64,000 nt of DNA from Sphingobium yanoikuyae (GTDB lineage Bacteria > Pseudomonadota > Alphaproteobacteria > Sphingomonadales > Sphingomonadaceae): contig NZ_CP139979.1 in the NCBI RefSeq assembly GCF_034424525.1, positions 2,939,001 through 3,003,000 of the forward strand, given 5' to 3'. The stretch's first letter is position 1; every line of letters begins with the position of its first letter. Shown here one piece after another: positions 1 through 64,000 of this stretch. The notes beneath the pieces are model-generated. The model did not search any database. It was not told the DNA's origin and saw nothing but the letters and a program-made list of their open reading frames with translations. Made by a program: the position numbers and the translations under genes.

Positions 1-2322
1 CTCGACCAGCCCTGGTGCGAGGGGCAGGTGCTGCTGCTGTCGCCGCGCCGCCTTGCCGCGCGGGCAGCGGCCGAGCGGATTGCCGAAATGCTGGGCGAAC
101 AGCCCGGCGGCACGGTCGGCTATGCGACGCGGATGGACAGCAAGGTCAGCGCGAAGACGCGGCTGCTGGTGCTGACCGAGGGCATTTTCGTCCGCCGCAT
201 CCAGGATGATCCCGAACTGGCCGGCGTGTCGGCGGTGCTGTTCGACGAAGTGCATGAGCGCAGCCTGGACAGCGATTTCGGCCTGGCGCTGGCACTCGAC
301 GCACAGGCGGCGCTGCGACCGGACCTGCGTATCCTGCCGATGTCGGCGACGCTCGACGGCGCGCGCTTCTCCACCTTGCTCGATGGCGCGCCGGTGATCG
401 AGAGCGAGGGCAAGATCCAGCCGCTGGCGTTGCGCAATATCGGCCGCCATGCCGAAAAGCGGATCGAGGATGAGATGGCCGCCGCCATCCGTCGCGCGCT
501 GGAGGAGGAGGCTGAGGGCGACCTGCTCGCCTTCCTGCCCGGCGTCCGGGAAATCGAGCGCACCGCCGAACGGATCGAGGGTGGCGCGTTCGAGGTCCAC
601 ATGTTGCACGGCAGTCTGGAACCGGGCGCCCAGCGCGCCGCCATCCGCCCCTCGCGCGAGGGGCGGCGCAAGGTGATCCTCGCCACCTCGATCGCCGAGA
701 CCAGCCTGACCATCGACGGCGTGCGTATCGTCGTCGACTCCGGCCTGGCCCGGCGCCCACGCTATGACCGCGCCGCTGGCGTCACCCGCCTCGTCACCGA
801 ACGCGCCAGCCAGGCGTCGGCGACCCAGCGCGCCGGCCGCGCCGCGCGCCAGCGGCCGGGCGTCGCCTATCGCCTGTGGGAGGCCGCGGCGACCGCGGGC
901 ATGCCGCCCTTCGACCCGCCCGAAATATTGGAAAGCGACCTGTCCAGCCTGCTGCTCGACTGCGCGCTGTGGGGCGTGAGCGATCCGGCCAGCCTGCGCT
1001 GGCTCGACGCGCCGCCCGCCGCCGCCGTGGCCGAGGCGCGCAAGCGACTGACCGCCCTGGAGGCGCTCGACGCCGACGGCCGCATCACGGCCCATGGCAA
1101 GGCACTCGCGACGCTGCCGCTGGCGCCGCGCATCGCCCATATGCTGGTGCGTGCCGGCGAACGCGGCCTCGCCCGCACAGCCGCCGAGATCGCGGTCCTG
1201 CTCGGCGAACGCGGCCTGGGCGGACAGGATACCGACCTCACCCTGCGGCTCCAGCGCTGGCGGCGCGAGGGCGGCAAGCGGGCCGAAGCCGGGCGCGGCC
1301 TCGCCAAGCGCTGGGCGCGCCTGGTCGACGGCCGCCCGCCCGCAGAGGGCGGACTGCACGATGTCGGCCTCTGCCTGGCCCTTGCCTTTCCCGATCGCGT
1401 CGCCAAGCGCCGCTCGGCCGACGGTGCCGACTGGGCCAGCGTGGGCGGGCGCGGCTTCCGGCTCGACCCGCTCTCGCCGCTGGCCAGCGAAGCCTGGCTG
1501 GCGGTGGGCGAGGTGCAGGGCAGCGCCGCGGGTGCGCGCATCCTGTCCGCCGCCCCGATCGGCGAGGCAGACGTGATCGCTTTGTTCGGTGAGCGCATCG
1601 CCGAGCATCGCACGGTGAAATTCCGCCCCGCCAATGGTGGGATCGAGGCGCTGCGGGAGCGCCGGCTGGGCGCGGTGCGCCTGTCCTCCGGCTCCGACGA
1701 CCGGCCCGACCCCGATGCCGTGGTCGTCGCGCTGGTCGATGGCGTGCGGCAGGGCGGCCTTGCCCTCCTCCCCTGGTCGGAAGCCGCACAATCGCTGCGG
1801 ATGCGGGCGGACTTTGCCGGGATCGAGGCGCTGTCGGACAGCGCGCTGATCGACACGCTGGACGACTGGCTGCCGCCGCTGCTGGCGGGCAAACGCCGCC
1901 TGTCCGACATCGACCGGTCCCAGCTTTCGGGCGTGCTCGAAACGCTGATCGGCTGGGACGGCAAGCAGCAGCTCGATCGGCTCGCCCCGCCCGATTTCCG
2001 TTCGCCCGCCGGCTCCACCCATGCGATCGACTATGCGGCCGAGGGCGGCCCGCGCGTGGAATTGCGGGTGCAGGCGCTGTTCGGCCTGTCGCAGCATCCG
2101 ACCGTCGGCAACCAGCGCATCCCGCTGGTCCTCTCGCTCACATCGCCGGCCGGCCGGCCGATCCAGACGACGCGCGACCTGCCCGGCTTCTGGGCCGGCA
2201 ACTGGCGCGACGTGGCCAAGGAAATGCGTGGTCGCTATCCCCGCCACCCCTGGCCCGACGATCCGGCGAGCGCCAATGCCACATTGCGCACCAAAAATGC
2301 GGACGCGCGCCGGAACTCTTGA
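1..2322 (+). CDS. hrpB: ATP-dependent RNA helicase HrpB, 5'-truncated by the window edge
   Basis: This is a DEAH-type superfamily 2 helicase of the HrpB family. The reading frame is already open at base 1, so the N-terminus with the Walker A motif lies outside the window. Counting from the first codon, the Walker B box DEVH is at residues 82-85, motif III SAT at 115-117 and motif VI (QRAGRAAR) near 276-283. The rest matches the helicase-associated domain and the HrpB C-terminal domain, which carries the WGR-like region. About 773 residues are visible; the family is usually 800-850, so roughly 50 are missing. The cellular role of HrpB is not well defined beyond RNA helicase activity. Confidence 0.95.
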   Translation, partial: LDQPWCEGQVLLLSPRRLAARAAAERIAEMLGEQPGGTVGYATRMDSKVSAKTRLLVLTEGIFVRRIQDDPELAGVSAVLFDEVHERSLDSDFGLALALDAQAALRPDLRILPMSATLDGARFSTLLDGAPVIESEGKIQPLALRNIGRHAEKRIEDEMAAAIRRALEEEAEGDLLAFLPGVREIERTAERIEGGAFEVHMLHGSLEPGAQRAAIRPSREGRRKVILATSIAETSLTIDGVRIVVDSGLARRPRYDRAAGVTRLVTERASQASATQRAGRAARQRPGVAYRLWEAAATAGMPPFDPPEILESDLSSLLLDCALWGVSDPASLRWLDAPPAAAVAEARKRLTALEALDADGRITAHGKALATLPLAPRIAHMLVRAGERGLARTAAEIAVLLGERGLGGQDTDLTLRLQRWRREGGKRAEAGRGLAKRWARLVDGRPPAEGGLHDVGLCLALAFPDRVAKRRSADGADWASVGGRGFRLDPLSPLASEAWLAVGEVQGSAAGARILSAAPIGEADVIALFGERIAEHRTVKFRPANGGIEALRERRLGAVRLSSGSDDRPDPDAVVVALVDGVRQGGLALLPWSEAAQSLRMRADFAGIEALSDSALIDTLDDWLPPLLAGKRRLSDIDRSQLSGVLETLIGWDGKQQLDRLAPPDFRSPAGSTHAIDYAAEGGPRVELRVQALFGLSQHPTVGNQRIPLVLSLTSPAGRPIQTTRDLPGFWAGNWRDVAKEMRGRYPRHPWPDDPASANATLRTKNADARRNS

Positions 2323-2378
2323 CTTCACGGCGACCGCTGGTGCAACGCACAATGACGATTTTACGGAGTTTCATCGCG

Positions 2379-2657
2379 ATGACCGCGCGCATTTACCAGA
2401 TCCAGAAGAACGCCCTCCAGTCCGGCAAGGCGCTGACTCACAAGTGGGTGCTGGAATATGCGCCCGCCGAAGCGAAGAAGGCCGATCCGCTGACCGGCTG
2501 GGCCGGTTCGGGCGACACCAAGCAGCAGCTGAAGCTCAGCTTCTCCTCGCAGGACGCCGCCGTCGCCTATGCCGAGCGCGAGAAGATCGCCTACACCGTC
2601 ATCGCGACCCCGCCCAAGACGCTGAAAATTCAGGCCTACGCCGACAATTTCCGCTGA
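2379..2657 (+). CDS. NDUFS4-like NADH dehydrogenase (complex I) accessory subunit
   Basis: A 92-residue protein of the ETC complex I subunit family (PF04800), the alphaproteobacterial relative of mitochondrial NDUFS4. It shows the family pattern: RIY and QSGKA near the N-terminus, a central DPLTGW block, a SSQDAAVAYAE helix and a C-terminal AYADNFR. It is expected to sit on the peripheral arm of complex I at the inner face of the membrane. I chose the ATG at 2379 because CGGAG lies about 10 bases upstream and the protein then starts as homologues do, with MTARIY. Upstream in-frame starts at 2319 and 2352 would add 20 or 9 unconserved residues. Confidence 0.88.
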   Translation: MTARIYQIQKNALQSGKALTHKWVLEYAPAEAKKADPLTGWAGSGDTKQQLKLSFSSQDAAVAYAEREKIAYTVIATPPKTLKIQAYADNFR

Positions 2658-2690
2658 TCCTTCAGCCCGTTCGAGGCTGGAATAGCAGAG

Positions 2691-2714
2691 CGCGGCGCGA
2701 CACGGCGCGCCGCG
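2691..2714 (+). terminator. GC-rich hairpin after the complex I subunit gene
   Basis: A perfect 9-bp stem (cgcggcgcg at 2691-2699 with cgcgccgcg at 2706-2714) lies 33 bases after the stop codon. No continuous T-run follows, only a short tttt further on, so it is at best a weak intrinsic terminator. Confidence 0.35.
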
Positions 2715-2821
2715 AACAAGGCATTTTGCCCCAGATGCTGCCCGATTGACGCCTTATTCGCTTGCCAAAGAGCGGCGTGAGGCGGCAAAAGCCGTGCTTT
2801 CATGGAAAGATTGAAGAGATA

Positions 2822-3067
2822 ATGACCGATCGCAGCGAGATTTTCGACAGCGTCGCAGCGCAGATCGCCCCCTTCAACAAGAAGGGCGTCGAACTGTCCG
2901 AAGCCACCACCTTTGCCGGCGACCTGGAATGGGACAGCCTGACCGTGATGGATTTCGTCGCCGCCATCGAGGACGAGTTCGACATCATCATCACCATGAA
3001 CATGCAGGCCGAGATCGAGACCGTGGGCCAGCTGGTCGACGCGGTCGCCAAGCTCAAGGCCGCCTGA
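2822..3067 (+). CDS. Acyl carrier protein associated with serine palmitoyltransferase
   Basis: An 81-residue acyl carrier protein. The phosphopantetheine site is the Ser of the EWDSL motif, residue 39, followed by the acidic helix (AAIEDEFDI) typical of ACPs. It lies 133 bases upstream of spt on the same strand. In Caulobacter and sphingomonads an ACP at this position is thought to carry the acyl substrate for serine palmitoyltransferase, so sphingolipid synthesis is the likely role rather than bulk fatty acid synthesis. The ATG at 2822 is preferred; the frame is open upstream to 2762 but without ACP-like sequence. Confidence 0.9.
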   Translation: MTDRSEIFDSVAAQIAPFNKKGVELSEATTFAGDLEWDSLTVMDFVAAIEDEFDIIITMNMQAEIETVGQLVDAVAKLKAA

Positions 3068-3078
3068 CACTTTAACTA

Positions 3079-3181
3079 CCGTTCGGGCTGAGCGAAGTCG
3101 AAGCCCATTGCCGAGCGGAGCCGAGGCTCCATGCTTCGCCTTCGCTCAGCAGCGTCCTTCGACTTCGCTCAGGACGAACGG
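3079..3181. repeat. REP-like inverted repeat between the ACP gene and spt
   Basis: Two 25-base arms, 3079-3103 and 3157-3181, are inverted with only two mismatches. The core is ctgagcgaagtcgaag / cttcgacttcgctcag. The spacer holds a further partial copy (ttcgctcag near 3141). The arm ccgttcg-n-ctgag recurs at 50160-50315 in this window, which marks it as a dispersed element. It may attenuate or stabilise the acp-spt message. Confidence 0.8.
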
Positions 3182-3200
3182 GTTTGGGATCATTGATATT

Positions 3201-4433
3201 ATGACCGACGCCGCCATCGCCACCGAAACCCGCGATCTCTTCTCCAAGTTCGATCCGCTGATCAACGAGCGCGAAGCGCTGCTGGCGACGGGCGTGCGCG
3301 ATCCCTATGCGATCGTCATGGACCAGGTGCTCTCGCCCACCCGCGCGATCATCAAGGGCAAGGAAACCATCCTGCTCGGCACCTATAATTATATGGGCAT
3401 GACCTTCGACCCCGACGTGGTGGAAGCCGGCAAGAAGGCGCTGGACGAGTTCGGCGCCGGCACCACCGGCAGCCGCGTCCTCAACGGCACCTATCAGGGC
3501 CACAAGGAAGTCGAGGACGCGCTCAAGGAGTTCTACGGCACGTCGGGCGCCATGGTCTTTTCGACCGGCTATCAGGCTAACCTGGGCATCATCTCCACCC
3601 TGGCGGGCAAGGGCGACTATGTCGTGCTCGACGCCGACAGCCATGCCTCCATCTATGATGGCTGCGCCATGGGCAATGCGGAGATCGTCCGCTTCCGCCA
3701 CAACAGCGTCGAGGATCTCGACAAGCGCCTGGGCCGCCTGCCCGCCGACGCGCTGAAGCTGGTCGTGCTGGAAGGCGTCTATTCGATGCTGGGCGACGTC
3801 GCCCCGCTGCCCGAAATGGTCGCCGCCATCCGCAAGCACCCCAATTGCATGATCCTGTGCGACGAGGCCCATGGCATGGGCTTCTTCGGCCCCAACGGCC
3901 GTGGCGCCTATGAGGAACAGGGCGTCGAGGGCGAGATCGACTTCGTGGTCGGCACCTTCTCCAAGTCGGTCGGCACCGTCGGCGGTTTCTGCGTATCGAA
4001 CCACCCCAAGTTCGAGATATTGCGCCTCGTCTGCCGGCCCTATGTCTTCACCGCCTCGCTGCCGCCCAGCGTCGTCGCTACCGCCGCGACCAGCATCCGC
4101 AAGCTGATGCACGCCGGCGAGAAGCGCGCCCATCTGTGGAAGAACAGCCAGCGCCTGCACCAGGGCCTCACCGACCTCGGCTTCAAGCTGGGCAGCGCCA
4201 CGCCGCAGTCGGCAATCATCGCCGTCATCCTGACCGACCAGATGCAGGCGGTGGCGATGTGGCAGACGCTGCTGGAGCTGGGCCTCTACGTCAACATGGC
4301 GCGCCCGCCGGCAACCCCGGCCGGCACCTTCCTGCTGCGCTGCTCGCTCTGCGCCGAACATAGCGACGAGCAGGTCGAACAGATCATCGCCATGTTCGAG
4401 ACCGCCGGCAAGGCCACCGGCGCGATCAACTGA
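3201..4433 (+). CDS. spt: Serine palmitoyltransferase
   Basis: This pyridoxal phosphate enzyme of the alpha-oxoamine synthase family condenses L-serine with palmitoyl-CoA or acyl-ACP to 3-ketodihydrosphingosine, the first committed step of sphingolipid synthesis. The 410 residues match the soluble homodimeric Sphingomonas enzyme (about 420). The PLP lysine is K255 in GTFSKSVGT. D221 and H224 are in DEAHGMG, and H148 (DADSHAS) is the stacking histidine. The ATG at 3201 is chosen because the upstream open frame runs through the REP-like repeat and is not protein-like. The ACP gene just upstream is its likely partner. A terminator overlaps the stop codon. Confidence 0.95.
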   Translation: MTDAAIATETRDLFSKFDPLINEREALLATGVRDPYAIVMDQVLSPTRAIIKGKETILLGTYNYMGMTFDPDVVEAGKKALDEFGAGTTGSRVLNGTYQGHKEVEDALKEFYGTSGAMVFSTGYQANLGIISTLAGKGDYVVLDADSHASIYDGCAMGNAEIVRFRHNSVEDLDKRLGRLPADALKLVVLEGVYSMLGDVAPLPEMVAAIRKHPNCMILCDEAHGMGFFGPNGRGAYEEQGVEGEIDFVVGTFSKSVGTVGGFCVSNHPKFEILRLVCRPYVFTASLPPSVVATAATSIRKLMHAGEKRAHLWKNSQRLHQGLTDLGFKLGSATPQSAIIAVILTDQMQAVAMWQTLLELGLYVNMARPPATPAGTFLLRCSLCAEHSDEQVEQIIAMFETAGKATGAIN

Positions 4434-4443
4434 TCGCGCTTTT
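4420..4443 (+). terminator. Intrinsic terminator overlapping the spt stop codon
   Basis: The sequence gcgcgatca (4420-4428) and tgatcgcgc (4431-4439) form a perfect inverted repeat followed at once by tttt (4440-4443). The spt stop codon TGA (4431-4433) is part of the 3' arm. The nominal loop is only two bases, so the outermost loop pair probably opens. Confidence 0.7.
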
Positions 4444-4555
4444 CGATACTCCGACGATCGACCGGGTATTTCCTGCGATAGAATCTGCTACAGCAGCGGA
4501 ACCATCTAACCTGCATATTCGCGCGGTTAACATAGTTCGGTTAGTGTAACGGTAT

Positions 4556-6547
4556 ATGGCGGAACGCGAAGTGATCGATGAACAGGACCGGGGCTGGCGC
4601 GCCGCGGCGCGGCGCTACATGCCCCTGGTCCTTGGCATATTGCTGATCGGATCGCTCGGCGCCCTGCTCTACAGTGCCAGCAGCGCCTCGCGCGATCACC
4701 AGCGCGCGCTTGCCGAACAGCAGCGCAGCTGGGAAATCATGGCGCTTGCCCGCGCCTTCGAGGCCAAGACCGCCCGCGCCGAAGTGACGCTGGCCCGCTA
4801 TGTCATCAGCCTCGACCCCGACACTGGCCGGCTGTTCCAGGACCAGTGGCGCACCGCCGCCAGCCAGCTCAAGTCGCTGACCTATGCCACCCGCAAGTCC
4901 GACTGGCAGCGCGGCAATGTCCGCGCGCTCCAGGCCGCCTTCGAACAGCGCGGCAAGACGCTGAGCGAAATCGGCCTGCGCACCACCTATGACCAGAAGA
5001 TGGGCGCGCTGGCGCAATTCCATCAGGCCGGGCGATCGCAGGATATCAAGCGACTGACGGCGCTGATCGACCTGGTGATCCAGGCCGAAAATGCGCGGCT
5101 GCGCGAACGCAGCCTGGCCGTCAGCCTGGCGGGCGACCGCACCGAACTGGTCGGCAAGACGTCGCGCATGGTCGGCCTCGCCCTGCTGGTCTGCGTGCTG
5201 TTCGCGCTGTGGCTGGTCAATGCCGCCTATACCGAACGGCGCAACGCGCGCCGCATGGCGGATATGGAGGCGGAACGCGCCGACCGGCTGGAAGAGGCCG
5301 TTTCCGCCCGCACCAGCGAATTGTCGGATGCCTATGAGCAGTTGAAGCGCGAATCCGCCGAACGCGCCGCCGCCGAGGATAATCTGCGCCAGATGCAGAA
5401 GATGGACGCGGTCGGCCAGTTGACCGGCGGCATCGCCCATGACTTCAACAATATGCTGGCGGTCGTCGTCGGCGGGCTGGAACTGGCCAAGCGCAAGCTG
5501 CGGCTGAAGCCGGCCGAGGCGGGCCATCATCTCGACAATGCGATGGAGGGCGCCAACCGCGCCGCCGCGCTGACCCGCCGCCTGCTCGCCTTTGCCCGTT
5601 CCGAACCGCTGCTGCCCAATGCTGTCGATCCCGACAGCCTGCTGCGCGGCATGGCCGATCTGGTCGACCGCACGATCGGCGACCAGATCATCGTCAGCTT
5701 CGCCCACAAGGCAAGCGGCTGGCGCATCTTCGTCGACCAGCATCAGATGGAAAACGCCCTCCTCAACCTGTGCGTCAACGCCCGCGACGCGATGGAGGGC
5801 CGGGGCAAGCTGACCATCTCGACCGGCCAGGCACAGCTTGCCGCCAACCAGATCGGCGAATGCCCGGCCGGCGACTATGTCACCGTCAGCGTCACCGACA
5901 ATGGCTGCGGCATGACGGCCGAGGTGGCCGCCCGCGTGTTCGAGCCCTTCTTCACCACCAAGCCGGTCGGCAAGGGCACCGGCCTTGGCCTCAGCCAGAT
6001 TTTCGGCTTCGTGCGCCAGAGCCAGGGCGAAATCCGCATCGAATCCGAACTGGGCACCGGCACCAGCGTCCATATCTACCTGCCGCGCCGCATCCTGACC
6101 GAGCAGGAGGCTGCCGCAGAAGCCCCGGCGAGCGAGCAGCTGCACACGCTCCATCCCCCGACCCGCATCCTGGTGGTGGAGGATGATCCGCGCGTGCTCA
6201 ACCAGACCATGGCGGCGCTAGCCGAACTCGGCCATCTGCCGATCGCCTGCGACCATCCCAGCAAGGCGGCCAAGCTGCTCAGCAACAATGCCGATATCGG
6301 CCTGATCATGAGCGACGTGCTGATGCCCGACATGACCGGGCCGGAAATGATCCGCACCCTGCCCGCCCATATGCGCCATCTGCCGGTGCTGTTCGTCACC
6401 GGCTTCACCGGCGACGCGACCGACAGCGACGATTTCCGGGGGCATGAAGTGCTGCGCAAGCCCTATACGCTCAATGCCCTGGGCCTTGCGCTGTCGAACG
6501 CGCTCAGCGGATCGAACCACCCAGGAACAGCCGCGGCAGCAGAGTGA
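4556..6547 (+). CDS. Membrane hybrid sensor histidine kinase with C-terminal receiver
   Basis: A 663-residue two-component sensor. Two transmembrane segments (about 22-41 and 205-223) flank a helical periplasmic region that resembles CHASE3. A short coiled coil (235-285) leads to the HisKA box GGIAHDFNN with phospho-acceptor H295. The HATPase domain has an N box near 400-412, DNGCGM at 448-453 and GKGTGLGL at 472-479. A receiver domain (about 535-650) has acidic D543/D544, phospho-acceptor D587 and K635. No separate response regulator is adjacent, so output must go through a distant partner. The gene follows spt closely, but the spt terminator makes it a separate unit. No clear ribosome binding site precedes the ATG, so the start is less certain. 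Confidence 0.88.
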
Positions 6548-7385
6548 CCGCGCCCAGCAGCGGCCAGCGCCGCTGCCAGGGCTTGATCTCGATTGCGGTG
6601 CCGGCATGGCGGTTGATCTTCCACGCCAGATAATCGATCCCGCCGGCATAGGTGAAGCTCGCCTTGGCGAGGCGCACCACCGACAGATATTTGCCGCGCC
6701 GCTGCAGCCCGCGCCAGACCTTGTCCGCATGGTCGGGTGACGGCGGCAGCCCCTCGGCCAGCGCCGCCGCGCCGAAACGGCGATAGCGGTCGGGATCGGC
6801 ATCCACGATCGAGAGCGAGCGGCCCGTCTTCTCCGCCCGCAATTCGGCGTTATAGGTGAGGGTAAAGCCGGTCTTCCACAGCAGGATCGGGTCATTCCCC
6901 TGCCCGTCCACCATCGGCCGGGCGAGCGACAGCAGGGTGGGCGCGGCCTGCGCCACCGCCGCCAGCGCGCGCTGCCGCGCCAGATCATCCGCCGACCACA
7001 GCAGCCGCGATGGCTGGGCAAAGCGCGCCCAGACCGAGACATTGTCCGCCTTCATGCTGTTCAGCCGGGCAAAGTCGGCCTCCGACAGCACGGCATATTT
7101 GGCGATCAGGCCGCCATGTTCGAACGGAAACACATTGGGCGGGATCGCGCGGTTGGCGCGCGCCAGCCAGCCCTTGCCATAGGCCGCCTCATAATCGGAG
7201 ACGATCAGGTAGAAATCGAGCATCAGCCCGTCGAGATTGGCCTCGCGCAGGCAGGAGCCGTAGAAGAGCACCGCCCGCGCCGCACCGGGATATTTCGCCG
7301 CCAGCGCCCCCGCCATGGCGGCCGCGCGCGGATCGGCCGGCGCGGACAGTTCGGCAGCGACGAGCGAGAACAGGCTGTTGGTCAT
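6504..7385 (-). CDS. Tam41/Mmp37-like nucleotidyltransferase, possible lipid head-group cytidylyltransferase
   Basis: A 293-residue protein. Its N-terminal half has the pattern of Tam41 (Mmp37) phosphatidate cytidylyltransferases: YGS at 42-44, LDF (acidic D57) followed by hydrophobics and SD at 56-64, then IAKYAVLS (94-101) and ARFAQP (120-125). That family uses CTP to make CDP-linked lipids at the membrane. The C-terminus is basic and hydrophobic, consistent with membrane association. It lies next to the spt locus, and a cytidylyltransferase serves ceramide head-group synthesis in Caulobacter (CpgD, from memory), so a sphingolipid role is plausible but inferred. Its 3' end overlaps the kinase gene by 44 bases in antisense. 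Confidence 0.65.
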   Translation of the reverse strand: MTNSLFSLVAAELSAPADPRAAAMAGALAAKYPGAARAVLFYGSCLREANLDGLMLDFYLIVSDYEAAYGKGWLARANRAIPPNVFPFEHGGLIAKYAVLSEADFARLNSMKADNVSVWARFAQPSRLLWSADDLARQRALAAVAQAAPTLLSLARPMVDGQGNDPILLWKTGFTLTYNAELRAEKTGRSLSIVDADPDRYRRFGAAALAEGLPPSPDHADKVWRGLQRRGKYLSVVRLAKASFTYAGGIDYLAWKINRHAGTAIEIKPWQRRWPLLGAVTLLPRLFLGGSIR

Positions 7386-7605
7386 GGAACCACCTGACAG
7401 GAGCCTTGCGCTCTTTCAATCCCGATGACGCTCCGGCGCGCACGGAAATGCGCGTCCTCGCCCGGCTGTTCGATGCAGGACCAGGATCGCTTCCAATCGA
7501 CAGGATGGTCATGCTTGACAAGGATCGGCGGAAATTCCTAGCAATTGCAGGCCGGATCCGGCGACAAACGCACTCCCTTCCACCATTGTTCGCCAAGGGC
7601 CACGC
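7386..7605. promoter_or_regulatory. Divergent promoter region between the Tam41-like gene and the glycan cassette
   Basis: A 220-base non-coding gap between divergent genes. It holds a consensus-like TTGACA at 7515-7520 on the plus strand, with a weak TAGCAA 18 bases later. This could drive the sialyltransferase-like gene at 7606. It is more AT-rich than neighbouring coding DNA by eye. Confidence 0.35.
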
Positions 7606-9183
7606 ATGCGGGACATTTCCAATCTGAGCCCGCGCGAATGGAAAGCGATCGCCGCGCAAGCGGAGGACGAGGAGGATCTGGCGCTCGCCGCGACGGCACT
7701 TGACCATCTGCTGAAACAAAATGCGCGGGATGACATCCTGCTGGCCCGGCTGTTCCGGGTCTACAGCAATGGCGGACAACGGCAAAAGGCGCTGCAACTG
7801 GCAGAAAGCGCCTTTGCCGACGGCGTCCGCGGCCGACGTTTGACCAGCATGTACATATTGTCCGATTTCACCAGCTATAATCTCCCAAACTGCCTGGACG
7901 ATATCGAAGCGAAACTGGCCTTGTTCCGCCATAATCCCGCGGTCGAGGGACGCGCCGCCATGGCCTATGCCTGGCATGGCAATGTCGATCGTGCGCTCGA
8001 CCATGCGCGGGTCGCCATCGCCCGAGCGGACGAGGCCGCCACCGCCGACATGATCCGCCTGCTACTGGCCCGGCGCGTGTATCAGCTCAGCCATCGCGAC
8101 GCGGCCGATCGCATCTGTCGCATGGGCCGGCAAAGCCCCGACCTGCGACCGGCGATCTTGTTCGACCGCTTGCTGGTCCGCACCGGCAATGTCGCGAACG
8201 ATGCCACCACCCACCAGTTATTCCGCCAGTTGCTGACGATGGACGATTTTCCGCGTCGCACCGAACTGGTTGCCCAGCATATCGACTTCCGCTGGCGCCT
8301 GAACGGTCCGTCACCCGCCCTGCTGGACGAGATCGACCAGCATCTGGCCTCCGGGCCGCGCCAGGACGTCATCCCCCTCACCCTGATGAAGCTGTCGATG
8401 GCCATGCAATTGGGGGATGAGGCGCTCGCCCTGCAGACGCTGCGATCCCACCCGGAACTGGCGCGCAAGGCGTCGGCATGCCTGCCCGTGGCACGGCTCC
8501 TGCGCGATCATGGCACAGGCACGGATGCGCCCGTCGATCCAGAGGTCGCGGCCTATGCCAGCCTCTATGACGAACTTGCCGACAGCGAAGCGGTGCTGCG
8601 CAAGCGACTGGGCAATCCGGACGTGACCTGTGCCGTGGTCGGCAACTCATCCTGCGAGATCGGTCGCGGCCATGGCGCCCAGATCGATGCCCATGACGAA
8701 GTGGTCCGCTTCAACCGGTTCGACACATCCCCGCCGTTCGACCGCGACTATGGCAGCAGGACGACGGTCCTGGTTCGCGTGGGCAACGACCGACCGGAAA
8801 TCGGCATCGACATGGCCCCCAACACGCTCGTTCTCATTTCTTCGGCCAGCATCCTGTACCGCGGGCGCGCTTGGCGAGCCGCACTGCGGATGCGGGATGA
8901 AGGGCATCAGCTCTGCGTTTTCCCGCAACGCTTCCAGACTCAATTGTCGAAGATGCTCGTCGGCAGTCCCAGTTCCGGCCTGTCCTTCGTCCACCTGCTC
9001 AAGGCCCTGCGCGGCACGCTGCACAGGGAGGATTTCTTCGGCTTCGCCTTTGTCGACCAGATCGGCAACCAGGCCAAATCCGCCCATTATTTCGAGGCCG
9101 CCAAACCCTCCGCCATGCATCAATGGGATAGGGAATTGGAAATCTTCAACGCCATGTTCGACGATGGTGCGTCATGCGACTGA
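7606..9183 (+). CDS. GT29 sialyltransferase-like glycosyltransferase with N-terminal helical-repeat domain
   Basis: A 525-residue protein in two parts. Residues 1-330 are helical and TPR-like. Residues 335-510 carry the signatures of glycosyltransferase family 29: an L-type motif (CAVVGNSSCEIGRG at 342-355, ending in VVRFN at 366-370), an S-type motif (SPSSGLSFVHLL at 454-465, with FFGF at 477-480) and a VS-type HYFE (494-497). GT29 enzymes move sialic acid from CMP-donors to glycans and are mostly eukaryotic. The bacterial donor could be another CMP-sugar such as Kdo. No signal peptide is seen, so it should be cytoplasmic. The next gene overlaps it by 10 bases. Codon choice looks less GC-biased at third positions than in neighbours, consistent with transfer. 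Confidence 0.78.
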   Translation: MRDISNLSPREWKAIAAQAEDEEDLALAATALDHLLKQNARDDILLARLFRVYSNGGQRQKALQLAESAFADGVRGRRLTSMYILSDFTSYNLPNCLDDIEAKLALFRHNPAVEGRAAMAYAWHGNVDRALDHARVAIARADEAATADMIRLLLARRVYQLSHRDAADRICRMGRQSPDLRPAILFDRLLVRTGNVANDATTHQLFRQLLTMDDFPRRTELVAQHIDFRWRLNGPSPALLDEIDQHLASGPRQDVIPLTLMKLSMAMQLGDEALALQTLRSHPELARKASACLPVARLLRDHGTGTDAPVDPEVAAYASLYDELADSEAVLRKRLGNPDVTCAVVGNSSCEIGRGHGAQIDAHDEVVRFNRFDTSPPFDRDYGSRTTVLVRVGNDRPEIGIDMAPNTLVLISSASILYRGRAWRAALRMRDEGHQLCVFPQRFQTQLSKMLVGSPSSGLSFVHLLKALRGTLHREDFFGFAFVDQIGNQAKSAHYFEAAKPSAMHQWDRELEIFNAMFDDGASCD

Positions 9184-9980
9184 AGGCAATGATGGCCGGC
9201 GATCACAGCGCCTATCATTGCGGCTCGGCCGCCGTATTCTCGACCCTGCGTCGTTTGCTGGAAGTCGATCATGACATTGTCGAGGAGGGCGATTTCGACG
9301 TCCTCTATGTCAATGGCGAAGGGTCGATGCACCATGATTCAGGCCAGTTCACCAAGAAAATGGAACTGCTCAAGGCGGCGATCGAGAATGGGAAAAAAGC
9401 CTATCTGGTCAACAGCGTGTGGCAGGAAAATGGCCATCAATATGATGGCGTGCTTGCCCGGCTGTCCGGCATCACCGTCCGTGAACTTGCAAGCCAGCAG
9501 GAGCTTGCCACGCGACATGGGATAACGGCCACGATGGCGCTCGACCTGTCCTATTACGCGCCCATCGACGAAGACGCATCGCATCAGGACTGGCGTGGCC
9601 AGGTCGTGATCACCGATTTCTATGCGCGGGATTTCGGCTTCTGGTATCGCGTAAACAGCGGCCCGCTGACGGCGCGCAGCTATGTCGACATGCGGGATTA
9701 TGGCTGGTCGGCGTTCGTCCGCTCGCTGCGCACCTGCCGCGCGATCATCACCGGGCGACATCATGCGGTCTATGCAGCCTGCGTCGCCAGGAAGCCTTTC
9801 GTCACCATCGCCGGTTCCACCCATAAGGTTTCAGGCCTGATCGCGGCCTCGGGCTTTCCGATCCCGACCTTGTCCTCGCCGCGCGACGCTAACGAGACAT
9901 TGCGCTGGACCATGGCCAATCGCGCCATGTTCCAGGAATTTTTCCATTGGATGGATGAAGTGCCGCGATGGCGGCCATGA
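9174..9980 (+). CDS. Polysaccharide pyruvyl transferase family protein
   Basis: A 268-residue protein of the PF04230 family (CsaB/WcaK-like). Visible family signatures are the N-terminal DVLYVNGEGSMHHD (42-55), the central VNSVWQ stretch (79-84), and the C-terminal GRHHAVYAACVARKPFV (194-210) that precedes a Gly-Ser loop. Members transfer pyruvyl ketals to, or otherwise modify, cell-surface sugars. The start codon overlaps the end of the GT29-like gene (ATG at 9174, upstream stop at 9181-9183), so the two are translationally coupled and probably act on the same glycan. The protein is shorter than many family members (300-400 residues). No downstream terminator is clear. Confidence 0.82.
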   Translation: MRLKAMMAGDHSAYHCGSAAVFSTLRRLLEVDHDIVEEGDFDVLYVNGEGSMHHDSGQFTKKMELLKAAIENGKKAYLVNSVWQENGHQYDGVLARLSGITVRELASQQELATRHGITATMALDLSYYAPIDEDASHQDWRGQVVITDFYARDFGFWYRVNSGPLTARSYVDMRDYGWSAFVRSLRTCRAIITGRHHAVYAACVARKPFVTIAGSTHKVSGLIAASGFPIPTLSSPRDANETLRWTMANRAMFQEFFHWMDEVPRWRP

Positions 9981-10037
9981 TCGCCGGTTCGACTTTCTGA
10001 CCAGCCCCTCGATCATCACGCCCCTCTGCCGCTGGGC

Positions 10038-10682
10038 CTATCCCCGGCGATAGACCAGCATCAGATTATTGGCCGGCATCGCCACCCGCCGGGAGCGTGC
10101 CAACCCGACACAGGCCGCCGCCCGGTCGACATCGGTCAGGGTCCGCAGGCCCCATTGCGGGTTGCGATCCTTCAGCGATCGGTCGAACGCCAGATTGGAG
10201 GGGGCGGTCGGCACATCATCCTCGACATAGGGGCCGTAGAGGATCAGCGGCGCGCCCGGCGCCAGCAATCGCGCGCCACACGCCAGCAGCCCCAGCGTCG
10301 CCGCCCAGGGGCTGATATGCACCATGTTGATGCACAGGAGCGCGTCCGCCGCATCGATCGGCCAGTCCACGCTCGCCGCGTCGAGCAGCAACGGCGCGCG
10401 CAGATTGGACAGATTGGCGTCGCCGCGCAGCGCCGCGATCGAGGCCAGCGCCGCGGGATCGGGATCACTGGGCTGCCAATCGAGCGCCGGGAAAGTGACA
10501 GCGAAGTGGACGACATGTTCACCGCTGCCGCTCGCCACTTCCAGCACCAGCCCGGCATCGGGCAGTTCGTCCCGCAGGACAGTCGCGATCGCATCGCGGT
10601 TGCGCAGCGTCGCGGGGGCATGGCGGCGCGGATCGGGGCCGTCGCCCTGCGGCGTCCAGGGTGCGGGGGCGTCCTGTGTCAT
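10038..10682 (-). CDS. DUF938-family SAM-dependent methyltransferase
   Basis: A 214-residue class I methyltransferase-like protein of the DUF938 family. The SAM-binding loop is EVASGSGEH at 48-56, an acidic strand (QPSDPD) follows, and CINMVHISPW lies in the middle. The substrate is unknown. The ATG at 10682 is preferred over one 33 bases upstream because the N-terminus then matches the Pro-rich start seen in the family. It lies downstream of gcvPB, separated from it by a strong terminator, so it probably has its own promoter or relies on read-through. Confidence 0.82.
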   Translation of the reverse strand: MTQDAPAPWTPQGDGPDPRRHAPATLRNRDAIATVLRDELPDAGLVLEVASGSGEHVVHFAVTFPALDWQPSDPDPAALASIAALRGDANLSNLRAPLLLDAASVDWPIDAADALLCINMVHISPWAATLGLLACGARLLAPGAPLILYGPYVEDDVPTAPSNLAFDRSLKDRNPQWGLRTLTDVDRAAACVGLARSRRVAMPANNLMLVYRRG

Positions 10683-10713
10683 GGACAAATCCTTGTCTGT
10701 GGCCGACCGATGC

Positions 10714-10743
10714 AAAAAGGGCGGTGGAGATCCTCCACCGCCC
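10714..10743 (-). terminator. Strong intrinsic terminator of the gcv operon
   Basis: A perfect 11-bp stem (10719-10729 with 10733-10743, loop of three) is followed on the minus strand by a run of five T (10714-10718). It lies just after gcvPB and before the methyltransferase gene. Confidence 0.85.
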
Positions 10744-10755
10744 TTTGCTTTCGGC

Positions 10756-12327
10756 TTATTCGGCGGCGACCGCCAGATCCGGTTCGGACCAGGTCAGCAC
10801 CGGCTTGCGCGCGGCCAGCGTCTCGTCGAGGCGACGGCGCGGGGCGTGATAGGGCGCGCCCTTCAGCGCCTCGTCCCCTGCCTTGGCCCGTTCGGCCAGG
10901 CTGCGCAGAGCCATGATGAACTGGTCGAGTGCGGCCTTGCTTTCCGTCTCGGTCGGTTCGACCAGCATCGCACCATGGACGACCAGCGGGAAATACATGG
11001 TCATCGGGTGGAAGCCTTCGTCGATCAGGCCCTTGGCGATATCCAGCGTCGTGAAGCCTTCGGCCAGCCCCTTGTCGCTGAACAGTGCTTCGTGCATGCA
11101 CGGGCCGGCCGCACCGAAGGGCGCGTCGAGCACGTCATCCAGGCTGCGCAGGATGTAATTGGCATTCAGCACCGCGTCGCTCGCGACCTGGCGCAGGCCA
11201 TCGGCACCGTGGCTGAGGATATAGGTCAGCGCGCGGGTGAACATGCCCATCTGGCCATGGAAGGCGACCATGCGGCCAAAGGTCTGGGCGTGGTGATCCT
11301 CGACCGTTTCCTCCTCGACCAGCACGAACTTGTCGCCCTGCTTTTCGACGAAGGGGAGCGGCGCGAAGGGCGTGAGCGCTTGCGACAACACGACCGGACC
11401 CGAACCCGGACCACCGCCGCCATGGGGCGTCGAGAAGGTCTTGTGCAGGTTGATGTGCATCGCGTCGACGCCCAGGTCGCCGGGGCGGACCCGGCCGACG
11501 ATCGCGTTGAAGTTCGCGCCGTCGCAATAGACGAAGGCCCCGGCGGCATGGACCGCGTCGGAGATCGTCTTCATGTCGCGCTCGAACAGGCCGCAGGTGT
11601 TGGGGTTGGTGATCATCACCGCCGCAACGTCCGGTCCCAGACGGGCCTTCAAGGCTTCCAGGTCCACGCGGCCATCCGGGGTCGCGGGAATATCCTCGAC
11701 CTTGTAGCCGCAGAAGGCGGCCGTTGCCGGGTTGGTGCCATGGGCGCTTTCGGGCACCAGGATGACGCTGCGGGCGTCGCCACGGGCTTCGAGCGCGGCG
11801 CGGATCGCCAGCAGGCCGCACAGTTCGCCATGGGCGCCCGCCTTGGGCGACATCGCGACCGAGTGCATGCCGGTCAGCGTCACCAGCCAGGCGGCCAGTT
11901 CATGGATGACGGCCAGCGCGCCCTGCACCGTCGACTGCGGCTGGAGCGGGTGGATATCGGCGAAACCGGGCATCCGCGCGACCTTTTCATTGAGGCGCGG
12001 GTTATGCTTCATGGTGCAGCTGCCGAGCGGGAACAGGCCAAGATCGATGGCGTAGTTCTGGCGCGACAGGCGGGTGTAGTGGCGCACCGTTTCCTGTTCC
12101 GACAGGCCCGGCATGCCGATGCTGTCGGTGCGGGCGAGCGAACCGAGGCGGCTGGCCACCTTGGGCGCTTCGGCGAAATCGACGCCGGTCGTGTCGGTCG
12201 AGCCGATCTCGAAGATCAGCTTTTCCTCCAGCATCAGCGCGCGGTTGCCGGTGGCGGTTTCCGGGGCCATATGCTCCTGCGCGACGGCCTGCGGGGTGGT
12301 CGGGCGACCTTCCTTCAACATGGTCAT
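10756..12327 (-). CDS. gcvPB: Glycine dehydrogenase (decarboxylating) subunit 2
   Basis: The C-terminal-type subunit (523 residues) of the split P protein of the glycine cleavage system. It is the PLP-binding half: [18 protein letters not shown] holds the Schiff-base lysine K296, and CDGANFNA and ESAHGTNPA lie upstream. With GcvPA it decarboxylates glycine and passes the aminomethyl group to the lipoyl arm of GcvH. Its ATG overlaps the gcvPA stop by four bases, so the subunits are made together. It is the last gene of the gcv operon and is followed by a strong terminator. Confidence 0.97.
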
Positions 12328-13682
12328 GCCAGTTCCTCCTCAAGCGCTGCGGCAAGGGTTTCGATATCCTCCGGCGTGACAGTCTCGGTCACGGCGACGA
12401 CCAGGCCGTTGCCGATTGCCGGCGCGTCCGGGAACAGGCGGCCGAGCGAGACGCCGGCCAGCACGCCCTTGTCGGCGAGGTTGCGGACGACCTCGCGCGC
12501 ATCCTTGGTCAGGACCAGCGTGAATTCGTTGAAGAAGCCGTCGTTGAGCAGGGTCACGCCCGGCACCTTGGCGAGGCGATCGGCAGCCTGCACGGCCAGG
12601 CCGTGGTTCAGGGTCGCCAGTTCGCGCAGGCCCTTCTCGCCCAGCAGGGTCATGTGGATGCTGAACGCCAGCGCACACAGGCCCGAGTTGGTGCAGATGT
12701 TCGACGTCGCCTTTTCGCGGCGGATATGCTGCTCGCGGGTGGAAAGCGTCAGCACGAAGCCGCGCTTGCCGGCCGCATCGACGGTCTCGCCGCACAGGCG
12801 GCCCGGCATCTGGCGGACATATTTCTGCTTGCAGCCGAACAGGCCCAGATAGGGACCGCCGAACTGCAGGCCGACGCCGATCGACTGGCCTTCACCCACG
12901 ACGATGTCCGCGCCCATATGGCCCGGTGCCTTGATCGCGCCCAGAGCGACGGGTTCCGTTACCACCGCGACCAGCAGCGCGCCGGCGGCGTGCGCCGCTT
13001 CGGCCAGCGGGGTCAGGTCGGCGATGCGGCCGAGGATGTCGGGATATTGGACGACGACGCAGGACGTGTCCTTGTCGATCGATGCGATCAGCGCGTCAAT
13101 GTCGGTCGCGGCGTCCAGCGTCGGCGCCTGATGCACCAGCGCGTCGCCGGTGAACTTCGCCATGGTGTTGGCGACCGAGACATAATGAGGGTGCAGGCCG
13201 GACGACAGCAGCGCCTTGCCGCGCTTGGTGATGCGGCGGGCCATGCCGATCGCTTCCCAGCAGGCGGTCGAGCCGTCATACATGGAGGCGTTGGCGACAT
13301 CGACGCCGAGCAGGCGGGCGACCTGGGTCTGGAATTCGAACAGCACCTGCAGTGTGCCCTGCGCGATTTCCGGCTGATAGGGCGTGTAGGCGGTCAGGAA
13401 CTCGCCGCGCTGGATCAGATGATCGACGCTGGCGGGAACATGATGCTTGTAGGCGCCGGCGCCCAGGAAGAAGGGCGCTTCCCCTGCCGACAGATTCTTG
13501 CGAGCGAGCGCGCCCATATGGCGCTCGACCGCCAGTTCGCTGGCATGATCGGGCAGGCCGGCGATGGTGCCGCTCAGGCGGGCTTCGGCGGGCACGTCGA
13601 TGAACAGATCATCGATCGTCTCGGCGCCGATGACGGACAGCATTTCCTGCCGGTCGGTGTCGGTAAGGGGTAGGTAGCGCAT
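12324..13682 (-). CDS. gcvPA: Glycine dehydrogenase (decarboxylating) subunit 1
   Basis: The N-terminal-type subunit (452 residues) of the two-subunit P protein. Recognisable segments are the [18 protein letters not shown] block, the [13 protein letters not shown] motif shortly after it, and [10 protein letters not shown]. It pairs with GcvPB to form the active decarboxylase. The ATG at 13682 gives the expected [11 protein letters not shown] start; an ATG 42 bases further up only adds residues read from a palindromic repeat. The spacer to gcvH (131 bases) is filled by two palindromes. Confidence 0.96.
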
Positions 13683-13712
13683 TCCGTTTTCTCCCCCCTC
13701 TCCCACAAGCCT

Positions 13713-13803
13713 CCCCTCCCGCATGCGGGAGGGGCCGGGGGAGGGTCTGTGAAGGAGATGGCGCTACACGCCCTCCCCTAACCCCTCCCGCATGCGGGAG
13801 GGG
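13713..13803. repeat. Pair of identical 22-bp palindromes between gcvH and gcvPA
   Basis: Two identical perfect palindromes built on ctcccgcatgcgggag lie at 13713-13734 and 13782-13803, with further complementary G-rich and C-rich tracts between them (cgggggagggt and ccctcccc). In the gcv transcript each could form a hairpin or they could pair with each other. They interrupt the operon exactly between gcvH and gcvPA. Confidence 0.85.
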
Positions 13804-13813
13804 AACTATTAGA

Positions 13814-14185
13814 TCAAAGCGAGGCCACGAACTTCTTGTAGGCGGCTTCGTTCATCAGGCCTTCCAGCTCGCTGGCGTCGGCGATGCGCAGCTTGAAGAA
13901 CCAGCCATCTTCCTCGGCATCGCTGTTGACCAGCGCCGGCTCGTCTTCCAGCGCGCCATTGGCTTCGACGACTTCGCCCGAGATCGGGGCATAGACGTCG
14001 GACGCGGCCTTGACCGATTCCACGACGGCGGCGTCATCGCCCTTTTCAAAGGTCGTGCCTTCGGCGGGCAGTTCGACGAACACGATGTCGCCCAGCTGTT
14101 CCTGCGCATAGTCGGTGATGCCGACGGTGGCGATGTCGCCTGCAACGTCGATCCATTCATGTTCGTCGGTGAAATAGCGGCTCAT
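13814..14185 (-). CDS. gcvH: Glycine cleavage system H protein
   Basis: A 123-residue lipoyl carrier protein. The lipoylated lysine is K59 in ESVKAAS, and the N-terminus has the typical HEWI and [19 protein letters not shown] segments. It shuttles the aminomethyl group from the P protein to GcvT and then to lipoamide dehydrogenase. The length is normal (about 125). It sits second in the gcv operon, 26 bases after gcvT. Confidence 0.97.
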
Positions 14186-14211
14186 GCTTGCTCTCCTCGA
14201 AAAGCGGTAAT

Positions 14212-15375
14212 TCAGGCCTTGCGGCGATAACGATGCGGAAAGAACGGCATCGGCGCAACCGCCGCTGCAATCCGCTTGCCGCGCACCTCGATCTCCAGCG
14301 CGGTGTCCAGCGCGGAATAAGGCAGGCTGACCCAGCCCATGGCGATCGGCGCGCCCACGCTCGGCGCGAAACCGCCCGAGGTGACTTCGCCCACCAGCAC
14401 GTCGCCGGCATAGATTTGCGCGCCTTCGCGGGCCGGCAAGCGGCCTTCGATCTTCAGGCCGACGCGCTTGGAACCGGGGCCTTCGGCCAGTTCCTTCATC
14501 ACGCGGGCATGGCCGATGAAGCCACCTTCCTCGCGGCGGCGCTTCTGGATGGCAAAGCCCAGGTCCGCGCCGATGGTGCTGACGGCGGGCGACAGGTCAT
14601 GGCCATAGAGCGGCAGGCCGGCTTCCAGACGCAGCGAGTCACGCGCGCCAAGGCCGATCGGCTTGACCTGCGGCAGGGCGCACAGCGCATCGGCCAGCAG
14701 CGCGACGGAATCGCCCGGCACGCTGATTTCAAAGCCATCCTCGCCGGTATAGCCCGAACGGCTGATCCACAGCGGCACGCCGCGCCAGGTGAAGGGGCCG
14801 GACTGCATGAAGATGAGGTCGGCGGTTTCCGGGATGAGCGCGGCCATTGCCTCGCCCGCTTCGGGGCCCTGCAGCGCCAGCAGCGCCTGGTCGGCCATAT
14901 GGTTCATGGTGACGTCGTCGGGCAGATGTTCGATCATCCAGCCGATATCGTCATATTTCGTCGCGCCATTGACGACCATGTAGATCGCCGCGCCTTCGAA
15001 CGCGCCGTCACCCGGACGCGAAACCATCAGGTCGTCGAGGATGCCGCCTTCCGCGTCCAGCAGCATCGAATAGCGCTGGCGGAAGGGCTTCAGCCCCTTG
15101 ATGTCACTGGGCAGCAGGGTTTCGAGCGCGGCGTCGACGCTGGCGCCGCCGGTCTCGTCGGAGAAGGTGAGCTGGCCCATATGGCTGACGTCGAACAGGC
15201 CGGCATGTTCGCGGGTCCAGCTATGTTCGGCCATGATGCCTTCATACTGGATCGGCATATGATAGCCGGCGAAGCCGACCATGCGCGCGCCCTTGGCACG
15301 GTGCCAGGCGTCCAGCGGCAGGGCTTCGAGGGGCAGTTCCGCTTCGAGGGCGGCGACGTCGTCAGTGGCGGTCAT
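14212..15375 (-). CDS. gcvT: Aminomethyltransferase (glycine cleavage T protein)
   Basis: A 387-residue folate-dependent T protein that releases ammonia from the GcvH-bound intermediate and makes methylene-tetrahydrofolate. Family segments include [25 protein letters not shown], and [16 protein letters not shown] in the middle. The ATG at 15375 is selected because the upstream frame runs into the glycine riboswitch. It is the first gene of the operon, so the riboswitch controls it directly. Confidence 0.96.
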
Positions 15376-15445
15376 GGCAAGACCTTTCCGTAGGAGGGAT
15401 GCGGCGACAGGCCAGCGCAGCCGACGAATCGGCGCTTCCGGCATG

Positions 15446-15650
15446 CCACCCCCTCTGTCACGGAACCTGAGAGCTTTGACCAGCGGCCTGGGACCGGCTG
15501 GCTTACCCCTTCGGTGGGACGGCACGGGGCCATCCGCTTTCCAGAGTATCTACGCGCGATGCGGTCCTTTGGCCTGAGAGATTCCGGGGCGGTTGCTCCT
15601 TCGGCGACGGGCTCAAGCCTGAAAGGCGCCCATGCTCTCCCGCATCGTGC
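15446..15650 (-). ncRNA. Tandem glycine riboswitch upstream of gcvT
   Basis: Read on the minus strand, two glycine aptamers follow each other. The 5' aptamer (about 15561-15645) has CGCCGAAGGAGCAA (15593-15606) and TCTCTCAGG followed by AAAGGACCGC. The 3' aptamer (about 15447-15547) starts with ACTCTGGAAAG, has CACCGAAGGGGTAA (15503-15516), and ends in GCTCTCAGGTTCCGTGACAG. These are the conserved cores of the cooperative glycine riboswitch class, which switches on gcv genes when glycine is abundant. It ends about 70 bases before the gcvT ATG. Confidence 0.93.
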
Positions 15651-15687
15651 CCGCTGCCGAATCCTCGGCACCGGAGACGCCCCACGC

Positions 15688-15724
15688 ATTTGCCCAAAGC
15701 GCGGGCGGCGTCAATCGGGCAAAT
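15688..15724 (-). promoter_or_regulatory. Inverted repeat and possible promoter ahead of the glycine riboswitch
   Basis: An 8-bp inverted repeat (atttgccc at 15688-15695 and gggcaaat at 15717-15724) lies about 40 bases upstream of the riboswitch. On the minus strand it includes TTGACG, a possible -35 element for the gcv operon. The same repeat could instead help end transcription of the small gene upstream. No experimental support is available. Confidence 0.3.
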
Positions 15725-15751
15725 GTCGCAGGGACGCAGGTTATCGCCGGA

Positions 15752-16036
15752 TCAGCCTTCCTCGCGCGCCAGCCGCTGCGCCATCGCCAACGCCGCCGCC
15801 CGGCATTCGGAGAGCGCCGCATTGGCCGCTTCGTCCGCCAGGGTCAGCTCGGCAAAGCCGCCCTCCCCCTCGAACATCTCCAGGAAGCGGCTGACGCCGG
15901 CATAGTTGGAATCCGCGACGGCGCGCTGGATGAGGTCGATCCGATCCGCCCAGGACCGCGAGCCCTGCGCCCGCAGCAGGCGGGAAAGATCGTCAAGCTG
16001 GGCGGCAAAGGCCGCGATCTGGGGATGCAGTGTCAT
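15752..16036 (-). CDS. Small uncharacterised protein
   Basis: A predicted cytoplasmic, mostly helical protein of 94 residues when started at the ATG at 16036 (98 from 16048). I do not recognise a named domain with confidence. It has no signal peptide or membrane segment. A SWADRID stretch and the EMFEGEGGFAELTL segment resemble small DUF families of unknown function. No strong ribosome binding site supports either start. It lies upstream of the gcv riboswitch on the same strand. Confidence 0.55.
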   Translation of the reverse strand: MTLHPQIAAFAAQLDDLSRLLRAQGSRSWADRIDLIQRAVADSNYAGVSRFLEMFEGEGGFAELTLADEAANAALSECRAAALAMAQRLAREEG

Positions 16037-16048
16037 GGGGAGAGACAT

Positions 16049-16578
16049 AAAGGCCGCGCGACGACCGGACCAGCCGGCCGAATGCCAACGCAGCGTTTCC
16101 GTTGGCGGAGTTGGGTGGAAACAAGACATAGCCCCTCCCTTCCAGGGAGGGGTTGGGGTGGGTTGCGAGCGCAGCGAGCTTCTGCCCTATCGACCGTAGA
16201 CCGCCGCTACGCGGCGCACCCACCCCCGGCCCCTCCCTGGAAGGGAGGGGAGTAGGAAACGTCCGCTTCTGGTCGTCACCGGCCAGAGCGAAAGCCCTGA
16301 TCGCGCGCCCTGCTCTTTCCTACTCCGCCTTTCTCTGGTCTATCCTGCGCGATGGAACAGTCCCCTGCCCCGTCCGCCTTATCTCCCGCAAAGCTCCAGC
16401 GGCATCGCTTCGCTGTCGCCTGGCTGTCGCGTCGGTGTCGCGCGACAGGGGCGTCATAGGCGCGTCGACATGACCCAGGTGGCGCGTCGCAGGCGCGTGG
16501 GTCGTGCAAACACGCCAGAATGCGCGGGCAACGACGCTGTGAACTTTCAACTGTCGCGTCGAAGACGGCCGCTCGCGC
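16049..16578. other. Non-coding stretch between the small unknown gene and dgt
   Basis: About 530 bases without a convincing gene on either strand. The first part holds a perfect 21-base inverted repeat (16132-16250). The second part (about 16400-16470) has short direct repeats of the type tgtcgcg. Short open frames here are Arg/Ser-rich and look like chance products of high GC. Confidence 0.6.
16132..16250. repeat. Perfect 21-base inverted repeat
   Basis: The arms 16132-16152 and 16230-16250 are exact reverse complements, built on cccttccaggg / ccctggaaggg inside C-rich and G-rich ends. The flanks (ttggggtgggt and acccaccccc) extend the pairing. Each arm is itself close to palindromic. This is typical of REP-like intergenic elements in sphingomonads. 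Confidence 0.85.
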
Positions 16579-17730
16579 CTAGACCAGGGCCCCGCAAATT
16601 TCGGCATGGCGCTTTTCGGCATAGCGATCGGTCATGCCGGCGATGAAGTCGGCGATGTGGCGGCTGCGGGTTGGTTCCTCCAGCGCGCATTCGTCGCGCC
16701 ATTCGGGCGGCATCAGCGCGGGGTCGGCCAGATAGGCGCGGAACAGGTCCATCACGATCACCCGCGCCCGGTCGGCGGCGGCCAGCTGGTCGGGGTGATG
16801 ATAGAGGGTCGCATACATGAAGCGCTTCAGTTCGCGTTCCTGCGCCGCCAGTTCGGGCGAGAAGGCAACCAGCGTGCGGCCCAGCGCGCGGACATCGGCG
16901 ACCGTTTCCACCCCGGCGGCCGCGATATTGGCGCGGGTGGTGGTGAGCAGGTCATTGGCCATCACGCCAATCTGTTCGCGCACCAGTTCGCGCAGCAGCC
17001 GGTCCTGCGGCACGTCGGGATAGCGGGTAGTCACCCGATCCCAGCAATGGCGCACCAGCGGCACCGTCAAAAGCTGTTCCAGGCTCAGCAGCCCGGCGCG
17101 CAGGCCATCGTCAATGTCGTGATTGTCATAGGCGATATCGTCCGACAGCGCCGCCAGTTGCGCCTCCAGCGAGGCATGGCTGGTGAGATCAAGCGGGAAC
17201 AGCGCGTCCAGCTCCCGCATCGCCCAGCCCGGCTTCGTCACCGGGCCATTATGCTTGGCCAGCCCCTCCAGCATTTCCCAGCTCAAATTGAGGCCGCGAA
17301 AGCGCGGATAGGGCGAATCCAGCAGCATCAGCGTGCGCAGCGTGTGCGCATTATGATCGAAGCCGCCATGATCCTCCAGCGCCGCTTCCAGCGCATCTTC
17401 GCCGGCATGGCCGAAGGGCGGATGGCCGATATCATGGGCCAGGCACAGGGCCTCGGTCAGATCCTCGTTGAGGGCGAGCGTGCGGGCGATGGCGCGGCCG
17501 ATCTGCGCCACCTCCAGGCTGTGGGTCATGCGCACGCGATAATGATCGCCGTCGGGCGACACGAACACCTGCGTCTTGTGCCGCAGCCGACGGAAGGAGA
17601 TCGAATGGATGATACGGTCGCGGTCGCGCTGGAACATATCGCGCGGGCCGCGCATCTCGCCGCCCGGTTCGGCATGGAGCCGTCCCCGGCTCTGGTCGGG
17701 CTGAGAGGCGTAGGATGCGAGCATCGTCAT
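16579..17730 (-). CDS. dgt: Deoxyguanosinetriphosphate triphosphohydrolase
   Basis: A 383-residue HD-domain dNTPase that cleaves dGTP and related dNTPs to deoxynucleoside and triphosphate. The metal site is visible as H70 (RMTHSLEV), H99-D100 ([14 protein letters not shown]) and a later YDNHDIDD segment near 195-202. The N-terminal [14 protein letters not shown] motif is typical of the shorter dGTPase-like family. It begins nine bases after the TPR-SPOR gene, with which it may be cotranscribed. Confidence 0.93.
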
Positions 17731-17739
17731 GCGAACCCC

Positions 17740-19716
17740 TTATTTGCTGCCCAGCTTTTCGACCACCTCGCCCGCGTCGCTCTGCCAGGCGAAGGCATCG
17801 GCGCCGGCCTTCTTGAGGTCCGCCTCGACCGCCCTGGCGCGGGTGAAGCTGGCAAAGGGACCGATCAGCAGGCGCGAGGTCTGGCCCCAGCTTGCGCTCC
17901 AGCCATCCTGCGGCGCGACCGCGTCATATTTGCCCTGCAAGCGCTTGAAGGTGAAGGCCAGTGCGCTCTTCTGCCCGGTGCCGATCTGCACCCAGTTGCG
18001 CGCGGGATTGGCGGCCAGCCGCTTCTTTTCCTCGGCTTCCTTCTTCGCCTTGGCATCGGCTTCCGCCTTGGCCTTGGCGGCGGCCGCCTTCTTCGCCTTG
18101 TCGGCTTCGGCCTGACGCGCGGCGCGGCGGGCGGCCTGCAGCTTCTCGACTTCGGCCAGGTCGACCGCGACCACGTTCGAGCGGCGCTCGCTGTCGGGCA
18201 CGTCGATGGCGTGGATGATGTCGGCCAGGCTCCGGGTCTCCTCCGGCGACGGCTGCGACACGGCACTGTCGGCCGGCGGCGTGAATTCGGTGGCGACCGG
18301 CGCCGATGGCGTCTCCGCGGGCGGCGTGCCCTGCGGCGCGGGCGGGGTCACGCTCGACGCCTGGGCAAGCGCGCTCGAATTGAGCTGCGAGGCGGCGCTT
18401 GGCTGGCCGGTGGTCGGCGCCGGCGCGGTGGAGCGCGGCGCGCCGCCGTCCAGCGCGTCGAGACCCGGCGCCGGCGGCCCCTGCACATCGGCGGAGGCGC
18501 TGCGGACCGGGGCGGGAGTTGGTGCCGGGGCTGGGGTTGGCGCCGTCGTCTGACCGGGCACCGGCTGTACCATCTCGGCACGGGCGCTCTGGCTCGGCGT
18601 CGGCTGGACGACCGGCTGGCGGCCGCGCGTGTCGGCGGGCAGCGGCTGGACGGTTGCGGGCGCGGGCGTCGGCGTAGGGGCAGTGGGCTGCGTGGCCTGT
18701 GCGGCAAGCTGCGTCCGGCCCTGTGTCGGCGCGGGCTGGCTGGCGGCAGGCTGGCTGGCAGTAGGCTGGCGGGCGCGGGACTGGCTAGAGGGGGGCGTGC
18801 CGAGCGGCGCGCGGGCCAGCGACGTACCGCGCTGCCGGCCACTGCCGTTGCGGGTCGTGCGGCGATCCCCCTGGGCCGGCGCGGTCGAGGCGACGGCGGC
18901 AGGTGCGGCGTCGCGCGACGCCAGTTGGATGCCCGGCGCCGGCGGGGTCGGCACGATCGGCGTGATGCTGGTCGCGACCACCTGCGGGAAATGGCCGAAA
19001 TGGACCGCAGCCGCCTTCTGCGCCGCCGTCAGATAGGGCATTTTCTGCATATAGGGGGTGATGGCGCTCGCCAGCTGGGCGGGCATGGTCTGGTCGACCA
19101 CCTTCTTGGCCTCGGCCTGGCGGTTGTTCATCGCCAGGATGAAGGCATTATAGCGCCACGCCGCCCGGTCACTCTTGTAGAGCAGCGGCTGCAACACCTT
19201 GTCGGCGGCATCCACCTGTCCCGAAATACCGAGCGAGGCGGCATAGCGGCGCACCAGTTCGGCCTCGTCCGGGGTGCGTTGCAGGGCGGCATGATAATCG
19301 CGCTGCGCCCCGGCCTGGTCGCCGGTCATGTCGCGCGCAAGGCCACGGTCGCCCTGGATGGTCGCTTCGGGATAGCCGGCACGGGTCGCTTGGTCGAACA
19401 GACGCAGCGCTTCGGCCGGGTTCTGCATCTTCAGCATGACCCGGCCCAGGCCCGCCTTGGTGCGTCCATTATTGGGCTGGATCGCATCGGCGCGGGCAAA
19501 GAAACCGGCGGCCGCGCGGGCATCGTCCAGCTCCAGCGCGGCTTCGCCCGCCCCCACCAACGCGTTGAAATCCCGCGGATTGGTAGCCAGCTTCGCCAGA
19601 TTATTGTTGAGGTCCGCGGCGCCCGAGGGCCGGACCAGATCGGCCTGGTCGGTTTGCGCCTGCGCAGCCGTCGCAAGAAGCAGGCTGCCGAGAATCCATA
19701 GATGAGATCGTGTCAC
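17740..19716 (-). CDS. Secreted TPR protein with C-terminal SPOR domain
   Basis: A 658-residue envelope protein. It starts with a cleavable-looking signal peptide ending in AAQAQ (about residue 21), followed by TPR-like helical repeats (about 30-230). A long Pro/Ala/Thr-rich linker (about 230-490) and an Ala/Lys/Glu-rich helix precede the SPOR domain (about 570-650, starting RNWVQIG). SPOR domains bind denuded peptidoglycan at division sites, which fits its place just after the division cluster. The start is a GTG at 19716 with AAGGGGG seven bases upstream. The ftsZ terminator separates it from the dcw operon. Confidence 0.85.
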   Translation of the reverse strand: MTRSHLWILGSLLLATAAQAQTDQADLVRPSGAADLNNNLAKLATNPRDFNALVGAGEAALELDDARAAAGFFARADAIQPNNGRTKAGLGRVMLKMQNPAEALRLFDQATRAGYPEATIQGDRGLARDMTGDQAGAQRDYHAALQRTPDEAELVRRYAASLGISGQVDAADKVLQPLLYKSDRAAWRYNAFILAMNNRQAEAKKVVDQTMPAQLASAITPYMQKMPYLTAAQKAAAVHFGHFPQVVATSITPIVPTPPAPGIQLASRDAAPAAVASTAPAQGDRRTTRNGSGRQRGTSLARAPLGTPPSSQSRARQPTASQPAASQPAPTQGRTQLAAQATQPTAPTPTPAPATVQPLPADTRGRQPVVQPTPSQSARAEMVQPVPGQTTAPTPAPAPTPAPVRSASADVQGPPAPGLDALDGGAPRSTAPAPTTGQPSAASQLNSSALAQASSVTPPAPQGTPPAETPSAPVATEFTPPADSAVSQPSPEETRSLADIIHAIDVPDSERRSNVVAVDLAEVEKLQAARRAARQAEADKAKKAAAAKAKAEADAKAKKEAEEKKRLAANPARNWVQIGTGQKSALAFTFKRLQGKYDAVAPQDGWSASWGQTSRLLIGPFASFTRARAVEADLKKAGADAFAWQSDAGEVVEKLGSK

Positions 19717-19762
19717 ATGGCCCCCTTAGCGGATCGCGGAAGCAATGGGAAATGACCTGCAC

Positions 19763-19803
19763 AAAAAAGCGCGCCGGGTCGCCCGAAGCGACCGACGGCG
19801 CGC
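19763..19803 (-). terminator. Intrinsic terminator after ftsZ
   Basis: An outer stem gcgcgccg / cggcgcgc (19769-19776 with 19796-19803) and an inner stem ggtcgc / gcgacc form a long hairpin. It is followed on the minus strand by six T (19763-19768). It closes the dcw operon. Confidence 0.85.
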
Positions 19804-19843
19804 CTTTGGCAGGCCGGTGCGGGCCTGTGCCCGCACGCTGGCC

Positions 19844-21310
19844 TTACTGGTTGTTCTGGCGGTTGAGGAAGCGCGGGATATCCAGACCCTGCGTGCCTTC
19901 TTCGGTGCCCGGTGCCTTTTCGCTGCCACGGGTAAGGCCCGCCATACGCTCGAACAGCGTGCCACCGGTCGCGACGCGCGGCGCCGGCTGGGCGGGCTTG
20001 GGCGCGGCTTCCGGTGCGGTCGGTTCGGCCGCTTCGGCGCCGAGCAGCAGTTCGTCCTGCGAGGGATCCTCGTCGGAGAAGACGGCGGCGGGACGCGCAG
20101 GTGCGAAGGCCGGCGGCGCCTTTTCGGCGGCAGGCGCAGCGATCGGCGCGGGCGCCGGGGCTTCGGGCACGTCCAGTTCCAGCGCTTCGGGCTCAGGCGC
20201 GGCAACCGGGGCCGGCACAGCAGCGACCGGCGCGGCCGGGGCGGGTGCGGCCACCGGTGCCGGGCGCGGCGCCTGCGGCACGGCGACGGCCGGACGGCTG
20301 GCGAAGCTGAACGGCTGGGTCAGAGGTGCGGCCTGGCTGCCGACTTCATTGTCGATGCCGGTCGCGACGACCGACACGCGGATCTTGCCGTTCAGATTGT
20401 CGTTGAAGGCGCTGCCCCAGATGATGTTCGCATCGGGATCGACCAGTTCGCGGATATGGTTGGCCGCTTCGTCGACTTCCATCAGGCGCATGTCGTCGCC
20501 GCCGACGATCGACACGATCACGCCCTTGGCGCCGCGCATCGACACGCCGTCGAGCAGCGGGTTGGCGATCGCCTTTTCCGCGGCTTGGAGCGCACGGCCG
20601 TCGCCTTCCGCTTCGCCGGTGCCCATCATCGCCTTGCCCATTTCGCCCATCACCGAACGGACGTCGGCAAAGTCGAGGTTGATGAGGCCCGGCATGATCA
20701 TCAGGTCGGTGATCGAGCGCACGCCCTGCTGCAGCACCTCGTCCGCCATCTGGAACGCTTCCTTGAAGGTCGTGTTCGGGTTGGCGATCAGGAACAGATT
20801 CTGGTTCGGGATGACGATCAGCGTGTCGACATGCTTCTGCAGCTCGTCGATGCCGCTTTCCGCCGACTTCATGCGGCGATTGCCCTCGAAGGTGAAGGGC
20901 TTGGTCACGACGCCGACGGTCAGGATGCCCTTTTCACGCGCAGCCTTGGCAATGACCGGGGCCGCGCCGGTGCCGGTGCCGCCGCCCATGCCGGCGGTGA
21001 TGAAGCACATATGGGCGCCTTCCAGCGCCTGTTCGACGGTGATGATGGTTTCTTCCGCAGCCGCGCGACCGATTTCGGGACGCGAACCGGCGCCCAGACC
21101 CTCGGTGATCTGCGGGCCAAGCTGGATGCGCCGTTCGGCCGGCGAGGCGTTCAGCGCCTGCGCGTCGGTATTGGCGACGATGAAGTCGACGCCCTCTACG
21201 CTGGCCGCGATCATGTTCGCGATGGCGTTACCGCCTGCACCGCCAACGCCTATCACCGCAATGCGTGGCTTCAATTCGTCCACATGCGGCGGGCTGATCT
21301 CGATGCTCAT
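19844..21310 (-). CDS. ftsZ: Cell division protein FtsZ
   Basis: The tubulin-like GTPase that forms the division ring; 488 residues from the ATG at 21310. The GTP-binding signature GGGTGTG is at 109-115, and the T7 loop is in the [12 protein letters not shown] segment. A long Pro/Ala-rich linker, as in other alphaproteobacteria, ends in the conserved C-terminal tail [10 protein letters not shown] that binds FtsA and other partners. A GGGAG ribosome binding site lies eight bases before the start. The 108-base spacer to ftsA carries its own inverted repeat, so ftsZ probably has extra regulation. Confidence 0.98.
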
Positions 21311-21371
21311 ATACTTTGCTCCCTCAGCTTCCTCGTCAGGAAGTGACAACCGTCATCAATTGTTAACACCA

Positions 21372-21400
21372 GAAAATAGAGTATTTCACCTGCTATTTTC
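21372..21400 (-). promoter_or_regulatory. Inverted repeat in the ftsA-ftsZ spacer
   Basis: gaaaatag (21372-21379) and ctattttc (21393-21400) form a perfect 8-bp inverted repeat in an unusually AT-rich 108-base gap, the longest fully non-repetitive gap in the dcw cluster. It could be an operator or part of an internal ftsZ promoter. No consensus promoter stands out. Confidence 0.4.
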
Positions 21401-21418
21401 GTTTTCGTTCAAATTCGC

Positions 21419-22702
21419 TCAGTAATTCGTCCGCATCGCCCGCATCATGCGCTGCCACCATTGCGGGGCGCCCAGACGATGCACGGTTTGCGGCGCAGGC
21501 GCCATCGCCCTAAGATCAACCGGGTTTGAAGCGCCGTAAAGCGCCAATCCGGCCAAAGTAGCGAAGGCCGGGCCACTATGCGCTTCGGGCATGGCTGACA
21601 AGCCACGCGGGCGACCGACCCGCACCGCACGCCCCAGCGCACCTTGCGCATAGTCGGCAATGCCCTTCATCTCCGCGCCACCACCGGTCAGCACGACCTG
21701 GCGCCCGGTGCTGTTGAAGCCCATGCCGGCCAGCGCCGCATTCACTTCCGCCATGATCTGGTTCAGTCGTTCGCAGATGACGCCGACCAGCGCCGCGCGC
21801 GTGATCTTGCCGCCTTCCGCATTGGGGCCGGCGCTCTGCCCCGGAATGGCGACATCGCCATGGGGCGTCGCTATCTCGATCATCTCGCGGAAGTCGCGGC
21901 GGTTCTGCATCGCCGAACCATAGAAGCATTTGATCCGCTCCGCCTGGCTGCGGCGAATGCCGAAGGCCGAAGCGATATCATCGGTAATGTCGGACGCGCC
22001 CATCGGGATCGAATGCAGCCCCACCAGCATGCCGCCGGCATAGAGCGAGACATTGGTGACCCCTGCCCCCATCTCGACCAGCGCCACGCCCAGGTCGCGT
22101 TCCTCTTCGGACAGGCAGGCAAGCCCGGTCGCGATCGGCGAAGCGACGATCGAATTGACGTTCAGATAGGCGCCACGGACGCACAGGTCGAGATTGGCGA
22201 GCGGCGCGCCATCCGCCAGCACGACATGGATGTCGACGCCCAGCAGATCGGCATGCATGCCCAGCGGCTTCTTCACCGGCACCTTGCCATTGATGGTGAA
22301 GCAGGTCGGCTGGGCGTGCAGGATGATGCGGCCATCGGGGTCGATGCCCTGCTGGCCGGTGGTCAGCAGATCATCGATGTCCGGCTGCTCGACGCGATAG
22401 CCGCCCATGTCGCGCTCGACCGTGACGACGTCGCTGACCAGGCTGCCGCCCGAGAAGCTGACCCAGACATCCTCGATATTGGTGCCGGCGACACGCTCGG
22501 CCTGTTCCACCGTCTCGCGCACGGCCAGTTCGGTGCGCTCCATGTCGGCGATGAAGCCGCGGCGCACGCCCCGGCTCTCGCGCTGGCCGGTGCCCAGGAT
22601 CGCCAGCTCACCCGTATCGGTGCGCCCCGCGATCAGCGCGGACACCTTCCACGATCCGATATCGATCGCGGTGATGAGCTTTTCGACCTTGGGCTGTGCC
22701 AT
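21419..22702 (-). CDS. ftsA: Cell division protein FtsA
   Basis: An actin-like ATPase of 427 residues that tethers FtsZ to the inner membrane. The ATPase motifs are visible: TAIDIGSWKVSALIAG near residue 11, VEMGAGVTNVSLY in the middle and VVLTGGGAEMKGI towards the end. The SHS2 (1C) region lies between. The C-terminal WWQRMMRAMRTNY is an amphipathic membrane-targeting helix. It starts three bases after ftsQ ends. Confidence 0.97.
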   Translation of the reverse strand: MAQPKVEKLITAIDIGSWKVSALIAGRTDTGELAILGTGQRESRGVRRGFIADMERTELAVRETVEQAERVAGTNIEDVWVSFSGGSLVSDVVTVERDMGGYRVEQPDIDDLLTTGQQGIDPDGRIILHAQPTCFTINGKVPVKKPLGMHADLLGVDIHVVLADGAPLANLDLCVRGAYLNVNSIVASPIATGLACLSEEERDLGVALVEMGAGVTNVSLYAGGMLVGLHSIPMGASDITDDIASAFGIRRSQAERIKCFYGSAMQNRRDFREMIEIATPHGDVAIPGQSAGPNAEGGKITRAALVGVICERLNQIMAEVNAALAGMGFNSTGRQVVLTGGGAEMKGIADYAQGALGRAVRVGRPRGLSAMPEAHSGPAFATLAGLALYGASNPVDLRAMAPAPQTVHRLGAPQWWQRMMRAMRTNY

Positions 22703-22705
22703 GAC

Positions 22706-23668
22706 TTAGCCTTCCTCGCCCGCAGCAGGCGCACTTGCGGTCTTTTCCGCCTTGGCGTCCGCCGCTGCCGGCTTATCGCTGGTCTGGCCCTGCGGCAGAC
22801 GCAGCACGAAACGATCGGGATCACGCATGTCGAACTTGACGATGCCCCGGCCGAGCAGCCGGTTGACGCCATCCATGCGCGCGAAATTCACCAGCGCTGC
22901 CGCCGATGTCTGTTCGCCCTCAGGCAGCGACAGCGTCTCCCCCGACTGAAAGCGCAGATCCCAGCGACGGTTCCCGACCCAGGTCGCGCCAGCCAGCATC
23001 GGCTTGAGCGCAGGCGCGCTTTCCATCAGCTTGTTGAGGCCGGCGGTCTGGAGATTGGCGTTGGGGCCGACCACCAGCGGCAGGTCGGGCATCGCCCCGG
23101 CCGACACCGATTGCAGCACCACGCCCGCCACATCGATCAGATGCAGTTGCCCGTCATGCTGCCACACCGCGACCGGATCACGCTCAACGATATCGACGAC
23201 CAGCGTGTCGGGCAGGCGGCGGGAAATGCGCGCATCCTTGACCCAGCCGAGCTTCAGCATTTCCTGCCGCACCTTGGGCAGGTCGAGCGAGAGCATCGAG
23301 CGATCGACCTGGCCGAGCGCGATATTATAGACCGGCATCTCGTCCATGCGCTCGACACCGCGCACCTCGACCTTCTCCACCTCGAAACCGGCGCGCGCGG
23401 CCAGGCTTGCCGCCTGCTGGCGCGCCATGTCGGGCAGCCCCGCATAGATGGCGATGGCGATCGCTATGCCACCGAAGATCGCGAAGATGGCCCAGGTCGC
23501 CAGCTTCTGGAGCGTATCCTCGCTGATCGGCAGCAGTTCGAGCAGCCGATCGAACGAGGACTGGCGCTTGAGCTGGCGGCCACGGCCCGATCCGGCCTTG
23601 GCGCGCACCTTGCCCCGCGCCGTGCTCAGCCGCGCCGTGCCGCCGCGCCGGATCCGTGCCTCAGCCAT
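22706..23668 (-). CDS. ftsQ: Cell division protein FtsQ
   Basis: A 320-residue bitopic membrane protein of the divisome. A basic cytoplasmic N-terminus (1-55) leads to one transmembrane segment (about 57-76), a POTRA domain (about 90-160, starting FEVEKVEVRG) and the beta domain. The C-terminus is Ala/Lys-rich. It links the early ring to FtsL and FtsB. The start overlaps the end of ddlB by eight bases. Confidence 0.95.
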   Translation of the reverse strand: MAEARIRRGGTARLSTARGKVRAKAGSGRGRQLKRQSSFDRLLELLPISEDTLQKLATWAIFAIFGGIAIAIAIYAGLPDMARQQAASLAARAGFEVEKVEVRGVERMDEMPVYNIALGQVDRSMLSLDLPKVRQEMLKLGWVKDARISRRLPDTLVVDIVERDPVAVWQHDGQLHLIDVAGVVLQSVSAGAMPDLPLVVGPNANLQTAGLNKLMESAPALKPMLAGATWVGNRRWDLRFQSGETLSLPEGEQTSAAALVNFARMDGVNRLLGRGIVKFDMRDPDRFVLRLPQGQTSDKPAAADAKAEKTASAPAAGEEG

Positions 23669-24617
23669 TGCCAGCCCCCATGTTCGGCCCCCTCGTCAAT
23701 GCTTCCTCGCAGATCCGCTCGACCAGCTCGGCATATTCGATACCCAGCTTTTTCGCCTGTTCCGGCACCAGGCTCAAGGGAGTCATGCCTGGCTGGGTAT
23801 TGACCTCCAGCAGGTAAAGCCCCTCGACGCCCTGGCTGTCGTCCCAGCGGAAGTCGGAGCGCGACGCGCCCTTGCAGCCGAGCAGCTGGTGCGCCTTGAG
23901 CGCGATCGCCTTGCATGCTTCGGTAATGTCGTCCGGTATCTCTGCCGGGCAGACATGTTCGGTCATGCCGTCGGTATATTTGGCGTCGAAATCATAGAAG
24001 CCGCTCTTGGGGCGCAGCTCGGTGACGAGCAGCGCCTCATCGCCCAGCACGGCGGTGGTCAGCTCGCGCCCGCGAATATAGGGTTCGGCCAAAAGCTCGG
24101 GAAATTCCTGCCAGGGGCCGACGCTGTCACGGGCGATGGGATTGCCATAATTGCCCTCGGCCGTGACGATCGCCACGCCGACCGAGCTGCCCTCATTGAC
24201 GGGCTTCAGAACATAGGGGCGCGGCAGCGGATCGCCGGCATAGAGGCTCTCGCTCGCCACGATATGTCCGCCGGGCATGGGGATGCCGTGCGGCAGCAGC
24301 GCCTGCTTGGTCAGTTGCTTGTCGATCGCGATGACCGAGGTGGCAAGACCGCTATGGGTGTAGGTGAGGCCCATCAGGTCCATCATGCCCTGCACCGTGC
24401 CATCCTCGCCCGGCACGCCATGCAGCGCGTTGAACACCACGTCCGCCTTGGTTTCGGCCAGGCGCGCGGCGACGTCGCGATCCATGTCGATCCGCGTGAC
24501 CCGATGCCCGCGCGATTCCAGCGCCTTGGCCACGCCCTCGCCGCTCGACAGCGACACCGGCCGCTCCGCCGACCAGCCGCCCATCAATACGGCGACATGA
24601 AGCGGTTTAAGAGTCAA
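23661..24617 (-). CDS. ddlB: D-alanine--D-alanine ligase
   Basis: An ATP-grasp ligase of 318 residues that joins two D-alanines for the peptidoglycan stem peptide. Typical segments are VLMGGWSAERPVSLSSG at the N-terminus, VKPVNEGSSVGV-like residues in the middle and LEVNTQPGMTPLSLVPEQA near the end. No ATG fits the expected N-terminus. The frame must open at a TTG (24617) that overlaps the stop of the DUF4262 gene as TTGA. This suggests translation by coupling. Confidence 0.95.
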   Translation of the reverse strand: MTLKPLHVAVLMGGWSAERPVSLSSGEGVAKALESRGHRVTRIDMDRDVAARLAETKADVVFNALHGVPGEDGTVQGMMDLMGLTYTHSGLATSVIAIDKQLTKQALLPHGIPMPGGHIVASESLYAGDPLPRPYVLKPVNEGSSVGVAIVTAEGNYGNPIARDSVGPWQEFPELLAEPYIRGRELTTAVLGDEALLVTELRPKSGFYDFDAKYTDGMTEHVCPAEIPDDITEACKAIALKAHQLLGCKGASRSDFRWDDSQGVEGLYLLEVNTQPGMTPLSLVPEQAKKLGIEYAELVERICEEALTRGPNMGAGNG

Positions 24618-25105
24618 TGAAATTTCCCCGAATAGAGTAAAGGCTGATCTTCAAGGAGTTCGACGGGTGCCGCCTCATCCCAGGGCCATCGCCCTTCATA
24701 GGTCCAAACCAGTTGATAGACGGCATCAAGCGGCTGCCCGGTGCGGAAATTGTGATACCAGAGCGCGGAATTCAGATAATCGGGGATCAAATGCTGGCGA
24801 TCCACCGCGCGAGCCATGCAGGTCACATCATAACCGTCAAGCAAACCTTCAATCAGTTGGCCATCGGCCAGCTGCAAGCCTGCTTTGCACTGCCGATAGG
24901 TTTCGTTGACAGCAAATGCCCCCATTTGCGCCGGCAAACCGAGAATGATTACCTCGGGCTGGCCAACGCTTTCCCAAAACCCAACGGAATAGACGAACGA
25001 CTTCGCATCATCCTCGGAATCAAAAACCGACACCACATGGCATCCATGATCGCGAACATTCGCAAGGATGCGGGTCTCGTAGTCGTTCAGAGGCCGATCG
25101 CTCAC
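24614..25105 (-). CDS. DUF4262 family protein embedded in the dcw cluster
   Basis: A 163-residue protein that resembles the DUF4262 family: it begins with a short lead, then CHVVSVFDSEDD, a FVYSVGFWESVGQPEVIILGL core and a C-terminal LVWTYEGRWPWDE block. No catalytic function is known. It sits between murB and ddlB, where the standard cluster has no gene. The GTG at 25105 overlaps the murB stop as GTGA, and its own stop overlaps the ddlB start, so it is fully coupled into the operon. An ATG at 25135 would extend 10 residues into murB. Codon choice looks less GC-rich than in its neighbours. Confidence 0.82.
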   Translation of the reverse strand: MSDRPLNDYETRILANVRDHGCHVVSVFDSEDDAKSFVYSVGFWESVGQPEVIILGLPAQMGAFAVNETYRQCKAGLQLADGQLIEGLLDGYDVTCMARAVDRQHLIPDYLNSALWYHNFRTGQPLDAVYQLVWTYEGRWPWDEAAPVELLEDQPLLYSGKFH

Positions 25106-26001
25106 TTCGCCAACCCCACACGCTGGATTTCCCATTCCAGTTCGACGCCGCTCTTTTCCTTGACGCGGCGGCGGACTTCCTCGCCCAGCGCTTCGATGTC
25201 GGCGCTGGTAGCATCGCCGGTGTTGAGCAGGAAGTTGGTGTGCTTCTCGCTCACCTGCGCGCCGCCCAGCGCGAGGCCGCGACAGCCCGCTTCATCGACC
25301 AGTGCCCAGGCCTTGTGCCCGTCCGGATTCTTGAAGGTCGATCCGCCGGTCTTGCTGCGCAGCGGCTGGCTTTCCTCGCGCGCGGTGGCGATGCGGTCCA
25401 TTTCCGCCTGGATCGCGGCCGGATCGCCGGGTTCGCCCCGGAAGGTGGCCGACACGACAACCGCGCCGTCGACCATGTTGGAATGGCGATAGCTGTAATG
25501 GAGGTCACTGGCGAGCAAGGTCACCTGCTCGCCCGAGCGCAGCACCACCTCGCATTCGACCAATATGTCCGCGGTCTCGCGGCCATAGGCGCCGCCGTTC
25601 ATCCGCACGAAGCCGCCGACCGTGCCGGGGATGGAGCGGAGAAATTCGAGACCCGCAATCCCCGCGTCCCGCGCGGTCGAGGAGACGAGGATGCCCGACG
25701 CACCACCGCCGCAGACCAGCGTCGTGGCATCCAGCGCCTCCACCCTGGCGAAGGGCTTGCCCAGGCGCACGACCACGCCCGGCACGCCGCCATCGCGAAC
25801 GATCAGGTTGGAGCCGAGGCCGAGCGCCATCACCGGCATCGCCGGATCGAGCATGGCGAGGAAATCGGACAGATCGTCGGCGTCCTTGGGCTCGAACAGC
25901 CATTGCGCCGCCCCGCCCGCCTTGAACCAGACGAGCGGTGCCAGCGGCGCATCGGCCTTGAGCGCGCCGCGAACGGCCGGAAGAGTAGCCATCACCGTCA
26001 A
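25102..26001 (-). CDS. murB: UDP-N-acetylenolpyruvoylglucosamine reductase
   Basis: A 299-residue FAD enzyme that reduces UDP-GlcNAc-enolpyruvate to UDP-MurNAc with NADPH. FAD-binding segments ALGLGSNLIVRDGG and IPGTVGGFVRMNGGAYG are clear. SYRHSNM and the catalytic serine in GGSTFKNPDG lie in the C-terminal half. Its start overlaps the end of the small ORF upstream by four bases. Confidence 0.96.
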   Translation of the reverse strand: MTVMATLPAVRGALKADAPLAPLVWFKAGGAAQWLFEPKDADDLSDFLAMLDPAMPVMALGLGSNLIVRDGGVPGVVVRLGKPFARVEALDATTLVCGGGASGILVSSTARDAGIAGLEFLRSIPGTVGGFVRMNGGAYGRETADILVECEVVLRSGEQVTLLASDLHYSYRHSNMVDGAVVVSATFRGEPGDPAAIQAEMDRIATAREESQPLRSKTGGSTFKNPDGHKAWALVDEAGCRGLALGGAQVSEKHTNFLLNTGDATSADIEALGEEVRRRVKEKSGVELEWEIQRVGLAK

Positions 26002-26195
26002 CCGCGCACGCCCCAGAGATTCATCCAGCTCTTCATCGCCTTCATGCCCGCCTCGCCGGCCTGATGCGCGGCCATGCCGGTCTGCACCTGCTTCTGCGCC
26101 GCCTCGACCATGTCGCGCGCGACTTCCACGCCCTGCATCTGCATGTCGATCATGCGCTTCTGCATTTCGAGGCCGACATTGAAGAGCTCGAACAT
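25998..26195 (-). CDS. Small helical protein between murC and murB
   Basis: A 65-residue predicted amphipathic helical protein rich in Met, Gln and Ala (FNVGLEMQKRMIDMQMQGVE, then VARDMVEAAQKQVQTGMAAH). It vaguely recalls phasin-like helices, but no family is recognised with certainty. The ATG at 26195 shares one base with the murC stop (TGATG), and its stop overlaps the murB start. That tight coupling on both sides argues it is a real gene. Confidence 0.7.
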   Translation of the reverse strand: MFELFNVGLEMQKRMIDMQMQGVEVARDMVEAAQKQVQTGMAAHQAGEAGMKAMKSWMNLWGVRG

Positions 26196-27622
26196 CAGGC
26201 GGTTTCCTTGACCTTGGCGGTGACCGCAGCGGACAGGCCCGCCGCCCATTTGGTGATGTCGCCGGCGCCCAGGCAGATGATCATGTCGTCAGCCTGGACA
26301 TCGGCGGCGATGACGCGGGCGAGATCGTCCGCATCGGCGACGGTGGCGGCGTTGCGATGGCCACGGCGCTTGAGCCCGGCGACCAGCGCCGCGCTGTCGA
26401 CATCCTCGATCGGCTGCTCGCCAGCGGTATAGACCGGGGCGGCATAGACGATGTCGGCATCGTTGAAGGCCTGCTGGAAATCATCCATCAGGTCGCGCAG
26501 GCGGGTGAAGCGATGCGGCTGGACCACGGCGATCACCCGGCCCTTCGCGCCCTCACGCGCAGCGGCGAGCACCGCCTTGATCTCGACCGGATGGTGGCCA
26601 TAATCGTCGATGACAGTGGCAATACCCGCGCCAGCGGGGATTTCGCCGACCTTGGTGAAGCGACGCTTCACGCCGCCGAACTTGGCAAAGCCGGTCTGGA
26701 TGGTCGCGTCATCAATGCCCATCTGCAGCGCCACGCCGATCGCCGCCATGGCGTTCAGCACATTGTGGCGGCCGGGCATGGGCAGTTCGATCCCCTCGAT
26801 GCGGCGGGTCGCGCCGTCGCGCTCGCGAATCTGGACGTCGAAGCGATTGCCGCCGGGCACCGGCTGGACATTCTCGCCGCGAATATCCGCCTGGGCGGAG
26901 AAGCCATAGGTGACGATACGGCGGTCCTGCACGCGCGGCAGGATGGCCTGAACCTCGGGATGGTCGAGGCAAAGCATCGCCGCGCCATAGAAAGGCACAT
27001 TTTCGACAAACTCGACAAAGGCGTCCTTCACCGCGTCGAACGAACCATAATGGTCGAGATGCTCGGGATCGATATTGGTCACGACCGCGATCGTGCCATC
27101 GAGGCGCAGGAAGCTGCCGTCGCTCTCATCGGCTTCCACGACCATCCAGTCGCTGTTGCCCAGGCGCGCGTTGGAGCCATAGCTGTTGATGATGCCGCCG
27201 TTGATGACGGTCGGATCGACCCCGCCCGCATCCAGCAGCGCCGCGACCATCGATGTGGTCGTGGTCTTGCCATGGGTGCCGGCGATGGCGACCGTGGATT
27301 TGAGGCGCATCAGTTCAGCCAGCATTTCCGCGCGGCGGATCACCGGCACGCGATTTTCCAGCGCCAGTTCGACTTCCGGATTGCCCCGCTTGATCGCGGT
27401 CGAGGTGACGACCACGGCGGCATCGCCCAGATTTTCGGCCTTGTGGCCGATCATCACCTTGATGCCCTTGGCGCGCAGCCCTTCGACGACATAGCCTTCG
27501 GCGACGTCGGATCCTTGAACCTTGTAACCCAGATTATGCATGACTTCGGCGATACCGGACATGCCGATGCCGCCAATGCCGATGAAATGGATCGTGCCGA
27601 TGTCGGTGCCGACACCCTTCAT
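26195..27622 (-). CDS. murC: UDP-N-acetylmuramate--L-alanine ligase
   Basis: A 475-residue Mur ligase that adds L-Ala to UDP-MurNAc. It has the N-terminal GIGGIGMSG nucleotide fold, the ATP loop [12 protein letters not shown] near residues 114-125 and the DDYGHHP motif in the C-terminal domain. The length is normal. A structured inverted repeat (27645-27732) fills the spacer that separates it from murG. Confidence 0.97.
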
Positions 27623-27644
27623 GCGTTTAACTCCGAAACAACAC

Positions 27645-27732
27645 CGTCATCCCAGCGAAGGCTGGGATCTCTCTTTTCTTCAAGAGCGACGGAGACAGAA
27701 AAAGTGAGATGCCAGCCTTCGCTGGCATGACG
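27645..27732. repeat. Cruciform-like double palindrome between murG and murC
   Basis: Two 27-base arms (27645-27671 and 27706-27732) are inverted with two mismatches. Each arm is itself a hairpin (cccagcgaaggctggg and gccagccttcgctggc). The two mismatches are compensated within each arm. The 124-base murG-murC gap is the largest break in the dcw cluster. Confidence 0.88.
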
Positions 27733-27746
27733 AAAGAGGGATGCCA

Positions 27747-28913
27747 TCAGGCCGGCACCCCCTGCAAATTGAGCGTGGTCGGCGTGGGGCCGACGCGAAG
27801 CGGGTCATTCATGATCGGCGCGGGGCCGATGCTTTCGAGCAGGTCTGCCATGTCGCGCGCCGCATCCGGGCGGCCACAGGCACGGGCGCGCTTGGCGGCA
27901 TTTTGCAGGGCGCCGGGTTCCAGCGCCATCTTCTGCATCTGCTTGGCCAGTTCCACCGCGGTGAAGCGCGACTGGGGGATGGTGCGAGCGCCGCCAGCCT
28001 CGGTCATCTCGCGCGCATTGGCGGTCTGATGATCGTCCATGGCACTGGGCAGCGGCACCAATATGGCGGGGCGGCCGGCACAGGTCAGCTCGGCCAGGGT
28101 CGATGCCCCTGCCCGCGCGATCATCAGATGCGACCAGCCGAGCTTTTCGGGCACGTCGTTGAAATAGGTGGCGAGATCGGCCGGGATTTCCATCTCGGCA
28201 TAGGTGGCGCGGACGCGCTCGATATCCTCGGCACGGCACTGCTGCGTCACCTGAAGGCGGCGGCGCAGCGCGATCGGCAGCATCGACAGCCCTTCGGGCA
28301 CGACGCTCGACAGGATGCTTGCCCCCTGGCTGCCGCCGATCACCAGCACGCGGAACACGCTCTCGTCAGTCAGCGCGGGAAATTCCTCATCGCGCAGCGC
28401 CTTCACTTCCTCGCGCACCGGATTGCCGACCAGATGCACCTTGCCGGCATATTTGTCCTTCAGGCGCTCGACCACCGGATAGGCGGTGGCGATCGCGTCG
28501 ACCCGGCCGGCGAGCAGGCGGTTGACCCGGCCCAGCACCGCATTCTGCTCATGGATCGCGGTCGGGATGCCGTCGGCCAGCGCGCCCAGCAGCGCGGGCA
28601 TGGCGGGATAACCGCCAAAGCCGACCACGGCGGTCGGCTTGAACGTGTCGTTGAGACGGCGAGCCATCGCACGGCCGGCCAGGATCGCCTTCAGGGCGCC
28701 GGGCCAGCTCGCCGGATTCTTGGTCATGCGGCCCGCCGGCATGACATGGACCTGCGCCTTATCGAAGATGCCGGGGATCTTGGCGCCGCGCTCATCGGTG
28801 ACGAGGGCGACATGATGGCCGCGCGCCATCAGTTCCTCTGCCACCGCATGCGCGGGAATCATATGACCACCCGTCCCGCCGGCGGCGAGGACGAAGTGAC
28901 GGGAAATGCTCAT
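27747..28913 (-). CDS. murG: UDP-N-acetylglucosamine--N-acetylmuramyl-(pentapeptide) pyrophosphoryl-undecaprenol GlcNAc transferase
   Basis: A GT28 glycosyltransferase of 388 residues that makes lipid II from lipid I at the cytoplasmic face of the membrane. The N-terminal GGTGGH loop is at about residues 12-17, and GFGGYPAMP and the C-terminal donor site (RAGASTLAEL) are present. The ATG at 28913 overlaps the ftsW stop as ATGA. The C-terminus extends slightly beyond typical length. Confidence 0.97.
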   Translation of the reverse strand: MSISRHFVLAAGGTGGHMIPAHAVAEELMARGHHVALVTDERGAKIPGIFDKAQVHVMPAGRMTKNPASWPGALKAILAGRAMARRLNDTFKPTAVVGFGGYPAMPALLGALADGIPTAIHEQNAVLGRVNRLLAGRVDAIATAYPVVERLKDKYAGKVHLVGNPVREEVKALRDEEFPALTDESVFRVLVIGGSQGASILSSVVPEGLSMLPIALRRRLQVTQQCRAEDIERVRATYAEMEIPADLATYFNDVPEKLGWSHLMIARAGASTLAELTCAGRPAILVPLPSAMDDHQTANAREMTEAGGARTIPQSRFTAVELAKQMQKMALEPGALQNAAKRARACGRPDAARDMADLLESIGPAPIMNDPLRVGPTPTTLNLQGVPA

Positions 28914-30136
28914 CGACCACTCCATTTGACGACCGTGTGCCGACCCATGAAGGGGTTGCGCCGCGTGAATGCGAGCAGCAGGCCGACGCCGATACAAAGC
29001 GCGAGCATAGAGGAGCCACCGTAGCTGATAAAGGGCAGCGTCATGCCCTTTGACGGAAAAATCTGCGCATTGACGCCCATATTGATGATCGCCTGCAGCC
29101 CGAACTGGGTGGTGAGGCCGGCGGCGGCGAGGATGGTGAAATTATCCTCTTCGTCCAGCAGGCGCAGCAGCACGCGCACGACGATCGCCAGATAGACGCA
29201 GGCGATGGCGATGCAGGCGAGCAGGCCGAACTCCTCCCCGATCACCGAGAAGATATAGTCGGTATGGGCTTCGGGCAGGCGGAACTTGTTCTGGCCGCCG
29301 CCCGGCCCGACGCCGGTGAAGCCGCCATGGGTGATGGTGCGGAAGGCCAGGTCCGTCTGGTCCGGGCCGGTATCCATCTGAACACCAATGCCCAGGAAGT
29401 CGTTGATGCGCTGCCGGCCATTTTCATAGAACATGTAGACCGCGACCAGCCCCGCCAGCGCCAGCCCGCCCAGCATGGCGATCCAGCGCATTTCGAGGCC
29501 CGATAGCATCAGCAGCACGCCCCAGCAGGCCAGGAAGATGACCGTCTGGCCAAAGTCCGGCTGCTTCATCAGGATCGCGGCGATCAGCAGCGTCATCGCG
29601 CCGGTGAGCGGCATCACCGGCAGGCTCTGGTCCTTGGCGCGCAGCGACAGCAGCCAGGCCAGCGTCACGACATAGACGGGCTTCAGAAATTCCGAGGGCT
29701 GGAAGCGGAAGCCCGGCAGGTCGATCCAGCGCTTGGCGCCGTTCACGGTAGAACCCAGCAGCGGCACGAACAGCAGCATCAGGAAGAAGAAGACGGCCAG
29801 GAAGATCGCCAGCCGGCGCGCCTGCGGCCGCGGCAGCATGGAGATGACCAGCATGATCGGCAGGCCGATGAACACCCACATCAGCTGGCGATAGAAATAG
29901 ATCAGCGGATTGACCGCCACCTGCGCGGTCGAGCGGTCGATCGCGGCCACCGGCGATGCAGCGGCCACGGCGACCAGCCCGATCGCCATCAACGCGACGA
30001 TCAGCGACAGCAGCACCCGGTCGATTTCCCAGAACCAGATAGCCAGCGCGGTACGCTCGCGCGGCACGGTGCGGGTCTTGAAGCCCTTCACCAGTTCGCC
30101 CGCCCTGAACATGCCCTTACGTCCCTCGCTATCCAT
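28910..30136 (-). CDS. ftsW: Lipid II polymerase (peptidoglycan glycosyltransferase) FtsW
   Basis: A 408-residue SEDS-family membrane protein with about ten transmembrane segments. It polymerises lipid II at the septum together with FtsI. Characteristic segments are RWIDLPGFRFQPSEFLK, the EAHTDYIFSVIGEEFGLLA loop and the C-terminal LPFISYGGSSM. The start at 30136 gives a basic N-terminal tail. Confidence 0.96.
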   Translation of the reverse strand: MDSEGRKGMFRAGELVKGFKTRTVPRERTALAIWFWEIDRVLLSLIVALMAIGLVAVAAASPVAAIDRSTAQVAVNPLIYFYRQLMWVFIGLPIMLVISMLPRPQARRLAIFLAVFFFLMLLFVPLLGSTVNGAKRWIDLPGFRFQPSEFLKPVYVVTLAWLLSLRAKDQSLPVMPLTGAMTLLIAAILMKQPDFGQTVIFLACWGVLLMLSGLEMRWIAMLGGLALAGLVAVYMFYENGRQRINDFLGIGVQMDTGPDQTDLAFRTITHGGFTGVGPGGGQNKFRLPEAHTDYIFSVIGEEFGLLACIAIACVYLAIVVRVLLRLLDEEDNFTILAAAGLTTQFGLQAIINMGVNAQIFPSKGMTLPFISYGGSSMLALCIGVGLLLAFTRRNPFMGRHTVVKWSGR

Positions 30137-30174
30137 CCCGTTGCCCCCGATCGCCCTGCCTATTCCAGTGCGTT

Positions 30175-31488
30175 CTATTCCAGCGCGTTCACGGCCGCGG
30201 CAAAGGCATCGCCGCGCGCCTCGAAATCCCGGAACTGGTCGAAACTGGCGCAGGCCGGCGACAGCAGCACGACATCGCCCGGCTGGGCGATCCGCGCGGC
30301 GCGACGGACGGCGGCGCTCAGCATCTCGCTGTCATCGACCGCCATGTGCGGCCGCAACAGGTCGGCAAACATGTGGCCCGCCTCACCGATGGTGTAGGCA
30401 TGGGCGATATTGCCATAATAAGGCGCGCATTCGTCCAGATTGTCGGACTTGGCGACGCCGCCCAAAATCCAGTGGATGCGCGGCTTGCCATCCCTGGCCG
30501 GCCAGGCGCCCAGCGCCGGCGCGGTCGAGGCGGCATTGGTCGCCTTGCTGTCATTGACATAGAGCACGCCATTATGCGTGCCCACCGCCTGCATCCGGTG
30601 CGGCAGGCTGGCATAGCTGGCGAGCGCGGCCATGATGGTTGCGTCGTCGATGCCCAATGCCCGGCCGACCGCGATCGCGACGGCGGCATTCTGGGCATTG
30701 TGCGGCCCCTGCAGCGACGGCCACCCAAGCTGAGCGTCCGGATCGATATCGGCGGCCTTCACTTCGCGCAACTGCGCCGGGGCCGATGCGGCAATGCCGC
30801 GGCTCGGCTCATCCTCGGTCGCGATGACCGCGACATGGTCGGCCGACTGCATCGCGAACAGCCGCGCCTTCGACGCGACATAGCCGGCAAAGCCATTGTA
30901 GCGATCGAGATGGTCGGGCGTGATGTTGAGCAGCACGGCAACATCGCAGTCGAGGCTATGGGTCAGGTCGATCTGATAGCTCGACAATTCCAGCACATAG
31001 ACGCCCATGCCGTGCAGGTTCGGCTCCAGCGGTTCCTGGCCCAGGATCGGCAAGCCGATATTGCCGCCCATCCGTGCCGGGAAGCCAGCTTGCTCGATGA
31101 TGTGATGGATCAGCGCCGTGGTGGTCGACTTACCGTTGGTACCGGTGATGCCGACGACCTTGTGCGGAGGCAGCGTCGGCCGGGCGAGCGCGAACAGTTC
31201 GATGTCGCCGATGATCGGCACGCCGGCGATCTTTGCCCGCATCGCGATCGGATGCTTGTTGAGCGGCACGCCCGGCGACACGACGATGCCGTCGAAGCCG
31301 GCAAGGTCGATCTCCATCGGATCGCCCAGTTCCGCCTTGTCGGCGACGGCCGCCCGCGCTTCCTCGCGACTGTCCCAGGCGACGACGCGCGCGCCGCTGG
31401 CGACGAGCGTGTCGACCGTGGCCAGCCCCGAACGGGCCAGCCCCAATACGGCGTAGGTCTTCCCCTTGAAGGCCTGCGAAACGATCAT
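30175..31488 (-). CDS. murD: UDP-N-acetylmuramoylalanine--D-glutamate ligase
   Basis: A 437-residue Mur ligase that adds D-Glu. The N-terminal GLARSGLAT segment, the ATP loop GITGTNGKSTTTALI near residues 111-125 and the NDSKATN motif of the C-terminal half identify it. It starts four bases after mraY ends. Confidence 0.96.
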   Translation of the reverse strand: MIVSQAFKGKTYAVLGLARSGLATVDTLVASGARVVAWDSREEARAAVADKAELGDPMEIDLAGFDGIVVSPGVPLNKHPIAMRAKIAGVPIIGDIELFALARPTLPPHKVVGITGTNGKSTTTALIHHIIEQAGFPARMGGNIGLPILGQEPLEPNLHGMGVYVLELSSYQIDLTHSLDCDVAVLLNITPDHLDRYNGFAGYVASKARLFAMQSADHVAVIATEDEPSRGIAASAPAQLREVKAADIDPDAQLGWPSLQGPHNAQNAAVAIAVGRALGIDDATIMAALASYASLPHRMQAVGTHNGVLYVNDSKATNAASTAPALGAWPARDGKPRIHWILGGVAKSDNLDECAPYYGNIAHAYTIGEAGHMFADLLRPHMAVDDSEMLSAAVRRAARIAQPGDVVLLSPACASFDQFRDFEARGDAFAAAVNALE

Positions 31489-31492
31489 CCGC

Positions 31493-32566
31493 TTACCTCA
31501 GCTTCAGCGTGGCAAGGCCGGCGAGCGCCAGCACGAAGGAGATGATCCAGAAGCGGATCACCACGGTCGGTTCGGCCCAGCCAAGCTGTTCGAAATGATG
31601 GTGGATCGGCGCCATCTTGAACACGCGCTTGCCGGTCCGCTTGTAGAAGAAGACCTGGATGATGACCGACAGCGCCTCGACCACGAACAGGCCGCCGACG
31701 ACGCCCAGAACGATTTCATGATGGGCGGTGACGGCGATCACGCCGATCGTGCCACCCAGCGCGAGCGAACCCGTGTCGCCCATGAAGACGGCGGCAGGCG
31801 GTGCGTTGAACCAGAGGAAGGCAAGGCCCGCGCCGATGATCGCGCCGCATAATATGGTCAGGTTGCCCGCGCCCGGCACATGCGGGATGCCCAGATAGGT
31901 GGCGAAGTCCGCGCGGCCGACCAGATAGACGATCGCCATGAACGCCATGCAGGCGATGATGACCGGCATGGTGGCCAGGCCGTCGAGCCCGTCGGTCAGG
32001 TTCACCGCATTGCCGAACGCGACGATGACGAAGGCGGCGAACAGGAAATAGAAAGGCCCAAGCTCGATCGCAGGCCCATTGTAGAAGGGCACGTAGAGTG
32101 CGGTGTTGCCATGCTGGTTGACGATCATCCAGGCGGCGAAACCGGCGATCAGGAACTCGAAGGCCAGGCGCATCTTGGCCGACAGCCCCTTGTGGCTGGC
32201 CTTGGTCACCTTGTCATAATCGTCGAGGAAGCCGATCGCGCCGAAGCCCAGCGTCACGAACAGGCAGGCCCAGACATAGGTGGAGGACAAGTCCATCCAC
32301 AGCAGCACCGATATGACCATGGAGGTCAGGATCATCAGGCCGCCCATGGTCGGCGTGCCGCGCTTGGCCAGATGGCTCTGCGGCCCGTCGCTGCGGATCG
32401 GCTGCCCCTTGCCCTGGCGCACGCGCAGCCAGCCGATGAACTTGGGGCCGATGACGAGGCCGATGATCAGCGCGGTCGCGATCGCCGCGCCCGCCCGGAA
32501 GGACAGGTAGCGGATGAGGTTGAAGGCCCCCGCAAAATCCAGGGTCTGGGCAAGCCAGTAGAGCAT
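31493..32566 (-). CDS. mraY: Phospho-N-acetylmuramoyl-pentapeptide-transferase
   Basis: A 357-residue polytopic membrane enzyme that moves phospho-MurNAc-pentapeptide to undecaprenyl phosphate, making lipid I. The aspartate motif FLDDYDKV, the [10 protein letters not shown] motif and the C-terminal PIHHHFE motif are all visible. It shares one base with the murF stop. Confidence 0.97.
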
Positions 32567-33957
32567 CAGTCTTTATCTCCGTCGCGGGCGGCATCGCCAA
32601 GGGCGGCGACCAGGCGGGACAGCCCGATGCCATTGGAGCCCTTGACCAGGATCGCGTCACCCGCACGCATTTCCTTGTTGATCAGATCAGTGGCCGACGC
32701 GGCGTCCGGCACATGGTCGAAGGCGACGAGGCCACCAAGGGCGTCGGCCAGCGGCGCCATCTCCTCGCCCACCAATATCGCATAGTCGACGCCATTCTCG
32801 CTCAACGGTTGCGAGAGTGCGGCGTGCAGTTCGGTACTGCGGCTGCCCAGTTCGCGCATGCCGCCCAGCACGGCGATGCGGCGGTCCGCCTGCTCACGCC
32901 CCAATTGCTTGAGCGTCGCCGCCATGCTCAACGGGTTGGCGTTATAGCTTTCGTCGATCAGCAGCGCTTCGCCACCCGCCACTGGCAGGATGCGGCGCGC
33001 GCCGCGTCCGGGCAGGCCCGGCATTTCCGCGAGCGCAAGGCCCGCCGCGGCCAGATCGCCGCCCAGCGCCTCGACCGCGGCCAGCACGGCGAGCGAATTG
33101 GACACCCAATGGTCGCCCGGCGCGCCGACGGTGAAGCACAGTTCCACCCCCGGCAGCGCAGCGGTCACCAGCGTGCCACCGCCCGGTGCCGGCACGGTAT
33201 CGCGCACGAAAATATCCGCCTCCGGGCTGAAGCCGAAGGTCAGGATATGATCGGCATGGCGCTCCGCCTTGCCATAGAGGGTCGCGACATGCGGGCTGTC
33301 ATAGGGAATGACAGCGGTGCCGCCCGGCTCCAGACCTTCAAAAATCTCGGCCTTGGCTTCGGCGATCTTTTCCTCGGTCCCGAAAAATTCGATATGGGCC
33401 GGCGCGATGGCGGTGACGATCGCCACGTTCGGGCGCACCTGCCGCGTCAGCGCAGCCAGTTCGCCGGCATGGTTCATGCCCATTTCGAACACGCCATAGG
33501 CCGCATCGCGCGGCATCCGCGCCAGGCTCAGCGGCACGCCGACATGGTTGTTATAGCTTTTGACCGACCGATGAACGCCGCCCGGACAGGCCCGTTCAAG
33601 GGCATGGAACAGCGCTTCCTTGGTGCCGGTCTTGCCGACCGACCCGGTCACGCCGATGATCTTCGCGTTGCTGCGCTTGCGCGATGCGCGGCCAAGCGCT
33701 TCCAGCGCGGCGGCACTGTCGGCCACCAGCACATGGGGATAATCGACAGGTTCGCTGACGATTGCGCCGGCCGCGCCCTGGGCAAAGGCCTTGTCGACGA
33801 ATTTGTGGCCGTCGGTCGTTTCGCCCTTCATCGCGACGAACAGGTCGCCCGCGCCCACCTCGCGACTGTCGAAGGCAACGCCAGAAACGGCGAACGGCGC
33901 CGACACGGCGCCGCCCGTAGCGTCTGCGATCTCGGCCGAGGTCCAGAGATCGCTCAC
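32566..33957 (-). CDS. murF: UDP-N-acetylmuramoyl-tripeptide--D-alanyl-D-alanine ligase
   Basis: A Mur ligase of 463 residues that adds D-Ala-D-Ala. The ATP loop is [15 protein letters not shown], and [11 protein letters not shown] is the C-terminal signature. The GTG at 33957 overlaps the murE stop as GTGA, which I favour; an ATG nine bases upstream gives 466 residues. It lies directly ahead of mraY. Confidence 0.96.
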
Positions 33958-35396
33958 CCCGCGCACTCCCGTGCCACGGTGACATCGTCAAAGGGTAGCA
34001 CCCGGTCGCCGATGATCTGGCCCTGCTCATGCCCCTTGCCGGCGAGCAGGACGATATCGTCGCCCCCCGCCTGACCGATGGCGGCGGCGATCGCCGCGCG
34101 GCGACCGCCAATTTCCTCCGCCCCCGGTGCGCCCGCCATCACGGCGGCGCGGATCGCGGAGGGTTCTTCCGAACGGGGATTATCGTCGGTCACGATGACA
34201 TGGTCTGCCAGATCGGCGGCAATCTTGCCCATCAGCGGGCGCTTGCCCGCATCGCGATCACCGCCCGCGCCGAACAGCGCGATCAGCTTGCCCCTGGTAT
34301 GGGGACGCAGTGCCTCGATCGCGGCGCGCAGGCCGTCGGGCGTATGAGCATAGTCGACATAGACGGGGGCGCCCGCCTTGCTGATGACCGCGCGTTCCAG
34401 ACGGCCGCGCACCGGCTGGACCCGGCCCAGCAATTCCAGCACCTTGGCGGTATCGCCGCCGGTCGCGATGACCAGACCGGCCGCCGTCAGCGCATTGGCC
34501 GCCTGATAGGCGCCGATCAGCGGCAGATTGACCTTGTAGAGCTTGCCATCGGCTTCGATCTCCAGCGTCTGGCCCAACTGGGTCGGGGTGCGGTTGGCAA
34601 GACGCAATGCCTGCCCCTGCACCCCGACGCTCAGCACACGAAGCCCCCGCTTCGTAGCCCGCTGGATCGCCTTGTCCGACCATTCATCGTCGGCCCAGAT
34701 GACGGCCGCACCGCCGTCGCCCACGACTTCGTCGAACAGGCGCATCTTGGCGTCGAAATAGCTGTCCATGTCGCCATGATAATCGAGATGATCGCGCGAC
34801 AGGTTGGTGAAGGCGCCGGCCGCAACCGGCAGGCCTTCGGTGCGATACTGGTCGAGGCCATGGCTCGACGCCTCGAACGCGGCATGGGTGATGCCCTCGC
34901 GCTTGAGGCCCGACATGTTGGCGAGGAAGGTGACGATGTCCGGCGTGGTAAGGCCGGTCGACACCTGATCGACCGAGGTGGTGACGCCCAGCGTCCCGAT
35001 CGAGGCCGACTTGTGGCCCAGCATGCGCCACAGCTGGCGCGCCAGTTCGACCGTGCTGGTCTTGCCATTGGTGCCGGTGACGGCGACGGTCACATCAGGG
35101 AAAGGCGCGAAATAGCGCGCGGCCAGTTGCGCGAACAGGCGGCGGGGATTGGCGTCGGCGATATGCACCGCGCCGTCGACCTTCGCCTCCGGCCGGGCGA
35201 CGATCGCGACCGCTCCCGCCTTCACCGCGTCGGCAATAAAATCCTCGCCATTGACGCGCAGGCCCTGAAAGGCACCGAAGATGGTGCCCGGCGCAACCTT
35301 GCGATTGTCGATGGCAAAACCCGTCACGGACGTGTCGAGGCCGGTGTTGCCACCGACCTCGACGCCCAGCTCCTCGATTAGCGACCCGAGGCGCAT
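33954..35396 (-). CDS. murE: UDP-N-acetylmuramoyl-L-alanyl-D-glutamate--2,6-diaminopimelate ligase
   Basis: A 480-residue Mur ligase. The ATP loop is VTGTNGKTSTVELARQ. The DNPRSEEP motif near the C-terminus marks specificity for meso-diaminopimelate, as in Gram-negative peptidoglycan. The ATG at 35396 shares its first base with the ftsI stop codon (TGATG). Confidence 0.97.
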   Translation of the reverse strand: MRLGSLIEELGVEVGGNTGLDTSVTGFAIDNRKVAPGTIFGAFQGLRVNGEDFIADAVKAGAVAIVARPEAKVDGAVHIADANPRRLFAQLAARYFAPFPDVTVAVTGTNGKTSTVELARQLWRMLGHKSASIGTLGVTTSVDQVSTGLTTPDIVTFLANMSGLKREGITHAAFEASSHGLDQYRTEGLPVAAGAFTNLSRDHLDYHGDMDSYFDAKMRLFDEVVGDGGAAVIWADDEWSDKAIQRATKRGLRVLSVGVQGQALRLANRTPTQLGQTLEIEADGKLYKVNLPLIGAYQAANALTAAGLVIATGGDTAKVLELLGRVQPVRGRLERAVISKAGAPVYVDYAHTPDGLRAAIEALRPHTRGKLIALFGAGGDRDAGKRPLMGKIAADLADHVIVTDDNPRSEEPSAIRAAVMAGAPGAEEIGGRRAAIAAAIGQAGGDDIVLLAGKGHEQGQIIGDRVLPFDDVTVARECAG

Positions 35397-37099
35397 CACT
35401 CTGTCTCCTTGTCGCCGTGCAACAGCGGCATCAAATCCGAAATATCCACGTCCCGCCGCTCGTCCGGCATTACGCCAAGCATCGGCCCGGTGCGCTCCAC
35501 CACCCGCTTCACCACTGGCGCCGCCGTCCATGCAGCGGTGCGCAGGCCATATTGGCCCGTCGCCTCGTCCATCGTGACGAGAACCACATAGCGGGGATTG
35601 TCCATCGGGAAGGCGGAAGCGAAAGTCGTCACCAGCGAAGTCTTGTTGTAGCGCCCTTCCTGGGGCTTTTCAGCGGAACCCGTCTTGCCGCCCACCCGGA
35701 ATCCCTTGGCATCGGCGCTACGCCCTGTACCCGCCGACACGATCATCCGCAACAGCTGGCGCATGCGCGCGCTGGTCGCGGCGGAAAAGACGCGGCGCCC
35801 CTCGGGCACTTCATCGGCCTTGAGCTTGCGGATCGTCGCCGGGCGCCAGATGCCGCCGTTGACCAGCGCCGCATAGGCCGCCGCCAGATGCAGCGGCGTC
35901 ACGGCGATGCCATGGCCGTAGGACGTGGTCATGCTGGTGATCCGGCCCCAATTGGTCGGCCACAGGCCGCCGGCACGCTCATTGAACTCGATCGGTGCGC
36001 GCTGGTCGAAATCCAGGCTGCGGAACAGCTTCTGCAGCGGCGCGGCGCCCATTTCGTCGGCGATCCGGGCGGTACCGATATTCGAGCTGTGGACCAGGAT
36101 TTCCGGCACGTTGATCCAACGGCCAAGCGAGTGGTCATCCTTGATGCGGAAGCCGCCAACGGCCAGCGGCGCGGTCGCGTCATAGCGCTTGCTCATCGAG
36201 GTCACGACGCCCGCATCCATGGCCGCCGCGATCGACAGCGGCTTGAACGCCGAACCCAGCTCATAGCGGGCCTGCACCATATGGTTGCAGAGCGGCGATT
36301 CGGAGCAGCGCTTGCCGGCATAATTTTGCAGCTTGTTGGGATCGAACACCGGGATCGATGCCATGGCGATCACTTCGCCGGTATTGACGTCCAGGATGAT
36401 GCCGCCGGCGCCCTTGGCCCGCGTCTGGACCAGCTGGGCATACAGCTCGCTTTCCAGCGCGCCCTGCACCCGGCTGTCGATCGACATGGCAAAGGGTCGG
36501 CTACGCTGCGCCGGGTCGATCATCCGATCGTTGAACGCGGCCTCCACGCCCATGCCGCCCTTGCCCTCGGCATTGGGCGCAAAGCCGAGAATATGCGCGG
36601 CCAGCGTGCGCTGGGGATAGAGGCGCTCCTTCTCGCGCGGAAATTCGATGCCGATCTCGCCCAGCGCGTTCACCGCCGCCACTTCCTCGGGCAGCGCACG
36701 GCGGCGCAGATAGGCCCAGCCGCGCCCCCTCAGCTTCTTGGCGAACACCGCTTCGGACTCGTCCGGGAAGATTTCGTGCAGCTTGCGCGCCAGCTCGTCG
36801 GGATCGCCGATCAGCTTGGACGGGCGCACCGCGATCGAATAGGCGTCCATGGTCCGCGCCAGCGGCACGCCATTGCGGTCGACAATGTCCGCGCGCGCCG
36901 GGGTGAAGCCCGACAATCCATCGCCATTGCCGTTGCCACTCGCGAAAATGCCGACCCAGGTCAGTCGCAGGATCAGCACGGCCGTGATCATCATGAACAG
37001 GATCAACAGCAACATCAGGCGATTATGCGCAATCGCCGTCAGGTTGACCCGCTGCCGCCCGGCACGGGCGCCGCCCGGCTGGACGATTATTGTGGCCAT
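35396..37099 (-). CDS. ftsI: Septal peptidoglycan transpeptidase FtsI (PBP3)
   Basis: A class B penicillin-binding protein of 567 residues. One transmembrane segment (about 28-46) anchors it; the pedestal domain follows. The transpeptidase has the active-site serine S283 in SAFK (283-286), SSN at 338-340 and KTG at 472-474. It cross-links septal peptidoglycan in complex with FtsW. The start overlaps the ftsL stop by one base. Confidence 0.97.
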   Translation of the reverse strand: MATIIVQPGGARAGRQRVNLTAIAHNRLMLLLILFMMITAVLILRLTWVGIFASGNGNGDGLSGFTPARADIVDRNGVPLARTMDAYSIAVRPSKLIGDPDELARKLHEIFPDESEAVFAKKLRGRGWAYLRRRALPEEVAAVNALGEIGIEFPREKERLYPQRTLAAHILGFAPNAEGKGGMGVEAAFNDRMIDPAQRSRPFAMSIDSRVQGALESELYAQLVQTRAKGAGGIILDVNTGEVIAMASIPVFDPNKLQNYAGKRCSESPLCNHMVQARYELGSAFKPLSIAAAMDAGVVTSMSKRYDATAPLAVGGFRIKDDHSLGRWINVPEILVHSSNIGTARIADEMGAAPLQKLFRSLDFDQRAPIEFNERAGGLWPTNWGRITSMTTSYGHGIAVTPLHLAAAYAALVNGGIWRPATIRKLKADEVPEGRRVFSAATSARMRQLLRMIVSAGTGRSADAKGFRVGGKTGSAEKPQEGRYNKTSLVTTFASAFPMDNPRYVVLVTMDEATGQYGLRTAAWTAAPVVKRVVERTGPMLGVMPDERRDVDISDLMPLLHGDKETE

Positions 37100-37752
37100 T
37101 AGCGGCCTCCCTTTCGCTCGCGCGCCGCACGGGCGCTGAGGTCACCCATGGTGCTGTCGTCCAGCAGCTTGGCGTCCAGCATCGCCATGCGCTCGGCCCG
37201 GCGCGCGACCGGATTGGGCCGCGACACGTCGGCGTCGGCCTTGGCGCGCTGTTCGGCCAGCTTCACCGGCGCGGCGGGCTTGGCCAGCTTCTCGACATTA
37301 TCGGCGGCATGCGCCTCGCGGATCACGGCGATATCGCTGCGGATCTGGCTGGCGGCAGGACTGGCCGGCGCGGCCTGCGGCGCGGACGGCAGATCGGCCG
37401 GCGTCTCGACCATCGCCACCATCACCGGCGGCGCGACATAGTCGGGGCCGTTGGGCTGGACGCCATCCAGATGCGCCAGCGCCTGTTCGCCCGCCAGATA
37501 CTGGCCGGCGGTCGGCGTCGCATACATGAAGTCGTCCTGGTTCCACCGCTCCAGCTGGCGCATGCTGGCGCGCGCGCTGAACTCGGTTTCCAGATAGCGG
37601 ATATCGCCGCGCGCCTGCGCGATCTGCATTCGCACCCGCATCACGTCATTGCGCTCGGTCGCGACCTTCAAGGAGACGAGATAGGCGCCGAGCGCGCCCA
37701 GCGCGACCAGCAACACCCAGATCAGGCTCTGCAATCTCTTGACCGCGATCAT
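37099..37752 (-). CDS. ftsL: Cell division protein FtsL, long form
   Basis: A 217-residue bitopic protein: short cytoplasmic start, transmembrane segment at about 8-30, then a coiled-coil region (30-75) as expected for FtsL. After that comes an unusual Pro/Ala-rich and charged tail of about 130 residues; classical FtsL is about 100-150 residues. Identity rests on this topology and its place between rsmH and ftsI more than on sequence motifs. It overlaps rsmH by four bases. Confidence 0.82.
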
Positions 37753-38696
37753 GGCCGGGCACTCCGATGGGCATTGGCAACAGGGGCGCCGGTCCGCACG
37801 GCGCTGCGCAGGGTGGCGGAACGGGCACGCGGATTGCGCGCCAGTTCAGTTTCGCCGGGCTTTACGGCCTTGGCGGGCTTTTCGAATGCAGGCGCGACCT
37901 CGGCCTTCTTCTCGGGCAGGTGGCGTGATCCGCCCGCCTCGCTGCCGCTGCGCTTGCGCAGGAACTGCTTGACGATGCGATCCTCCAGACTGTGGAAGGT
38001 CACGATCGCAAGCCGGCCGCCCGGCTCCAGCAGTGCTTCCGCCGCTTCGAGCGCGCGCTCCAACTCCTCCAGTTCGCGATTCACATGGATGCGGATCGCC
38101 TGGAAAGTGCGGGTCGATGGATCCTTCTTGTCATGCGGCTTGTAGCCCAGCGCCCGGCGCACGACGGCAGCAAGCTGCCCGGTCCGCTCCAGCGGCCGTG
38201 CATCGACGATCGCGCGGGCGACCCGGCGCGAACGCGGCTCCTCACCATAGCGATAGATGACGTCGGCAATATCCTCTTCCGCGGCGGTGTTGAGGAAATC
38301 GGCCGCGCTCATGCCGCCCTGGCTCATCGTCATGTCGAGCGGACCGTCCGCCTGGAAGGAAAAGCCGCGTTCGGGCCGGTCGAGCTGCATCGACGACACG
38401 CCGATATCCAGCGTGATGCCCGACACGCTGCTGACGCCGCGTTCGGCCAGCAGTTCCTCCATCCGCGAAAATTCGCCGGGGATCAGGGTGATACCCTTTT
38501 CATCGGCCAGCGCCTGCCCTTCCCGGATCGCATCGGGGTCGCGATCAAAGGCAAAGACCTGCGCGCCAGCCGCCACCATGGCGCTGGAATAGCCGCCCGC
38601 GCCGAAGGTGCCGTCGACATGTCGCTCGCCTGGGGTAATGGCGAGCGCATCGAGCACTTCGGTCAGGAGGACGGGGATATGCGGCGCGGCGCTCAC
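37749..38696 (-). CDS. rsmH: 16S rRNA (cytosine1402-N4)-methyltransferase
   Basis: A 315-residue SAM-dependent methyltransferase (MraW) that modifies C1402 in the 16S rRNA decoding site. The N-terminal [10 protein letters not shown] and [10 protein letters not shown] motifs and the [16 protein letters not shown] segment are diagnostic. The start overlaps the mraZ stop by four bases. Confidence 0.97.
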
Positions 38697-39190
38697 TTGC
38701 CGCCCTCCGCTGCGCGCTGTTCCAGCCAGCGGCGCACCTTGTTGCGGATCAGCGCCGGGCGATCCGGGCTTTCGACCAGCGCCTCGGGCTTCCAGATCTG
38801 GAAATAGCGGCCAACGCCATAGAAGAACACGACGTCGGTGATACCGGCCTCTTCCTTGATATCGGGGTGCAGGAAGAAGCGGCCACCCTCGTCGAAATTC
38901 ACGTCCTCGATCGTGCCCAGGCGATTCTCGCGCTCCAGATCACCATTAAACGGGCGATTGGCGGCGCGCGCCTCGCGCTCCAGCTCATTCACTTCCTCGA
39001 ACAGGAACAGCTTGTGGGACAGGCCGAAGCCGGTGGCGCAGCCATTGTCCATATGGACCGACAGGCACAGACGGTTTTCGCCGCCGCTCGCCAGCTTCAC
39101 CTGGCGGCGCATCTCCAGGGGCAGCACGAAACGGCCCTTGCCGTCCGCGACGCTGAACGCGTTGCCCGAATAGAGAATGACGTCCGACAC
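38693..39190 (-). CDS. mraZ: Transcriptional regulator MraZ
   Basis: A 165-residue AbrB-fold DNA-binding protein with two tandem SpoVT-AbrB repeats (DGKGRFVLP near 17-25 and the DIKEEAGI region near 105-112). MraZ rings bind tandem repeats upstream of their own gene and repress or tune the dcw operon. The start is a GTG at 39190. It is the first gene of the cluster, and a matching operator lies about 140-165 bases upstream. Confidence 0.95.
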
Positions 39191-39328
39191 GCTGGAAATT
39201 CGCCCCTTTTAAGCAGGGCGCAGGCTTCCCGTCGCCGGAATCGCGTTTTCGAATCCCGACGCAAGACTCTCGCAAAGCCTGACTAACCCCAATGTTGGAA
39301 TATCTACCAAGCATGAGGCGGCCTGCAA

Positions 39329-39353
39329 AGGGAAATATTGGGTGAAGTTGGGA
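39329..39353. promoter_or_regulatory. Putative MraZ operator (three GGG repeats at 10-bp spacing)
   Basis: On the plus strand AGGGA (39329-39333), TGGGT (39339-39343) and TGGGA (39349-39353) are spaced exactly 10 bp apart. This matches the TGGGN-N5 repeat arrangement described for MraZ boxes, and the site lies in the mraZ leader. On the minus strand a possible TTGCAG -35 element (39323-39328) abuts the array. The repeats face away from mraZ. Confidence 0.65.
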
Positions 39354-39373
39354 AAAGCCGGTCAGAAACGGGA

Positions 39374-40597
39374 TTAACCGTTTTTTCCTCCTTTCACCAG
39401 CTTATTTTCACTTTTTGTTCTCATGCCATTCCGCCCGGAACGACGGCGCAGCAGCATCAGACCCACTATCGCCCAGCCTGTCCCAGCCAGAAGAGCCGAT
39501 CGCAGCCCCAGCCGGACATCCGCGACATTCCGCATCCAGCGGCGACCATCCGGCATCTCCGCCCCCAGCCATTGCGCCACCAGCGCCGGCGTATCCGCGC
39601 TCCAGGCGCGCGGATCGAGCGGACGCGCCGGGTCGGCCAGCCACAGCCGGTCGTCGATCAGGTCCGCGTCCCCCAGAAGCAGCACCTCCCCGCGCCCGAT
39701 CCGCAGCCGCAGCGGAACAGCCGCCACCTGCCCCTCCAAAGACAAGGGCTGCATCCCGGCCATCGTCAAAAGCCGGTCATCGGGCAGGAAATGGCGCATT
39801 TCCCGGTCGCGCACCGCCCCGCCCCGCACGCCCCAATGCGCCAGCAGAGGGCCGAGCGTGCCGACCATCGGCGCCCGGCGCCGGTCACCCAGCGGCAAAT
39901 CGGACGGCCAGCGCAGACGCGGATCGGTGAGCAGCAGCAGCCGGCCGCCATCCCGGACCCAGCGGTCAAGCGCGACCAGCGCCTGCGGCGTCATCGGTCG
40001 GGGCTGCGCCAGCAGCAGCACGGGCGCGTCGGATGCGGCCAGTGCCCGCACATCATCGATCGGCCGCACCTCGAACCGGCTGCGCAGCAGCGTCACGATC
40101 GGCGCGTCCCGCCTTGTCCCAGCCCAACCCTCTTCCCAGAAGAGCGGCAGCGCGGTGATGACGGCAAGCACCGGACGATCAGGCTGGGAGGAAATGGGAC
40201 GGGTCGGACCGAAGCCGAGCAGCAGCAGCACTGCGGCCAATGCGACACATGCCGGCAGCCAGCGCCGCTGCCACAGCAAAGCGCCGCCGCCGGCCGCCGC
40301 CAGCGCCAGCAGCGGCAAGCCGATGATGGCCCAGGGGTCAGGCATGCGCGCAGCGGCCAGGGCGCAGAAGATCAGCGCCATCCCGGCGCCACCCAGCCCC
40401 ACCCACAGCGCATGCAGAAAGTCCCGCCGCGCCAGCCACCACCCCGTTGGCACGAGCAACAGCAGCGTCGGCCAGCTCCAACGCCATGGGTCCGCCTGCC
40501 CCGTGCGCCAGGCAGCCGCCAGACCGGCGAGCAGCATCAGCGTCGCCGGCAGCAACAGGGTGAGCAATCGCGAAAGACAGCGAACGAACGACATCAT
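39374..40597 (-). CDS. DUF4350-type membrane protein
   Basis: A 407-residue protein with several N-terminal transmembrane segments (about 10-30, 42-58, 65-85, 90-108 and 114-127). A soluble domain follows, reminiscent of the GldG/DUF4350 module (VLLLAQPRPMTPQALVALDRW, then GGRLLLLTDP), and one C-terminal segment (about 363-383). Such domains have a class I glutamine amidotransferase-like fold without obvious catalysis. The function is unknown. It lies upstream of mraZ on the same strand but is separated by the MraZ operator region. Confidence 0.65.
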   Translation of the reverse strand: MMSFVRCLSRLLTLLLPATLMLLAGLAAAWRTGQADPWRWSWPTLLLLVPTGWWLARRDFLHALWVGLGGAGMALIFCALAAARMPDPWAIIGLPLLALAAAGGGALLWQRRWLPACVALAAVLLLLGFGPTRPISSQPDRPVLAVITALPLFWEEGWAGTRRDAPIVTLLRSRFEVRPIDDVRALAASDAPVLLLAQPRPMTPQALVALDRWVRDGGRLLLLTDPRLRWPSDLPLGDRRRAPMVGTLGPLLAHWGVRGGAVRDREMRHFLPDDRLLTMAGMQPLSLEGQVAAVPLRLRIGRGEVLLLGDADLIDDRLWLADPARPLDPRAWSADTPALVAQWLGAEMPDGRRWMRNVADVRLGLRSALLAGTGWAIVGLMLLRRRSGRNGMRTKSENKLVKGGKNG

Positions 40598-40603
40598 CGC
40601 CCG

Positions 40604-40921
40604 TCAGGGCGTCTGCGGCGTGGGTTCCTGGTCCATCGGCTTGCGGATCTTGGGATCGGGCTGCAGATCAGGGACGATCGGCGCCATTTCCGGTGCGGGT
40701 TGCACCCCCAGTTCGGCGAGCGGCTCCTTGGGCGTGGTGGCGGCGACAGCGGCATTGACGTCGATCGTCGGCACGGCCGGCGGCGCGGACGCAATATCGT
40801 CCACCCGCGCCTTGTCGATGACGATGTTCGCCAGCCCGACCAGCAGGACAACACCTGCCAGGCCGGTCAGCCCTATCTGAACGCGCTGCAACCCCTCCTG
40901 TCGGCGGGAATGATCAGCCAT
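40604..40921 (-). CDS. Small single-pass membrane protein
   Basis: A 105-residue protein: a charged N-terminus (ADHSRRQEGLQRVQ), one transmembrane segment (about 18-35), then a Pro/Ala-rich periplasmic tail. No family is recognised. It begins at the ATG at 40921 or six bases earlier, and ends six bases before the DUF4350 gene, so the two probably form an operon. Confidence 0.7.
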   Translation of the reverse strand: MADHSRRQEGLQRVQIGLTGLAGVVLLVGLANIVIDKARVDDIASAPPAVPTIDVNAAVAATTPKEPLAELGVQPAPEMAPIVPDLQPDPKIRKPMDQEPTPQTP

Positions 40922-40963
40922 GAACATGCTCTATTTTATGCCGCCGCGACCCGTGTCGGCCCG

Positions 40964-41956
40964 TCAATTGTGCGCGAGCCAGGGGAATATCGTCAAGCCC
41001 TTCGATTCGAGCCACTGCCGGTTGTAGAGGGTCGACAGATAGCGGAAGCCGGTATCGCACAGGATTGTCACGATTTTCTTGCCCGGCCCAAGCTGTTTCG
41101 CAAGCGCGACGGCACCCGCGACATTGATGCCCGACGACAGACCCAGGCACAGCCCCTCCTCGGCCAGCAGGCGGCGGACCCACTCCAGCCCTTCCTCGTC
41201 GGAAATGCGGAACTGGGTGTCGATCGGCGCGCCTTCCAGATTGGCGGTGATGCGCCCCTGGCCGATGCCTTCGGCGACCGAATTGCCCTCCGCCTTCAAC
41301 TCGCCACGGGCATAATAATTATAGAGCGCCGCGCCATGCGGATCGGCGAGGCCGATGACGATATTCTCGTCATGCGCCTTGAGGCCAAGGCCGACGCCGG
41401 CGATCGTGCCGCCGGTGCCCGCCGCACAGATGAAGCCGTCGATCCGGCCTTCCATCTGGGTCCAGATTTCCTCGGCCGTGCCGACGATATGCGCCTTGCG
41501 ATTGGCGATATTGTCGAACTGGTTGGCCCAGATCGCGCCTTCCGTCTCCTCCGCCAGGCGGCGCGAGGTGTGGACGAAATGGCCGGGGTTGGAATAGGGC
41601 GCCGCCGGCACCGTCACCAGTTCCGCGCCCAGCGCGCGCAGCGTGTCCATCTTTTCCCGGCTCTGCGTCTCGGGCATGACGATGATCGACTTGTACCCCT
41701 TGGCATTGGCGACCAGCGCCAGGCCGATGCCGGTATTGCCGGCCGTCCCCTCGACGATCGTGCCGCCGGGCTTCAGCAGCCCCTTCTCCTCGGCATCATT
41801 GACGATGAACAGGGCGGCGCGGTCCTTCACCGATGCGCCGGGATTGGCGAATTCGCACTTGGCGTAGATATCGCATCCGGTGGCTTCGGACGGACCGGCG
41901 AGACGCACCATCGGGGTATTACCGATCAGGGCGAGGCTATCTTTCTGGAGCAGCAT
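40964..41956 (-). CDS. cysK: Cysteine synthase A family protein
   Basis: A 330-residue PLP enzyme of the O-acetylserine sulfhydrylase fold. The PLP lysine is K44 in NPGASVKDRAA. EGTAGNTGIGLAL is the substrate-binding loop, and AAGTGGTIAGVGLGL binds the PLP phosphate. It should make cysteine from O-acetylserine and sulfide. A cystathionine beta-synthase-like role is possible because the substrate loop reads TAGNTG rather than TSGNTG. The ATG at 41956 is preferred; the frame is open far upstream by chance. Confidence 0.88.
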   Translation of the reverse strand: MLLQKDSLALIGNTPMVRLAGPSEATGCDIYAKCEFANPGASVKDRAALFIVNDAEEKGLLKPGGTIVEGTAGNTGIGLALVANAKGYKSIIVMPETQSREKMDTLRALGAELVTVPAAPYSNPGHFVHTSRRLAEETEGAIWANQFDNIANRKAHIVGTAEEIWTQMEGRIDGFICAAGTGGTIAGVGLGLKAHDENIVIGLADPHGAALYNYYARGELKAEGNSVAEGIGQGRITANLEGAPIDTQFRISDEEGLEWVRRLLAEEGLCLGLSSGINVAGAVALAKQLGPGKKIVTILCDTGFRYLSTLYNRQWLESKGLTIFPWLAHN

Positions 41957-42109
41957 GCACCCCGCATAGCGGAGCCGATACGTGCTTGCCAAGCAAGGGA
42001 ATGCTGCATCACGAAAAGAGCCGGTTTGCCCCGGCTTCGCGCGCCGGTCCCCCACTCCCGACACATGCCCCGCCCGATTCCGTGGAGGAATTGGAAAGGA
42101 AAATCGGCT

Positions 42110-43132
42110 ATGACCAGGCCCGCGCGGCAATCGGGCCCGCTCGATACCGGCTGGATGATGCGGCTTTCGCGACAACAGGAACGATGGATCTGGCATGGCG
42201 GCCTGGGCGCACTGGCGCTTGCGGTGCTGGTCGTGCCGCATCTCATCACCGCCGCGCCGCTCGACATGCTGGCCGAGGATCATCATGGCCCCGACCCGGC
42301 CGAACAGGCGGGCGCCAATTTCCCCGGCTCCGCCTTCTTCTATGCCGAAGGCGCCTTTGATCCGGCGCCCGGCGCACTCACCATCCAGAGCCCGCATGTC
42401 ATGGGCCTGGCCGAGGTCAAGGCGGCACCGGCCGCCACCTTCCGCGGCATCACTCCAACAGACAGCTATCGCGCGCTCAACTGCCTGACATCGGCCATCT
42501 ATTATGAAGCCGGGAATGAGCCGGAGGAGGGCCAGCGCGCCGTCGCACAGGTGGTATTGAACCGCGTGCGCAGCCCGCTCTGGCCCAACAGCGTCTGCGG
42601 CGTCGTCTATCAGGGCTCGGAACGCACCGACTTCCACTGCCAGTTCACCTTCAGCTGCGATGGCGCCATGGCCCGCCTGCCCAACGCCGTCGCCTGGGTC
42701 CGCGCGCGCGGCATCGCCCAGCAGGCCCTGTCGGGCAAAGCCTATGCCCCGGTGGGCCTTGCCACCCATTATCATACGCTGGCCGTCCGCCCGGCCTGGT
42801 CCGCGACGCTGCAGCCGGTTGCCGTGATCGGCGCCCATATCTTCTATCGCGGCATGGGCTTTAACGGTACGCCTGCCGCCTTCAGCGACGCCTATCCGGG
42901 GCGCGAACTGATATCCGGCCCTGCCCGCCGGATCTGGCCGGTCCAGCCGGTTACGCCCGTCGAACTGATGAGCGCGGGACCGGCAACCGCCTATGTGCCC
43001 CTGCCGACGGTCGCGCCCTCCACGCCGGTGCCCCAGCCCGCCCCCGCGCCCGTCCTCACCGCGCCGATCGACAATCTGCCGGAATCGACGATCCGCCCCG
43101 AATATCGCAACAGCGGCCGGCCGCTCGGTTGA
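42110..43132 (+). CDS. SleB/CwlJ-type cell wall hydrolase
   Basis: A 340-residue membrane-anchored peptidoglycan hydrolase. One N-terminal transmembrane segment (about 29-48) is followed by the hydrolase_2 domain (about 120-240), with the probable catalytic glutamate E133 in AIYYEAGNE and VAQVVLNRVRSPLWPNSVC after it. The C-terminal 60 residues are Pro-rich. A ggaaagga ribosome binding site is nine bases upstream of the ATG at 42110; an in-frame ATG at 42065 lacks one. It is divergent from the cysteine synthase gene. Confidence 0.9.
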   Translation: MTRPARQSGPLDTGWMMRLSRQQERWIWHGGLGALALAVLVVPHLITAAPLDMLAEDHHGPDPAEQAGANFPGSAFFYAEGAFDPAPGALTIQSPHVMGLAEVKAAPAATFRGITPTDSYRALNCLTSAIYYEAGNEPEEGQRAVAQVVLNRVRSPLWPNSVCGVVYQGSERTDFHCQFTFSCDGAMARLPNAVAWVRARGIAQQALSGKAYAPVGLATHYHTLAVRPAWSATLQPVAVIGAHIFYRGMGFNGTPAAFSDAYPGRELISGPARRIWPVQPVTPVELMSAGPATAYVPLPTVAPSTPVPQPAPAPVLTAPIDNLPESTIRPEYRNSGRPLG

Positions 43133-43502
43133 ACCGCACCATCTTTTTGCGCTCGCCTGGCGAGATTATTTTAGGTTAATATCCGATCAACCAGCGAAAT
43201 GCCTGAAAACAAGGGCAATTAAAATTCGCGATCAGGAGCGGAAATCGGGAACCACCCGCTTTGCCGCTCGTTCTGCATTTCGGATAGCAAATCTTTTGCC
43301 CCCCGCTCTTGCTATCCAAAAAATATGAGCCCGGAACGCATCACCCCCCCCCGACGCGTTCCGGGCTCAGACTTTTTTGGGGCACCCTCCCTCATCGTCG
43401 AACCAGCGCCAGCCGGCGGAACCCTTCCCGTCCAGGCGTGTTCTCCAGCGGTCACCGATATGGCTCGCCATGCGGTCGGCCGAATTTCGGAAGGAGAAAC
43501 CG
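43133..43502. other. 370-base gap with an orphan terminator
   Basis: No protein gene is visible. The first 180 bases are AT-rich for this genome and include an inverted repeat ggatagcaa / ttgctatcc (about 43281-43317). A strong bidirectional terminator follows (43318-43378). The last 100 bases lead to the entericidin-like gene. The gap could encode a small RNA or a long leader. Confidence 0.5.
43318..43378. terminator. Bidirectional intrinsic terminator
   Basis: A perfect 14-bp stem (43326-43339 with 43356-43369) encloses a 16-base C-rich loop. Six T follow at 43373-43378 on the plus strand, and six A precede it at 43318-43323, which read as T on the minus strand. It lies about 190 bases after the hydrolase gene. 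Confidence 0.85.
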
Positions 43503-43631
43503 ATGACCAAGACAATCGTCACCGCCCTGCTGCTCACCGGCTCGCTGCTGGTATCCGCCTGCAATACGGTGGAAGGCGCTGGCAGGGACGTGCAGAGCGC
43601 CGGCAAGGCCGTCGAGAAGTCGGCCAACTGA
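43503..43631 (+). CDS. Entericidin-like small lipoprotein
   Basis: A 42-residue prelipoprotein. The signal peptide ends in a lipobox (LLVSAC, Cys 20), and the mature part (NTVEGAGRDVQSAGKAVEKS) matches the entericidin A/B family of tiny cell-envelope lipoproteins. An AAGGAG ribosome binding site lies six bases before the ATG. A bidirectional terminator follows within seven bases. Confidence 0.88.
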   Translation: MTKTIVTALLLTGSLLVSACNTVEGAGRDVQSAGKAVEKSAN

Positions 43632-43637
43632 TCACAT

Positions 43638-43665
43638 AAAAAGGCCCGCGTTTCGCGGGCCTTTT
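43638..43665. terminator. Bidirectional terminator between the entericidin-like gene and tatC
   Basis: aaaaggcccgcg (43639-43650) and cgcgggcctttt (43654-43665) form a perfect 12-bp stem with a three-base loop. The A/T ends serve both convergent transcripts. Confidence 0.9.
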
Positions 43666-43666
43666 C

Positions 43667-44458
43667 TTATGCGGATGCTTCCTCGGCCGCCGCTTCTGCG
43701 GCGGCACGTTTCGCCTGGCTGCGATCGGTGAACCAGATCGCGACCAGCGTGATTTCGTAGAGCAGCAGCAACGGGATGGCGAGCATCAGCTGCGATACCA
43801 CATCCGGCGGGGTCAGCACCGCGGCCAGGATGAAGGCGCCGACAATCATGTAGCGGCGCATGCCCTTGAGCTGCTCGCGCGACACGAAGCCGGCCCGGTT
43901 GAGCAGCATCAGCAGCACCGGCAACAGGAAACAGATGCCGAAAGCCAGTATGAACTGCATCACCAGACCCAGATAGCTGTCCGCGCTCGGCAGCGCCTCG
44001 ACCTGCAGCCCGCTGCCATTGCCCTGATAGCCCAGGAAGAAATGGAAGGCGGTCGGCATCACCACAAAATAGGCGAGGCTCGCACCCAGCGCGAACAGGA
44101 AGGGGGTTGCGATGATGAAAGGCAGCAGCGCCTTCTTTTCCTTCGCATATAGCCCCGGCGCGACGAACGCCCAGAGCTGGTTGGCGATGATCGGGAAGGA
44201 CAGGCAGAAGGCGCCGAACAGCGCGATCTTGATCTGCACGAAAAAGGCTTCGTAGAGCTTGGTATAGACCAGCTTGCCGCCGGCATCGCCAAAGGCTTCC
44301 TTGAGCGGATGCACCAGGATGGCGAAGAGCTGCTCCGAAAAATAGAAGCAGATCGCCCCGGTGATGGCGAGCGCGTAGACGCATTTGAGCAAGCGGCTGC
44401 GCAGTTCGATCAGATGGTCCAGCAAGGGCGCCTTGCTGTCGTCAATATCGCCGATCAT
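43667..44458 (-). CDS. tatC: Twin-arginine translocase subunit TatC
   Basis: A 263-residue inner membrane protein with six predicted transmembrane segments. It is the receptor for twin-arginine signal peptides. The N-terminal [16 protein letters not shown] motif and the [18 protein letters not shown] region identify it. Its C-terminus is Ala/Glu-rich. The ATG overlaps the tatB stop by four bases, and it is the last gene of a long minus-strand run that begins with argS. Confidence 0.97.
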
Positions 44459-44919
44459 GCCGCCGCATCCCCCTGCTTGGGTGCAGCGGGCTCTTCCGCG
44501 ACATAGGGCGGCTTGTCCGCCACCGGCGGCGGCGCCGCCTCCGCCACATAGGGCGGCGCATCGACAGCGGGGGCCGCCGGCGCTTCCGCCACATAAGGCG
44601 GCTTGTCGTCTACAGCCGAAGCAGCGGGCGCATCGCTGGCCGAACCATGCTCGATGACCTGGGTTTCGGGAACCTGGGTCTCGGGCGGATGCTCGGCCAT
44701 GATGCGCTTATTCTGCTCGGCCCATTTCTTTTCCAGCTCTTCCAGCTCGACTTCCCGCACCATGGCATCAATGCCGGTGCGGAAATGCCGGGCCATGCCC
44801 TGGGCCTTCCCCACGATCTGCCCCACCTTGTAGAGCGCGCGCGGAAGATCCTTCGGGCCGATCACGATCACCGCAATGATCACGATCACCAGAAATTCGG
44901 TCGAATCGATGCCAAACAT
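44455..44919 (-). CDS. tatB: Twin-arginine translocase subunit TatB
   Basis: A 154-residue protein: one N-terminal transmembrane helix ([23 protein letters not shown]) and an amphipathic helix ([20 protein letters not shown]) as in TatB. The tail contains three copies of PPYVAE separated by Pro/Ala stretches (44500-44610). It works with TatC in recognising folded Tat substrates. It starts 26 bases after tatA. Confidence 0.93.
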
Positions 44920-44945
44920 GCGCGACTACCAGCCTGCGTTAGAGA

Positions 44946-45185
44946 TCAGGCCTTGGTCTTTTCTTCGGTTGCGCTCGGCGCATCCTGTTCGGGCACGCGA
45001 TGACCCTCGATCCGGGTCGCGGGCTTTGCCGGCGTCGCGTCGTCCTCGTCGTCGGCCATGCCCTTCTTGAAGCTCTTGATGCCCTTGGCCACGTCACCCA
45101 TCAGGCCGGAAATCCGGCCGCCACCGAACAGCAGCATGACGACCAGGAGCACGATCACCCAGTGCATCAGCGAGAAAGAACCCAT
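44946..45185 (-). CDS. tatA: Twin-arginine translocase subunit TatA
   Basis: A 79-residue pore-forming Tat subunit. The transmembrane helix [19 protein letters not shown] is followed by the amphipathic helix ([17 protein letters not shown]) and an acidic tail. The ATG at 45185 gives the standard TatA length; the frame is open upstream into scpB by chance. Confidence 0.96.
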
Positions 45186-45213
45186 TTTCACATACTCCTG
45201 AAAGGAGGCCTTT

Positions 45214-45807
45214 CTAGGCCTCTTCCTCATCCTTTTCCAGAACGGATTGACCGCCCAGACCCTCCAGCGCCAAATCCACCGGATCCAGCAACCCCGCAGC
45301 CCGCAAATCGTCCAGACCCGGCAAGTCCCGGCGGCTGCTAAGGCCAAAATGTGACAGAAACTCTACGCTGGTCGCATAGATGAGCGGGCGACCCGGCACT
45401 TCGCGCCGCCCCACCGGACGCACCCAGCCGGCCTCCATCAGCACATCCAGCGTGCCCTTGGCCACCTGAACCCCGCGAATCGCCTCGATCTCCGCGCGGC
45501 TCACCGGCTCATGATAGGCGATGATCGCCAGCGTCTCCATCGCCGCGCGGGACAGCTTGCGCGTCTCGTCCCGTTCCCGCCGCAGGATATGCGCCAGGTC
45601 GGCCGCCGTCTGGAAATGCCAGCGCCCGCCCCGCTCGACCAGATTGACGCCGCGTCCGGCATAATCCTGCGCCAGCCCGGCCAGCGTCGCGGGCAGATCG
45701 CCGCCATCGCCGACATGGGCGCGCAGTTCAGCAGGCGTCAGCGGCTCCTCCGACGCGAACAAGGCCGCCTCCACCGCGCGCGCGAAATCATCCATCTCCC
45801 GGATCAC
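45214..45807 (-). CDS. scpB: Segregation and condensation protein B
   Basis: A 197-residue winged-helix kleisin-interacting protein of the SMC condensin complex. Recognisable parts are [20 protein letters not shown] near the start and [24 protein letters not shown] residues ([14 protein letters not shown]) followed by IRGV in the centre. The GTG at 45807 overlaps the scpA stop as GTGA. An ATG at 45822 or 45795 is also possible; the latter has no usable spacing for a ribosome binding site. Confidence 0.92.
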
Positions 45808-46586
45808 CGCAACTGCTCCCATTGATCGCCCGACAGCGCCGCCCGCAGATAGATCGGCTCGAATATTCCGTCCTGCCTTATGTCCACCCGCCCCTGCTTG
45901 GCCAGTTCCAGCATCGCCACGAAGCTGCTGGCCAGCGCCGATTTCGCCATCGGTCCGTCGCGATCGTCGGGCAGGAAGGATTCCAGGGTCGTCCAGTCGA
46001 GCGCCGACCCGACCAGCGCACTCACCCGCTGGATCGCCTCGTCCAGGGTCATGACTGGCCGCACCGCGACCATATGCACCACCGGCTGGTTACGCGCGCG
46101 GATCTGGCCATAGGCCTGGATCAGATCATAAAGGCTGGCGCTCCACTTCGCCCGCCGCACCATGTGCAGCCCCTCGGGCCGGGGGCGGACGAACACGTCG
46201 CGCCCGATTCGATCGCCGGCCATCAGCCGCGCGCCCGCCTCGCGCATGGCGTGCAACCGTTGCAGCCGCAATTGCAGCCGCAGCGCCATTTCCTCGGGAC
46301 TGGGCTCGGGCTGCGCTTCCTTGGGCAGCAGCATCGCCGATTTGAGATAGGCCAGCCACGCCGCCATCACCAGATAGTCGGCCGCCAGTTCCAGCTTCAG
46401 CTGCCGCGCGCCATCGACATAGGCCAGATATTGCTCGACCAGCGCCAGGATGGAGATTTCGCGCAGGTCGACCTTCTGCGTCCGCGCCAGCGCCAGCAAC
46501 AGGTCGAGCGGCCCCTCCCAGCTTTCGAAGCTGACGGTCAGGACCTCGGCGGGCGTCGCGGCCGGGGCGGTGAAGAGATCGTCCAT
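45804..46586 (-). CDS. scpA: Segregation and condensation protein A
   Basis: A 260-residue kleisin subunit of the Smc-ScpAB complex. The N-terminal FESWEGPLDLLLALARTQKV motif and the LAADYLVMAAWLAYLKSAML helix are diagnostic. It bridges Smc heads and helps chromosome condensation and segregation. The ATG at 46586 follows the nagZ stop by 17 bases. Confidence 0.95.
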   Translation of the reverse strand: MDDLFTAPAATPAEVLTVSFESWEGPLDLLLALARTQKVDLREISILALVEQYLAYVDGARQLKLELAADYLVMAAWLAYLKSAMLLPKEAQPEPSPEEMALRLQLRLQRLHAMREAGARLMAGDRIGRDVFVRPRPEGLHMVRRAKWSASLYDLIQAYGQIRARNQPVVHMVAVRPVMTLDEAIQRVSALVGSALDWTTLESFLPDDRDGPMAKSALASSFVAMLELAKQGRVDIRQDGIFEPIYLRAALSGDQWEQLR

Positions 46587-46603
46587 CGCCCCCGCGTCCG
46601 CGA

Positions 46604-47614
46604 TCAGGCCGGAACCAGCGCCAGCAACGTGTCGCGGGTCGCCAGCAACTCCTCGAACGGCGGCAGGTCGGCGACATGGGCCGAGCCCATCGCCCGATCG
46701 AGCCGCGCCCGCGCAGCCGGCGTGATATCCGGCAGCAGATTGGCGATGCCGACCATATCGTCCATCCGCCCCCAGCAATTGAGCGCCAGGTCGCACCCGG
46801 CCGCGACCACGCCGGCGGCCAGTTCGGGTATCGAGCCCTTGAGCGCCTTCATGTCGAGGTCGTCGGACATCAGCAGCCCGTCAAAGCCGATGCGCTGGCG
46901 AATAATCTCCTCGATCACGATCGGCGACAGGCTGGCCGGCCGATCGGCATCCCAGGCGGTGTAGACGACATGGGCGGTCATGCCCATCGGTGCATCCTTG
47001 AGCGCGCGGAACGGCGCCAGGTCGTTTTCCAGTTCCTCCGTCCCGGCATGGACGACCGGCAGTTCCAGATGGCTGTCGACCAGCGCGCGGCCATGGCCGG
47101 GCATATGCTTGACGATGCCCACCACATTGCCGTCGGCCAGCCCCTCGATCACGGCGCGGCCAAGCGCCGCGACGCGCATCGGCTCGGCGCCCAGCGTCCG
47201 GTCGCCCATGATGTCGCTCGCGCCCTCCTGCCGCACGTCCAGCAGCGGCAGCGCATCCACCGTGATGCCAACCTCCGCCAGCATCAGCGCGAGCGCCCGT
47301 GCATTGGCCCGTGCCGCCGCGATCGCGCTGGACGGCGCAATGTTATAGAGGCGGTCGAACACGGCGCCGGCGGGAAAACTGGGCCAGACCGGCGCCTGCA
47401 TCCGCGCGACCCGGCCGCCCTCCTGATCGATCATGATCAGCAGGTCGTCGCGCCCGTGCAGCGCGCGCAGTTCGTCGGTCAGCGCCCGCACCTGCGCGCG
47501 ATCGGCAATGTTGCGCTTGAACAAGATGTAGCCGGCCGGCTGCGCCTCGGCAAAGAAGGCGCGCTCGTCGGCGGTCAGGGTTTCGCCGGATAGGCCGAAG
47601 ATGACGGGTTTCAT
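46604..47614 (-). CDS. nagZ: Beta-N-acetylhexosaminidase NagZ
   Basis: A GH3 glycosidase of 336 residues that removes GlcNAc from anhydromuropeptides in peptidoglycan recycling. The KHMPGHGRALVDSHLELP segment holds the family Asp-His dyad region, and LLMSDDLDMKAL carries the conserved nucleophile aspartate. DQEGGRVARM lies in the N-terminal barrel. It is expected in the cytoplasm. Confidence 0.95.
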   Translation of the reverse strand: MKPVIFGLSGETLTADERAFFAEAQPAGYILFKRNIADRAQVRALTDELRALHGRDDLLIMIDQEGGRVARMQAPVWPSFPAGAVFDRLYNIAPSSAIAAARANARALALMLAEVGITVDALPLLDVRQEGASDIMGDRTLGAEPMRVAALGRAVIEGLADGNVVGIVKHMPGHGRALVDSHLELPVVHAGTEELENDLAPFRALKDAPMGMTAHVVYTAWDADRPASLSPIVIEEIIRQRIGFDGLLMSDDLDMKALKGSIPELAAGVVAAGCDLALNCWGRMDDMVGIANLLPDITPAARARLDRAMGSAHVADLPPFEELLATRDTLLALVPA

Positions 47615-47635
47615 GACGCCGATGCTAATGACTAA

Positions 47636-47660
47636 GGCGCGGGCTGTCGACGCCCGCGCC
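47636..47660 (-). other. Perfect hairpin between the SPOR gene and nagZ
   Basis: ggcgcgggc (47636-47644) and gcccgcgcc (47652-47660) form a 9-bp stem with a 7-base loop. No T-run follows on the minus strand, so it may act as an attenuator or RNA-processing site rather than a full terminator. Confidence 0.45.
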
Positions 47661-47669
47661 CTGTTTGGG

Positions 47670-48389
47670 TCAATTGACGATGATGCAGCTTTCGCCCGCG
47701 ACCTTCAGCTTGCCGCAAACGGTGCCCGCCTGCCCGCCGGCGCTGGCGCGCAGGCGATAGACGGTGCTGCCGCCCACTTCGGCCGGCTCGACCGACATGG
47801 CGAGCGGCGCCAGATAGGCAAAGCGCTTCGACAGGCGGCCCCAGGCATCCTTGGCGCCCGACGCGCTGCCATAGGCGCCCAGCTGGATGACGCCACTGCC
47901 GGCGGCCTTGGGCGCGGCTGCCTTGGGCGCGGCCCTGGTCTCGTCCTCGACCTTGGCGGTGACGCTCTGCGCGGGCTTGGCCGGAACAGCGGGCTTGGTG
48001 CCTGCAGGGGCAGCGCCGGTCGGGGTGATTGGCGCTTCGGGCACGCGGCTCGGGTCGATCTGGCCATCGCGGGCCACACCCTCGCTCGCGGCGAAGCTGG
48101 CATCGCCCTCGCCCTGGAACTTCTTGGCGTCCGCTTCCTTGGCCGCGATCTTGTAGTCGCCCTGCGGCGCGGCGATCAGTTGCCCTTCGCCCGCGCCACC
48201 GCCATTGCGGTTCTGCAGCCACCACATGCCCGCGACCACAGCGCCGATCAGCACCAGTCCCAGAATGATGAGGCCCAGCAGGCGCAGCGGCGAAATCCGC
48301 TCCTCATCCGCCTCGTCGAGCGCAGGCTCCAGCCAGGGCAGCCGGTCCTCGTCATCGAGGTCAAGTCGCCCACGTGCATAGTCACCCAT
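47670..48389 (-). CDS. SPOR domain-containing inner membrane protein
   Basis: A 239-residue protein with a short cytoplasmic part, one transmembrane segment (about 33-56), a Pro/Ala-rich periplasmic linker and a C-terminal SPOR domain (about 160-235, beginning VIQLGAYGSASGA). SPOR domains bind glycan strands lacking stem peptides at the septum. Its place between argS and nagZ is typical for alphaproteobacteria. Confidence 0.88.
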   Translation of the reverse strand: MGDYARGRLDLDDEDRLPWLEPALDEADEERISPLRLLGLIILGLVLIGAVVAGMWWLQNRNGGGAGEGQLIAAPQGDYKIAAKEADAKKFQGEGDASFAASEGVARDGQIDPSRVPEAPITPTGAAPAGTKPAVPAKPAQSVTAKVEDETRAAPKAAAPKAAGSGVIQLGAYGSASGAKDAWGRLSKRFAYLAPLAMSVEPAEVGGSTVYRLRASAGGQAGTVCGKLKVAGESCIIVN

Positions 48390-48408
48390 TATCGAAACTC
48401 CGCTCGGC

Positions 48409-50136
48409 TCACTGCATTTCGGTCAGCGCGACCACGCCCATCAGGGCAAGGCCGTTGCGGATGATCTGCCCGATTCCGCGGCTCAAGAAAAGCCGGGCCG
48501 AGGTGAGGGCCGGATCGTCCGCCAGCACCACGCGCGCGCGCGGATCATCATTGCCCATATTCCACCAGCCATGGAATGCCGAAGCCAAGTCATTGAGATA
48601 GAAGGCAATACGATGCGGCTCACGGGCCTGCGCCGATCCTTCGACGACACGCGGGAACTGCGCTGTCAGCTTCACCAGGTTCAGCTCCGCCGTCCCAAGC
48701 AGGGACAGGTCAGGCGCGGGAAGGTCGATCCCGGCCTCTTCGGCACGGCGGCCGAGCGAGGAAATGCGGGCATGGGCATATTGCACATAGAAGACCGGAT
48801 TGTCCTTCGAGGCTTCCACCACCTTGGCGAAATCGAAGTCCATCTGGGCATCGGCCTTGCGCGTCAGCATGGTGAAGCGGACGACATCCTTGCCCACTTC
48901 GCGCACGACATCGGCCAGCGTCACGAAATTGCCGGCGCGCTTGGACATCTTCACCGGCTCGCCATCGCGCAGCAGGCGGACCATCTGGATCAGCTTCACG
49001 TCGAACCGCGCCTTGCCTTCGGTCAGGGCGGCGACGGCGGCCTGGATGCGCTTCACCGTGCCGGCATGGTCCGCGCCCCAGATGTCGATCAGCTGATCGG
49101 CGGTCTGCGCCTTCTGGAAATGATAGGCCATGTCGGCGCCGAAATAGGTCCAGCTGCCGTTCGACTTCTTGATCGGCCGATCCTGGTCGTCACCGAACCT
49201 GGTCGAACGGAACAGCGGCAGTTCCACCGGCTCCCAATCGTCGGGCAGTTCGCCCTTGGGCGCTTCCAGCACGCCGTCATAGACCAGATCATGGGCACGC
49301 AGCCAGGCTTCGGCCTCGGCCGGCTTGCCTGCCGCCTGCAGTTCGGCCTCCGACGAGAAGATGTCGTGGTGGATGCCCAGCAGCGCGAGATCGCTGCGGA
49401 TCATGTCCATCATCTTCGCCACGGCAAAGGTGCGGAACAGGACCAGCCAGTCGGCTTCCGGCGCGCCGACGAACCTGTCGCCATATTCGGCGGCCAGCGC
49501 CTGCCCCACCGGCACCAGATAATCGCCCGGATAAAGCCCCTCGGGGATCGCGCCGACATCCTCGCCCAGCGCTTCGCGATAGCGGACATGCGCCGAGCGG
49601 GCGAGCACGTCGACCTGGCCGCCGGCATCATTGATATAATATTCGCGGATCACCTTGTGCCCGGCATATTCCAGCAGGGTGGCGAGCGCGTCGCCGACCA
49701 CCGCGCCGCGGCAATGGCCCATATGCATGGGACCGGTGGGGTTGGCCGAGACATATTCGACGTTCACGGTCGTGCCCGCGCCGAAATCGGACCGGCCATA
49801 ATCGGCGGCTTCGGCATGGATCGCTGCCAGTTCGGCGCGCCAGGTCGGGTCGGTCAGGGTCAGGTTGATGAAGCCGGGGCCGGCGATGCTGGCTGCCTCG
49901 ACCTCGTCCAGCGCCTGCAGCTTGGTGACGATCGCGTCGGCCAGCGCGCGCGGATTTGTGCCGGCGGGCTTGGCCAGCACCATCGCGGCGTTGGTGGCCA
50001 GGTCGCCATGGCTGGGATCGCGCGGCGGCTCCACCGTCACCGGCTTGCGGTTGAGGCCGGCGGGCAGCGTGCCTTCAGCCTCCAGCGCGTCGAGCACGGC
50101 ATCGAGATGGGCGGTGAAACGGGTGTAAAGGGACAT
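48409..50136 (-). CDS. argS: Arginine--tRNA ligase
   Basis: A class I aminoacyl-tRNA synthetase of 575 residues. The HIGH-type signature is PTGPMHMGHCRG, and the KMSKS-type signature is VKMSKRAGN. The N-terminal additional domain and the C-terminal anticodon-binding DALR domain are present. The ATG at 50136 gives MSLYTRFTAHL. It heads the argS-SPOR-nagZ-scpAB-tatABC run. Confidence 0.97.
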   Translation of the reverse strand: MSLYTRFTAHLDAVLDALEAEGTLPAGLNRKPVTVEPPRDPSHGDLATNAAMVLAKPAGTNPRALADAIVTKLQALDEVEAASIAGPGFINLTLTDPTWRAELAAIHAEAADYGRSDFGAGTTVNVEYVSANPTGPMHMGHCRGAVVGDALATLLEYAGHKVIREYYINDAGGQVDVLARSAHVRYREALGEDVGAIPEGLYPGDYLVPVGQALAAEYGDRFVGAPEADWLVLFRTFAVAKMMDMIRSDLALLGIHHDIFSSEAELQAAGKPAEAEAWLRAHDLVYDGVLEAPKGELPDDWEPVELPLFRSTRFGDDQDRPIKKSNGSWTYFGADMAYHFQKAQTADQLIDIWGADHAGTVKRIQAAVAALTEGKARFDVKLIQMVRLLRDGEPVKMSKRAGNFVTLADVVREVGKDVVRFTMLTRKADAQMDFDFAKVVEASKDNPVFYVQYAHARISSLGRRAEEAGIDLPAPDLSLLGTAELNLVKLTAQFPRVVEGSAQAREPHRIAFYLNDLASAFHGWWNMGNDDPRARVVLADDPALTSARLFLSRGIGQIIRNGLALMGVVALTEMQ

Positions 50137-50159
50137 CAAACTATCCTGCGTCACAAAAT

Positions 50160-50315
50160 CCGTTCGTCCTGAGTAGCCCCTTCGACTGCCTGCCAAGGCA
50201 GGCGCTCAGGACAAGCATTGAGCGCGGTCGAAATGGCGTATCGAAGGATGTATGTGACACAAGATGCTTCGATATGGGCCTTCGACTTCGCTCAGTCCCT
50301 ACTCAGCACGAACGG
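50160..50315. repeat. REP-like element upstream of argS
   Basis: ccgttcgtcctgag (50160-50173) is inverted at 50302-50315 with one mismatch. The interior has further copies of cttcgacttcgctcag (50283-50295 region) and a small palindrome gcctgccaaggcaggc. It is related to the element upstream of spt (3079-3181). Confidence 0.78.
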
Positions 50316-50339
50316 GGAAAAATCTAAGCGGAAACGACC

Positions 50340-50978
50340 TTAACGGGTCGCGTTATATTTGAGCTGATCCTGGGTCAGGTTGAAACCCACGAGCAGCTCG
50401 AAGCTGGTTCGCTGCAGCGCCGCCTTGACGTCCGGCTGGGCGAAGGGGTCGATCGCGGCATCCGCGTCGCCCGCCTTGCGCTTCTGCGTGATCTTCTGCT
50501 GAATTTCCGGCGGCAGCGTGGCCGATGCCTTGTCGACATAGGAGCCGGCCGTGGCGGTCGCGGTCGCGCGATATTCGCCCGGCGCGAAGTTCAGCGTCAC
50601 CTGGCCGATCCGCTTGGCGACGACGGCGCTGCCGCCCCGCACGATCGCCGAGAAATAGGGCAAAGTCACCTGGCGCGCGGTGCTGGCGTCGTTGCGGCGC
50701 GCATTCACCACGAAGGTCGCCTGGGTATAAAGCTCGGCGCCATCGGAACAGGTCGAGCGCAGATCGGTGATGTTCGCCACCACGTCGATCGCGGAAGCAT
50801 CGCGGCTCTGGGCCGGATTGAACAGGGTCACGTCACCGGTATAGGCCGGGATTGCAGCCACCGGGCAAGCCGAACGCACCGTGACGATACCGCCCGTCGG
50901 GTCGATTTCCCCCCGGCGAGAACAGCCGGCAAGGGCAAGGGCGAGCATTCCGGTCAACGCAATTCGGGACAATGTCAC
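50340..50978 (-). CDS. Uncharacterised lipoprotein
   Basis: A 212-residue protein with a lipoprotein signal: hydrophobic LTGMLALALAGC ending at Cys 19. The mature part is beta-rich with no recognised domain. The GTG at 50978 is favoured because GAGGAA lies nine bases upstream; a TTG nine bases before it abuts that site. It is divergent from ispH. Confidence 0.78.
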   Translation of the reverse strand: MTLSRIALTGMLALALAGCSRRGEIDPTGGIVTVRSACPVAAIPAYTGDVTLFNPAQSRDASAIDVVANITDLRSTCSDGAELYTQATFVVNARRNDASTARQVTLPYFSAIVRGGSAVVAKRIGQVTLNFAPGEYRATATATAGSYVDKASATLPPEIQQKITQKRKAGDADAAIDPFAQPDVKAALQRTSFELLVGFNLTQDQLKYNATR

Positions 50979-51115
50979 AGGCAGCAATTCCTCAGCATGC
51001 CCCTTGGACAGAGGCGTCCGGCTTCCTTATCCATCCCCCGCCGCCCACGCAACACAAAGCGCGGTGATTTGCGTTGGCCCTTCCTTCGGGCGCGACATTG
51101 CCCTAAGCCGCGCCC

Positions 51116-52075
51116 ATGACGCAGAGCCCCGCCCCTCGCCCGCCGATGACCCTGTTGATCGCTGCCCCGCGCGGCTTCTGTGCCGGTGTCGACCGCGCCA
51201 TCATCATCGTCGAGCGCGCGATCGAGAAATATGGCGCGCCGGTCTATGTCCGCCATGAAATCGTCCACAACAAGTTCGTGGTCGACAGCCTGAAGGCCAA
51301 GGGCGCGATCTTCGTCGAGGAACTGGATCAGGTGCCCGACGGCGTGCCGGTGGTCTTTTCCGCCCATGGCGTGCCCAAGGCGGTGCCGGCCAAGGCGGAG
51401 GAGCGCGGCCTCGACTATCTCGACGCCACCTGCCCGCTGGTCAGCAAGGTGCATCGCCAGGCCGAACGCATGGTGACCGCCGGCCGCCACATCCTGTTCA
51501 TCGGCCACAAGGGCCATCCGGAGGTGATCGGCACCTTCGGCCAGGTGCCCGAGGGGACGATGACGCTGATCGAAACGGTCGAGGATGCCGAGGCCCTGGC
51601 GCCCACCGACGCCGACAATCTCGCCTTCCTGACCCAGACCACCCTGTCGGTCGATGATACCGCCGCGATCGTCGCCACGCTGGAGCGTCGCTTCCCCTCG
51701 ATCATCGCGCCCAAGGGCGAGGATATCTGTTACGCGACGTCGAACCGCCAGACCGCGGTCAAGGCGATCGCCGCCCGCTGCGACGCCGTCTATGTGATCG
51801 GCGCGCCCAACAGCTCCAACTCGCTGCGCCTGGTCGAGGTCGCCGAGCGCGAGGGCACCCCCGCCCGTCTGATCCAGCGCGCCGAGGAAATCGACTTTGC
51901 CTGGCTGGACGGCGTGACGACGCTGGGCCTCACCGCCGGCGCCTCCGCGCCCGAAATATTGGTGCGCGAAGTCGTCGACCGGATTGCGGAGCGCTTTGCC
52001 GTGACCGAGGAACAGGTGGAAACGGCGCAGGAGAATATCTCCTTCAAGCTGCCGCGCGGACTGGAGGCCGCATAA
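51116..52075 (+). CDS. ispH: 4-hydroxy-3-methylbut-2-enyl diphosphate reductase
   Basis: A 319-residue [4Fe-4S] enzyme, the last step of the MEP isoprenoid pathway, making IPP and DMAPP. The three cluster cysteines are C22 (RGFCAGV), C106 (ATCPLV) and C205 ([10 protein letters not shown]). The substrate residues HEIVHN and GHKGHPE are present. It starts a plus-strand set with thrB and rnhA. Confidence 0.97.
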
Positions 52076-52080
52076 CCCCC

Positions 52081-53070
52081 ATGGCCGTTTATACGCACGT
52101 TCCCGCCGAAGAGATTGACGCCTTCCTCACCCGCTATGATGCCGGCCGGCTGGTGTCCGCCAAGGGCATCGCCGAAGGCGTGGAAAACAGCAATTATCTG
52201 CTCGAAACCACTGGCGCCGACGGCGCTGATAGAGTTGGGGGCCACCGCTATATCCTGACCCTCTATGAAAAGCGGGTGGATGAGGCGGACCTGCCCTTCT
52301 TCATGGACCTGCTCGACCATCTGGGCGCGCGCGGCTGCCTGGTGCCGCGCTTCATTGCCGACACCGATGGCAAGCGGCTGCAACAGCTGGGCGGGCGCCC
52401 GGCCTGCCTGATCGAATTCCTGACCGGCATTTCCGTGACCGAACCCACCCCGGCACAGGCGCGCGCCTGTGGCGTGGCGCTGGGCGAACTGCACAAGGCG
52501 GCGCAGGGCTTTGCCGGCGAACGGCGCAATGCGCTCGACAAGGATGGCTGGCACGCGCTGGCCGCCAAGTGCGGCGATGATTTCGACCAGATCGCACCGG
52601 GCCTTGGCGACCGCGTGGCGCAGGAACTGGCCTTTCTCGACGCCCACTGGCCCGCCGATCTGCCGCGTTCGGTAATCCATGCCGACCTGTTCCCGGACAA
52701 TGTCCTGATGCTGGGCGATGAAGTCACCGGCCTCATCGACTTCTATTTCAGCTGCACCGACATTCGCGCCTATGACCTGGCCGTCACCCACAGCGCCTGG
52801 TGCTTCAGCAATGACGGCGCGACCTGGTATGGCGACCGCGCGGTCGCGATCGGCGCTGGCTATACCGCCGCCCATGGCCTGACCGATGCGGAACGGGCAG
52901 CCTTTCCGATCCTGTGCCGCGGCGCCGCGCTGCGCTTCCTGCTGACCCGCGCCTATGACTGGATCAACACGCCCGCCGATGCACTGGTGACGCGCAAGAA
53001 TCCGCTCGCCTATCTGCGCCGCATGGATTTCTACGCCAAGGCCGAACCGGCGGAGCTGCTCGGCGCATGA
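52081..53070 (+). CDS. thrB: Homoserine kinase, APH-fold type
   Basis: A 329-residue ThrB of the aminoglycoside phosphotransferase fold common in alphaproteobacteria. The catalytic loop is [13 protein letters not shown], and the metal site GLIDFYFSC follows. The N-terminal [13 protein letters not shown] segment is typical. It phosphorylates homoserine for threonine synthesis. It lies five bases after ispH. Confidence 0.94.
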
Positions 53071-53513
53071 GCGACCTGCCGCAAGTCCAGATCTTCACCG
53101 ATGGCGCGTGCAAGGGCAATCCCGGTCCGGGGGGCTGGGGCGCGGTGCTGCGCTTTGGCGACCAGGAGAAGGAAATCTCCGGCGGCGAGGCGATGACCAC
53201 CAACAACCGCATGGAAATGATGGCGGCGGTCGAGGCGCTCAACACGCTCAAGAAGCCGTGCCAGGTGACGCTCTACACCGACAGCAAATATGTCATGGAC
53301 GGCATCACCAAATGGATTTTCGGCTGGCAGAAGCGCGGCTGGAAGACCGCCGACAACAAGCCGGTCAAGAATGTCGAGATCTGGCAGGAACTGGTGAAGG
53401 CCGCCGCCCGGCACAAGCTGACATGGCAATGGGTCAAGGGCCATGCCGGCCACCCGGAAAATGAACGCGCCGATGCCCTCGCCTGCGCTGCGGCGGAAAG
53501 CTTCCGCAAATAG
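53067..53513 (+). CDS. rnhA: Ribonuclease HI
   Basis: A 148-residue endonuclease that cuts the RNA strand of RNA-DNA hybrids. The four catalytic acids are D12 ([10 protein letters not shown]), E50 (NNRMEMMA), D72 (YTDSKYV) and D136 (ERADALA). The ATG overlaps the thrB stop by four bases, so it is coupled to ispH-thrB. Confidence 0.97.
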
Positions 53514-53552
53514 TATAGGGACGGGGAGGTCACCCTCCCCGCGCCGCACGGA

Positions 53553-53732
53553 TTATTCGGCTTCTTCGATCGGCGCGCCGGGGCCATTCTTCAGGATCGA
53601 CTCGATCGCATTCTTCGCGCTCGCCTTGGAGCTGTAGCCCTCGGTCCAGAAGATGATCTCGGCATTATATTTGAACTTGGCCACGAACTCGCCGGCCTTG
53701 TTCTTCTCGATCACGAACTTGTGCGCCATCAT
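53553..53732 (-). CDS. YegP/DUF1508-like small protein
   Basis: A 59-residue protein with one DUF1508 repeat: KFVIEKNKAGEFVAKFKYNA, then EGYSSKASAKNAIESILKN. Such proteins are small, widely conserved and of unknown function. Two adjacent ATG codons (53732 and 53729) fit, with AGGAGAG just upstream. It lies between the convergent rnhA gene and the FAD oxidoreductase gene on its own strand. Confidence 0.85.
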   Translation of the reverse strand: MMAHKFVIEKNKAGEFVAKFKYNAEIIFWTEGYSSKASAKNAIESILKNGPGAPIEEAE

Positions 53733-53750
53733 GCTCTCCTGCTGGTTGCG

Positions 53751-54854
53751 CTATCGAAACCGTTCGGGAGCATAAGCAGCGATATCGAGGCTGGCAATCG
53801 CCTGCGGCACGGCTCCGCCAGTCAACAGGCTGGCGCCCAGCAGCGCGGCCGCCGGCGCAGTCTGGATGCCGAAACCGCCCTGCCCGGCAAACCAGAAGAA
53901 ACCCTCGACCGCCGGCTCGAAGCCATAGACCGGCACGCGGTCCGGCGCGAAGCTGCGCAGCCCGGCCCATTTGCGCTCGACCGCCGCGATCCGCCAGTCG
54001 ACCGCCGCCTGGAACCGGTCGATGGCCTGCGCGATCGCCAGTTCCTCGGGCGCGGCGTCACAGGGGGGCGAGGCAACCTCGTCATGCGGCGTCAGCCAGA
54101 TCCGCCCCTGCCCCTCCGGCTTGAAATAGAAGCCGCCCTGCATGTCCATCACCAGCGGCATCTCGTCGGCTGGCATATCCTCCAGCCGCAACTGCACCAC
54201 CGTCCGGCGATAGGGCGTGATGCCGACCGGCGCGACACCGCAGGCCACAGCGACATCGTCCGCCCAAGCCCCGGCGGCATTGACCAGCAGGCCGCATTCG
54301 ATCGGCCCGTCACCGGTCTCGATCCGCCAGCCATCGCCCTGTCGTTCGGCGTGCTCTAGCCTTGCCCCCAGCCGCATTTCGCCGCCCAGCTTGCGGAACC
54401 GACGCAGATAGGCCTGATGCAGCGCCGCGACATCGATGTCGCGGCAACTCGGTTCCAGCACGCCCAGCACCCAGTCGGGCCGCAGCCCCGGCACCAGACT
54501 GGCCGGATCGACCGGCTGCAATTCGACCGCCCCGGCAAAATCGGCCAGCAGCGCGTCGCGCAAGCCTTCATCCCCGGCCCGGCCGATATGCAGCGTGCGG
54601 CGCGGCGACAAAAAGGAGCCGTCGAAGAAATCGGGATCGGGCGACTCCAGCAACGCGCCCGAGGCCGTGGTCAACGGCTGGACCACCGGCCCGCCATAGG
54701 TTTCTTCCCAGAAGGCGACCGATCGCCCCGTCGCATGATAGCCGGCGCTGTCCTCCATCTCCAGGATCAGCACCCGCGCCGTTTCCGCCAGCACCCCGCC
54801 CAGGCTGGCGCCTGCAATCCCGCCACCGACAATCACGATATCGGGTCTGTTCAA
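53751..54854 (-). CDS. FAD-dependent oxidoreductase (D-amino acid oxidase family)
   Basis: A 367-residue DAO-fold protein. The dinucleotide site is IVIVGGGIAGAS at residues 6-17, an ARVLILEMED strand follows, and GQGGFGIQTAPAAA near the C-terminus completes FAD binding. The substrate is unknown; glycine, sarcosine or D-amino acids are typical. The only start that fits is a TTG at 54854 overlapping the upstream stop as TTGA, which suggests coupling with the hydrolase gene. Confidence 0.88.
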   Translation of the reverse strand: MNRPDIVIVGGGIAGASLGGVLAETARVLILEMEDSAGYHATGRSVAFWEETYGGPVVQPLTTASGALLESPDPDFFDGSFLSPRRTLHIGRAGDEGLRDALLADFAGAVELQPVDPASLVPGLRPDWVLGVLEPSCRDIDVAALHQAYLRRFRKLGGEMRLGARLEHAERQGDGWRIETGDGPIECGLLVNAAGAWADDVAVACGVAPVGITPYRRTVVQLRLEDMPADEMPLVMDMQGGFYFKPEGQGRIWLTPHDEVASPPCDAAPEELAIAQAIDRFQAAVDWRIAAVERKWAGLRSFAPDRVPVYGFEPAVEGFFWFAGQGGFGIQTAPAAALLGASLLTGGAVPQAIASLDIAAYAPERFR

Positions 54855-55804
54855 CGGGCAACCTCATCCAGGAAACGGTCGATCCGCCCCAGCGCATCGA
54901 GCCGCACCGGGTCGAGCTCGCGCAAAATTTCATGCGCGGCCTCGCGCCCATAGACATGCAGGCGGGCATCGGGCAAGCGCGCCGCGATCCGCCGGATCGC
55001 CGGCGTCGCCACCAGCCGGTCGCAACTGGCCGCCAGGACCAGGGTCGGCACCGCGATTCGCTCCGGCCCGTTTCCCGCCTCCAAGGCGCGAGTCGACTCG
55101 AGCGCCAGCCGCACCCAGTTCCAGCTCGGCGGCCCCAGCGCGATGTCCCGGCTATGGTCCCGCCACCAGATTTCATCGGCGTAGCGATCGGGATCATGGG
55201 TCAGCCGCTTCTGTCGCATCTGGCGCTGCCGCTCGCTCTCTTCCTTCTGCGTCCAGGCCCGCTTTTCCCCCTGGCCGATCGCACACATGAAATTGGCGAT
55301 CGCCACCGCCAGCCAGCGCGGCAGCGGGGCCGTATGCAGCCCCAGCATCGGCGCCACCGCAACGGCCGCATCGGGCTTCGGCAGCCCCTCTGCCAGCGCC
55401 CGCAGCAGCATATGCCCGCCCATGCTGTGGCCCAGCATGACCGTCGGGCCACTGCTCTCCGCGCGCCAATCATTTGAAAGCGCGCGCAAATCGTCAATCC
55501 ACCGGGCGAAGTCGTCGATATGGCCGCACAGCGGATCATCGGTCAGCCGGCCCGACCCGCCCTGCCCGCGCCAGTCGAAGCTGGTCACAGCCCAGCCCCG
55601 CTGCGCCCAGTGGTGGATCACCTCCAGATATTTCTCGATCATGTCGCCACGACCGTTGAGGATCAGCATCCGGCCACGGGTGCCAGCGCCCAGCCGATAG
55701 CGGCGGATCGGCCAACAGTCGGAGGCCTGCCAATAATCGAGCTGGCCACCCATCGGCCAGGCGCGACGGTCAAGGGCGGGCGACGGGAAGATCGGCGAAT
55801 CCAT
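54851..55804 (-). CDS. Alpha/beta hydrolase, lysophospholipase-like
   Basis: A 317-residue serine hydrolase with the nucleophile elbow GHSMGG (S127) and the FDWRGQGGSG segment typical of monoglyceride lipase and lysophospholipase L2-like enzymes. The acidic and histidine residues should lie near 247-275 (CDRL and YGREAAHEI). Substrate is unknown. It is the first gene of a coupled pair with the FAD oxidoreductase. Confidence 0.88.
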   Translation of the reverse strand: MDSPIFPSPALDRRAWPMGGQLDYWQASDCWPIRRYRLGAGTRGRMLILNGRGDMIEKYLEVIHHWAQRGWAVTSFDWRGQGGSGRLTDDPLCGHIDDFARWIDDLRALSNDWRAESSGPTVMLGHSMGGHMLLRALAEGLPKPDAAVAVAPMLGLHTAPLPRWLAVAIANFMCAIGQGEKRAWTQKEESERQRQMRQKRLTHDPDRYADEIWWRDHSRDIALGPPSWNWVRLALESTRALEAGNGPERIAVPTLVLAASCDRLVATPAIRRIAARLPDARLHVYGREAAHEILRELDPVRLDALGRIDRFLDEVAR

Positions 55805-55853
55805 GGGCCATGGTTACGGTTTGGTAAGCCATATGGTCTAGTGCCTGACCCTC

Positions 55854-56327
55854 ATGTTGGGGGAATATTTCAGACTGGCGCTGATCGCCGCACTGGGCAT
55901 TCTGCTGATCGCAGCCGCGATCACGGACCTGCGCGCGCGCATCATCTCCAACCGGCTGAACCTGGGTGTCGCCGCCCTGGCGCCACTATGGTGGATCGCC
56001 TGCGGCTTGCCGCTCTGGCCGGGCATGGCGGTGCAGTTGCTGGTCGGCCTGCTGGTCTTCGTCCTGTTCGCCGCGCTGTTCGCGTTCGGCATGATGGGCG
56101 GGGGCGATGTGAAGCTGCTCGGCGCGCTGGCGCTGTGGTTTCCGTGGCAGGCGGTGCTGACCCTGTTGACGCTGATGGCGATTCTGGGCGGCGCCGTGAC
56201 GATCGTCACGGTGATCCACCACCGCCTCCGCCGGAAGCAGGGCCCACCCGAAATACCCTACGGCGTAGCCATATCGATCGCCGCCCTTTGGTTACTTGGC
56301 GAACGATATCTTAACCAATTTGCGTGA
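55854..56327 (+). CDS. cpaA: Prepilin peptidase CpaA (A24 family)
   Basis: A 157-residue polytopic aspartic peptidase that processes Flp prepilins. The two catalytic aspartates are D25 (AAITDLRARIISN) and D85 in GGGDVKLLGA. The protein lacks the N-methylation domain of larger type IV peptidases, as expected for CpaA/TadV. It opens the Tad pilus cluster. Confidence 0.93.
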   Translation: MLGEYFRLALIAALGILLIAAAITDLRARIISNRLNLGVAALAPLWWIACGLPLWPGMAVQLLVGLLVFVLFAALFAFGMMGGGDVKLLGALALWFPWQAVLTLLTLMAILGGAVTIVTVIHHRLRRKQGPPEIPYGVAISIAALWLLGERYLNQFA

Positions 56328-56378
56328 TGATTGGGCCCCTGGGGGCAGGCCGCCCATTTGAGAAAGGCGAGTTTCGTC

Positions 56379-57392
56379 ATGGATGCTAAGAAGATCGTGC
56401 TGCTGGTGGGGGCGCTAATCATAGCGGTCACTACAGCCTTGCTTGCGCGCAGCATGCTGAGTTCTTCATCTACGCCGCAGGTGAACGCGGCCGCAATGCC
56501 GAACGAGGCGGACCAGCCGCATGTTCTGGTGGCGACCAAGGCCCTGCCGGTGGGGACCATCCTGGACGCGGAAAGCTTCCGCTTCCAGCCCTGGCCCAAG
56601 GATCTGATCGAGGCCGCCTATTATCTCAAGGGCCAGGCCGATCCGCTCAAGCTTGCAGGCAGCGTCGTGCGCAACGCGATCACCGCCGGCCAGCCGCTGA
56701 CCCAGGGCGCCGTCATCCGTCCGGGTGACCGCGGCTTCCTGGCCGCCGCGCTCGGCCCCGGCATGCGCGCCGTCACCGTGCCGGTCTCGGCCCAGAATGC
56801 GGTTGCCGGCTTCGTCTTCCCTGGCGACCGCATCGACCTGGTGCTGACCCAGACGGTTTCCGGCGGCGGCGATGGCGCCCCGCTCAAGGTTTCGGAAACG
56901 ATCCTGCGCAACCTGCGCGTGCTCGCCACCGACCAGCGGACCGACGCCATGGGCCCCGATGGCAAGCCCGTCGTCCAGACCTATTCCAACGTCACGGTCG
57001 AAGTGACGCCCAAGATTGCCGAAAAGCTCGCCGTGTCGCAGACCATCGGCTCGCTGTCGCTGTCGCTGCGCTCGATCGCCGACACCGCATCGGACCTTGA
57101 CGCGGCCATTGCCGGTTCCGACGTCGACCTGCCCGATGGCACCAATCCGGGTTCGGAAAAGTCGATCATTGCCAAGATCGCGGCCCGCCCGGTCGATCGC
57201 GGTTCCACCTATTCCACGGGCGCCGACGTGTCGCGCTACCAGCGCAGCAGCGTCCCGGCCAAGCCTGATGCCGGCATGCCCGCCATGGCAGCACCCGGTG
57301 GCGCACCGGTCGGCACGGCCGTCTTCAAGGGGCCGACCGTCCGCATTGCCCGCGGCACCAATGTGACCGAAGTTCCGGTCGGGGGGAAGTAA
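56379..57392 (+). CDS. cpaB: Flp pilus assembly protein CpaB/RcpC
   Basis: A 337-residue periplasmic protein with an N-terminal membrane anchor (about 5-25), a SAF-type domain (about 50-115, VLVATKALPVGTIL) and a C-terminal CpaB domain. It is thought to help the secretin channel. The ATG at 56379 matches homologues (MDAKKIVLLVGALI). The C-terminal 60 residues are low in complexity. Confidence 0.92.
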   Translation: MDAKKIVLLVGALIIAVTTALLARSMLSSSSTPQVNAAAMPNEADQPHVLVATKALPVGTILDAESFRFQPWPKDLIEAAYYLKGQADPLKLAGSVVRNAITAGQPLTQGAVIRPGDRGFLAAALGPGMRAVTVPVSAQNAVAGFVFPGDRIDLVLTQTVSGGGDGAPLKVSETILRNLRVLATDQRTDAMGPDGKPVVQTYSNVTVEVTPKIAEKLAVSQTIGSLSLSLRSIADTASDLDAAIAGSDVDLPDGTNPGSEKSIIAKIAARPVDRGSTYSTGADVSRYQRSSVPAKPDAGMPAMAAPGGAPVGTAVFKGPTVRIARGTNVTEVPVGGK

Positions 57393-57393
57393 G

Positions 57394-58917
57394 ATGAACG
57401 CTTACCAGATGCTCGCGCGGCACAAGGCGGCCCGTCCGCTCGCCGCCCCGGCGATCGCGCTTGGCCTGGCGCTTGCCATGGTCGCCGCGCCGACCACGGC
57501 GCTCAACGCCGCCCCCGCAGCCGATCAGGACAATGCGATCCTGATGTCGGTCGGCGGCAGCAAGGTCGTCAACCTGCCGGCCAAGATGTCGGACGTCGTC
57601 ATCGCCAACCCCGACGTTGTCGATGTCCATGTCCGGACCAATAACCAGCTCTATCTGATCGCCAAAAAGCCGGGCGAAACCACCGTCTTCGTGACGGCCG
57701 GCAATGGCAAAGTGCTGTTTTCCGGCACGGTTCGGGTCGGCAACAACCTGACCACCATCGACGACATGCTGCGCCTGGCGATGCCGGGTGCCAATATCGC
57801 CGTCAACAAGATGAACGGCATGGTACTGCTGACCGGGACGATAAAGGCGCCCGAGGACGCGGCCGAAGCCGAACGCCTGACCCAGGCCTTCGTCGGCAAG
57901 GACGTGACCGTGGTCAGCCGCCTGCTGATGGCGACCCCGCTTCAGGTCATGCTGCAGGTCAAGATCGCCGAAGTCAGCAAGGATGTCGGCCACAAGATCG
58001 GCACCAACTTCACCAGCCAGGACAATAGTGGCGGTAAATTGGGCGGCGTCATCGGTGGCGGCAGCCGTGATTTCGCCAGCTATGATTCGGCCAACAACAG
58101 CTGGTCGTTCACGACTCCCGTCGATGGCTCCTACAGCCTTGGCGGCGTTGCCCGCCTGTTCGGCATGGACATTGCCGGTGCGCTCGACCTCGCAGAATCC
58201 AGCGGCCTGGCCAGTACCCTGGCCCAGCCGAACCTGACCGCCCTGTCGGGCGAAACCGCCAGCTTCCTGGCCGGTGGCGAATATCCCTATACGGTCAATA
58301 ACGGCCCCTCGTCGGGCAACAGCATCCAGTTCAAGCAATATGGCGTGCAACTGGCCTTCACCCCGACGGTTCTTGCCGACGGTCGCATCTCGCTGCGCGT
58401 CCGCCCGACCGTGTCGAGCCTCGACTTCAGCGTCAGCAGTTCGGTGCCCGCACTCAAGAGCCGTACCGCCGAAACCACCGTCGAACTGGGTTCAGGCCAG
58501 GCCTTCATGATCGCCGGCCTGCTCAACAATGAAGCCGCCAACAACGTCAACAAGGTGCCGGGCCTGGGCAATGTCCCGATCCTGGGCAGCCTGTTCAAGT
58601 CGCGCAGCTTCCAGCGTAACGAGACCGAGTTGGTGATCGTCGTGACCCCCTATCTGGTGAAGCCGGTCAACGCGTCCGACATTCGCCTGCCAACCGATGG
58701 CTTCCGCAACGCCAATGTCGGCCAGGGCCTGTTCCTGCAGCAGATGCATGACGGCGTCAGCGGAGCGCAGCCAAATATGCCGACCCGCGCACCCGGTTCG
58801 CCCGTGGCGCCCACGCCCGGCCCGCAGGCATCGATCGCGGCGCCCGCGCTGGCCGCCCGCGACGAAGATCGCTCGTCCGGCAAGTCGGGCGGCGCGACCC
58901 CCGGCTTCAGTTTCTGA
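57394..58917 (+). CDS. cpaC: Tad pilus outer membrane secretin CpaC/RcpA
   Basis: A 507-residue secretin: a signal peptide ending near ALNA (about 35), a pilus N domain (about 45-130), a BON-like region and the secretin core (about 230-425, with VKIAEVSKDV before it and the VPGLGNVPILGSLFKS beta motif). It forms the outer membrane pore for the Flp pilus. It begins one base after cpaB ends. The tail is Pro/Ala-rich. Confidence 0.94.
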   Translation: MNAYQMLARHKAARPLAAPAIALGLALAMVAAPTTALNAAPAADQDNAILMSVGGSKVVNLPAKMSDVVIANPDVVDVHVRTNNQLYLIAKKPGETTVFVTAGNGKVLFSGTVRVGNNLTTIDDMLRLAMPGANIAVNKMNGMVLLTGTIKAPEDAAEAERLTQAFVGKDVTVVSRLLMATPLQVMLQVKIAEVSKDVGHKIGTNFTSQDNSGGKLGGVIGGGSRDFASYDSANNSWSFTTPVDGSYSLGGVARLFGMDIAGALDLAESSGLASTLAQPNLTALSGETASFLAGGEYPYTVNNGPSSGNSIQFKQYGVQLAFTPTVLADGRISLRVRPTVSSLDFSVSSSVPALKSRTAETTVELGSGQAFMIAGLLNNEAANNVNKVPGLGNVPILGSLFKSRSFQRNETELVIVVTPYLVKPVNASDIRLPTDGFRNANVGQGLFLQQMHDGVSGAQPNMPTRAPGSPVAPTPGPQASIAAPALAARDEDRSSGKSGGATPGFSF

Positions 58918-58933
58918 CGGAAGGACGAAAGAC

Positions 58934-59587
58934 ATGACTTCCACCTCCCGCAAGACCCTCGTCCGCCTCGGCGCCATCGCCCTGCTGGCGCTGCCATTGG
59001 CGGCCTGCTCGACCGACAGCGTCAATCGCGGCGTGGACTCGGTCCATCAGCCGGTCGTCAGCTATGCCAGCTACACGTTCGACGTGCAGGCCGGCGGCGC
59101 TCGCCTCGCGCCCGCCGAAGCCGCGCGCCTCGACGACTGGTTTGCCACGATCAAGCTTGGCTATGGCGACCAGGTCGCGATCGTCACTGACGCCGGCTAT
59201 TACAGCCCCGATCTTGGCGAAGACATCGCCAATGTCGTCGCCCGCCATGGCATGCTGCTCGGCCAGGACAGTTCGGCCGCCGCCGGCTCCGCGCCCGAGG
59301 GCACCATCCGTCTGGTCGTCCGCCGCACCACCGCGTCGGTTCCCGGCTGCCCCGACTGGTCGAACAAGGCCGAAACGCCGATGAGCCTGGGCGCGTCGTC
59401 CAATTTCGGCTGCGGCGTGAACAGCAATCTGGCGGCAATGGTTGCCGATCCCGAAGATCTGGTTCGTGGCCAGAGCACGGACAGCGAATTGCGCACCGCG
59501 ACCTCGAACCGCGCCATTTCCACCTATCGCGACAAGGCGCCGACCGGCTCGGGCGACCTCAAGCAGCTCTCGAACGGAGGCCAGTAA
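58934..59587 (+). CDS. cpaD: Tad pilus lipoprotein CpaD
   Basis: A 217-residue lipoprotein with signal ALLALPLAAC (lipidated Cys near 25) and the CpaD domain, including PGCPDWS and FGCGVNSNLAAMVADPEDL towards the end. It is probably a pilotin-like partner of CpaC. It starts 16 bases after cpaC. Confidence 0.92.
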   Translation: MTSTSRKTLVRLGAIALLALPLAACSTDSVNRGVDSVHQPVVSYASYTFDVQAGGARLAPAEAARLDDWFATIKLGYGDQVAIVTDAGYYSPDLGEDIANVVARHGMLLGQDSSAAAGSAPEGTIRLVVRRTTASVPGCPDWSNKAETPMSLGASSNFGCGVNSNLAAMVADPEDLVRGQSTDSELRTATSNRAISTYRDKAPTGSGDLKQLSNGGQ

Positions 59588-59588
59588 G

Positions 59589-60884
59589 ATGAACGCACCC
59601 TGGAAACATGGTTCCGTGGGCCAGCGCGACCCCTTCCACGCCTTCGTCTGCGACGACCACAGCTTCGACCTGCTCCGTGCGGTCGCCTCCGAAATGGGCT
59701 GGGCACCGGAAAAGGTGAACAAGGGCGGCATGCGCAACGCGGTGCAGAGCCTGTCGATCACCGCCAGCCCGCAGATCCTGTTCGTCGACATGTCGGAAAG
59801 CGGCGATCCGCTGAACGACATCAACAGCCTCGCCGAAGTGTGCGAACCCGGCACCGTCGTGATCGCGGCGGGCCAGGTCAATGACGTGCGCCTTTATCGT
59901 GATCTGGTCGCCAGCGGCATCCAGGACTATCTGCTCAAGCCCTTCGGCGCAGACCAGTTGCGCGACGCACTGGCCCAGGCCCAGGCCGTCTTCCTCGCCC
60001 CGCGCGACGCCGGGCCGGAACGCCCGCACATGACGGTTGCCGTCGTCGGCACCCGTGGTGGCGTCGGCGCATCCAGCATGGCAACATCGCTCGCCTGGAT
60101 GCTGAGCGAGAAGAAGAAGCGCCCGACCGCGCTGCTCGATCTCGACATCCATTTCGGCACCAATGCGCTGGCGATGGATCTGGAACCGGGCCGTGGCCTG
60201 ACCGACGCGATCGAGAATCCCAGCCGCATCGACGGCCTGTTCATCGAGCGCGCCATGGTCCGCGCCAGCGACATGCTGGCCATCCTGTCGGCCGAAGCGC
60301 CGATCAACCAGCCGATGATGACCGACGGCGGCGCCTTCTACCAGTTGCTGGAGGAGTTCCGTCAGGCGTTCGAATGCAGCATCATCGATCTGCCGCGCAA
60401 CATGCTGATCCAGCACACACACCTGATGACCGACGTCAATGTCGCGGTGGTGGTGACCGAACTCAGCCTGGCGGCGGCGCGCGACACGATCCGCATCCTG
60501 TCCTGGCTCAAGTCGAATGCACCGCAGGCCCGCATCCTGGTGGTCGCCAATCGCGTCCATCCCGGCGCGCCGGAAATCAGCCGCAAGGATTTCGAACAGT
60601 CGATCGAACGCAAGGTCGATGTGATCGTGCCGTTCGACCTGCGCATCGCGGCCCAGGCCGCCAAGCTCGGCAAGACGCTGGCCGAAACCGCCAAGGGCAG
60701 CAAGGTCGGCGCCGCCTGCACCGCCATGATGGACGAAGTTCTGGGTCTGGCCGGCGATGAAGCCGATAATCCGGGCGCCAAGTCGACAGCCAGGAAGGGA
60801 GATTCCCTGCTCGGCAAGATCGGCGATTTCAAGAGCATGATCCCGTCGCGCCGCAAGGACAAGGCGACGGCACTGGAAGGCTGA
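59589..60884 (+). CDS. cpaE: Pilus assembly ATPase-like protein CpaE/TadZ
   Basis: A 431-residue protein with an N-terminal atypical receiver domain (about 15-130) and a MinD/ParA-like domain (about 147-400). The deviant Walker A reads GTRGGVGAS (154-162), without the usual GKT lysine. DLDIHFG follows as the Walker A' segment. TadZ proteins localise the Tad machinery at the cell pole. The gene is followed directly by tadB, where cpaF is usually found. Confidence 0.92.
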   Translation: MNAPWKHGSVGQRDPFHAFVCDDHSFDLLRAVASEMGWAPEKVNKGGMRNAVQSLSITASPQILFVDMSESGDPLNDINSLAEVCEPGTVVIAAGQVNDVRLYRDLVASGIQDYLLKPFGADQLRDALAQAQAVFLAPRDAGPERPHMTVAVVGTRGGVGASSMATSLAWMLSEKKKRPTALLDLDIHFGTNALAMDLEPGRGLTDAIENPSRIDGLFIERAMVRASDMLAILSAEAPINQPMMTDGGAFYQLLEEFRQAFECSIIDLPRNMLIQHTHLMTDVNVAVVVTELSLAAARDTIRILSWLKSNAPQARILVVANRVHPGAPEISRKDFEQSIERKVDVIVPFDLRIAAQAAKLGKTLAETAKGSKVGAACTAMMDEVLGLAGDEADNPGAKSTARKGDSLLGKIGDFKSMIPSRRKDKATALEG

Positions 60885-60946
60885 CGCGCGGGCCGCTTCA
60901 GGGCGGCCCCGCACAGCCATATTCACGCACGGGGAACGGGCGAACA

Positions 60947-61945
60947 ATGGACGGCAATTTCCTTCTGATCTTGGTGCTGGTCGCGACCATGCTTGGCCTG
61001 GTCGTGGTCGCCTTTGCCGGCCCCTCGCCCGACAAGGCGCAGAAACGCCGGGTCGCCCTGATCCGGGGCCGTCACAGCGATTCCACCGAGGCGATGATGG
61101 AAGCGCGCATGCGCAAGGCCATCTCCACTCGGGCGACCGGCAACGAAGCCAAGATGCTGGTCTCGCTGATCCCCAATCCGGAGAATCTGGCCAAGCGCAT
61201 CCGCATGACCGGCAAGAAATGGACGCTCAGCCAATATATGACGTCCTGCGCAGTGGTCTTTCTGCTAACCACCCTGCTGCTTCTGATGCGCGGCTTCCCC
61301 TTCCTGCTGGCCCTGATGGTCGGGCTGGCGGCAGGCCTTGCCTTGCCGCATCTGTGGGTTGGCCGCCTGATCAACAAGCGGATCCATCAATTCAACGCCA
61401 AGTTCCCCGATGCGCTGGAACTGCTGACCCGCGGCCTGCGCTCGGGTCTGCCGGTCGGCGAGACGCTGGGCATCGTGTCGAGCGAAATCCCCGGACCGGT
61501 CGGTGAGGAGTTCAAGCTGATCACCGAACGGATCAAGATCGGCAAGAGCATGGACCAGGCGCTGCAGGAAACCGCAGATCGCCTCGGCACGCCGGAATTC
61601 CAGTTTTTCGTCATCACCCTGGCGATCCAGCGCGAAACCGGCGGCAACCTCGCCGAAACGCTGCAGAACCTTGCCACCGTGCTGCGCCAGCGCGCCCAGA
61701 TGAAGCTCAAGATCCGCGCCATGTCGTCGGAATCCAAGGCGTCGGCCTATATCATCGGCGTCCTGCCTTTCCTCGTGTTCGGCATGATCTGCTACATCAA
61801 CTTTGGCTATATGAGCCCCTTCTTCACCCCCGATCCGGCGGGCATTTTCGGGCTCTCGACCATGCAGGTCGTCGGCATTGGCGGCATGTGCTGGATGGCC
61901 ATCGGCGCCTTCATCATGGCCCAGATGATCAACTTCGAGATTTGA
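60947..61945 (+). CDS. tadB: Tad pilus inner membrane platform protein TadB
   Basis: A 332-residue type II secretion F-family protein with transmembrane segments near 3-22, about 100-137, 265-284 and 300-325. The F domain (about 145-270, FPDALELLTRGLRSGLPVGE) is conserved. It should form the inner membrane platform with TadC. It lies 62 bases after cpaE. Confidence 0.93.
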   Translation: MDGNFLLILVLVATMLGLVVVAFAGPSPDKAQKRRVALIRGRHSDSTEAMMEARMRKAISTRATGNEAKMLVSLIPNPENLAKRIRMTGKKWTLSQYMTSCAVVFLLTTLLLLMRGFPFLLALMVGLAAGLALPHLWVGRLINKRIHQFNAKFPDALELLTRGLRSGLPVGETLGIVSSEIPGPVGEEFKLITERIKIGKSMDQALQETADRLGTPEFQFFVITLAIQRETGGNLAETLQNLATVLRQRAQMKLKIRAMSSESKASAYIIGVLPFLVFGMICYINFGYMSPFFTPDPAGIFGLSTMQVVGIGGMCWMAIGAFIMAQMINFEI

Positions 61946-61963
61946 CGGGGAACGGATAGAGAT

Positions 61964-62953
61964 ATGGACGCCCCTACCCCCACCGGCACCCTGTTCGGCA
62001 TGACCGCGACCGATTTCGGGACGCTGCTTGCCGCGCTGGCCACGCTTGCCACCCTCTACGCGCTCTATGCCGTGATGACGGTGCGCGATCCGATGGCCAA
62101 GCGGGTCAAGGCGCTCAACGAACGCCGCGAACAGCTCAAGGCCGGCATCACCGCCTCGACCGCCAAGCGCCGCGCCAAGCTGGTCAACAAGAACCAGACG
62201 ACCGACCAGATGCGGTCCTTCCTGACCAGCCTCAAGGTGCTGCAGGATGACCAGCTCAAGGACGCGCAGATTCGCCTGGCCCAGGCCGGCATCCGGTCCA
62301 AGGACTGGGCCGTCGCCGTCATCTTCGGCCGCATGATCATGCCGATCCTGATCGGCGGCACTGCTGCGATCCTGCTTTATGCCGTGGGCATCTATCCCGA
62401 ATGGGGCGGCGCCAAGCGCTTCATGGCCTTCGCCGGCGCACTGCTGCTCGCCTACAAGGCCCCCGACCTCTTCATCGACAACAAGATCGCCAAGCGCTCC
62501 GCCGCGATCCGCAAGGGCCTGCCCGACGCGCTCGACCTGCTGGTCATCTGCGCCGAGGCCGGTCTGACCGTCGATGCCGCCTTCAGCCGCGTCGCCCGCG
62601 AACTGGGCCGCGCCTATCCCGAACTGGGCGACGAGTTCCAGTTGACGGCGATCGAGCTCAGCTTCCTTACCGAACGCCGCATGGCGTTTGAAAACCTCGC
62701 CACGCGCGTGAAGCTGGACGCGGTCAAGGGCGTGGTCACGACCATGATCCAGACCGAGAAATATGGCACGCCGCTCGCCTCCGCGCTGCGCGTGCTGTCG
62801 GCCGAGTTCCGCCATGAACGCATGATGCGCGCCGAGGAAAAGGCCGCCCGTCTCCCCGCGATCATGACCGTGCCGCTGATTCTCTTCATCCTGCCGACCC
62901 TGTTCGTCGTCATCCTGGGTCCGGCCGCCTGCTCGATCAGCACGGCTTTCTAA
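61964..62953 (+). CDS. tadC: Tad pilus inner membrane platform protein TadC
   Basis: A 329-residue F-family protein, the second platform component. Transmembrane segments lie near 15-33, 115-135, 143-160 and 300-320. The F domain begins GLPDALDLLVICAEAGLTVD. It ends the pilus gene run; a terminator follows 16 bases after its stop. Confidence 0.93.
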   Translation: MDAPTPTGTLFGMTATDFGTLLAALATLATLYALYAVMTVRDPMAKRVKALNERREQLKAGITASTAKRRAKLVNKNQTTDQMRSFLTSLKVLQDDQLKDAQIRLAQAGIRSKDWAVAVIFGRMIMPILIGGTAAILLYAVGIYPEWGGAKRFMAFAGALLLAYKAPDLFIDNKIAKRSAAIRKGLPDALDLLVICAEAGLTVDAAFSRVARELGRAYPELGDEFQLTAIELSFLTERRMAFENLATRVKLDAVKGVVTTMIQTEKYGTPLASALRVLSAEFRHERMMRAEEKAARLPAIMTVPLILFILPTLFVVILGPAACSISTAF

Positions 62954-62969
62954 AAAAATTCAGACCAAG

Positions 62970-62999
62970 GAGGGGGCGCTGCCGTAGCGTCCCCTCTTT
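62970..62999 (+). terminator. Intrinsic terminator after tadC
   Basis: gagggggcgct (62970-62980) pairs with agcgtcccctc (62986-62996) through one G-T pair, loop of five, then ttt and a C/T-rich tail. Confidence 0.65.
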
Positions 63000-63087
63000 C
63001 CGTTTCCGTAAACTGCAAGCGAAGCGCTGGCGCGCCGCATTTTCCTCCCTTATTCTCACCCTCAACCCAAAAGGAGAGGATCGCATC

Positions 63088-63516
63088 ATGACCATCAAGA
63101 CCGGCGCTCGCGTCGCCATCGCCGCTCTGACCGCCTTCACCACCGCCCTGCCCGCTTATGCCGCCCAGCCCATCACCGGCCGCTGGTCGACCGTCGATGG
63201 CAAGGCGATCGTCCAGATCGCACCCTGCGGAAAGAGCATCTGCGGCAAGATCGAGAAGATCGTTAAGCCGACGCCCGGCCGCCCCCAGACCGACATCAAG
63301 AACCCCGATCCGGCGCTGCGCTCCAAGCCGCTGGTCGGCCTTGCCCTGCTGTCGGGCTTCAGCGATGCCGGCGATATCTGGAAGGGCACGATCTACGACC
63401 CGGAAAGCGGCAAGAGCTATACGTCCAAGGTCAGCCGCAATGGCGACGGCACGCTCAAGGTTCAGGGCTGCATCGCCTTCTTCTGCAAGACCCAGACCTG
63501 GACGCCGCTGCGCTGA
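63088..63516 (+). CDS. Secreted DUF2147 family protein
   Basis: A 142-residue exported protein. The signal peptide ends in ALPAYAA (about 26), and the mature part has the DUF2147 pattern: GRWSTVDGKAIVQI, CGKSICGKI, GTIYDPESGKSY and a C-terminal FCKTQTWTPL. It is a small periplasmic beta-barrel-like protein of unknown function. An AAGGAGAGG ribosome binding site precedes the start. A terminator follows. Confidence 0.9.
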   Translation: MTIKTGARVAIAALTAFTTALPAYAAQPITGRWSTVDGKAIVQIAPCGKSICGKIEKIVKPTPGRPQTDIKNPDPALRSKPLVGLALLSGFSDAGDIWKGTIYDPESGKSYTSKVSRNGDGTLKVQGCIAFFCKTQTWTPLR

Positions 63517-63540
63517 TCCCGCGCACAGCCTGGAAAACCG

Positions 63541-63564
63541 AAAGGGGCCAATGGCGCCCCTTTT
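63541..63564 (+). terminator. Intrinsic terminator after the DUF2147 gene
   Basis: aaaggggc (63541-63548) and gcccctttt (63556-63564) pair around a 7-base loop, ending in tttt. It could serve both this gene and the convergent regulator gene. Confidence 0.75.
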
Positions 63565-63583
63565 CCTGTCAGCAGTTTCCCGT

Positions 63584-63922
63584 TCAATCTCCGGCATGTT
63601 CCATCGGCGTGAAGCGCTGCGACCAGAGCGCACCATAGATCGCCATCCACTGCACCACCGGCCCCAGCCCCTTGGTCCGCGCCGCGAACCAGGTTTCGCG
63701 CCCCGTCCGCCGGGCCGTCACCAGACCGGCGCGCTTGAGCTTGCCCATATGGCGCGACACCATCGGTTGCGACACGCCGGCCACGGCAGTCAGCGCCACG
63801 ACATTCTGCTCCCCTTCGCGCACCAGATATTCCAGCAGGGCACGTCGCGTGCCGTCGGACAGCGCCTTGAAGAGTGAATCGCTGTTCGCTCCAAGATCGC
63901 CTCTGAATTTCACTTCCGTCAT
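63584..63922 (-). CDS. ArsR-family transcriptional regulator
   Basis: A 112-residue winged-helix regulator. ALSDGTRRALLEYL and the recognition helix VSQPMVSRHMGKLKRAGLV are typical of the ArsR/SmtB fold. No clear cysteine metal site is present. The form resembles regulators that sit ahead of SRPBCC or glyoxalase-like genes. The next gene lies beyond the window. An inverted repeat lies directly upstream. Confidence 0.88.
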   Translation of the reverse strand: MTEVKFRGDLGANSDSLFKALSDGTRRALLEYLVREGEQNVVALTAVAGVSQPMVSRHMGKLKRAGLVTARRTGRETWFAARTKGLGPVVQWMAIYGALWSQRFTPMEHAGD

Positions 63923-63930
63923 GCAAATTT

Positions 63931-63950
63931 CATAATCATCTGGTTATGAG
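63931..63950. promoter_or_regulatory. Inverted repeat upstream of the ArsR-family gene
   Basis: tcataa (63931-63936) and ttatga (63945-63950) form an inverted repeat 9-28 bases upstream of the start codon, in an AT-rich stretch. It is a candidate autoregulatory operator. Confidence 0.45.
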
Positions 63951-64000
63951 TTGGTCAAGCGGAGGATGATTTTCGACTCGGCCGCGCCATTAACTAAAAA

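Follow-up and report, generated by a model that had tools for sequence, protein, structure and literature searches.

Bacterial relatives of the animal sialyltransferases of family GT29 were brought together in 2018, in a study whose first author we take to be Petit. In the part of that study available, 23 bacterial GT29 proteins were described, 19 of them alphaproteobacterial (PMC5811610). The initial annotation of the locus considered here, which had called GT29 mainly eukaryotic, needs amending in this respect, and assigning a bacterial protein to GT29 is not new, bacterial members having already been published. A GT29-GT107 protein of Escherichia coli K6 has been described together with a putative poly-Kdo capsule in the accessible text of a further report (PMC13171606). 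With regard to catalysis, the available text of PMC6884586 defines sialylmotif III as H-Y-x-E/D, its His acting as catalytic acid, and sialylmotif VS as H-x4-E, its His acting as base. No assayed reaction was found for any bacterial GT29 protein in the open-licence papers searched. On the side of ketal pyruvylation, the accessible parts of PMC4872226 and PMC10629545 record pyruvyltransferase activity for Pvg1p and WbbZ.

The locus studied here lies in a window of 64,000 nucleotides, the whole stretch of DNA that was analysed, and consists of a TPR-GT29 gene and an overlapping partner gene. The first of the two comprises the following features.

7606..9183, forward strand: TPR-GT29 gene, 525 aa, from its open reading frame, PF00777 and full-length homologs
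7606..8610, forward strand: predicted TPR-like helical superhelix, residues 1-335, from the AF2 model, matches to OGT and CTPR, and TPR_19 in relatives
8611..9180, forward strand: GT29 catalytic domain, residues 336-525
8629..8769, forward strand: sialylmotif L, residues 342-388, from motif reading and profile alignment to structure 5bo6
8968..9042, forward strand: sialylmotif S, residues 455-479, after the definition in the available text of PMC6884586
9085..9096, forward strand: sialylmotif III, H494-Y-F-E497, after the motif definition, in a region of low model confidence
9118..9135, forward strand: sialylmotif VS pattern H505-Q-W-D-R-E510 (H-x4-E), from the pattern and its invariance in alignments A1 and A2

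Membership of GT29, which the initial annotation had proposed and wished to see checked against PF00777 (Glyco_transf_29), is borne out by a significant Pfam match of the 525-aa protein (48.9 bits, cut-off 23), by its profile match to the alpha-2,8-sialyltransferase structure 5bo6, which we take to be ST8Sia III (E 1.7e-12), and by the predicted fold. PF00777 was matched by all 11 members of alignment A1 at E <= 0.01. At least 12 homologs of the protein were found at E <= 0.001 among the best 7998 candidates scored; those with a name, from Sphingobium yanoikuyae and Methylobacterium, already bear the GT29 family name in public annotation, and they show 45-87% identity across 98-100% of the length, so that the TPR-GT29 architecture is, judging from these alignments, a stable family. 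No likely membrane anchor was found in the protein (highest 19-residue Kyte-Doolittle mean 1.42), and the Cys pair that Golgi-type animal sialyltransferases conserve, one in motif L and one in motif S, is absent, C342 being variable in A1 and residues 455-479 containing no Cys. The lack of an anchor-grade hydrophobic stretch and of Cys in motif S is as expected for a cytosolic enzyme.

The AF2 model of the protein places 20 helices between residues 9 and 335, and this part matches structures of OGT, SPY and CTPR. In line with this, TPR_19 was matched by 7 of the 11 A1 members, reaching 14.1 bits, under the cut-off, in the window protein itself; Pfam results in relatives and the predicted fold together support the fused TPR-like N-terminal domain claimed at first reading. 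Structure prediction, also called for at that stage, gave a model that fits the fold of ST6Gal1, the sialyltransferase variant of GT-A. In the Foldseek search with this model, sialyltransferases came 33rd (E 0.0045), behind TPR proteins, and model confidence was weak at residues 349-352 and 484-501, where parts of motifs L and III fall. Another fusion of TPR to a glycosyltransferase was observed in the course of this work (L021:1672-4149, reverse strand), an 826-aa protein with a group 1 glycosyltransferase, whose gene lies close to one of the KpsC/KpsS-type sets in the same genome.

Stretches fitting motifs L, S, III and VS are present in order, with the expected catalytic His pair. The initial annotation had reported motifs L, S and VS in order; L and S stand, and its VS (HYFE, 494-497) is in fact sialylmotif III, since HYFE fits the definition of motif III and H505-x4-E510 that of VS. 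H505, W507 and E510 are invariant in all 11 rows of A1 and all 10 rows of A2. H494 is invariant in A1, and some distant relatives have another residue there (R in L013, S in L026, A in L028). From the motif definitions, H494 would be the expected catalytic acid and H505 the expected base. The spacing between III and VS, 11 residues here, is 17 in hST3Gal1. In the match to 5bo6, H505 falls on no His in the second segment, which is not significant (6.3 bits); the putative assignment of VS to H505-x4-E510 is drawn from pattern and invariance only.

The initial annotation did not include the overlapping PF04230 gene, which we consider the more informative part of the locus. Its features are as follows.

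9174..9980, forward strand: partner gene, 268 aa, PF04230 polysaccharide pyruvyltransferase family, from Pfam
9174..9183, forward strand: overlap of the TPR-GT29 and partner genes, 10 bases, from the coordinates
9216..9227, forward strand: partner residues 15-18, H-C-G-S, probably in place of N-x-G-D, from motif order, the motif in PMC10629545 and column counts over 45 homologs
9480..9494, forward strand: partner motif R103-xxx-S107 (RxxxS/T), after the available text of PMC10629545 and homolog columns
9756..9764, forward strand: partner motif R195-H-H197, after the same text (PMC10629545) and homolog columns

The partner matched PF04230 with 41.9 bits (cut-off 25.3), and its model (pLDDT 93.7) gave Pvg1p and WbbZ as first Foldseek matches; epimerases tied with Pvg1p in the fold comparison, and the sequence search for solved relatives returned one chance match only (E 0.21). 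Across 45 homologs, the HxG stretch is followed by S in 33, C in 10, G in one, A in one and D in none, while R103 is found in 44, S107 in 45 and H197 in 45, RxxxS/T and the C-terminal His thus being kept. By motif order, HxG[S/C] is probably the counterpart of the NxGD of known pyruvyltransferases, the Asp of which would be D106 of Pvg1p, and the RxxxS and C-terminal R-x-H of the partner may correspond to the PEP contacts R217 and R337 of that enzyme. Loss of D106 leaves Pvg1p with almost no activity, according to the accessible text of PMC10629545; if the NxGD Asp is indeed D106, the partner, which lacks it, may therefore not pyruvylate in the usual way. That the partner instead prepares the acceptor used in the GT29 step, as a GT-B glycosyltransferase or an epimerase-like enzyme, is in our judgement unlikely: Pfam and the first Foldseek matches indicate pyruvyltransferases, RxxxS and the C-terminal R-x-H are kept, and partners of NxGD type occur at two other GT29 loci (L019 and L028). 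A homolog of the partner from Sphingobium yanoikuyae is 96% identical to it. The 144 partner homologs found, 120 of which were listed, far outnumber the distinct GT29 proteins (at least 16), and the partner may therefore often act without GT29.

The surroundings of 12 GT29 loci were read (window, L013, L014, L015, L016, L019, L020, L026, L027, L028, L029 and L030), and a PF04230-type gene was adjacent at six of them, namely the window and the five that follow.

L013, 3.4-kb contig of a Nealsonbacteria MAG: adjacent partner, profile A3, E 1.1e-119
L014, Glycocaulis MAG: adjacent PF04230, 26.0 bits
L016, Heliobacteriaceae MAG: adjacent PF04230, 70.2 bits
L019, another genome of the same genus as the window: PF04230 upstream of GT29, 39.4 bits
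L028, Pseudosulfitobacter plasmid: adjacent PF04230, 23.7 bits, slightly below the 25.3-bit cut-off

The partners at L019 and L028, both of NxGD type, were missed by profile A3 and found by Pfam. No PF04230 neighbour was seen at the remaining six loci, as judged from profile A3 and inspection by eye at L015 and L029, from profile A3 and an incomplete gene table at L026 and L027, and also from a whole-genome PF04230 search at L020 and L030. In a phylum sample, 14 genomes besides that of the window matched GT29; a PF04230 neighbour carrying a His-x-Gly-Cys stretch was found in three (L034, L037 and L042) and none at the other 11, these loci, as well as L013 and L030, spanning only about 3 kb each. 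Two side observations concern the same loci: L013 carries a second short GT29-like ORF beside the pair (2531-3070, reverse strand; 16.5 bits, under the Pfam cut-off), and L020, in a genome of the same taxonomic family, encodes a methyltransferase-GT29 fusion (6327-7523, reverse strand).

Natural GT29-PF04230 fusions, in both domain orders, account for 3 of the 15 GT29 proteins of one search. P0137 is TPR-GT29-PF04230, the same order as the window genes, and its PF04230 part is 46% identical to the partner (alignment A4) but has a Pfam score of only 19.4 bits; in P0138 and P0139 the order is PF04230-GT29. Such fusions suggest that the two domains may decorate the same sugar together. For 6 of 12 homologs of the window protein (P0002, the cluster that includes the window's own protein, P0005, P0006, P0008, P0009 and P0012) the longest contig equals in length that of a partner homolog, so that the two may lie on one contig. 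In 4 of 17 GT29-bearing genomes (G211, G769, G926 and G1038; window genome excluded) a PF04230 match lies within about 1.2 kb, where uniform placement with a 4-kb span would give 0.02 by chance (P about 5e-9). Allowing for the clustering of glycan genes by spans of 50 kb and 200 kb raises the expectation to 0.27 (P 1e-4) and 1.05 (P 0.016), respectively, in an estimate that makes no use of the tree and of which the fusion evidence is independent. In searches of the open-licence literature, nothing was found that joins GT29 to a protein of the pyruvyltransferase family, and the pairing looks new.

The distribution of GT29 is sporadic. At the level of the order, PF00777 matched 3 of 296 genomes, and at that of the class 2 of 385; the wider profile A2 matched 15 of 398 genomes of the phylum, many of these matches being short, weak GT29-like proteins. 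In a tree of bacterial GT29 proteins, paired and unpaired groups are mixed and support is weak at several nodes. The sporadic spread, with 2 of 94 genomes of the genus matching the GT29 profile, and a somewhat lower GC over the gene pair would fit chance neighbours or a decayed island devoid of joint function. This explanation is very improbable given the fusions in both orders, and the adjacent or overlapping genes in distant bacteria, the intact frames and the conserved motif residues also argue against it. Immediately around the pair, the upstream ORF at 7010-7627 (forward strand) was considered as an operon member and rejected, having failed the composition filter and matched no Pfam or NCBIfam family; a coding-like gene of 293 aa divergent from the GT29 gene (6504-7385, reverse strand) had no Pfam match at E <= 0.01.

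Regarding the donor sugar, the initial annotation had proposed a CMP-activated acidic sugar, which fits our results, and had advised a search for CMP-sugar synthase genes. That search gave five PF02348 matches in the window genome, three of them strong and KdsB-like (L002, L003 and L004); this and the other Kds names used here (KdsA-, KdsC- and KdsD-like) were given by eye and are our presumed assignments. One of the KdsB-like genes stands in a row with KdsD-like and KdsA-like genes, and the genome holds two KpsC/KpsS-type sets. NeuB had no match in this genome, scored 100% complete, versus 9 of 14 control genomes, and PF04413 (WaaA-type) had none either, with only 3 of 14 controls matching. 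The absence of NeuB and WaaA matches together with the three KdsB-like genes points to CMP-Kdo as the most likely donor in the window strain, as read from gene content. Kdo is probably made in this strain and probably not passed to lipopolysaccharide by the usual enzyme; lipopolysaccharide was accordingly set aside as the Kdo sink for want of a PF04413 match, and sialic acid was thought unlikely as donor, NeuB being unmatched.

Two related loci, and the K6 locus mentioned above, also speak for Kdo. An E. coli plasmid locus (L026) holds GT29 with annotated kdsB and capsule genes, and no annotated pyruvyltransferase. In Alkalihalobacillus, one protein (L015:4141-6657) joins PF05159 (KpsC-type, 140.6 bits), a weak TPR match under the cut-off and GT29, and its gene lies downstream of genes that are KdsA-, KdsD- and KdsC-like by eye; with this gene content, L015 probably serves to make a Kdo polymer in a Gram-positive bacterium. 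In Paracoccus (L027), a cytidylyltransferase of the acylneuraminate type adjoins GT29, and the donor can therefore differ between loci. This neighbour, and the use of CMP-Neu5Ac by classic GT29 enzymes, would support sialic, legionaminic or another nonulosonic acid as donor in the window strain as well, imported or made by an unrecognised route. We consider this quite improbable, in view of the unmatched NeuB in a genome scored complete and of the strong KdsB-like matches.

Taken together, the family assignments, predicted folds and motifs, along with the overlap of the two genes, their repeated pairing and the fusions found in nature, make it somewhat probable that two cytosolic enzymes, a Kdo transferase docked through its TPR part and a ketal pyruvyltransferase of variant type, complete the same surface glycan; the donor, acceptor, step order and pyruvylated product are our inferences. 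The TPR superhelix would dock the GT29 enzyme on the acceptor or on a synthase complex, and the GT29 domain would transfer a CMP-activated ulosonic acid, CMP-Kdo being the likeliest, with inversion, H494 serving as acid and H505 as base. The partner, as a variant ketal pyruvyltransferase using PEP as pyruvate source, would then act on the same glycan, and the pyruvate might end up either on the newly attached ulosonic acid or on its acceptor sugar. A pyruvylated product is plausible, since the available text of PMC6801904 records pyruvylated, 7,8-linked Kdo for Cobetia marina and an exopolysaccharide bearing pyruvate for a Methylobacterium. More tentatively, it is possible that GT29 and the distinct HxG[S/C] class of PF04230 make up a two-step cassette, mobile and fused more than once, for the synthesis of an end-group of pyruvylated ulosonic acid, such as pyruvyl-Kdo, with the TPR part as docking arm.

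A protein, rather than a glycan, might be what the TPR part binds, the GT29 domain then adding the ulosonic acid to it and the partner pyruvylating the attached glycan. The window TPR part does match OGT and SPY, and in the accessible text on FlmG, an alphaproteobacterial TPR glycosyltransferase of Caulobacter, transfer depends on the TPR part, which binds flagellin (PMC7591256). According to that text, however, FlmG has a domain of the GT-B superfamily and its donor depends on NeuB, whereas the window protein has a GT29 domain and its genome no NeuB match. The Pfam-classed neighbours of the pair are a histidine kinase and glycine-cleavage genes (the ORF at 10038-10715, reverse strand, was left out of the scan), and some GT29 relatives sit in capsule-type loci. 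A protein acceptor therefore appears somewhat unlikely, and the two-enzyme finishing of a surface glycan is the reading that we carry into the comparison below.

Compared with the animal enzymes (ST6Gal1, ST3Gal1 and ST8Sia III), the window protein is similar in its PF00777 match, its L, S, III and VS stretches and its predicted fold, and differs in having no likely transmembrane anchor, no conserved Cys pair, a TPR part in front and, probably, Kdo as donor; with no anchor to contend with, bacterial proteins of this kind may be more tractable than the animal sialyltransferases to which they are related. If the cassette described above exists, its end-group, acidic twice over, would be what sialic acid caps are elsewhere, in a bacterial form. 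The bacterial GT29 proteins in the available text of PMC5811610 resemble it more closely, being mostly alphaproteobacterial, with four sialylmotifs and no conserved disulfide, but the word tetratricopeptide is absent from the main text accessible there, whereas the window protein has a TPR superhelix. With the E. coli capsule GT29 proteins, including the K6 GT29-GT107 protein, the likeness is a GT29 in a Kdo-linked capsule locus; the K6 protein differs by its fusion to GT107, as far as the accessible text goes (PMC13171606), and the plasmid locus L026 is not equated with K6. FlmG shares an N-terminal TPR part and a C-terminal transferase for a nine-carbon acid, and differs by its GT-B superfamily domain, its use of pseudaminic acid made via NeuB and its flagellin acceptor (PMC7591256, available text). 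Finally, Pvg1p and WbbZ share with the partner the fold and the RxxxS/T and His motifs described in the accessible parts of PMC4872226 and PMC10629545. In the partner and its relatives, by contrast, HxG[S/C] (one G and one A) replaces NxGD in 45 of 45 homologs and GT29 is adjacent or fused, which points to a class of pyruvyltransferases whose active-site motif is altered and gives the pairing a testable product, an acidic end-group with ulosonic acid and pyruvate.
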